IMG/VR virus record: IMGVR_UViG_3300009537_000143
Location: 1-27,086 of that record
Length of the DNA stretch: 27,086 nt
Direction: 5' to 3' (one strand)
From: a virus
Under the pieces are notes generated by a model. That model was given only the letters and a program-made list of their open reading frames with translations, did not search any database and had not been told where the DNA came from. This document shows positions 1-27,086 of the stretch, in pieces. The translations under genes and the position numbers were made by a program. Every line of letters begins with the position of its first letter. The first letter of the stretch is position 1.

Positions 1-59
1 CGCTCTTGTTCGCACGGATGCTGGCCAACCTATATTCCTTCATGGCCGGTCCTGGTTAA
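1..59 (+). CDS. 3' end of an unidentified gene (partial)
   Basis: Reading from base 3, an open frame enters from the left edge and stops at TAA 57-59, two bases before the first leader element. The other leader elements also start at or just after a stop codon, so this frame is the best candidate for the upstream gene. Only 18 residues are visible (ending in SFMAGPG), too few to identify. The other two forward frames are also open at the edge but stop inside the leader element. Confidence 0.4.
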   Translation, partial: LLFARMLANLYSFMAGPG

Positions 60-60
60 G

Positions 61-122
61 GCAGCCTAGCAACCTAGACCCTCACTACAGGGTCTAGTGT
101 GGTACGCTGTTAGTAGTGTACT
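61..122 (+). promoter_or_regulatory. Structured leader element, copy 1
   Basis: Hairpin A is a 9-bp stem (74-82 with 89-97, loop 83-88). Three bases later hairpin B pairs GGTAC 101-105 with GTACT 118-122. Its loop begins GCTGTT (106-111), and this can pair with GCAGC 61-65 upstream, giving a possible pseudoknot. A TAGGAGGAGA ribosome-binding site follows before ATG 141. The conserved AGCAACC tract lies between the upstream strand and hairpin A. This copy has a longer B loop than the others. Confidence 0.7.
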
Positions 123-140
123 AAACTGTAGGAGGAGAAC

Positions 141-338
141 ATGGATACAAAAGAGCTGAAAAAAGAGCTGAAGCTGAAAAAGATAAAACCTAATGTGGCT
201 ATATCAAAAGAAACAGGATCTAAAGGTAGGATCCTGGGGATATTTAAATCTGGGAACGTTTTAGTCGAGGTGGTGTCCGCCAAAGGACACCACCGGGCCG
301 GTGATATTCTGATATGGCCGAAGGACTACATTACCTAG
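141..338 (+). CDS. Small protein of unknown function (65 aa)
   Basis: It begins at ATG 141 after a strong AGGAGGAGAAC ribosome-binding site. The N-terminal 20 residues are very lysine-rich (alternating KEL/KLK). The rest is beta-rich, with GRILGIFKSGNVLVEVVS and a C-terminal HHRAGDILIWPKDYI, which would suit a small SH3-like barrel. I do not recognise the family. It sits alone between leader elements 1 and 2, so it is a one-gene cassette. A nucleic-acid or protein-binding accessory role is possible, but nothing in the sequence proves it. Confidence 0.75.
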   Translation: MDTKELKKELKLKKIKPNVAISKETGSKGRILGIFKSGNVLVEVVSAKGHHRAGDILIWPKDYIT

Positions 339-395
339 ACAGCCCAGCAACCTGAGGGTCTAATCTAGACCCTCAGTGTGGTGCGCTGTTGCACC
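339..395 (+). promoter_or_regulatory. Structured leader element, copy 2
   Basis: It starts directly after the stop codon at 336-338. Upstream strand ACAGC is 339-343. Hairpin A has 11 bp (352-362 with 366-376). Hairpin B is GGTGC 380-384 with GCACC 391-395, and its loop GCTGTT (385-390) is complementary to ACAGC. Copy 5 is almost identical across the hairpins. Confidence 0.75.
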
Positions 396-416
396 GAAAC
401 CTAGTAGGAGGAGAAC

Positions 417-686
417 ATGGAGAAAAATACCGCAAAAAATCTGCTAGAAACAGAAAATATGATAACAAACACAACAGCTATCGTAAACATAACACTCGAA
501 GAAATCCTCTTAGCCAGTGATTACGACGAGGATGATGGTTTGGCCGACCTCAGAAAGCGCCTAACCTTCATTTCAAACTTGGCTTCCACGACGCTCGAGA
601 CCAAATCATCGGATAAATGGCTACAAATGCTATCGTACATCGGTATCGAGCTATCTTACAAGAGGGGTAAACGAGTACAAAACTAA
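417..686 (+). CDS. Small protein of unknown function (89 aa)
   Basis: ATG 417 follows a canonical TAGGAGGAGAAC site. The protein has an N-terminal stretch rich in Asn and Thr, an acidic centre (DYDEDDGLADLRKRL) and a helical C-terminal half ending in basic residues (YKRGKRVQN). No motif is recognised. It is bounded by leader copies 2 and 3, so it is another one-gene cassette just ahead of the MoxR-type ATPase. Its stop codon at 684-686 shares its last base with leader copy 3. Confidence 0.7.
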   Translation: MEKNTAKNLLETENMITNTTAIVNITLEEILLASDYDEDDGLADLRKRLTFISNLASTTLETKSSDKWLQMLSYIGIELSYKRGKRVQN

Positions 687-742
687 ACAGCTCAGCAACC
701 TAGGCTCTTGGTTAGGAGCCTAGTGTGATGCGCTGTTGCATC
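686..742 (+). promoter_or_regulatory. Structured leader element, copy 3
   Basis: Upstream strand AACAGC 686-691 is a perfect 6-base complement of loop GCTGTT 732-737. Hairpin A pairs 700-707 with 716-723 (8 bp, possibly 9 bp with one bulged G). Hairpin B is GATGC 727-731 with GCATC 738-742. Compared with the GGTGC/GCACC of other copies, both sides of one pair have changed (G-C to A-T). This is compensatory and supports an RNA structure. Confidence 0.75.
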
Positions 743-763
743 TAAGTTAAGTAGGAGGAGAAT

Positions 764-1882
764 ATGCAATACGACCAGTTCGTAGAGTTCGCTGAGGTCA
801 TGTTCAAATCTGGTCTACCCTTCATGGTGGAAGGAGAGCCGGGTATTGGAAAGACAGCGGGGATTAGTCTGGCGTGTAACAACCTAGGCTACGACTTAGT
901 TGTGTGTCAGTTGGCAGTACGCAGCCCTATTGAAGTAGGTGGGGTGCCGGCGCAAGCTAAACCCGCCACAGCCAAGAAATCAGCAGTATGGGACTTCCTA
1001 CCCGTAGGTGATCTTCGACGCATCATCGAAGCAACACGACCTACCGTGTTCTTCATGGATGACTTTGGTCACGCTTCAACGGCAACAATGAACGCAGCTA
1101 CGCACGTGTATGATGATCGCCGAGTTGGTGAACACGAAATAAGTTCATACGTGCGTATGTGTGCGGCCACTAACCGTACAGAAGACAAAGCCGGAGTTAA
1201 TCCAATCTTGGAAAACGTCAAGTCCAAGTGGACTACTATTGTCCACTTGGAGGTCAACGTGGATCCCTGGCTACGATGGGCATGGAACTGCGACGACGTC
1301 GGTCTGCTAGACAGGAAAGAACCCATGCCGAAGATCATTCCAGCTTTCATAAGCTGGAAAAAGGATATGCTGATGGGTTTCAAACCCAAACCAGGGCTGG
1401 AAAACAGCAGATCACCTAGAACGGTCCATCACGTTGGTAAGCTATTGGCGGCTGGTGCCGTTACTGAGTTGAACGCCTTCGAGACTATCAGCCGGGCTAC
1501 CGACAAGGGGTTCGCCACTGAGTTTATAGCGTTCCTAAAAATGTGGGCCCACCTTCCTGACCATGAGGAAGTTCTAGCTAATCCAGACGTTCTGGACAAC
1601 ATGACGTTCCAACGCTACAAATGGGACGAGGAAAAGAAAGGGGTTGTTCCAGATGGGATGGCTCCCATAAGTCAGAGACCAGACGTTGCCTATGCTCTAG
1701 TAACCTCCACAGCCGATATCGTGGAACCCGGAGATATGGGCAACTTCGTGAAGCTGGTTGGCAAGTTCCCCAAACCAGTAGAGGTGCTTGGTATGCTCTT
1801 GGTCAAGGATCGGGGGAACAGTCACCTCCAGACCCAAGCTTTCGTCGAGTGGGCTACCGAAAATCAATCGTACGTGATGTAA
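764..1882 (+). CDS. MoxR-type AAA+ ATPase
   Basis: A 372-aa AAA+ ATPase. The Walker A motif is GEPGIGKT at residues 24-31, Walker B is VFFMDD at 95-100, and the sensor-1 region is AATN near 134-137 followed by the expected ENVKSKW stretch. Length and order match the MoxR-like branch. MoxR ATPases typically work with a VWA-domain partner to remodel or assemble protein or metal-cofactor complexes. A VWA protein lies 1.6 kb downstream (3480-4679), with an unknown 301-aa protein between them. This three-gene arrangement supports a chaperone-like module, but the phage target is unknown. Start ATG 764 has the cassette ribosome-binding site. Leader copy 3 precedes it. Confidence 0.88.
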   Translation: MQYDQFVEFAEVMFKSGLPFMVEGEPGIGKTAGISLACNNLGYDLVVCQLAVRSPIEVGGVPAQAKPATAKKSAVWDFLPVGDLRRIIEATRPTVFFMDDFGHASTATMNAATHVYDDRRVGEHEISSYVRMCAATNRTEDKAGVNPILENVKSKWTTIVHLEVNVDPWLRWAWNCDDVGLLDRKEPMPKIIPAFISWKKDMLMGFKPKPGLENSRSPRTVHHVGKLLAAGAVTELNAFETISRATDKGFATEFIAFLKMWAHLPDHEEVLANPDVLDNMTFQRYKWDEEKKGVVPDGMAPISQRPDVAYALVTSTADIVEPGDMGNFVKLVGKFPKPVEVLGMLLVKDRGNSHLQTQAFVEWATENQSYVM

Positions 1883-1884
1883 CA

Positions 1885-1939
1885 ACAACGTAGCAACCTA
1901 GGCTCTTGGTTAGAGCCTAGTGTGGTGCGCTGTTGCACC
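1885..1939 (+). promoter_or_regulatory. Structured leader element, copy 4
   Basis: Hairpin A is 9 bp (1898-1906 with 1912-1920, loop TGGTT). Hairpin B is GGTGC 1924-1928 with GCACC 1935-1939, loop GCTGTT 1929-1934. The upstream strand here is ACAAC 1885-1889, which pairs with the loop with one A-C mismatch, so the pseudoknot is less perfect than in copies 2, 3, 5 and 8. Confidence 0.7.
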
Positions 1940-1963
1940 GAAACCTAGAAGTAGGAGGAGAAC

Positions 1964-2173
1964 ATGAAAATCCAACATGGTATCAAAGGTGATACACTTA
2001 CAGTATATCACCGAGACTTGTCAATTAAAACCCTACGGAAAATTCAGCATGATCTTAGTAAATACGCACACCTGAAAGCGTATGCTAAGTTCTATTCTGA
2101 CCTGGGTCAAGTAATAATCAAGCGTCGCGATTTTGAGGAGGCGGAAACCCCCCACAGAGAAGTAACAACCTAG
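1964..2173 (+). CDS. Small protein of unknown function (69 aa)
   Basis: Starts at ATG 1964 with the standard cassette ribosome-binding site. The protein opens with a short beta-like segment (HGIKGDTLTVYHRDLS), followed by a helical basic region (KTLRKIQHDLSKYAHLKAYAKFYSDLG) and a charged C-terminus. I do not recognise a family. It is a single-gene cassette between leader copies 4 and 5, inside the presumed MoxR/VWA module, so a linked role is possible but unproven. Confidence 0.7.
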   Translation: MKIQHGIKGDTLTVYHRDLSIKTLRKIQHDLSKYAHLKAYAKFYSDLGQVIIKRRDFEEAETPHREVTT

Positions 2174-2230
2174 ACAGCCCAGCAACCTGAGGGTCTAATC
2201 TAGACCCTCAGTGTGGTGCGCTGTTGCACT
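2174..2230 (+). promoter_or_regulatory. Structured leader element, copy 5
   Basis: Nearly identical to copy 2. Upstream strand ACAGC is 2174-2178, hairpin A has 11 bp (2187-2197 with 2201-2211), and hairpin B is GGTGC 2215-2219 with GCACT 2226-2230 (one G-U closing pair), loop GCTGTT 2220-2225. It begins immediately after the stop codon at 2171-2173. Confidence 0.75.
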
Positions 2231-2251
2231 ATCTAGAAGTAGGAGGAGAAC

Positions 2252-3157
2252 ATGACTACTCAGAAGTCAACCCAGAAAGAAGTCACCCCTGGAGATCTTA
2301 GCACTCGGGCTATGTGTGCCCGGATACAGATCCACCGTTGGGGTGCTAGGAAGAACGATGACAGTACTTCCAGAGAAGTAGCACAGTCGAAGCACGCTAA
2401 CCCAGATCTTGTCAGGGTTACGAAACAGCTTCTTAAGAGCACTGCTCTTGATGAGTTTCGCAAGGTCGCTCGACAGTGCAAAAAGACCCACAAATACCTC
2501 ACCGTCCCTTGGGATGATGGGGTAGGGCTACTTCCCACTGAGAACTACCTCCGATACACAGAAGAAATCGGTGAGAAACGTCGCGAAGCGATGGGTATTG
2601 CCGATGAGTTCGTAAAGGAGTACACAGCTCAGTGGCAGAACGGTCTATCGGACTATCGAAGACAGCAAGAAGGTCTTGGGGACGTGTTCGACGAGAGCGA
2701 CTATCCTGAACCGAAGTATGTAAAGGAAAAGTTCGGGATCGACGTTCGCCTTTACCCTATTCCTGACCCGAATGACTTTCGGGTAAAAGTCAGTGGAGAT
2801 GTGGCGAGCACCTTGAAGACGCAAATGATGAAGGACTTTCGCAATGATCTTCAACAAGCGTCCCGGGTGCCCATCATCCGGCTCCACAAGCTGGTAAAGC
2901 ACCTCCATGAAATGCTCCTGAACGATGAGGCTAGGCTACATGCCAGCTTGATAGGTAACGTCCAAGAGCTGATTGAGATCCTTCCAACCCTGAACATCTT
3001 CGATGATCCAGAGCTAAACAATCTGATCAAGCAGACTGACAAAACAATCTGCTCGGTCAGCGACATGAAGGCTCTGAAGAAGGATCCACTGTACCGTAAG
3101 GAGGTAGCAAAATCAGCTGCTAGCATACTGAAACAGATGAAAGGATACGTGTCATAA
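2252..3157 (+). CDS. Protein of unknown function in the MoxR/VWA module (301 aa)
   Basis: A soluble, mostly helical protein with several charged, probably coiled segments (roughly residues 90-140 and 190-260) and no catalytic motif I can point to. Its position between a MoxR-type ATPase and a VWA protein, and its size, recall the DUF3150-type proteins that accompany MoxR and VWA genes in other phages. That assignment rests on context and general resemblance, not on a recognised signature. It starts at ATG 2252 with an AGGAGGAGAAC site and is preceded by leader copy 5. It may be a substrate adaptor or structural partner of the ATPase. Confidence 0.75.
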   Translation: MTTQKSTQKEVTPGDLSTRAMCARIQIHRWGARKNDDSTSREVAQSKHANPDLVRVTKQLLKSTALDEFRKVARQCKKTHKYLTVPWDDGVGLLPTENYLRYTEEIGEKRREAMGIADEFVKEYTAQWQNGLSDYRRQQEGLGDVFDESDYPEPKYVKEKFGIDVRLYPIPDPNDFRVKVSGDVASTLKTQMMKDFRNDLQQASRVPIIRLHKLVKHLHEMLLNDEARLHASLIGNVQELIEILPTLNIFDDPELNNLIKQTDKTICSVSDMKALKKDPLYRKEVAKSAASILKQMKGYVS

Positions 3158-3210
3158 CAACGTAGCAACCTGGGGAACTTAGGTTCCCCAGTGTGGTGCG
3201 CTGTTGCACC
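3157..3210 (+). promoter_or_regulatory. Structured leader element, copy 6
   Basis: Hairpin A has a wholly different stem sequence from copies 1-5 (CTGGGGAAC 3170-3178 with GTTCCCCAG 3183-3191, 4-base loop) yet is perfectly paired over 9 bp. Hairpin B is GGTGC 3195-3199 with GCACC 3206-3210. The upstream strand ACAAC 3157-3161 pairs with the GCTGTT loop with one mismatch. It overlaps the preceding stop codon by one base. Confidence 0.75.
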
Positions 3211-3234
3211 GAAACCTAGAAGTAGGAGGAGAAA

Positions 3235-3483
3235 ATGACGATCAAAGTAGACAAAGGTATTCCCATACCCAAACCCCGTCAGGGAACTGGGTCAGGTTAT
3301 CCTTGGGACGACATGAAAGTTGGTGATTCCTTCTTCATCCCAAATGATGCAGAAAATATGAACAACGTAGCTCACCAGAACAAACTGTCGTCTGCAGCAC
3401 GTTCACGAAGAATGAACCACCCCAATGAAAAGTACACAGTCCGTGCTGTTAAGGGTGGTACAAGGGTATGGAGAATATCATGA
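3235..3483 (+). CDS. Small phage protein of unknown function (82 aa)
   Basis: The protein has a recognisable layout: a Pro/Lys-rich start (IPIPKPRQG), then YPWDDMKVGDSFFIP, a serine/arginine block (SSAARSRRMNHP) and a beta-like end (KYTVRAVKGGTRVWRIS). I have seen this arrangement in small uncharacterised phage proteins, but no function is known to me. It starts at ATG 3235 after AGGAGGAGAAA. Its stop TGA 3481-3483 overlaps the next start (ATG 3480), so it is translationally coupled to the VWA protein. Confidence 0.8.
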   Translation: MTIKVDKGIPIPKPRQGTGSGYPWDDMKVGDSFFIPNDAENMNNVAHQNKLSSAARSRRMNHPNEKYTVRAVKGGTRVWRIS

Positions 3484-4679
3484 ATAACGCAGAAACAAAG
3501 TATGTCCGCTGCGCCACACGGTTGCTGCGGATGTACCCTTTCTGGGGAAATCTACTGCTCGGATTTGAGACTAGTCAATCGTCAGACGTCCCTACTATGG
3601 CGACTGATGGTACGCGACTAGTTTACAATCCCGAGTTCGTGGAAAACACACAAGACGAGCAAATCTGCTCCCTTCAGGCACATGAGTGCGGGCACAAGAT
3701 GTTCTTAGATCACCTCAGGCGCGGTCGTCGTGACCCAAGGCTCTGGAATGTTGCGTGTGACTACCGCATAAACTACTATCTGAAGGACAGTGGACTGAAG
3801 CTTAGTGAAAAGTTGCTCTACGATGAGAGATTCCACAGATGGGGTTGGGATGCTGAAAAGATCTACGACTTCCTTGAACAAAACCCTGACGACCCCGCCA
3901 ATAAGCAGTCCAAAGAAAAAGGTGGCTGCGGTTGCGGAGGTTTAAGGGACCACCAATCCCAATCAGAACAAGACGACCCCAGTGAAGGTACTGGTCCAGG
4001 TAACGGATCAGAAGATAGTGAGTCAGGTTCTGGAAACTCTCCTAGTGCCAACTTTGGTGAAGCCGAAGTAATGATGTCTGTAGCACAGGCACGTGCCTTT
4101 GCCAAGGCTCGAGGAAAGATGCCAGGATCCCTCGAAGAACTGATCGAGGAAATCCTGAACCCTAAAATCCGGTGGGAACAGGTGCTCCAGCGTTTCATGG
4201 AGTGTTGTTGTCAGGATGACTTCTCCTGGCAAGTTCCAGACCGACGTTTTCTGTATCTGGATATGTATCTTCCAGGTGTAGAAAGCGAAGGAGTAGATAC
4301 TTTCACCGTGGTAGTAGATACCTCAGGGTCTACCATATCGTTCATGACTCAGTTCCTAAGCGAAGTCAGCAAGATCGCAAGGGTACTGAAGTTCAAGAAA
4401 CTGTACGTAATCTACTGTGATACACGCGTACAGCACGTGGATGAATATGGTCCTGAAGACCTACCAATCAAACCAAGTCGTACTTACGGGGGTGGTGGCA
4501 CCGACTTTAGGCCAGTCTTCAACTGGATAGAAGAACGCGGGATCGAGCCAAAGGGTATGGTATTCCTTACCGATACCTATGGTGCGTTTCCAACTGCGCC
4601 TACATATCCAGTTCTCTGGACTGTACCTAAAGACCTCCGAGTAGAAGTACCTTTCGGTGAGATACTGCGCATAGAGTAG
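3480..4679 (+). CDS. Metallopeptidase-like VWA-domain protein
   Basis: About 399 residues. The N-terminal half carries HECGH (residues 68-72), a zinc-metallopeptidase HExxH-type motif, followed by RLWNVACDYRINYYL, as in putative VWA-linked metallopeptidases (DUF2201-like). A Gly/Ser/Asp/Gln-rich linker with a CGCG cluster (about 145-195) leads to a C-terminal VWA domain with the MIDAS sequence DTSGS at 280-284, then GGGGTDFRP and FLTD. It is the expected partner of the MoxR-type ATPase at 764. I chose ATG 3480 rather than ATG 3468 because GGAGA lies seven bases ahead of it and it makes an ATGA overlap with the preceding gene. Whether the peptidase site is active cannot be judged here. Confidence 0.85.
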   Translation: MNNAETKYVRCATRLLRMYPFWGNLLLGFETSQSSDVPTMATDGTRLVYNPEFVENTQDEQICSLQAHECGHKMFLDHLRRGRRDPRLWNVACDYRINYYLKDSGLKLSEKLLYDERFHRWGWDAEKIYDFLEQNPDDPANKQSKEKGGCGCGGLRDHQSQSEQDDPSEGTGPGNGSEDSESGSGNSPSANFGEAEVMMSVAQARAFAKARGKMPGSLEELIEEILNPKIRWEQVLQRFMECCCQDDFSWQVPDRRFLYLDMYLPGVESEGVDTFTVVVDTSGSTISFMTQFLSEVSKIARVLKFKKLYVIYCDTRVQHVDEYGPEDLPIKPSRTYGGGGTDFRPVFNWIEERGIEPKGMVFLTDTYGAFPTAPTYPVLWTVPKDLRVEVPFGEILRIE

Positions 4680-4688
4680 GAGGAGAAA

Positions 4689-4937
4689 GTGAAAAACGAA
4701 CAGCCGTTGGAAGTGATCCCAACGTACACAGGAACCACCGTGGCTAGAGGACCTTACGTGGTCATATCCTTTGATACTGAACAATGGATAAAACACCGTA
4801 AGACCTTCAAAAGGTTCTCCGAAGCTGAAACCTGGGCAAGCAAAAACTGCGAGGTAGGAAATGGTAACGGATACATGATCCTAGAGAAAGCAGAAGCTAC
4901 TACTGACTATATCCAGTTCCAATTACAAGACGTATAG
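4689..4937 (+). CDS. Small protein of unknown function (82 aa)
   Basis: It begins with GTG 4689 directly after TAGGAGGAGAAA, which overlaps the stop of the VWA gene. There is no hairpin leader, so it is read from the same transcript. The middle is aromatic and basic (WIKHRKTFKRFSEAETWASKN) and looks like the small helical domains of phage accessory proteins. The end is acidic. No family is recognised. The start is well supported by the ribosome-binding site, which is identical to those of the cassettes. Confidence 0.7.
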   Translation: MKNEQPLEVIPTYTGTTVARGPYVVISFDTEQWIKHRKTFKRFSEAETWASKNCEVGNGNGYMILEKAEATTDYIQFQLQDV

Positions 4938-4990
4938 CAACGTAGCAACCTGGAGAGTCTAGGCTCTCCAGTGTGGTGCGCTGTTGCACT
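4937..4990 (+). promoter_or_regulatory. Structured leader element, copy 7
   Basis: Hairpin A is another independent sequence (CTGGAGAG 4950-4957 with CTCTCCAG 4964-4971). Hairpin B is GGTGC 4975-4979 with GCACT 4986-4990. The upstream strand GCAAC 4937-4941 can pair imperfectly with the loop, or perfectly with GTTGC 4983-4987, but the latter would open hairpin B. It shares one base with the preceding stop codon. Confidence 0.7.
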
Positions 4991-5014
4991 GAAACCTAGA
5001 AGTAGGAGGAGAAC

Positions 5015-5575
5015 ATGCTATCTACACACTTAAACCCAAATGGTGACAAAGTTCAATACGAACACGGTAACAGGGTTAGTCTCGGTGACGGGGTTAGTCT
5101 CGGTTACAGGGTTAGTCTCGGTGACGGGGTTAGTCTCGGTGATTGGGTTAGGCTCGGTAACGAGGTTAGTCTCGGTAACGGGGTTAGTCTCGGTGCTTGG
5201 GTTAGGCTCGGTAACAGGGTTAGGCTCGGTAACAGGGTTAGTCTCGGTAACAGGGTTAGGCTCGGTAACAGGGTTAGGCTCGGTGACGAGGTTAGTCTTG
5301 GTAACGAGGTTAGTCTCGGTGACGGGGTTAGGCTCGAAAAAGAAGACATAATCTGTGCTGGGAGAGACTTGCGTAGTTACGAGTTTATTGGTTATCGAGA
5401 CCAAGATAACAGGCTAGTCATCTCAGCTGGGTGTCGTACGGGTCTGCCATTTAACCGAGCAAGCAAACACTGGGACCCAAAAACATATACTTCCTCCGGT
5501 GATATAAAAGACATCAATTGTAAACTCAATTATATCACGGCTGTAGCTAAACAACGCGGATGGGACCTTACCTGA
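5015..5575 (+). CDS. Hexapeptide-repeat (left-handed beta-helix-like) protein
   Basis: Residues 21-110 are 15 back-to-back six-residue units of the form V-[SR]-L-G-x-x, for example VSLGDG and VRLGNR; the last unit is degenerate (VRLEKE). L-G-x-x-V-x is the classic hexapeptide of left-handed parallel beta helices, as in acyltransferases. Fifteen units would give five triangular coils. The C-terminal 75 residues are a separate domain with YEFIGYRDQDNRLVISAG, RTGLPF and KHWDPKTYTSSGDI. No acyltransferase catalytic histidine loop is evident, so the helix may be structural or binding. Start ATG 5015 has AGGAGGAGAAC. Leader copy 7 precedes it, and its stop lies inside leader copy 8. Confidence 0.8.
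   Translation: MLSTHLNPNGDKVQYEHGNRVSLGDGVSLGYRVSLGDGVSLGDWVRLGNEVSLGNGVSLGAWVRLGNRVRLGNRVSLGNRVRLGNRVRLGDEVSLGNEVSLGDGVRLEKEDIICAGRDLRSYEFIGYRDQDNRLVISAGCRTGLPFNRASKHWDPKTYTSSGDIKDINCKLNYITAVAKQRGWDLT
5075..5344 (+). repeat. 18-bp coding tandem repeat, about 15 copies
   Basis: The repeat unit is close to GTTAGTCTCGGTAACGGG, varying mainly at the last few bases and at AGT/AGG. It encodes the hexapeptide units of the surrounding gene. Because it is in frame and multiples of 18 bases are kept, copy number can change by slippage or recombination without breaking the frame. The similarity between copies at DNA level suggests recent expansion. Confidence 0.9.
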
Positions 5576-5628
5576 CGTAGCGCCTTGAGGCTCTAATTTC
5601 TAGAGCCTCACACGGTACGTCAGGTACC
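5572..5628 (+). promoter_or_regulatory. Structured leader element, copy 8 (divergent)
   Basis: The most diverged copy and the most informative. Hairpin A is TGAGGCTCTA 5586-5595 with TAGAGCCTCA 5601-5610. Hairpin B is GGTAC 5614-5618 with GTACC 5624-5628. Its loop has become GTCAG (5619-5623) instead of GCTGTT, and the upstream strand has become CTGAC (5572-5576), still an exact complement. An alternative is one long outer helix, 5569-5578 with 5617-5626. It overlaps the stop of the hexapeptide gene. Confidence 0.7.
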
Positions 5629-5652
5629 AATCTGAAATGTAGGAGGAGATCG

Positions 5653-6195
5653 ATGACAGAACTTAGAACACGTCCCAGACTTCCTCAGAAAGTAAACCCA
5701 CCATACCTAGATCCTGAAACGGAAAAGCTGTTAGAGATACCAGCCTTTCTGGATCGTAGAAAGTGGACAAAAGAAGACTGGGAACGACACGAAAGAGCTC
5801 GCGATGCTCTTATTAAAGAAATAAGAGCTATAGAACGTGCTGAATCAGGTATGGCAGCCCACGCTACCAAGCTCGCAATGGGTAGAGCAAAACGCTCTAA
5901 ACAGCGAAAAATTCTACAACAACACCGAAAACGAGAACGCGCAACCCGTAAGGAAAAGAAACGGATAGAGCGTGTTCGCAAGAAATATCTTCACTCAGAT
6001 CAAAACGATACCGTCTACAAAGAACTAGAGCGTGGATTTGATACCTCTGGTAAGATAACCAAGAGGGTAGACCTCACCTCTAAGGAAGTTAGACACGCGC
6101 TGCGTCGTCTAGTAAAGACTGGGCGTGCTGTCAAGCTGAGTCCTAGACGATATAAGGTCAACACTAGGAAAAGAAGTAGACTACCAGAAAAGTAG
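5653..6195 (+). CDS. Basic DNA-binding-like protein with C-terminal winged-helix-like segment
   Basis: 180 residues, strongly basic. Residues about 40-115 form a long charged helix, probably a coiled coil, rich in Arg, Lys and Glu. The C-terminal part (DLTSKEVRHALRRLVKTGRA followed by VKLSPRRYKV) reads like a winged helix: a recognition helix and then a beta wing. A role in DNA binding or transcription is plausible, but I do not recognise a named family. Start ATG 5653 follows TAGGAGGAGATCG, and leader copy 8 lies immediately upstream. The zinc-finger gene follows after nine bases. Confidence 0.75.
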   Translation: MTELRTRPRLPQKVNPPYLDPETEKLLEIPAFLDRRKWTKEDWERHERARDALIKEIRAIERAESGMAAHATKLAMGRAKRSKQRKILQQHRKRERATRKEKKRIERVRKKYLHSDQNDTVYKELERGFDTSGKITKRVDLTSKEVRHALRRLVKTGRAVKLSPRRYKVNTRKRSRLPEK

Positions 6196-6204
6196 GAGAG
6201 GATC

Positions 6205-6378
6205 ATGAAAGAGCGTCTAGAGGTATGCTCTGAGTGTGGAGGGGAAGGTGAGATTGAAGATGATTCACCTTTACATCCTGAAGGTCACAGGTTCAGAGCT
6301 AGACTACCTTCCTTGTGCCCTATATGTGAGGGTACAGGAGAAGTCTATGTAGAAATAGAAGAGGAGGATGAAGACTGA
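6205..6378 (+). CDS. Small double-zinc-knuckle protein (57 aa)
   Basis: ATG 6205 is preceded by TAGGAGAGGATC, overlapping the previous stop. The protein has two CxxCxGxG-type knuckles, CSECGGEG near residues 8-15 and CPICEGTG near 38-45, separated by about 22 residues, and ends in a run of acidic residues. This is the zinc-binding pattern of the DnaJ central domain, and free-standing versions are common in phages. It probably binds one zinc ion and acts as a small chaperone-like or nucleic-acid-associated factor. The actual role is unknown. Confidence 0.75.
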   Translation: MKERLEVCSECGGEGEIEDDSPLHPEGHRFRARLPSLCPICEGTGEVYVEIEEEDED

Positions 6379-6385
6379 CTCACAT

Positions 6386-6454
6386 CTAGACCTGAGACTT
6401 ACTATTCTCAGGTCTGGGTGGGGGATAGTCAAGAATTAAGATCAAGTCCCTCAT
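6386..6454 (-). CDS. Possible 22-residue minus-strand leader peptide
   Basis: On the minus strand, TAGGAGGAGATTAATG (6467 down to 6452) repeats the phage's consensus start context; compare TAGGAGGAGATCGATG ahead of the + strand gene at 5653. The frame from this ATG encodes 22 residues, starting MRDLILILDYPPP, and stops inside the 6388-6415 inverted repeat. A terminator-like hairpin lies just upstream of it on that strand. It could be a real tiny gene, or the same 11 bases could act from the + strand as an anti-ribosome-binding-site sequence. Weak support. Confidence 0.25.
   Translation of the reverse strand: MRDLILILDYPPPRPENSKSQV
6388..6415. repeat. 10-bp inverted repeat after the zinc-knuckle gene
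   Basis: AGACCTGAGA 6388-6397 pairs perfectly with TCTCAGGTCT 6406-6415 around an 8-base loop. It lies nine bases after a stop codon. The bases that follow are G-rich rather than T-rich, so it is not a standard terminator on the + strand. It may protect the 3' end of the mRNA or be a decayed hairpin A of the leader family, since the stem sequence resembles copy 2. Confidence 0.6.
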
Positions 6455-6472
6455 TAATCTCCTCCTAAAACT

Positions 6473-6514
6473 TAGAGACTGTAGCCTTTTTTAGGTTGCA
6501 GTCTCTACTTTTGT
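6473..6514 (+). terminator. Probable intrinsic terminator
   Basis: TAGAGACTG 6473-6481 pairs with CAGTCTCTA 6499-6507. The helix can be extended through TAGCC/GGTTG with wobble pairs, around a T-rich loop, and is followed by CTTTTGTTT. This fits an intrinsic terminator closing the first 6.4 kb of the operon. On the minus strand the same hairpin is followed by AGTTTTAGG, so it may act weakly in both directions. Confidence 0.65.
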
Positions 6515-6537
6515 TTGATGATTAGTCTTGTGCTTCC

Positions 6538-6676
6538 CTCGCGCGCGTATGCGCGGGTTGGTGTCACACCCCTACCTTACACCCCTTACGTAGTAAGGGG
6601 GTGAGTGTAGGTAGGGGTGTGCCACCCTTAACACTGGTGTGTTAAGAGCGCGCCCGCGCGTATGCACCCGCGCGAG
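6538..6676. repeat. GC-rich multi-tier inverted repeat (origin-like or cruciform site)
   Basis: Nested arms: CTCGCGCG 6538-6545 with CGCGCGAG 6669-6676; GCGCGGG 6551-6557 with CCCGCGC 6653-6659; a 12-bp arm 6565-6576 with 6610-6621; and an inner stem from about 6580-6589 with 6593-6603 (one extra G). A side hairpin TTAACAC 6628-6634 with GTGTTAA 6639-6645 sits on the right arm. An 11-bp direct repeat, CGCGCGTATGC, occurs at 6542-6552 and 6655-6665. No open frame explains this. A replication origin, recombination site or packaging landmark are candidates. Confidence 0.7.
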
Positions 6677-6716
6677 AGGTGCCAGCTGTATTGATAACCA
6701 AGTAGACGAAACAAGA

Positions 6717-6827
6717 TAGGAGGTGGTAGAGTCCTTTAAGGGGTGTAGCACGGTCCGTCCCTAACAAAGCTGACCTCAATGGTCTATCTCCTCCTAGCAT
6801 TCGCCTGTAAGGTTAGCAAGACCGTGC
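6717..6827 (+). ncRNA. Candidate pseudoknotted RNA
   Basis: Helix I pairs TAGGAGG 6717-6723 with CCTCCTA 6790-6796 and, past a three-base internal loop, TAGA 6727-6730 with TCTA 6783-6786. Helix II pairs GCACGGTC 6748-6755 with GACCGTGC 6820-6827 exactly. The two helices cross, so together they form a pseudoknot. ATTATTTT follows helix II, which may mark a 3' end. No comparative evidence is available here, so this is a hypothesis from base pairing alone. Confidence 0.4.
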
Positions 6828-6851
6828 ATTATTTTAGACGCTGTATAGGAA

Positions 6852-6881
6852 GGTTGATAAGGCTCGCTTTCGTAATCGACC
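6852..6881 (+). promoter_or_regulatory. Hairpin ahead of the 6903 gene
   Basis: GGTTGAT 6852-6858 pairs with ATCGACC 6875-6881 (one G-U pair). The ribosome-binding site AGGAG lies ten bases further on, so the hairpin sits just upstream of it and leaves it free. It may be a 5' stabiliser or part of a larger leader fold. Confidence 0.45.
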
Positions 6882-6902
6882 CTCTACTATAGGAGACTGG
6901 CT

Positions 6903-7757
6903 ATGTCCCTAACTACTGCTGCTGATATCATCTTAGATCGAACTGCTTCCTATGCTCTTCTTGACCATGAGGAAGATGAATTTGATATTGATGAAGACGA
7001 GATCATATCTCGAAGACTCACTGAAGACGAATACTACAAATTAGGATTATCCCATAAGATTAAGGACCGCATCAATGATGTGTTCTTACTTGGATGTAAT
7101 GGTGTTGCCATTAAATATGTGGTAGTATCTTTCTCCCAAAGTGGAAATGATAGACATTTAATAAACAAGGGAGTGTTCAATGCATTATGTGATCAAGACT
7201 GGGGAGATAATATGGTCATAGGTGTTCATGACCCTGGAGGTAACGAACTCAAAGTAGGTTTCGCATGTGTAAGTGATCTAGAAGAACACCGAAAAAATAA
7301 GAAACATGGGATTGAGATAAAGAGGTTCAAGACCGATGCTGTCATAATCCCCCATGACTACATTGGGTGGGATTGGATTAATCTAAAAAAGGACACTAGT
7401 CTTAAACTTGCCTTAAGCAAGGGTGATGAATTAAAACTGAAAGTAGGAAAGAAAAATACACATATACCACAAAGCAAAACGCGATCTACTACATCAACAC
7501 TAACTGAACTTGTAACCAAGACCAAAACTAAGACCAAGTGTAGCAACAAGTTAGAAAAAACCACCAAGAGATTCCATACATTTGAAGACGTATTAGATTA
7601 TTTAGAAATACCACCAGATAAAAATAATTATCCTGTATCTGCAAATGCGCACATCAATACTCTCAAACGGGATCTCCCCAAATTTGTATCAATAAGTGGT
7701 AAGATAGAAGTTGGTATCCAAATCTGGAACAAAAAATTCTTTGTCCGAAGAAAATGA
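6903..7757 (+). CDS. Protein of unknown function (284 aa)
   Basis: Start ATG 6903 is preceded by AGGAGACTGGCT. The N-terminus is acidic (HEEDEFDIDEDE near residues 22-33). The middle (about 55-165) looks like a compact alpha/beta domain, with FLLGCNGVAIKYVVVSFSQ and MVIGVHDPGG. A Thr/Lys-rich linker with repeated TKT units (around 190-220) leads to a C-terminal domain with HTFEDVLDYLEIPP and VSISGKIEVGIQIWNKKFFVRRK. I do not recognise it. Base composition is more A/T-rich than the cassettes, which may mean a separate origin. It stands just before the structured leader of the primase-helicase. Confidence 0.8.
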   Translation: MSLTTAADIILDRTASYALLDHEEDEFDIDEDEIISRRLTEDEYYKLGLSHKIKDRINDVFLLGCNGVAIKYVVVSFSQSGNDRHLINKGVFNALCDQDWGDNMVIGVHDPGGNELKVGFACVSDLEEHRKNKKHGIEIKRFKTDAVIIPHDYIGWDWINLKKDTSLKLALSKGDELKLKVGKKNTHIPQSKTRSTTSTLTELVTKTKTKTKCSNKLEKTTKRFHTFEDVLDYLEIPPDKNNYPVSANAHINTLKRDLPKFVSISGKIEVGIQIWNKKFFVRRK

Positions 7758-7764
7758 AACAATT

Positions 7765-7863
7765 GAAGCCCCGTAGAAACCCTACAATGGTCCCACTTAC
7801 CTTTTCCGGTATTCCCTACCCGGAAACCTTGAATCGACCCTCAGCGGGCTTCTATGGGGCTTC
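7765..7863 (+). promoter_or_regulatory. Structured leader motif A1 (related to the element at 18685)
   Basis: An outer helix pairs GAAGCCCC 7765-7772 with GGGGCTTC 7856-7863 and, after one mismatch, TAGAA 7774-7778 with TTCTA 7850-7854. Inside, TTTCCGG pairs with CCGGAAA around a short loop (about 7803-7826), followed by a conserved CGACCCT tract. The element ahead of the DNA polymerase gene (18685-18770) shares TTTTCCGGTATT, CGACCCT and the outer helix with changed bases that still pair. It ends about 170 bases before the primase-helicase start. Confidence 0.6.
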
Positions 7864-7910
7864 TAGGGGTATTCTAATCGGAGGTTAAACCCCCGAGATG
7901 TATAAGTACC

Positions 7911-8022
7911 GTGAGGATACGTCGTCCTCACATATTTACTCTTCGGCGTGACGAACCGAAGATTCTGCGGTCCCTCGGTCGGTTCCTCCACTTTCCGACC
8001 GAGGGGCTGCTCCAAAGTGGAG
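7911..8022 (+). promoter_or_regulatory. Hairpins and pseudoknot covering the primase-helicase ribosome-binding site
   Basis: Three hairpins follow one another: GTGAGGA 7911-7917 with TCCTCAC 7925-7931; CTTCGG 7941-7946 with CCGAAG 7956-7961; and CCCTCGGTCGG 7972-7982 with its exact complement 7995-8005. In the third, loop bases CTCCACTTT 7986-7994 are an exact complement of AAAGTGGAG 8014-8022, which contains the GGAG ribosome-binding site of ATG 8031. This is an H-type pseudoknot that would hide the site, as in translational riboswitches or protein-controlled operators. Confidence 0.6.
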
Positions 8023-8030
8023 TACAAGAA

Positions 8031-10046
8031 ATGAAAAAATCACCTCCCGATGCTTACCAGTTCCTTAATGCAATAATCGCAGAGCTTGAAAGTAGTCGTG
8101 GATCACCTGATGAAATGATGTTTGCAGGGAGTCGTCATCCCTGTCCTATCTGTAAATCCTCCGACGGTATAGCGGTCGATGTTGGTACGAGCGGAAAGAT
8201 ACTCGTACATTGTCATTCGACCAAGAAGGGTAGACACGATGAGGATATTATTTCCTGGTTAAAGGAAAAGAAAGTTTGGCCATCATCCAAAGACCTTAAG
8301 ACCATTGGTGGAAAGGCGTGGCAAGAAGCACTAGAGAAACAAATCCAGCGACGTATTAAACAAGCCACCTACATTAGACGCGCTGCCAAACGTAGTGGAA
8401 AGAAACCAAAGACATATCTTAAGAACCGAGGAATTAGGATCGTTCCGAACAACTCCTATCTAATCCCTAAAGGCGCCCCAGTAAAGAAGATCGATAAACG
8501 AACTGGACTCATCGAAGAAGTAACCGAACGTTTCCCGATAGCTGTCTTCCCAGTTTGGCACCCCGAGCGGGGTGCCAGTGCTGTACAAATCATAGCTCTC
8601 AATGACAAAGGTACCAAAAAGCGCTGGTCTAGCAACCAGAAGGCTCGCCGTACATATGGTGTAGCCAAAGGAGGTTTTGTACAGCTAGGTAAGTTCGACC
8701 CAGATAAACCCTTAATCATCGCCGAGGGGATAGAAACCGCCCTTAGTGCTTCTCAAATTACTGGAGGATTACCCGCAATCGCCACCCTTGGCACCGAGAG
8801 CATGGAAGCACTAGCTAGTCTACCTAAACCCTACAAAAAGAACAGCGAAGTTATAATAGCACGCGACCTAGGTAAGGGTGGTGGTAAGGCAGCTAGATCT
8901 CTGGCTACCCGATTGTCCCGACAGGGGTATAAGACACGTATCGCCAAACCACTAGGTAAACGCAACAAGCGAACCAAGAAATATCCTGACTGGAATGATT
9001 TGCTGATACGAGCTGATGGAAATAAACCCCGTCTAGAAAAACTAAAACGTCGTATTATTAAAGCACGTCGTGTGAGAACGGCCAAGGGTCACGCCCTAAC
9101 TATGGGTGAACTTTTAACATCAGAAACCCCCGATGACGTTCCACGTATTCTCAAACCTGTCCTAGTCTTTCCAGGGGTGTCGATGCTACACTCTCCCCCT
9201 GGACATGCTAAGACTAGACTCGCCTTATCCATCGGTTATGCTTGCGCAACCGGTGATGATTTGATGGATTGGACAGTACCGGAACCGTGTAAAGTATTGT
9301 ATGTGGATGCAGAGCTAGACCCCGGATTAATCAAATCTTGGGTACGGAGATTAGGTCCGGTAAATAATAATCTGGTGTTATTAAATGATAAGTGGAATTA
9401 TCGAGAGGGGAAGCCAGCATTATCCCTAGCAACGAAGGAAGACCGCGCATACCTACGTGATCAGATTGAGGTGTACGATCCGAAACTAGTAATACTAGAC
9501 TCGCTATTTACCCTTGCTCCTCCAGGGATGTTGGAGGGTAAGGCATCAGAAGACCTACTCCCAGAGGTAATGAACTACCTCCTACAACTTGTCAAAGAGA
9601 ACCGAAGTATTCTCTTACTGCACCACGATAGAAAGAGTGGTGGACAATACGGTTCAATGCTCAAAACAATCAGTTTAGAATGTGAAATGCAGCTACAGCG
9701 AATAGATGAATATAAATCAGACGAGCGTTGGGCCTTTGCCCTCTCCTTCCAGAAACCAAGACACTTGAAAACTGAGGAAGCCAAAACAAGAGTTATAACT
9801 ATAAACACCGAAGATACCGTAGAGTGGGAACTGTCTGATCTACCTGTAGACCCCAAGAGTGCGCGTGATAGGTTGCGGCAAGATAAGGTGGAGAAACTTA
9901 TGGAAGATGGAGTTGAGGATGTAGAAGAAATAGCAGAAAAATTAGAGCTGTCTGAGCGTCAGGTAAAAATGGCTCAGAAACGTCTTCTAAAACTTAATGA
10001 AAAGAAAGGCAGGAAATCAAAAAGAGGACGTTTCGATTATCGTTAG
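8031..10046 (+). CDS. Primase-helicase (zinc, TOPRIM-like and RepA/DnaB-like ATPase domains)
   Basis: About 671 residues. N-terminal zinc motif CPIC (38-41) with HC at 60-61; TOPRIM-like primase segment with IIAEGIETALSAS (229-241) and a conserved PDWNDLL (319-325); then a RepA/DnaB-type ATPase with P-loop SPPGHAKT (388-395), Walker B KLVILDSL (D490) and LLLHHD (528-533). The C-terminus is a helix-turn-helix-like segment. It should unwind DNA and make primers at the fork. The P-loop lacks the usual Gly before Lys (Ala instead). An upstream in-frame GTG at 7911 exists, but it has no ribosome-binding site and its 40 codons coincide with strong RNA hairpins. GGAG eight bases before ATG 8031 favours that start. 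Confidence 0.85.
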   Translation: MKKSPPDAYQFLNAIIAELESSRGSPDEMMFAGSRHPCPICKSSDGIAVDVGTSGKILVHCHSTKKGRHDEDIISWLKEKKVWPSSKDLKTIGGKAWQEALEKQIQRRIKQATYIRRAAKRSGKKPKTYLKNRGIRIVPNNSYLIPKGAPVKKIDKRTGLIEEVTERFPIAVFPVWHPERGASAVQIIALNDKGTKKRWSSNQKARRTYGVAKGGFVQLGKFDPDKPLIIAEGIETALSASQITGGLPAIATLGTESMEALASLPKPYKKNSEVIIARDLGKGGGKAARSLATRLSRQGYKTRIAKPLGKRNKRTKKYPDWNDLLIRADGNKPRLEKLKRRIIKARRVRTAKGHALTMGELLTSETPDDVPRILKPVLVFPGVSMLHSPPGHAKTRLALSIGYACATGDDLMDWTVPEPCKVLYVDAELDPGLIKSWVRRLGPVNNNLVLLNDKWNYREGKPALSLATKEDRAYLRDQIEVYDPKLVILDSLFTLAPPGMLEGKASEDLLPEVMNYLLQLVKENRSILLLHHDRKSGGQYGSMLKTISLECEMQLQRIDEYKSDERWAFALSFQKPRHLKTEEAKTRVITINTEDTVEWELSDLPVDPKSARDRLRQDKVEKLMEDGVEDVEEIAEKLELSERQVKMAQKRLLKLNEKKGRKSKRGRFDYR

Positions 10047-10063
10047 AGGTGAGGATCTTGATC

Positions 10064-10399
10064 GTGAGACGATCTAAAAGAAACAAGACCCAAACGTACC
10101 TCGACAGCTTAACCGAAGAACAAAAGCGAAGGTTACTTAGACAGGCTGGTTACTCTAGTTTAGGGTTAGTCATCAATAAAACCCATCGTAAAAAGATCAA
10201 ACGTGTTTCTCACACTTCCGAAGGTAGAGGTCATGCTATGACAATGGGAGAACTATTAAATACCATCGAAGATTGGGAAAGGGAAACTGGTTGGAAGATA
10301 TCAGATATACCCTGCCACAAATGTGGTAAACCTTCGACTAGGTTCCACACGTTCTTAAAAGATGTTACACTGTGCGATAGTTGTGAGGATACGGTCTAA
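10064..10399 (+). CDS. Small zinc-ribbon protein sharing a motif with the primase-helicase
   Basis: About 111 residues, basic at the N-terminus, with a C-terminal zinc ribbon: CHKC and, about 20 residues later, CDSC. The middle contains GHAMTMGELL, nearly the same as GHALTMGELL in the primase-helicase (residues 353-362), although the codons differ. The protein may therefore dock on the same partner or copy part of that enzyme. The start is uncertain: GTG 10064 has GAGG nine bases ahead, while in-frame GTG 10049 and TTG 10058 are alternatives. Its stop overlaps the start of the SNF2 helicase (TAATG). Confidence 0.75.
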   Translation: MRRSKRNKTQTYLDSLTEEQKRRLLRQAGYSSLGLVINKTHRKKIKRVSHTSEGRGHAMTMGELLNTIEDWERETGWKISDIPCHKCGKPSTRFHTFLKDVTLCDSCEDTV

Positions 10400-11976
10400 T
10401 GCTAGCTAAGTCTGCCGTCCGCAAATTCCGAAGTAGAAAGTTGGGGTCGTTTGAGTACTTAAAGGATCTAACACGAGATCAGCTCCTGCAAATTGTAAAC
10501 GAGTTGGAACCGCGTCCTACATTTATATCTCCACATAAGATGTGGAACCATCAATTGGTAGCGTTCCTGATAGGTATCTATCTGTCACAAATATTATATT
10601 TTCTAGAGATGGGATTGGGTAAGTCCAGAGTTATCTTGGAACTGGTAGCGTACCTCAAAAAGAGTAAGAAGCTACGTGCGGCTCTAGTAGTGGTACCAAA
10701 TGATGTAGCTGTAGAATCATGGGTGATGGAGGTAGAAAGGCACCGCCCGGATTTGAACTGCATTCCTATGTACGGAAGCTCAAAGGAGCGTCATCAATTA
10801 TTAGCCGAAAACCGTGATGCTGATATATTTGTTATTTCCTATGCAGGTCTAAACTGGATGTGCAGTGAACTTAAAGGAGTCAAAAGAGCAAAGCGTAGAA
10901 AGCTTCATATAGACCAGAACTTATTACACCGTGTAAAATATTACTTCAATTTCATATGTCTAGATGAATGCACATCAATCGCTAATCATCGTTCCCTAAC
11001 CTACCAGGTGTGTAGACAAATAAGTGATAGATATAAATACCGGATCGGGATGGCGGGTATCCCTGTAGGAAGAGATCCCCAAGTGTTATGGTCACAATTT
11101 AATTTCTGTGATCATGGAGAAACTTTAGGTGAAACACTAGGTATCTTCCGTGCTGCGTTCTTTCGACAGGAGTCAAATTACTGGAGTGGTTATTACGACT
11201 ACGTGTTTGATAAGCAGTGGACTAAACTTCTGAACCGAACATTACAGAACCGTTCAATTCACTATAGCGAAGATGAGTGCAAAGACATGCCAGCCCGTGT
11301 TTACAAACCAGTGTACATCCCCTTCTCAGAAGATATGCGTGCGTACTACAATCGAATTGTCGAACAGGTGATGCAAGACAAGAAAGACCTACGTCTGGTT
11401 AGAAATTCTTTTCTCCATATGAGACAGCTAGCATCCGGGTTTATTGGTTTAATCGACGATGAGACTGGGGAACGTGCTCATATGGAGTTTCCTGAGAACC
11501 CTAAAATTGAAGCACTTGTACAAGTCGTAAAGGAGATACCCGATAACCGAAGGTTCTTAATCTATCACGAATATATCTGGACAGGAGATCGTATCAGTCG
11601 AGAGCTAGAAAAGTTAGGTATAAAGCACGGACGACTCCGAGGTGGACAGAAGGATGCACCTGCTGTGCTTCGCCAATTTGTAGAAGGTAAATCCCTTCGA
11701 GCTCTGGTAGTTAATAATAACTGCGGTGCTTTTGCACTCAACCTTCAAGTGGCAAACTATGAAATCTTTTTTGAGTCACCAGTATCTCCAATCGTACGTG
11801 GTCAAGCTGAAAAACGTATCCATCGAGGCGGTCAAAAACGTAAATGTTTTTTCGTAGACCTGATAATGCGAAGGAACACCGCCGATGAGAGTATACAAAG
11901 GTTTCTTAAAGAAGGACGTAACATCGAACAAGCTCTCATGCACGGCAAGGCTGAGCTGGGGCTTGAAAGGGTGTAA
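10399..11976 (+). CDS. SNF2-family (superfamily 2) DNA helicase/translocase
   Basis: 525 residues. Walker A EMGLGKS around 70-76, motif Ia region VVVPNDVAVESW (98-109), DExx-box DECT (189-192), MAGIPVGRDP as motif III region, and a C-terminal half with YHEY, VVNNNCGAFALNLQ and motif VI IHRGGQKRKC. This order is typical of SNF2-like phage helicases that move on double-stranded DNA, used in replication restart, recombination or branch migration. It starts at ATG 10399 overlapping the TAA of the zinc-ribbon gene, so it is translationally coupled. No extra nuclease or chromatin domain is seen. Confidence 0.88.
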   Translation: MLAKSAVRKFRSRKLGSFEYLKDLTRDQLLQIVNELEPRPTFISPHKMWNHQLVAFLIGIYLSQILYFLEMGLGKSRVILELVAYLKKSKKLRAALVVVPNDVAVESWVMEVERHRPDLNCIPMYGSSKERHQLLAENRDADIFVISYAGLNWMCSELKGVKRAKRRKLHIDQNLLHRVKYYFNFICLDECTSIANHRSLTYQVCRQISDRYKYRIGMAGIPVGRDPQVLWSQFNFCDHGETLGETLGIFRAAFFRQESNYWSGYYDYVFDKQWTKLLNRTLQNRSIHYSEDECKDMPARVYKPVYIPFSEDMRAYYNRIVEQVMQDKKDLRLVRNSFLHMRQLASGFIGLIDDETGERAHMEFPENPKIEALVQVVKEIPDNRRFLIYHEYIWTGDRISRELEKLGIKHGRLRGGQKDAPAVLRQFVEGKSLRALVVNNNCGAFALNLQVANYEIFFESPVSPIVRGQAEKRIHRGGQKRKCFFVDLIMRRNTADESIQRFLKEGRNIEQALMHGKAELGLERV

Positions 11977-12020
11977 GCATGGTGATGTATCTGTGCACTA
12001 GATCAGGTTTTTTAATATAA

Positions 12021-12112
12021 CTCCTTGATATGTTTACCTTTTTTGGCAGCAAAGAAAGGTCTTGCTTAAAACTTTGGATGATACTAGAGTCAAATTCTAG
12101 TTTATCAAGGGG
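12021..12112 (+). promoter_or_regulatory. Three-way-junction leader covering the ribosome-binding site of the sigma-like gene
   Basis: The gap 11977-12123 holds a possible 92-base RNA. CTCCTTGATA 12021-12030 pairs with TATCAAGGGG 12103-12112 (10 pairs, one wobble), and the latter contains the AAGGGG site of ATG 12124. Between them sit hairpins 12036-12044/12052-12060 and 12083-12088/12096-12101. If formed, the outer helix would shut off translation, so opening it could be a control point. Base pairing only; no comparative proof. Confidence 0.5.
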
Positions 12113-12123
12113 ACGCGACGGTC

Positions 12124-12732
12124 ATGCTAGCCAAACAAGCTAAGACACTTGACGACCGGCATCTCATGCGGTTGTACCGCAAGCGGGCACGTAAGTGGGG
12201 TGAGAACTATCTCCGAAGACATTGGTGGCGAATAGCTGTGATGTATGATCATGAAGATCTGCAGCAAGAGGCGTTACTTGTTTTTGTTCGAGTGTATAGA
12301 CACTTCCCAGGACGCTCTGAAGCAGATCTATTCCGTATCTATAAAAGGTCCTTGTCAGGACTACTGGTAAATAGAAGCAAACAATGCTTTCCCAACCCAC
12401 ATGCCTATATCAAAGGGATCGGGCGTTTTGTTACCGAGATGGATGAGGATAAACTCGCACAACCCTTCGAACATGAAGCAGACGCGTTTTTGACCTACTA
12501 TTCTAGCGTTGCCGCTAGATTGCCTGCGGAATTAGCTGAGGTCTTAAAATTGCTTATTAGGGACCTAGTTGGGGTTTCGTGTATTGAGCAACGAAGGGCA
12601 CGAAAGACGTCAGGAGGGACAAGGACAGAACCACTTAACGTAGCCTTGGCGCGGATTGTAGGTAGCAATACGTCAAGGGATCTACTGTCAGAACTTGAGA
12701 CGGCACTAAATGAGGGAGTAGAGAAAACATGA
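12124..12732 (+). CDS. Sigma-factor-like protein (region-2-type)
   Basis: 202 residues. Residues about 36-90 resemble sigma-70 region 2: YDHEDLQQEALLVFVRVYRHF followed by a helical segment ending in LVNRSKQ. This suggests a divergent phage sigma factor that redirects the host RNA polymerase, for example to late promoters. The C-terminal half (residues 110-200) is helical, but I see no clear region 4 helix-turn-helix, so it could also be a sigma-like DNA-binding protein of other function. ATG 12124 has a weak, possibly masked AAGGGG site. It overlaps the next gene by four bases (ATGA). Confidence 0.65.
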   Translation: MLAKQAKTLDDRHLMRLYRKRARKWGENYLRRHWWRIAVMYDHEDLQQEALLVFVRVYRHFPGRSEADLFRIYKRSLSGLLVNRSKQCFPNPHAYIKGIGRFVTEMDEDKLAQPFEHEADAFLTYYSSVAARLPAELAEVLKLLIRDLVGVSCIEQRRARKTSGGTRTEPLNVALARIVGSNTSRDLLSELETALNEGVEKT

Positions 12733-13517
12733 CGACCCACGCAATCGAAACCGAATTATTGAAAGTCACGGGGGTAAAACCCCAGCGCAAAAAGGAGGAC
12801 GAACAAAAGTACCTAATGAGACTCTTGAACGCCATATCCCATAAGAGTATCACAGATGAGGTGTTCTTTGGGATGTCTGATGAAACCCAACAATGGGTCG
12901 ATGAAGGGGTAGCAGCTGTAGCTAACAGTCAAGATATCCCTTACTTCAACGCAGTGGTTGGGGAAGATGAAGACGAGGAAGATGAAGACGAAGACGAGGA
13001 AGAGGTAGAAGAGGAGGATGAAGACGAAGACGAGGAAGAGGTAGAAGAGGAAGATGAAGACGAAGACGAAGACGAGGAAGAGGTAGAAGAGGAGGATGAA
13101 GACGAAGACGAGGAAGATGAAGACGAAGATAATGAAGCCGACGAAGACGAAGATGAACCTGAGGAAGAAGAGGAGTATGAAGAAATGACAGTCAAGAAAG
13201 CTAAGTCCAAGAAGTCGAAGTCAGAGAAGAAGGATAGCACCAAGGCCAAGGTTAAGAAGATCAAGACCAAGGTTGTCAAAGCCAAGGTCAAGAAGTCTGA
13301 TAAGAGTACTGGATCAAAACGTGGGCGACCTAGTTCTTTTACTGGCAAAAAGATCAAAATCCTGGAACGAAAGCCCAAGATCCGAGAGGGCACCTTACGT
13401 GCGGAGCGATGGGATCTTGCCGTTAAATCCAAAACGGTGGATGCGTATATCGCAGCAGGAGGTAAGTCAGGGTTTCTCAAGGTAGCCATTGACCAGGGAT
13501 GGATTGAATTGGTCTGA
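12729..13517 (+). CDS. Acidic/basic low-complexity protein of unknown function
   Basis: 262 residues in distinct blocks: a helical head (1-75), an almost pure Asp/Glu stretch (about 78-155), a lysine-rich block (about 160-205, with KKAKSKKSKS and KVKK units), then a short folded C-terminus (AERWDLAVKSKTVDAYIAAG onward). It resembles nucleoplasmin-, histone-H1- or nucleolin-type charge blocks rather than an enzyme. It may buffer basic proteins or bind nucleic acid. The start ATG 12729 overlaps the sigma-like gene's stop (ATGA), so the two are co-translated. The SSB at 23650 has the same acid-then-basic tail order. Confidence 0.75.
   Translation: MTTHAIETELLKVTGVKPQRKKEDEQKYLMRLLNAISHKSITDEVFFGMSDETQQWVDEGVAAVANSQDIPYFNAVVGEDEDEEDEDEDEEEVEEEDEDEDEEEVEEEDEDEDEDEEEVEEEDEDEDEEDEDEDNEADEDEDEPEEEEEYEEMTVKKAKSKKSKSEKKDSTKAKVKKIKTKVVKAKVKKSDKSTGSKRGRPSSFTGKKIKILERKPKIREGTLRAERWDLAVKSKTVDAYIAAGGKSGFLKVAIDQGWIELV
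12962..13171 (+). repeat. Asp/Glu-coding tandem repeat
   Basis: A purine-rich stretch of GAAGAC, GATGAA and GAGGAA codons with internal units of roughly 36-42 bases containing GAGGAAGAGGTAGAAGAGGA. It encodes the acidic block of the surrounding gene. Such a repeat can change length by slippage. The opposite strand is open as a long serine run, which is a by-product and not a gene. Confidence 0.85.
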
Positions 13518-13527
13518 ACGACTACAA

Positions 13528-13581
13528 GGTTACGAGGGGATGGGAGGACTTATTTCAATCTCCTCCCATCTCCCCGTTACC
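13528..13581. repeat. Strong 21-position hairpin after the acidic/basic gene
   Basis: Bases 13528-13548 pair with 13561-13581: 19 of 21 positions pair, one as a G-T wobble, with two mismatches and a 12-base loop. It starts 11 bases after the stop codon. No run of T follows on the + strand, so it is not a typical intrinsic terminator. It may be an mRNA 3' end stabiliser, a processing site or an attenuator ahead of the DNA-modification genes. Confidence 0.7.
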
Positions 13582-13617
13582 TGAAAAGCAAAAACTACTT
13601 AAGAGTTGAGAAGAGCG

Positions 13618-14520
13618 ATGACTATTCTTCTAACTGATGAGTGTGTAGAGGCTGGTCCTAGCTACTCTATGGTACGTAGGTATTTTTCCACAGCTCGCGA
13701 GCGTCACAACGTATACATACGTCGCGCTGCGGGGAAACCACTATCCTGGAGCAACGACCCTATATTTCGTAAGTGTAAATTCTGTAATGTGTATAGAGAA
13801 CTAGATAAGGTGACAATATGGTTACGTAAACATTGGCGAGAGCCACATGCAGAACATAGGAACCTAGCATTTTCGATGGCACTGGCACGTCTAATTAATT
13901 GGCCTCCAACTCTAGAGGAAATAGGTTTTCCTCATATTTGGAACCCAGATCATGCTATTTACGTAATAAGGAAACGAAAGGCACAAGGCAAGAAAATTTA
14001 TACTGGCTCCTATTTGTTGGGTGCGATACCTCGTGGTGCAGAAAAGGGAGAATACTTAGTAAGATCAGTGCTTACACCGTTACACGATAAATTAAAAACC
14101 ACAACTAAACTACCAAACACATTAGAGGCATCTTGGGTATGGTTTCAAGATCAACCAGGCATTGGTCCCTTTTTATCGTACGAGATTGTATCAGATCTTC
14201 GACATACGAGATATCTTCGAGATGCACCAGATATCATGACATGGGCAAATGCGGGTCCAGGCGCACTTAGGGGATTAACTCGTTTGTGGGGCTATCAACC
14301 ACGGGTGCGACGAATACCAGGTTATTCCTTTCCCAAAAAACATGCACTGGGTTCAATGCAAATGCTCTTAGAAAAATCCAAGGAACATTTACCTAATCTC
14401 CCACCTTGGGAAATGCGTGAGGTAGAACATTGGCTATGTGAGCTAGATAAGTATGAGCGTATTAGACTGGGGCAGGGTATTCTCGAAAAGTTTACTCCAA
14501 AGTGGGATGACGAGTGGTAA
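13618..14520 (+). CDS. Thymine pyrophosphorylase / HMUDK-helical-domain family protein (DNA base hypermodification)
   Basis: 300 residues. The N-terminal signature runs YFSTARERH, RAAGKPLSWSNDPIF, then KFCNVYRELDKVTIWL (about residues 22-69). It closely follows the R-x-G-x-P-W-[TS]-x-D-P-I plus F-x-N-V-x-R-E-x-D-x-V-T pattern of the alpha-glutamyl/putrescinyl-thymine pyrophosphorylase and 5-hmU-DNA-kinase helical-domain family. A helix-hairpin-helix-like GIGPFLSYEIVSDLRHT (181-197) and AGPGALRGL (212-220) fit too. Such proteins act on hydroxymethyluracil-derived bases in phage DNA. No kinase is seen in this window. I chose ATG 13618 over the in-frame TTG 13606; both ribosome-binding sites are weak. 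Confidence 0.8.
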   Translation: MTILLTDECVEAGPSYSMVRRYFSTARERHNVYIRRAAGKPLSWSNDPIFRKCKFCNVYRELDKVTIWLRKHWREPHAEHRNLAFSMALARLINWPPTLEEIGFPHIWNPDHAIYVIRKRKAQGKKIYTGSYLLGAIPRGAEKGEYLVRSVLTPLHDKLKTTTKLPNTLEASWVWFQDQPGIGPFLSYEIVSDLRHTRYLRDAPDIMTWANAGPGALRGLTRLWGYQPRVRRIPGYSFPKKHALGSMQMLLEKSKEHLPNLPPWEMREVEHWLCELDKYERIRLGQGILEKFTPKWDDEW

Positions 14521-14580
14521 CCAAACTAATAAATAAGAGAGCAGGAGTTTAATACTCTCATATGAAGAAGGATCTCGTCT

Positions 14581-15972
14581 ATGAAAATACTTATCACATT
14601 CTTTCCACTTTCTTCATATGGAGGAATAATTAATAATCAGGAAGGTCTTTATGTAGGTCTTAAAAAATTGGGGCACGATGTAAATGTTGTTCTCCTAGAG
14701 TGGAAAAATAAGATAAACGCGAAAGCATCAAGTCGTAGAATGCTAGCTATTAAAGGTCAACAAGGAATGTATTATGACCAGGACCTTGGATGGATCTGGC
14801 CTATTGAGAAAAGGATTCCCTATAAGGGCACTGAAAATATAAAACATTGGAAAGACTTTGCTTCAAAATATGATCTTATCATTTGGCAGGTCCCCGTACC
14901 AACTATGTCACATGTTAATTTTGGAAACACCGATTGGTTGGAACTGTATAATTTACCTGTTAAACAGATAGTTTATATACATGACGGGAACCTGCGCACC
15001 AGGGCTGGTCAACCAGGATATCCGTGGTTAGTTGAAATCCGTAAACATCTTTGTGGCGTTGCTGCTGTACACCCTTGTGCTTATTATTCAGTTGAGGGGT
15101 TAGGATTACCTCGTGCATTGATATTTAGTCCACAAATGAATATTAATAAAAGATTAAACAATACAAAATACAAAGATCGTGAAGCTGGATTTATGTCCTT
15201 GCAAACCTTCAAGATTTGGAAGCGCGTTGATGAGCTTATCAGAGCTATACCACACATGACTGGAGTCGAAAGAAAGATAGTAGCAGGTGGTGGTTTATAC
15301 TATCACCATATGACAAGTGAAAAGAAAGGTAGAGAAAAATATCGACTCACTAGTCGAAAATGGGACTTTGATATAGATAAAAAATATCTTGGAAAACCTA
15401 TTTGGGATGTAGCACTTCTAAATGGTATGGAATACATAGGTTATGTCCATAACAAAGAAAGGGACGAAATTCTTAAAAAGGTCCGTTTGCTTATTGATCC
15501 ATCATGGTCTAAATATTATTCATCAATAGGTGATCACCCTAATCGTGTCGTTATTGATGGTATCATCTGTGGATGTGTTCCGGTTGCACGTAATCTTGGA
15601 ATTACGACAAATGAAAAAGGTATCGGCGAATTTTTTAAAGCAGGAGAAAATTATGTAATGATCCCCTGGAACGCAACACCAAAAAGATTTGGAGAAATAA
15701 TATCTGATGTAGTAAATATGGGTAAGACTCGTTACGAATCTATGCTCGAAGCTGGACGTAAGTTACTGCCATTATACGATTACAGAACAGTAGCGCAGTC
15801 TTTTATAGATCTTAGTAAAGGAAAACCAACTGGTGTGTACGAAAATAAAGGTTTGTGTAGATACGATCCATCATTGGAAAAGGAGTCTCAAATTTTCATG
15901 GAAACATTTTTTGCAGGTTGCGAAAAGGGTTCCTTTGAAAGTAACTCTACACCTCAAAATATATTAATTTGA
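14581..15972 (+). CDS. Glycosyltransferase (GT-B type, candidate DNA-modifying)
   Basis: 463 residues. The N-terminus MKILITFFPLSSYGGIIN followed by LKKLGHDVNVVLLEW is the first Rossmann unit of a GT-B enzyme. The C-terminal half has KIWKRVDELIRAIPHM, IVAGGG, YIGYVHNKERDEILKKV, LLIDPSWSKYYS and VVIDGIICGCVPVARNLG, matching the nucleotide-sugar domain of GT4-like enzymes. It lies between the hypermodification protein and the TS-family gene, so addition of sugar to modified bases is the simplest idea. Glycosylation of another acceptor cannot be excluded. The gene is visibly more A/T-rich than its neighbours, which suggests later acquisition. Start ATG 14581 has AAGGAT as a weak site. Confidence 0.8.
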   Translation: MKILITFFPLSSYGGIINNQEGLYVGLKKLGHDVNVVLLEWKNKINAKASSRRMLAIKGQQGMYYDQDLGWIWPIEKRIPYKGTENIKHWKDFASKYDLIIWQVPVPTMSHVNFGNTDWLELYNLPVKQIVYIHDGNLRTRAGQPGYPWLVEIRKHLCGVAAVHPCAYYSVEGLGLPRALIFSPQMNINKRLNNTKYKDREAGFMSLQTFKIWKRVDELIRAIPHMTGVERKIVAGGGLYYHHMTSEKKGREKYRLTSRKWDFDIDKKYLGKPIWDVALLNGMEYIGYVHNKERDEILKKVRLLIDPSWSKYYSSIGDHPNRVVIDGIICGCVPVARNLGITTNEKGIGEFFKAGENYVMIPWNATPKRFGEIISDVVNMGKTRYESMLEAGRKLLPLYDYRTVAQSFIDLSKGKPTGVYENKGLCRYDPSLEKESQIFMETFFAGCEKGSFESNSTPQNILI

Positions 15973-16043
15973 TTCTGATTTAATAGTAAGGCTGTATAGC
16001 TATATGAAGGGGTAAAGAAAAGGGTACGGAGGGAAATACGAAC

Positions 16044-17090
16044 ATGAAAGTGATCGAAGCTAAAGACGTAGACGATGCTTTGTGGCAACTGGTCAATCTT
16101 CTAAAGACAGAAGGACTGAACAAAACCTCCCGCGCTGGAAATGTATTCGTATATCCAACCCCCATAACAACAATCTACTTTAATCCTCGTAGACGTGTAC
16201 TCCTTTCTCCCGAACGAGATGCTAATCCATTCTTTCATCTTGTAGAAGCCTTCTGGATGCTAGACGGACGGGACGATCTACCTACTGTAGAATTTTTTAA
16301 CCGACGTATGAGAGACTTTTCCGACGATGGTGTCAAGCTTCATGGAGCTTATGGTAAACGGTGGAGAAACTGGAAAATACAGCAAGGAGTAATGGATCAA
16401 CTTGAACGAGTTATTAAATTACTAAAGAACCATCCTCACAGTCGTCGTGCCGTAATCCAAATGTGGAACCCAGCCTCTGATCTTTTGATAAAAGAAGATC
16501 TATTAAAAGATGCTCCATGCAATCTAACTATCTCCGTACAAATAAATTACTTGACCCCAGCTCATAGACCAGAACTAGATATTATAGTATTCTGTCGCAG
16601 CAATGATGCAATTTGGGGAGCCACAGGCGCGAATGCTGTACACTTCTCTATTCTACAGGAGTATCTAGCAAAAAGACTAGATATATCTATGGGAAAGATG
16701 TACCAAATCAGCGTAAATCTTCACGCCTATGAGTCCGTCATAAATAATTTAAAACTCTCCTCACCCGATAGAGGGCACGCGACAGACGTAATAATCACAG
16801 ATGCTGAATACTTCGACATCGAACTGAGACGATTCTTTGAATATATAGATGGTGATGGAGAACCGAAAGCTTGGTCTCCAGAAGTAGAGTGGTCAAATAA
16901 ATTCTTTCCTGAAGTTGCTCTTCCAATGGTCTTAGCATATAGAGTGTTCCGTAGGGGTGGAGACGAAGAACGATATGAGGAAATGCTAAAGATCTTAAAC
17001 ACTGGTGACAACTCAGATTGGACAAAAGCAGCACGTGAGTGGACGCAACGAAGGTGGGCTGCTTTCCTGGAGAAACGACATGGCACATGA
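16044..17090 (+). CDS. Thymidylate-synthase-family enzyme (TS or dUMP/dCMP hydroxymethylase)
   Basis: 348 residues, longer than bacterial TS (about 264). Recognisable parts: GAYGKRW (101-107), the phosphate-binding RR at 134-135 in SRRAVIQMW, the catalytic Cys 159 in DAPCNLTI, RSNDAIWGATGANAVHFS (185-202) and YQISVNLHAYE (216-226). An Asn is present near 197, as expected for a dUMP-using enzyme, whereas dCMP hydroxymethylases have Asp. Whether it methylates (TS) or hydroxymethylates dUMP cannot be read from sequence. The neighbouring hypermodification protein favours the hydroxymethylase role. ATG 16044 has GGAGGG upstream. Confidence 0.88.
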   Translation: MKVIEAKDVDDALWQLVNLLKTEGLNKTSRAGNVFVYPTPITTIYFNPRRRVLLSPERDANPFFHLVEAFWMLDGRDDLPTVEFFNRRMRDFSDDGVKLHGAYGKRWRNWKIQQGVMDQLERVIKLLKNHPHSRRAVIQMWNPASDLLIKEDLLKDAPCNLTISVQINYLTPAHRPELDIIVFCRSNDAIWGATGANAVHFSILQEYLAKRLDISMGKMYQISVNLHAYESVINNLKLSSPDRGHATDVIITDAEYFDIELRRFFEYIDGDGEPKAWSPEVEWSNKFFPEVALPMVLAYRVFRRGGDEERYEEMLKILNTGDNSDWTKAAREWTQRRWAAFLEKRHGT

Positions 17091-17523
17091 AATAGACTGT
17101 CTAGATAAAGTCCTCGAAATCCTAGAGAAGGATAAGGAAGTGCTTGATCAGAAGCACCGTGAGTATGGTGGATCGTGCTTCAAACGCGGTGGAGTTGGCT
17201 TCTTCATGATGTTAGCTCGTAAATGGGACCGCTTGGAAGTAGCTGTAAAACAGGTCGATTGGGATATCTTCTTTGCTGTAGATACAGATAGTAGAGAAGA
17301 AGGGGTCCTAGACGATATACGGGATCTACGTCGTTACCTAGCTCTAGCTGAAGCGTACATAAATTCTAATCTACGTCCCTCAACCTCAAAAGGAAATCCT
17401 GAAGATCTATTCGCATCCAAACAACTCGCAGGACGTATCGAACAAGCTAATCCTTATGGATATGACCCCAATGAAGATGGTCTAGATGAGTCTGATAGCT
17501 TCTATCGCGGCGAAAAGAGGTAG
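17080..17523 (+). CDS. DUF1599/Nmad1-like protein (nucleotide-modification associated)
   Basis: 147 residues from ATG 17080, which has GGAG eight bases upstream and overlaps the TS-family gene by 11 bases. Residues 25-93 carry KHREYGGSCFKRGG, then MLARKWDRLE and DDIRDLRRYLALAEAY. This matches the general pattern of DUF1599 (nucleotide modification associated domain 1), a helical, MazG-like domain commonly found beside phage TS and DNA-modification genes. A role in nucleotide-pool or modified-nucleotide handling is inferred. The C-terminal 50 residues are polar and acidic. A longer upstream frame from 17005 is rejected because it runs inside the TS gene. Confidence 0.7.
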   Translation: MAHEIDCLDKVLEILEKDKEVLDQKHREYGGSCFKRGGVGFFMMLARKWDRLEVAVKQVDWDIFFAVDTDSREEGVLDDIRDLRRYLALAEAYINSNLRPSTSKGNPEDLFASKQLAGRIEQANPYGYDPNEDGLDESDSFYRGEKR

Positions 17524-17529
17524 TAAAAG

Positions 17530-17604
17530 ATGATATTTAGACCTATAATACTCTGGATCGCCGTTTGGATAATACTACACCTTATAATAATGGGACCAAG
17601 CTAA
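17530..17604 (+). CDS. 24-residue hydrophobic peptide, coupled to the clamp gene
   Basis: ATG 17530 follows GAGGTAGTAAAAG. The product is almost entirely hydrophobic (IILWIAVWIILHLIIM), long enough for a single membrane span. Its stop TAA 17602-17604 overlaps the clamp start (TAATG), so it could be a leader peptide for coupled translation or a tiny membrane protein. The reading frame is short, so it may also be chance. Confidence 0.4.
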   Translation: MIFRPIILWIAVWIILHLIIMGPS

Positions 17605-18677
17605 TGAAACGTGAGGATCTACTAAAGACTCTAAAACTTGCTGCGCCAGCCCTTCTAGGTGACAGCGAAGTTGTGCTACCTATTCTCCGAAGCTTAAAGT
17701 TTACAGGAACCCACGTGATAGCATCCAACGATATAATATCTGCATGTCTTTCCGTTCCTGTTACGACACCCGGTATCGTAACGGGAAAGAAGCTCATAAG
17801 CTTTCTGTCAGCATGTAAATCCAAGTCAGCTAAATTCTCCCCTACAAAGAAGAGTGATATCCTAGTTAAATGTGCTGCTTCCAAGCTCATACTAAATTGC
17901 CATCCCGAAGACGAGTGGCCTTACGAGTTCCCTGACATCGAACAGGCGGAAACTATATCTATAAACGAAAACTTCTTCGACGCTATCGAACTTTGCTCTG
18001 CTCAATCACCGGATACGGGAATAGGTGGATGGCAAGGGGGTATCGTATTAGTCTTAGGGCAAAACCTTAGAGTTTACGGAGTAGGACAGAGTCGCGCAAC
18101 AATCTCATTTTGTCGCGTGGAAGGTGTATCTACAAAACGAAAGACAGATCGGCAAGTTGTCATACCCTCTTCGTTCTGTAAACTTGCAGCTTCGGTGTCC
18201 AGAAGCTGTGGTACTGATGCTAAACTCCATCTTACTGAAGATAGTGCCGTAATAGATTGGACGGATGGGGAAAATATAGTAGCGACTAGACTTATGGATG
18301 TAGACATGCCTGATATAGTGGGTCGATTTAATAGTGTTGTAACCAAAGGTATGAAGTTCGAACCGATTACCGAGTTGCTATCAGCGGCGCTAAGACGGGC
18401 AGCAACTATTGGAGATGACGGAACCTGCCATATACGTATTGATTCAGGAAAATTATTACTAAGCGCCAAGTCAGACGCAGGCGCAAATCTAAAAGACCTG
18501 GTAGATTTCCCCAAAAACAAAGACTTCCCTGCTGTAGGTTGTTCCATCGCAGCAGACCTTATATGCAAAAGATTGGATAGATGCGGTGAAGTCTGCTTTA
18601 GTGATCATACTACTGTCATGCGTTCGGCATCGGGAACTTTTATATATGTTGTAGCTAATCGGAGCGACCACAACTGA
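17604..18677 (+). CDS. DNA polymerase sliding clamp (DnaN-like)
   Basis: 357 residues, the usual length of a three-domain beta clamp. Recognisable clamp features include VLPILRSLKFTGTHVIASN near the N-terminus, the EDEWPYEFPDIE segment (about 105-116; compare the DEYP/EFP pattern), IPSSFCKLAASV, and a C-terminal strand ending with FIYVVANR. A clamp-loader gene lies nearby. I chose ATG 17604 (MKREDLLKTLKLA) rather than the in-frame start at 17565, because 17604 overlaps the stop of the tiny upstream ORF and the first 13 codons before it read as unrelated sequence. Confidence 0.82.
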   Translation: MKREDLLKTLKLAAPALLGDSEVVLPILRSLKFTGTHVIASNDIISACLSVPVTTPGIVTGKKLISFLSACKSKSAKFSPTKKSDILVKCAASKLILNCHPEDEWPYEFPDIEQAETISINENFFDAIELCSAQSPDTGIGGWQGGIVLVLGQNLRVYGVGQSRATISFCRVEGVSTKRKTDRQVVIPSSFCKLAASVSRSCGTDAKLHLTEDSAVIDWTDGENIVATRLMDVDMPDIVGRFNSVVTKGMKFEPITELLSAALRRAATIGDDGTCHIRIDSGKLLLSAKSDAGANLKDLVDFPKNKDFPAVGCSIAADLICKRLDRCGEVCFSDHTTVMRSASGTFIYVVANRSDHN

Positions 18678-18684
18678 TGAAACC

Positions 18685-18770
18685 CCAAAGAAGCCCGCAG
18701 GCGCGTTTTTAGGTTTTTCCGGTATTGGATACCCTAGAAAGCTTCAACCCGACCCTACGAGCTTCTTTGG
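18685..18770 (+). promoter_or_regulatory. Structured leader motif A2 (related to the element at 7765)
   Basis: The outer helix pairs CCAAAGAAGC 18685-18694 with GCTTCTTTGG 18761-18770 exactly. Inside, GGTAT pairs with ATACC (18721-18733) below TTTTTCC, and a CGACCCT tract (18750-18756) matches the element ahead of the primase-helicase. The outer helix has different bases from A1 yet pairs, which supports a conserved RNA. Downstream, GGTATC 18782-18787 can pair with GATACC 18825-18830, next to the polymerase start. Confidence 0.6.
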
Positions 18771-18830
18771 AGGCTGTAACGGGTATCTAAGGGTTGCCTA
18801 TATACCGTTCTCAAATAAGGAATTGATACC

Positions 18831-21560
18831 TTGACCAGTGGGCTATTCTCTGAAGACGAGTTTGCATCAAAGCGGCGGACTCAGTTTCAACGGTCTGAGC
18901 GTACCTTGGAAAAGATGGGGTGCAAGGCTTGTCCTCTGAACAACGCGAAAGATTTACAACATCCTAAGATGCCAGCTACGGGGGCGGATCGTCCGCTTGT
19001 ATACTTTCTAGGAGAAGGACCAGGACAGGAAGAAGATAAGCTCGGTAGGCAGTTCGTAGGTAGATCTGGTAAGCTCCTTCGCGAATATATTCCAAAAGAT
19101 CTACTCCCTAAGATACGTTGGAATAACACGATAAATTGCAGACCACCAAATAACGCTACACCAACCTCTGTCGAAATTGCTTGTTGTCGTTCACGTTTGG
19201 TAGAAGACATAGAGCGCACGAAACCCAAAGCGATCTTTGGACTCGGCGGTGTTCCCCTCAAATGGGCTGTTGAAGAAGAACGAATAACCGCGTGGCGTGG
19301 TCTACGTGTCCCTGTCAAAATAGGAAATCACTGCTGCTATTACTACCCCTTCTATCACCCCTCGTACCTAGGACGGATGCGAAGGGTTAATCCTAGAACC
19401 AGAAAATCTATCCCCAGTGAAATGGAAAAACTCTTTGAGTCTGATATTATACGCGCAATCGAAGAAGTATCATTGTTACCTGATGCTACTGTAGTGGGGG
19501 GAGATGAGATAACATCAGGTATTACCACCGTAACTGGTAAAGAAAAGGATCTAGAACTAGTCTTGGAAAAGCTACACGAATACGGAGATCTACCTTTTGT
19601 GGCGTTTGATTATGAAACAGCCAGTGATGAGAAGGGTGTAGATCGACAAGTTAGACCTTACGGACACAATGCGCGGATACTAAGCATAGCAGTAGGTACC
19701 GAAGACGACGTACTAGCTTTTCCACTTTATCATAGAGAAGCATGTTGGTCAAAAAACGATCTTAATATCTTACTTGCAGCATGGGAATCGTTTCTCTGTT
19801 CACAGGCTGAAAAAATTGTTCACCATTTATTCTTTGAACTTGAGTGGACAGTAGAACTGTTTGGAAAACACCTAGCCAGATGCTGCACCTGGCATGACAC
19901 AATGGCACAGGCATATGTTCTAGGTCGTCCAAAGGGAACGACGAACCTTGACGCCCTCGTATTAACCAATTTTGGGTTCCGACTTAAAAGAGTAGCTCCG
20001 GTAAACACCTCTGATCTGGATAGCGAACCATTGGATCGCGTGTTACTCTATAACGCATTGGATACCAAGTGGACACACGCGCTATTCGAGATTCAAGCAG
20101 AGGAAATTAAATATGAAGAACGCGACAAAGTGTACCTAGAACAAGTAAGGAGAACTCCAACTGTCGTGCTAAAGTCACACTTTGGTATGCTAGTAGATTT
20201 TGGCGCCATCCTTGAGTTCGATAAAAAGTACAGTCCTCAAATAATAGAACTGGAAGAGTGGTTCAAATCTTGTCCTGAAACCAAGAAATTCCTTGAGCGT
20301 ATAGGACGGAAGTTCAAACCAGCCTCTCCAAAAGATGTACAGCTCATGCTCACGAATATTCTAGGACGTAGGGAATGCAAGGTTGGAGAAGACGAGTACG
20401 GTAAGGTTAAGTACTCTACTGAAGATGCTGTATTAGAACAGATCCCCCTAGAAATCGCGCAGAAGATACGAGAGTACCGTGCTGTTAGAGGAAACAAATC
20501 AAAATATGTAGATCCATTATTTCCTAAAGGTTATGACCCAAGAGTATATGTCAATCGGCGGTCGGTTGGAAAATGTATCTGGCCAGATGGTATGACACAC
20601 GCTGCTATAAAAACTCAATTCCTTGTGACTAGACGTACATCTTGTGAGTTTCCTAACGAACAGTTCTGGCCAAAACGCGATGAAGGTTATGCTGATCTAC
20701 GTAGATTATTTATAGCTCCGACGCGAAACGTACGAAAAAGATTAATAGACGGATTGAACTTATATCTACCCAGTCACATTTGCGAAGATGACTGCTGGTT
20801 TGTAACAATAGACTATGGTCAAATGCAGGCACGTATTGCTGGTATGTTATCTGGAGATGAGGTTTACTGTAAATATCTCTGGGACCGTAATGACCTTCAC
20901 ATGCGTTGGACAAAAGAACTAGCTCGTGCTTATCCTAGACGCATAGGAGGAAAGAAATTTCTTAAAGATAAAGACACAATAAAGAAGTTTAGAACGGATG
21001 TTAAAAACCAATGGACGTTTCCTCTAATCTTCGGAGCCACTGCAAAATCAGTATCAGAGTATCTACATATTCCAGTAGAGCATCTTAAACCTCTGATAAA
21101 ACAGTTCTTCCTTGAAATGCCGGGACTTGCACAGTGGCAAAGAGAAACTAGACAGTTCTACGATGAATATGGATACGTAGAAGGACCTACAGGATGGCGT
21201 CGTTATAGTCCAATGGATCATGGTGAAGTTATAAATACTCCTATTCAGAATGGAGAAGCAGAGATAGTTATGGATGCGATGACTAGACTCTCAGAAGTAG
21301 CACAAGAACTTGACATGTGGCAATTTCAAGCTCGGTTGATGGTGCATGACGAACTTGCCTTCTGGATTCCTAAGAGGACTATTGATAGGGATCTAGAGTT
21401 CATTGCTCAGGAAATGCTAAAGTGCGAACACTTTGATTGGGTCACTGTCCCATTGGCACTGGAGATATCTAAAGGTAAGAATTGGTTCAATCAAGATAAT
21501 GTATCAACTGTATATAGTGACGACCTTGGGCTCATTAGCCGTGAACAACACGGATTTTAG
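18831..21560 (+). CDS. Uracil-DNA glycosylase / family A DNA polymerase fusion
   Basis: 909 residues. Residues 1-215 are a family-4-type uracil-DNA glycosylase: Cys 31, 34, 103 and 119 in C-x2-C-x68-C-x15-C spacing for an iron-sulphur cluster, GEGPGQEEDKLGRQFVGRSG (61-80), NTINCRPP (99-106) and YHPSYL (175-180). Next comes a 3'-5' exonuclease domain (FDYETA, D260; YNALDT). Family A polymerase motifs follow: IDYGQMQAR (motif A), RTDVKNQWTF (motif B) and MVHDELAF (motif C). Start TTG 18831 (AAGGA upstream) is the first in frame; a later start cannot be excluded. It is the main replicative polymerase here, working with the clamp and loader. Oddities: motif A has Gln where most relatives have Glu, and exonuclease motif II reads HHLFFE. 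Confidence 0.9.
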   Translation: MTSGLFSEDEFASKRRTQFQRSERTLEKMGCKACPLNNAKDLQHPKMPATGADRPLVYFLGEGPGQEEDKLGRQFVGRSGKLLREYIPKDLLPKIRWNNTINCRPPNNATPTSVEIACCRSRLVEDIERTKPKAIFGLGGVPLKWAVEEERITAWRGLRVPVKIGNHCCYYYPFYHPSYLGRMRRVNPRTRKSIPSEMEKLFESDIIRAIEEVSLLPDATVVGGDEITSGITTVTGKEKDLELVLEKLHEYGDLPFVAFDYETASDEKGVDRQVRPYGHNARILSIAVGTEDDVLAFPLYHREACWSKNDLNILLAAWESFLCSQAEKIVHHLFFELEWTVELFGKHLARCCTWHDTMAQAYVLGRPKGTTNLDALVLTNFGFRLKRVAPVNTSDLDSEPLDRVLLYNALDTKWTHALFEIQAEEIKYEERDKVYLEQVRRTPTVVLKSHFGMLVDFGAILEFDKKYSPQIIELEEWFKSCPETKKFLERIGRKFKPASPKDVQLMLTNILGRRECKVGEDEYGKVKYSTEDAVLEQIPLEIAQKIREYRAVRGNKSKYVDPLFPKGYDPRVYVNRRSVGKCIWPDGMTHAAIKTQFLVTRRTSCEFPNEQFWPKRDEGYADLRRLFIAPTRNVRKRLIDGLNLYLPSHICEDDCWFVTIDYGQMQARIAGMLSGDEVYCKYLWDRNDLHMRWTKELARAYPRRIGGKKFLKDKDTIKKFRTDVKNQWTFPLIFGATAKSVSEYLHIPVEHLKPLIKQFFLEMPGLAQWQRETRQFYDEYGYVEGPTGWRRYSPMDHGEVINTPIQNGEAEIVMDAMTRLSEVAQELDMWQFQARLMVHDELAFWIPKRTIDRDLEFIAQEMLKCEHFDWVTVPLALEISKGKNWFNQDNVSTVYSDDLGLISREQHGF

Positions 21561-21585
21561 GCTATTTATACGAGAGGAGAAGGAA

Positions 21586-21810
21586 ATGCCGTCAGCGTCT
21601 GATGAGTTAAGGGCAGTCATGGAAGAGCTGTTCAACGATCCTATAAGTGACCAGGGTCCGATTAGTTTCCTCGAAAGTAAAGGACACACACTGACCCGCG
21701 ACTGGCGGTGGAAGCTAAAAGATGGGGAAACACTGGAGAGTATATCACATAATGAGTTCCTGTGTATAAAGTTTTTGATTGATGAATGGGATTTTGGAGG
21801 GATAAAATGA
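21586..21810 (+). CDS. Small acidic protein of unknown function (74 aa)
   Basis: ATG 21586 has GAGGAGAAGGAA directly upstream. The protein is helical and acidic, with DELRAVMEELFNDPISDQG and DEWDFGGIK, and no known motif. It lies between the polymerase and clamp-loader genes and may be a replisome accessory factor, but that is only context. An open frame continues upstream to 21433, but that part lies inside the polymerase gene. Confidence 0.75.
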   Translation: MPSASDELRAVMEELFNDPISDQGPISFLESKGHTLTRDWRWKLKDGETLESISHNEFLCIKFLIDEWDFGGIK

Positions 21811-21857
21811 TGCCCCCTGACGGGCTGGTCATCGAAAATGATGAGGGTTGGGGTTGA
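21807..21857 (+). CDS. Possible 16-residue peptide ORF ahead of the clamp loader
   Basis: TTGGAGGGATAAAATG places a strong GGAGG site seven bases before ATG 21807, which overlaps the previous stop (ATGA). The frame MMPPDGLVIENDEGWG ends with TGA 21855-21857, 53 bases before the clamp-loader start. It may be a tiny peptide, a translation-coupling device or chance. Confidence 0.3.
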   Translation: MMPPDGLVIENDEGWG

Positions 21858-21910
21858 ATCGTCGGACCCGAATTTGGATGCATACACTTCGAGGTTTGGG
21901 AGAAATTAAT

Positions 21911-22834
21911 ATGACCACTGAACTGATCATAAAGTATCGCCCTACTACCTTCGACAAGATAGTGGGTCAAGACGCTGTCTGTAAGTCCATTCAGCGGGCG
22001 CTAGACAAGAAGCGCGGCCGCAGCTTCCTCTTATCGGGACCCTCCGGCGTCGGAAAAACCTCAATAGGTCGCCTCATCGCCAGGAAGGTAGGTTGCACGT
22101 CCTTTGACCTTATCGAAGTGGATGGTGCAACCACCACCGGCATCGACGCTATGCGGGAATTAACTTCTCATCTTCATTACCAATCAACAGGAAGTGCGGC
22201 ACGGGTGGTAATCGTAGACGAATGCCACGCGCTGAGCTCTCAAGCTGTCAAGTCTACACTAAAAATCCTAGAGGAACCCCCCGCTAATGTCTACTGGGTC
22301 CTTTGCACAACTGAACTATCCAAGGTACCTAAAGAGGTACGGACACGCTGCCTAGAATACAAGCTCAAGCCGGTACGTAGAGATGATATATTAAGTCTAC
22401 TAAAGAAAGTATCATCGGCTGAAAAGTTACCCATAAGACGAAGCAGAGAATCACTAGAAGCTGTGGCAGAAATAGCAGAGGGTAGCCCTCGGCAAGCCTT
22501 ATCCATCCTGGCGCAAGTAGGACATTTGAAAGACGAAGAGGAAGTAAGAAGCCTAAGTGGAGAAGATACCGCTACGTCTAAGGAGGCAATCGACCTGTGT
22601 AGACTCCTTATCAAAGGAGCAACTTGGAAGGATCTATGTGCGTGTATATCCAAACTAGATGCGGCACCCGAATCAGTCCGCATTATAGTGCTACGTTACA
22701 TGGCAGTAGTTGTCATGAAGGGTAAAAGTCCAGACCGAATACTCGCCATCATGGATGAATTTAGCCAACCTTTCTTAGACCGTGAAGGCAAGGCTCCGCT
22801 TTTGTTAGCCTGCGCTAGATTGTGTTTTAGCTAA
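21911..22834 (+). CDS. Clamp-loader ATPase (DnaX/gamma-like)
   Basis: 307 residues. Starts KYRPTTFDKIVGQD (8-21), the hallmark of clamp-loader subunits, then Walker A GPSGVGKT (43-50), Walker B VVIVDECH (99-106), KILEEPP (118-124), a sensor-1 region LCTTE and RTRC (144-147; compare the SRC motif). The C-terminal 150 residues are helical, as in the collar region. It loads the sliding clamp for the polymerase. No small clamp-loader partner is seen in the window. The zinc-binding insert of bacterial DnaX is absent. Start ATG 21911 has GGGAG ten bases upstream; longer in-frame TTG starts are rejected. Confidence 0.9.
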   Translation: MTTELIIKYRPTTFDKIVGQDAVCKSIQRALDKKRGRSFLLSGPSGVGKTSIGRLIARKVGCTSFDLIEVDGATTTGIDAMRELTSHLHYQSTGSAARVVIVDECHALSSQAVKSTLKILEEPPANVYWVLCTTELSKVPKEVRTRCLEYKLKPVRRDDILSLLKKVSSAEKLPIRRSRESLEAVAEIAEGSPRQALSILAQVGHLKDEEEVRSLSGEDTATSKEAIDLCRLLIKGATWKDLCACISKLDAAPESVRIIVLRYMAVVVMKGKSPDRILAIMDEFSQPFLDREGKAPLLLACARLCFS

Positions 22835-22876
22835 ATAAAAGCCACGGCTGTATTATAGTATAGGAGGGTTGATATC

Positions 22877-23461
22877 ATGCCTAAGAAAACCAGAAAGAAA
22901 GTTACCGAAGCTTCTACCGTATCCTGGCCACAATATGAGCTACGATTTGATCCTAACGAGTTCCGAGAGCGTCTTCGTATCGACCGGCACTCCCTAGACG
23001 AGGAAGTGGAACAGCAGGCTGAGCTTTACGGTGAGGTAGCTGATGCAGCGGTACGTGCCAAGTCAATCGTTGATTCACTAGAGGAACAGCTTAAAGAACT
23101 AGAGTCTTCCCTCGATGTAGAAGCACGAGAGGAAGCCGAAGCTAACCAGGAACGTACCACCGAAAATGCTATCCGGGCAAAGGTAGCTGGTAGTGATCAA
23201 AGAAAGATAATGGTCATACGTATTCTAGAGTCGAAGGATCTACAACGACGCCTTGACGCTCTAGCTACTGCATTTCGCCAGCGTAGCTATGCGCTTCGTG
23301 ATGTCGTAGACCTATACCTATCATCGTATTATTCATCTAGGTCTGCGGAGGGTTCCCGTGAAGACCATAGAGATTCGGAGGTAAGTCGAATAACAACTCG
23401 TATGCGTGAACGTAGAGAGAAGCGGGTAAAGCGTCACCGAGTACGTCCCGCAAGAGATTAG
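22877..23461 (+). CDS. Coiled-coil phage replication/recombination-region protein
   Basis: 194 residues, highly charged. Residues about 28-110 form long helices with heptad-like pattern (DEEVEQQAELYGEVADAAVR; SLEEQLKELESSLD), then ENAIRAKVAGSDQ, a second helical block, and a basic tail. Similar charged helical proteins are often found beside SSB and RecA genes in phages, and function is not established to my knowledge. ATG 22877 has AGGAGGGTTGATATC. A small membrane protein follows, then SSB and recombinase. Confidence 0.75.
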   Translation: MPKKTRKKVTEASTVSWPQYELRFDPNEFRERLRIDRHSLDEEVEQQAELYGEVADAAVRAKSIVDSLEEQLKELESSLDVEAREEAEANQERTTENAIRAKVAGSDQRKIMVIRILESKDLQRRLDALATAFRQRSYALRDVVDLYLSSYYSSRSAEGSREDHRDSEVSRITTRMRERREKRVKRHRVRPARD

Positions 23462-23465
23462 GGAA

Positions 23466-23669
23466 ATGGAGTTTCTGACCAATCTGCTGTACGAGCTAAT
23501 CGTTGTTATATATTGGACATTGGTAACGATTGGGATCGTGATAGCTGTATTAGTTGTTTGCTATGCTGCCGCACGAATTATAGCAGTAGCTTGGCACCGA
23601 ACAAAGCGAGAGTTCGCTATAATGAACCGCAACGAAAAGGAACATAGACATGGCAAAGAAGACAAGTAA
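23466..23669 (+). CDS. Small single-span membrane protein (67 aa)
   Basis: ATG 23466 lies four bases after the previous stop with AGGGAA overlapping it. A single hydrophobic span (LIVVIYWTLVTIGIVIAVLV, about residues 11-30) is followed by a basic, polar C-terminus, expected to be in the cytoplasm. Its end overlaps the SSB gene start by 20 bases, so it is co-translated with it. A role in membrane tethering of the replication machinery, or in host takeover, is only speculative. Confidence 0.7.
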   Translation: MEFLTNLLYELIVVIYWTLVTIGIVIAVLVVCYAAARIIAVAWHRTKREFAIMNRNEKEHRHGKEDK

Positions 23670-24717
23670 GAAGTCCAAAAAGACTGGACGTAAGAAGTCA
23701 GAGTTCAAATACCGAGCTCGTTCCCGAGAAAGCTACGAACGTAGCGCCTCGGAGAGCTCGGGATCATTTGACAGTTACGTAAAAGACGGAACTTCCCGGT
23801 TCCAGCCACACGATGGAAACAACCGAATACGTATCCTTCCTCCCACCTTCGAAGATCCAGACAGCTTCGCACTTTCAATGCTCGTACACTATAGGGTAGG
23901 AGCAGACGAACAGACCTACCTGTGTCGCAAGATGTTAGATAACGACGAAGATTGTGCTATCTGCGATGAGTACAGTAAACGGGTCTTGGATGGTGAAGCT
24001 GATGAAGCGGTTGGCTTCAAGCAAAAGAAGAGAAAGGCAATCTGGCTTATAGACCGCAAGGCTGAGGAGGATGGACCACAATTCTGGGCTATGCCTTTCG
24101 GTACTTGGAAAGACGTCGTCCTGGTATGTAAAGACGAAGATGGGGACGTTATCGACTTAGACGAACCCAACGAAGGACGAGACGTACTCTTCACCAAAGA
24201 GGGTGCCCAACTACGAACCAAGTACACGGGTGTTCGCCTAGGTAAGCAACGACCCATTTTCGATAATGACAACGCTACTGAAGACGCACTAGAATTTGTC
24301 CAGGAGAACCCTCTGGATAAGGTGCTAAACTTTTACGAGAACGAATATCTACGTGCAGTCCTGGAAGGTAAATCCACCCGACGTACTAATGATGATGATG
24401 ATGACGAGGAAGAGGAAGAGGAAGACAGCTCAGAAGAGTCAGAGGATGAGGAAGATGAAGAAGATGAGAGTTCAGAAGACGAGGACGAAGAGGATGAGGA
24501 GGTAGAAGAAGAGGAAGACGACGACGAGGACGACGAAGAAGAGGAGGATGAAGACGAGGATGAGGAAGACGAGGATGAGGAAGAAGAGGAAGAAAAGCCT
24601 AGGAAGCGCAGTCGTGTAGATTCAGATAAGTCAGCTAAGAACCGTCTAAAAGCAGCAGCGCAAAGAGCTCGAGAAGCTACTGCAAAAGGCAAGAAGTCGG
24701 GAAAGCGTCGTAGATAA
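23650..24717 (+). CDS. gp32-like single-stranded DNA-binding protein
   Basis: 355 residues. The N-terminus is basic (KKTSKKSKKTGRKK), then GNNRIRILPP (56-65) and HYRVGADEQTYLCRKM followed by DEDCAICDEY (about 99-108). This Cys pattern (92, 102, 105) fits the zinc-bearing core of gp32-type SSBs. Residues about 248-314 are almost all Asp/Glu, and the last 40 are basic (KPRKRSRV to KKSGKRRR). A usual SSB ends in its acidic tail, so the added basic tip is odd. It protects single strands and may load the recombinase, whose gene starts two bases after this stop. Confidence 0.82.
   Translation: MAKKTSKKSKKTGRKKSEFKYRARSRESYERSASESSGSFDSYVKDGTSRFQPHDGNNRIRILPPTFEDPDSFALSMLVHYRVGADEQTYLCRKMLDNDEDCAICDEYSKRVLDGEADEAVGFKQKKRKAIWLIDRKAEEDGPQFWAMPFGTWKDVVLVCKDEDGDVIDLDEPNEGRDVLFTKEGAQLRTKYTGVRLGKQRPIFDNDNATEDALEFVQENPLDKVLNFYENEYLRAVLEGKSTRRTNDDDDDEEEEEEDSSEESEDEEDEEDESSEDEDEEDEEVEEEEDDDEDDEEEEDEDEDEEDEDEEEEEEKPRKRSRVDSDKSAKNRLKAAAQRAREATAKGKKSGKRRR
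24390..24594 (+). repeat. Asp/Glu-coding purine-rich repeat in the SSB gene
   Basis: A run of GAY and GAR codons, interrupted only by a few serine and valine codons, encodes the acidic tail. Like the stretch at 12962, it is low complexity and prone to slippage. The opposite strand is open as polyserine by composition only. Confidence 0.85.
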
Positions 24718-24719
24718 CT

Positions 24720-25751
24720 ATGTCCAAAAAAGCCCAGCGTACAAGACCGCGCCTAGCTGATGCAAAAGACGCTAGGCGCGGGGCCTATTTCCTCTCACCA
24801 TCGGAGACCATGACCTTTATTCATAGTGGTGCAACCCCCCTTGACTGCGTTCTAGGTGGTGGGTGGCCACTTGCTCGCGTATCAAATGTAGTTGGGGATA
24901 AGTCCACTGGAAAAACTCTATTAGCTATCGAGGCTATGACGAACTTTGCGATACAGTCTCCCAAAAATATGAAGATCAGATATGCTGAAACTGAACAAGC
25001 GTTCGACAACGAATATGCAGCAGCATTGGGTATGCCACTGGATCGTGTAACTAAACCAAAAGAACCACTAGAAACCGTTGAAGCTTTCCACGATGATCTT
25101 ATGGGATACCTAGACAAGTGTAAGGGAGGAGGATTGTACGTACTAGATTCCCTGGATGCTTTATCAGATTCTGCAGAACTAGATAGGGGAATAGGTAAGG
25201 ACAGCTATGGTGCTAGCAAAGCCAAGAAAATGTCCCAGTTATTCAGACGCAGTATACGACTTGTAGAGCAAAGCCACTGCCATCTAATGGTTATAAGTCA
25301 AGTACGCGACCGAATAGGAGTGGCGTTTGGTAGGAAGTACTCCCGTTCGGGAGGTAGAGCACTAGACTTCTACGCTAGTCAGATAATCTATCTAGCTCAC
25401 ATAGGTGAGATAAAACAGAAGCGCAATAAACTACAGCGTACCGTAGGTGTCAACATTCGTATCAAGTGCACCAAGAACAAGGTGGGATTGCCGTTCCGAC
25501 AATGTGATATACCTATTTTGTTCGGATATGGTATAGAAGACGTATCAGCGTGCATTGACTGGCTGCTAGAAAATAAGCAGACCGACAGAACTGATTTAAC
25601 TATCAAGGATTTGAAAGGTATTCGTACAGACGCTATTCATTCTAGATTAGAAGATACCGACGAATTGAGGCAGGAGCTAGCTAAGCATGTAGCAGAGGGA
25701 TGGAAAGAGGTAGAAAACACCTTTCTACCAAAAAGAAGGAAATACCACTGA
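24720..25751 (+). CDS. RecA/UvsX-like recombinase
   Basis: 343 residues. Walker A GDKSTGKT (59-66), the catalytic Glu region AETEQAF (89-95), Walker B LYVLDSLDAL (139-148), MVISQVRDRIG and a DFYASQIIYLAHIGEI segment with a basic C-terminal domain. It is the expected partner of SSB for strand exchange, repair and recombination-dependent replication. Start ATG 24720 is two bases after the SSB stop, so translation is probably coupled. The next gene begins in its stop (TGATG). Confidence 0.9.
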   Translation: MSKKAQRTRPRLADAKDARRGAYFLSPSETMTFIHSGATPLDCVLGGGWPLARVSNVVGDKSTGKTLLAIEAMTNFAIQSPKNMKIRYAETEQAFDNEYAAALGMPLDRVTKPKEPLETVEAFHDDLMGYLDKCKGGGLYVLDSLDALSDSAELDRGIGKDSYGASKAKKMSQLFRRSIRLVEQSHCHLMVISQVRDRIGVAFGRKYSRSGGRALDFYASQIIYLAHIGEIKQKRNKLQRTVGVNIRIKCTKNKVGLPFRQCDIPILFGYGIEDVSACIDWLLENKQTDRTDLTIKDLKGIRTDAIHSRLEDTDELRQELAKHVAEGWKEVENTFLPKRRKYH

Positions 25752-26008
25752 TGTCCAAACACTCTGTACTCTGGTGGATAAATAGAGCTAATCAACGTGG
25801 TTTTTTGGTAAACAATCTCTTTCAACACGACGACGTAACATGGCAGGCCAACTTCAGAAAGCGTGATAACAAAATATTCACGATTTTTGGATATGGTAAG
25901 ACCCCACATAAAGCATTAGCTAATGCACTAAAGAACAGAGGTGGAGACAGCCTACCAGAGAAACCGCGCAGGATCAGACCGAGGTTACAAAGATCCCGCG
26001 ATAATTAA
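25751..26008 (+). CDS. Small basic protein of unknown function (85 aa)
   Basis: ATG 25751 overlaps the recombinase stop (TGATG), with AAGGA about 11 bases upstream. The sequence starts MSKHSVLWWINRANQRGFLV, has an aromatic centre (FRKRDNKIFTIFGYGKTPHKALANALKN) and an Arg/Pro-rich tail (KPRRIRPRLQRSRDN). It could be a small nucleic-acid-binding fold followed by a basic tail, but I recognise no family. Located between recombinase and resolvase genes. Confidence 0.7.
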   Translation: MSKHSVLWWINRANQRGFLVNNLFQHDDVTWQANFRKRDNKIFTIFGYGKTPHKALANALKNRGGDSLPEKPRRIRPRLQRSRDN

Positions 26009-26020
26009 GGAGCAGGAAAA

Positions 26021-26287
26021 ATGTCGGCAACACTTTTCATTACAAAAACACCTAAAAGAATAAAAGATGAAATTGGTTTTAAGATCCCCCTTCGTGATTC
26101 AATAAGGGATTATTTCAACGTAGGATCGGGTAGGATCACAATCTACAGATCTGATAAGACAGTTGCGTTCTTTGAAGGACTACTTGCTGCACAAGGATCA
26201 AAAAGTACAGACAAGAGAGATCTGGAAAAGGTTATAGATATGATAGAAGATAGAGGATCTATTGACATGTGGATAGAGTACGGATAA
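26021..26287 (+). CDS. Small protein of unknown function (88 aa)
   Basis: ATG 26021 follows AAGGAGCAGGAAAA, a clear site. The product has alternating strands and helices (TLFITKTPKRIKDEIGFKI; SDKTVAFFEGLLAAQG; LEKVIDMIEDRG) and looks like a compact globular domain. No family is recognised. The next gene, a 57-residue protein, begins 23 bases after its stop. Confidence 0.65.
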   Translation: MSATLFITKTPKRIKDEIGFKIPLRDSIRDYFNVGSGRITIYRSDKTVAFFEGLLAAQGSKSTDKRDLEKVIDMIEDRGSIDMWIEYG

Positions 26288-26310
26288 TAATGAAAGAGGA
26301 GCAAAACGAG

Positions 26311-26484
26311 ATGGCTGTAAAAATAACGATAAGTGTGATTTTAGGAGATATTTGGGGTGCGGATGAATGTCTAACAGCTGGAAGTAAATTAGGACTTATC
26401 GAATTGCTCGAAGAAGACCTATCACTCTTTTGGGAAGATGTTGTGGAAAACGGAAACATCAAGATTGAGAAAGTAGAAAAATGA
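26311..26484 (+). CDS. Small acidic protein of unknown function (57 aa)
   Basis: I chose ATG 26311 because GAGGAG lies nine bases ahead; in-frame starts at 26269 and 26290 lack a comparable site. The product is acidic and helical (SKLGLIELLEEDLSLFWEDV) with no known motif. Its stop overlaps the resolvase start (ATGA), so it is co-translated with it. Confidence 0.65.
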   Translation: MAVKITISVILGDIWGADECLTAGSKLGLIELLEEDLSLFWEDVVENGNIKIEKVEK

Positions 26485-26945
26485 GGGTCCTCGGCATAGA
26501 CCCCGGACTTCAAGGTGCTCTTGCAGTGTGGGACGGTAATTTACTCGTCGTCTTTGACGTACCAATAGTGAAGGCAAGATCCCGCGGACACGACATTAAC
26601 ATACCAGGTCTAATAGAGATCATAAATCACTTAAACGACCCACCATTTCTATCAGCTTACATTGAACGCAATAGTTCCCGCCCGGCAGAAGGAGTCTCCT
26701 CTGCTCGAAAAGGGGGTCTTGTAGAAGGGATCCTATTAGGAGCTGTAGCGATGCGATGTGTAAACGTAGTTAGACCAACTCCTTCTAAGTGGAAATCAGC
26801 TATGGGTCTAACCAAAGATAAAGATTACTCACGAACCCTCGCTACCGAAACTTTCCCCAGATACTGGAAACTGTTTTCGCGCAAGAAAGACCACGGCCGT
26901 GCGGAAGCTGCGCTGTTGGCATACTATGGATTGGAGAATCAATAG
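26481..26945 (+). CDS. RuvC-like Holliday-junction resolvase
   Basis: 154 residues with the RNase-H-fold order expected of RuvC: LGIDPG (4-9, catalytic Asp 7), a strand YIERNSS (60-66, catalytic Glu 62), VVRPTPSKWKSAMGL (96-110) and KKDHGRAEAALLAYYG (135-150) carrying the last acidic pair (Asp 137, Glu 142). It should resolve four-way DNA junctions from recombination or before packaging. ATG 26481 overlaps the previous stop. The size is similar to bacterial RuvC (about 170). Confidence 0.87.
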   Translation: MRVLGIDPGLQGALAVWDGNLLVVFDVPIVKARSRGHDINIPGLIEIINHLNDPPFLSAYIERNSSRPAEGVSSARKGGLVEGILLGAVAMRCVNVVRPTPSKWKSAMGLTKDKDYSRTLATETFPRYWKLFSRKKDHGRAEAALLAYYGLENQ

Positions 26946-27086
26946 TGCCATCTTTAAGAAGAAGGAAACAAGAGAAAAAGGGACGCAAAATCAGGAGCTG
27001 TTTAATGTGCAGGAAAGATTTCATGAGTCAATGGAAGGGTAATAGATTGTGTGATCCATGTCGTCGTAAAGCAAAAAATATAAACA
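26945..27086 (+). CDS. Zinc-ribbon protein, cut by the window end (partial)
   Basis: GTG 26945 overlaps the resolvase stop, with TTGGAG about nine bases upstream. The visible 47 residues start with a basic run (RRRKQEKKGRK) and contain CLMC and CDPC, about 14 residues apart, forming a four-Cys zinc ribbon. The frame is open at the right edge. It resembles the C-terminal ribbon of the 10064 gene. Small zinc proteins of this type are common in phages, and the role is unknown. Confidence 0.65.
   Translation, partial: MPSLRRRKQEKKGRKIRSCLMCRKDFMSQWKGNRLCDPCRRKAKNIN

Follow-up and report, generated by a model that had tools for sequence, protein, structure and literature searches.

Introduction

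In prophages, clustered hammerhead ribozymes flank single genes and have been proposed to process long phage transcripts into single-gene messages; they cleaved in vitro and, in a single case, also in E. coli (PMC3088659, Perreault et al., 2011). Pistol ribozymes were found in 2015 through their association with phage and ribozyme neighbourhoods (PMC4604425). Another kind of repeat is known from cluster K mycobacteriophages (PMC3203893) and from cluster EF Microbacterium phages (PMC7302621), where conserved sequences or inverted repeats, the SAS/ESAS, lie 5' of many small genes. They combine a 13-bp GGGATAGGAGCCC-type SAS with 17-bp inverted repeats that lack RNA pairing, and for cluster K the authors saw little to support mRNA hairpins and favoured DNA-binding sites (PMC3203893).

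The window described here is the whole stretch of DNA that was analysed, 27,086 bases, which make up the complete IMG/VR fragment of a tailed-phage-like genome. As judged by sequence comparison, its leaders are an undescribed family of structured RNAs, present as one copy per gene and interchangeable with type II hammerheads. The comparisons support their structure, their conservation across phages, their position, and their exchange with hammerheads.

The window and its leaders

A MoxR-type ATPase and a DUF2201 protein are coded in the window, a pair also known in N4-like phages, together with a RecA-like protein, a thymidylate synthase-like protein, and a DNA polymerase A with a UDG domain. 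The last of these is a single ORF (18831-21560) in which the uracil-DNA glycosylase domain is N-terminal to the polymerase (Pfam UDG, DNA_pol_A); an ORF of the relative G001, 71% identical, aligns with it over its whole length. Long acidic, D/E-rich runs are present in two ORFs (12729-13517 and 23650-24717), and the ORF behind the seventh leader (5015-5575) has about 15 units of an 18-bp tandem repeat (VSLGDGVRLGN-type). A host search with a DUF2201-type protein profile (A7) against genome contigs found no relative.

The first 6.4 kb contain 11 plus-strand ORFs, and eight of these have a leader of common build in front of them (Table 1). All eight lie at the positions given by an earlier, sequence-only reading of this DNA. 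For copies 2-8, the gap from stop codon to start codon is 77-81 nt, and the first strand of the leader, P1, begins at the stop codon of the preceding gene or within it, leaving no space within the gap for a separate promoter. Since the leaders adjoin the upstream stop codons, a single transcript is the simplest reading for these genes. On the minus strand at 6458-6512, TAGGAGGAGA followed by ATG lies 3' of a hairpin, GTAGAGACTG/CAGTCTCTA, which may be a terminator or an opposite-strand leader.

Table 1. Positions of the eight leader copies in the window (all on the plus strand) and of their parts, with covariance-model scores. SD, Shine-Dalgarno sequence.
Copy	Span	Strand	P1 5' strand	Hairpin A	Hairpin B	P1 3' strand	SD	Gene start	Bits	Remarks
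1	60-138	+	60-65	74-97	101-122	106-111	129-138	141	52.3	hairpin B with 12-nt loop
2	338-414	+	338-343	352-376 (11 bp)	380-395	385-390	405-414	417	65.1	
3	686-761	+	686-691	700-723	727-742 (GATGC/GCATC)		752-761	764	65.5	before MoxR-type ATPase gene 764-1882; hammerhead here in G001 ortholog
4	1884-1961	+	1884-1889 (one A-C mismatch)	1898-1920	1924-1939		1952-1961		70.9	after ATPase gene; window-class leader there in G001 too
5	2173-2249	+	2173-2178	2187-2211	2215-2230		2240-2249		63.3	before 301-aa gene; hammerhead here in G001 ortholog
6	3156-3232	+	3156-3161 (A-C mismatch)	3170-3191	3195-3210		3223-3232		75.5	
7	4936-5012	+	4936-4941 (A-C mismatch)	4950-4971	4975-4990		5003-5012		69	
8	5572-5649	+	5572-5576 (CUGAC)	5586-5610	5614-5628		5640-5649		29.4	divergent; hairpin B loop GUCAG; nearest in sequence to G022 copies

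Each leader begins with the 5' strand of P1 and a linker that ends in AGC plus at least two bases. Hairpins A and B come next, three bases apart, and a spacer of 6-12 nt then leads to TAGGAGGAGA and the start codon. The 3' strand of P1 is the loop of hairpin B, so that P1 closes a pseudoknot. Across the family, the conserved parts are YAGC ahead of hairpin A and GRURC/GYAYC in hairpin B. The sequence-only reading had described hairpin A as paired in every copy with several unrelated stems, and this holds: 9-11 bp form in all eight copies from six distinct sequences, identical in copies 2 and 5 and near-identical in copies 3 and 4. The variants it listed for hairpin B are likewise present as GGTGC/GCACC, GATGC/GCATC, and GGTAC/GTACC(T). 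The complementarity it had seen in some copies between the hairpin B loop and an upstream strand is real, and it extends to copy 1, where GGCAGC pairs with GCUGUU (two G-U) despite the 12-nt loop. In copy 8 both sides of P1 have changed together, as reported, and the weaker pairing reported for copies 4, 6, and 7 comes down to one A-C mismatch in each.

A single A-C or C-A mismatch near the inner end of P1 recurs in copies 4, 6, and 7, in the locus L204, and in a leader of the phage G024 (L233 8975). Such mismatches occupy eight cells of alignment A5, and the recurrent one could be an A+.C wobble.

Covariation

Alignment A4, made by hand and without gaps, contains the eight copies (c1-c8) and one copy from a related phage. 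With the pseudoknot structure, 97.8% of its cells are paired, and 16 of the 20 pairs have changed on both sides; the observed pairing is reached by 0/500 shuffles, and only 28-49% of cells pair when the register is slid. A search motif that asks for at least 8 bp in hairpin A and for 4 bp each in hairpin B and P1 occurs in 7/8 leaders and in 6/2000 mononucleotide shuffles, copy 1 being missed only because of its long loop. Across phages, 95.9% of the cells of a 16-row alignment are paired, with both-side changes in 15/17 pairs. In hairpin B, columns 36-48 and 38-46 covary through all four combinations (GGUGC, GAUGC, GGUAC, and GAUAC with their complements).

P1 has been set against the swapped loops of other leaders in 14 members. 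The pairing energies of the leaders' own strands sum to -75.3, while the permuted sets have a mean of -37.3 (sd 8.0) and 0/100,000 are as low, a figure that somewhat overstates the certainty, since the G024 members add little to it and part of the set was selected by eye, to some extent on P1. Within the two hairpins, the sense strand has eight G-U cells versus one A-C cell, which favours a sense-strand RNA over a DNA cruciform. Selection on RNA structure, which the sequence-only reading had argued for, is thus supported by A4, the 16-row alignment, and the loop swap; it includes the pseudoknot and extends to divergent relatives in other phages.

A close relative with hammerheads in the same slot

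The nearest relative, G001 (IMGVR_UViG_3300037247_000847, 95.9 kb), was found through its polymerase. Identity with the window is 71% for the polymerase, 70% for the ATPase, 64% for DUF2201, and 59% for the 301-aa gene. Leaders recur along the syntenic block of G001 (L032), again ahead of TAGGAGGAGA, and nine of them read as type II hammerheads. The type II hammerhead model RF02276 gives three of the G001 leaders 40.8, 40.6, and 38.7 bits (cut-off 37), and a fourth lies just below, at 35.9. One leader is of the window class and stands after the ATPase gene, as copy 4 does; it scores 53.3 bits with R2, the covariance model used for scoring, though it is itself in the R2 training set. By eye it reads UAGU, GUGGCAAC, hairpin A, UGU, and GAUGC-ACUAUC-GCAUC.

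Orthologs identified by BLASTP show what has been exchanged. The ATPase gene is preceded by copy 3 in the window and by a hammerhead in G001, and the 301-aa gene by copy 5 and a hammerhead, respectively; the DUF2201 gene, with a hammerhead in G001, lacks a leader in the window. With a hammerhead or a window-class leader before orthologous genes, the two kinds of RNA stand in for each other, and hammerheads at the same place in relatives point to RNA cleavage or processing. The roles suggested in the sequence-only reading, namely regulation of translation by a protein or ligand, shielding from nucleases, and modules for recombination, have the standing of proposals.

Other phage lineages

An IMG/VR pattern combining hammerhead core, Shine-Dalgarno sequence, and ATG matches 89 stretches; when the stems were checked, a good part of the contigs concerned, roughly two dozen or more, proved to carry type II hammerheads. 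A search with RF02276 found hammerheads in G001, G012, G014, G015, and G022. Two lineages, G012 (IMGVR_UViG_3300032105_000042) and the pair G022/G010 (IMGVR_UViG_3300050821_001302 and 3300021170_000070), were fetched for their hammerheads only, independently of the window class, and in both the hammerheads are mixed with divergent window-class leaders of other sequence before Shine-Dalgarno sites. Two of these were found by covariance model, at 18.9 and 17.7 bits. Among 92 control loci without confirmed hammerheads, R2 has one match above 15 bits, L034 (18.1), itself picked by the pattern of this leader, so that R2 scores of 17-19 bits are only suggestive unless accompanied by the Shine-Dalgarno position. 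The model of the 16-row alignment, R3, is weak. One divergent leader, L138 +10065, reads CUGAC, GCAGCCC, hairpin A, CA, and GAUAC-GUCA-GUAUC; further examples are L138 +11828, L143 +10584, and L143 +11891.

A further phage, G024 (IMGVR_UViG_3300045996_001029), was fetched by the window-class pattern alone. It has a series of leaders of similar build, which by their sequence are likely members of the class, and its sole hammerhead signal is weak (26.9 bits) and away from all Shine-Dalgarno sites. The class is thus present there with no convincing hammerhead, and the association of the two is not universal. The IMG/VR pattern scans for the leader returned mostly chance matches: the only real one among 8 stretches is the G001 copy, and among 29 only L204 and the G022/G010 pair are real. 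A loose descriptor gave 150 matches in 1265 leaders, mostly chance, and was left out as evidence.

Contigs L100, L145, and L151 (G014, G015) each hold a run of type II hammerheads, about seven or more, every one just before a Shine-Dalgarno sequence, and no window-class leader was found in these three contigs. In G022, a leader at about 10160-10260 of L143 folds into a seemingly perfect hairpin, over 20 bp long, before a Shine-Dalgarno sequence and belongs neither to the hammerheads nor to the window class.

Comparison with described elements

The sequence-only reading knew no named RNA family with this layout, and Rfam agrees: the window has no match at gathering, and cmscan with all 4227 Rfam models up to E 10 gives four chance-level matches far below gathering, none of them a ribozyme. 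In particular, the Rfam models of the twister, twister-sister, hatchet, HDV-like, and hairpin ribozymes have no match in the window up to E 10. Searches by blastn with the region and with one leader against 50,697 phage records returned nothing useful. No published description of such leaders was found in the open literature that was searched, outside which many journals fall.

The type II hammerhead (RF02276) is the nearest likeness. Both RNAs occupy the slot between stop codon and Shine-Dalgarno sequence in related phages, recur serially before different genes, have a variable first hairpin, and form a pseudoknot with the loop of the second. They differ in the CUGANGA/GAAA core, which is absent from the window leaders, and in the pseudoknot partner, which is upstream of hairpin A in the window leader and downstream of stem II for the stem I loop of the hammerhead. 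Since the leaders lack CUGANGA and RF02276 has no match in the window up to E 10, they are not type II hammerheads. The likeness to pistol is one of topology and phage association only: there too, a hairpin loop pseudoknots with a strand that adjoins another hairpin. In pistol, however, the loop hairpin comes first and P2 brackets the partner strand, whereas in the window leader it comes last and no P2 is seen. This order differs from the published description (PMC4604425), and Rfam gives no pistol match up to E 10. The order would match a circularly permuted pistol stripped of P2, but the leaders have neither P2 nor the conserved bases. The SAS/ESAS are alike in placement only, that is, in a repeated ribosome-binding region with conserved sequences or inverted repeats 5' of many small genes (PMC3203893; PMC7302621). 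The window sequences differ from theirs: the Shine-Dalgarno sequence is TAGGAGGAGA, and the arms covary as RNA, which sets the leaders outside that group.

A proposed role and its rivals

A leader that takes a hammerhead's place, flanked by the same stop codon and Shine-Dalgarno sequence, most likely does the same job. The reading that we prefer, at a little below an even chance, is that the leaders are a pseudoknotted class doing the work of hammerheads, probably by self-cleavage, and that they cut polycistronic phage RNA into single-gene messages. A co-transcribed phage operon would carry one leader per gene, between each stop codon and the next Shine-Dalgarno sequence. Each leader would cleave itself or otherwise be cut at a fixed place, self-cleavage being the most economical mechanism. 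The cut would split the polycistronic RNA, and the new 5' end would start with a small hairpin just before the ribosome-binding site. By analogy with the hammerhead, which is cut between its two hairpins, the cut site may lie between hairpins A and B. What we infer here is that the RNA is cut, that RNA catalyses the cut, where the cut falls, and how the phage gains from it. The stronger form of the proposal is put forward tentatively, the balance leaning against it: that these pseudoknotted RNAs of about 55-65 nt, with a fold of their own, make up a new ribozyme class that cleaves itself, is present in at least four phage lineages, and is swapped with hammerheads before orthologous genes. Few unpaired bases are strictly conserved across lineages, namely the C of AGC and the first G of hairpin B; this seems little for a catalytic core and counts against a ribozyme.

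A second fold competes with the pseudoknot. The linker can pair with the 5' arm of hairpin B, competing for the GRURC strand, and this pairing is available in 86% of cells. The resulting nested form is possible in 97.6% of A4 cells, as many as for the pseudoknot, and it is the minimum-energy fold of copies 2-8; the RNA may thus be a switch or a plain long hairpin. The structure proposed in the sequence-only reading stands as regards the pseudoknot, with the addition of this nested pairing, which the palindromic layout permits and which that reading lacked. As the sole structure the nested hairpin is rejected, since hairpin B covaries, but it is possible as an alternative state. Its pair 7-38 is mostly U-G wobble. 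Columns 8, 37, and 47 are A-U-A in 12 rows and U-A-U in two, a pattern that fits both folds and could reflect a switch or a base triple.

The nested form is also what a protein nuclease might recognise, as an imperfect helix of about 20 bp (P1, short helices mismatched at regular points, and hairpin A) cut by RNase III or a similar host enzyme. RNase III-type cutting occurs at T7 gene boundaries. The availability and stability of the nested fold would suit such a site, and its outcome and position would match those of the hammerheads. Hairpin B and the covarying pairs 36-48 and 38-46 would be left unexplained, however, and pair 7-38 covaries only through wobble and is disrupted in L138a; we consider a nuclease site unlikely.

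Unlikely, too, is an uncut pseudoknot that stabilises the 5' end or insulates the gene, blocking nucleases or keeping upstream coding RNA off the ribosome-binding site. It would agree with a pseudoknot just 5' of a strong Shine-Dalgarno sequence in every copy, with a structure that is kept while its sequence drifts, and with the hairpin that hammerhead cleavage would likewise leave at the new 5' end. Protection, however, calls for a 5' end close by, whereas the leaders adjoin a stop codon and the gap has no space for a promoter. Less probable still is a translational operator or ribosome-binding aid, in which a phage or host protein, or a ligand, would bind the pseudoknot and coordinate the eight genes, with the GRURC pairings as the switch. 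The fixed distance to the Shine-Dalgarno sequence and the dual complementarity of columns 8, 37, and 47 are in its favour, but the U-A-U rows all come from one genome, there is no conserved anti-Shine-Dalgarno strand, and hammerheads before the orthologous genes would remove an operator. A DNA-level repeat like the cluster K ESAS, a palindromic site for a DNA protein, shares a placement 5' of conserved start-associated sequences (PMC3203893), but is very improbable, as the window arms covary as RNA while ESAS arms, by the account of the cluster K authors, do not, and no single protein would recognise the unrelated hairpin A sequences.

Concluding remarks

Cleavage by a pseudoknotted RNA that would take the place of hammerheads, the reading preferred here, bears on a small group of molecules: few natural classes of self-cleaving ribozyme are known, and at least one recent class, pistol, came from just such neighbourhoods. 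The same gene, with a hammerhead in one phage and another RNA in its cousin, is a natural swap experiment, through which the long-standing problem of the function of phage hammerheads can be tested directly. Should the leaders be non-catalytic, they would still be an undescribed covarying leader RNA that serves as a per-gene module in phage operons.
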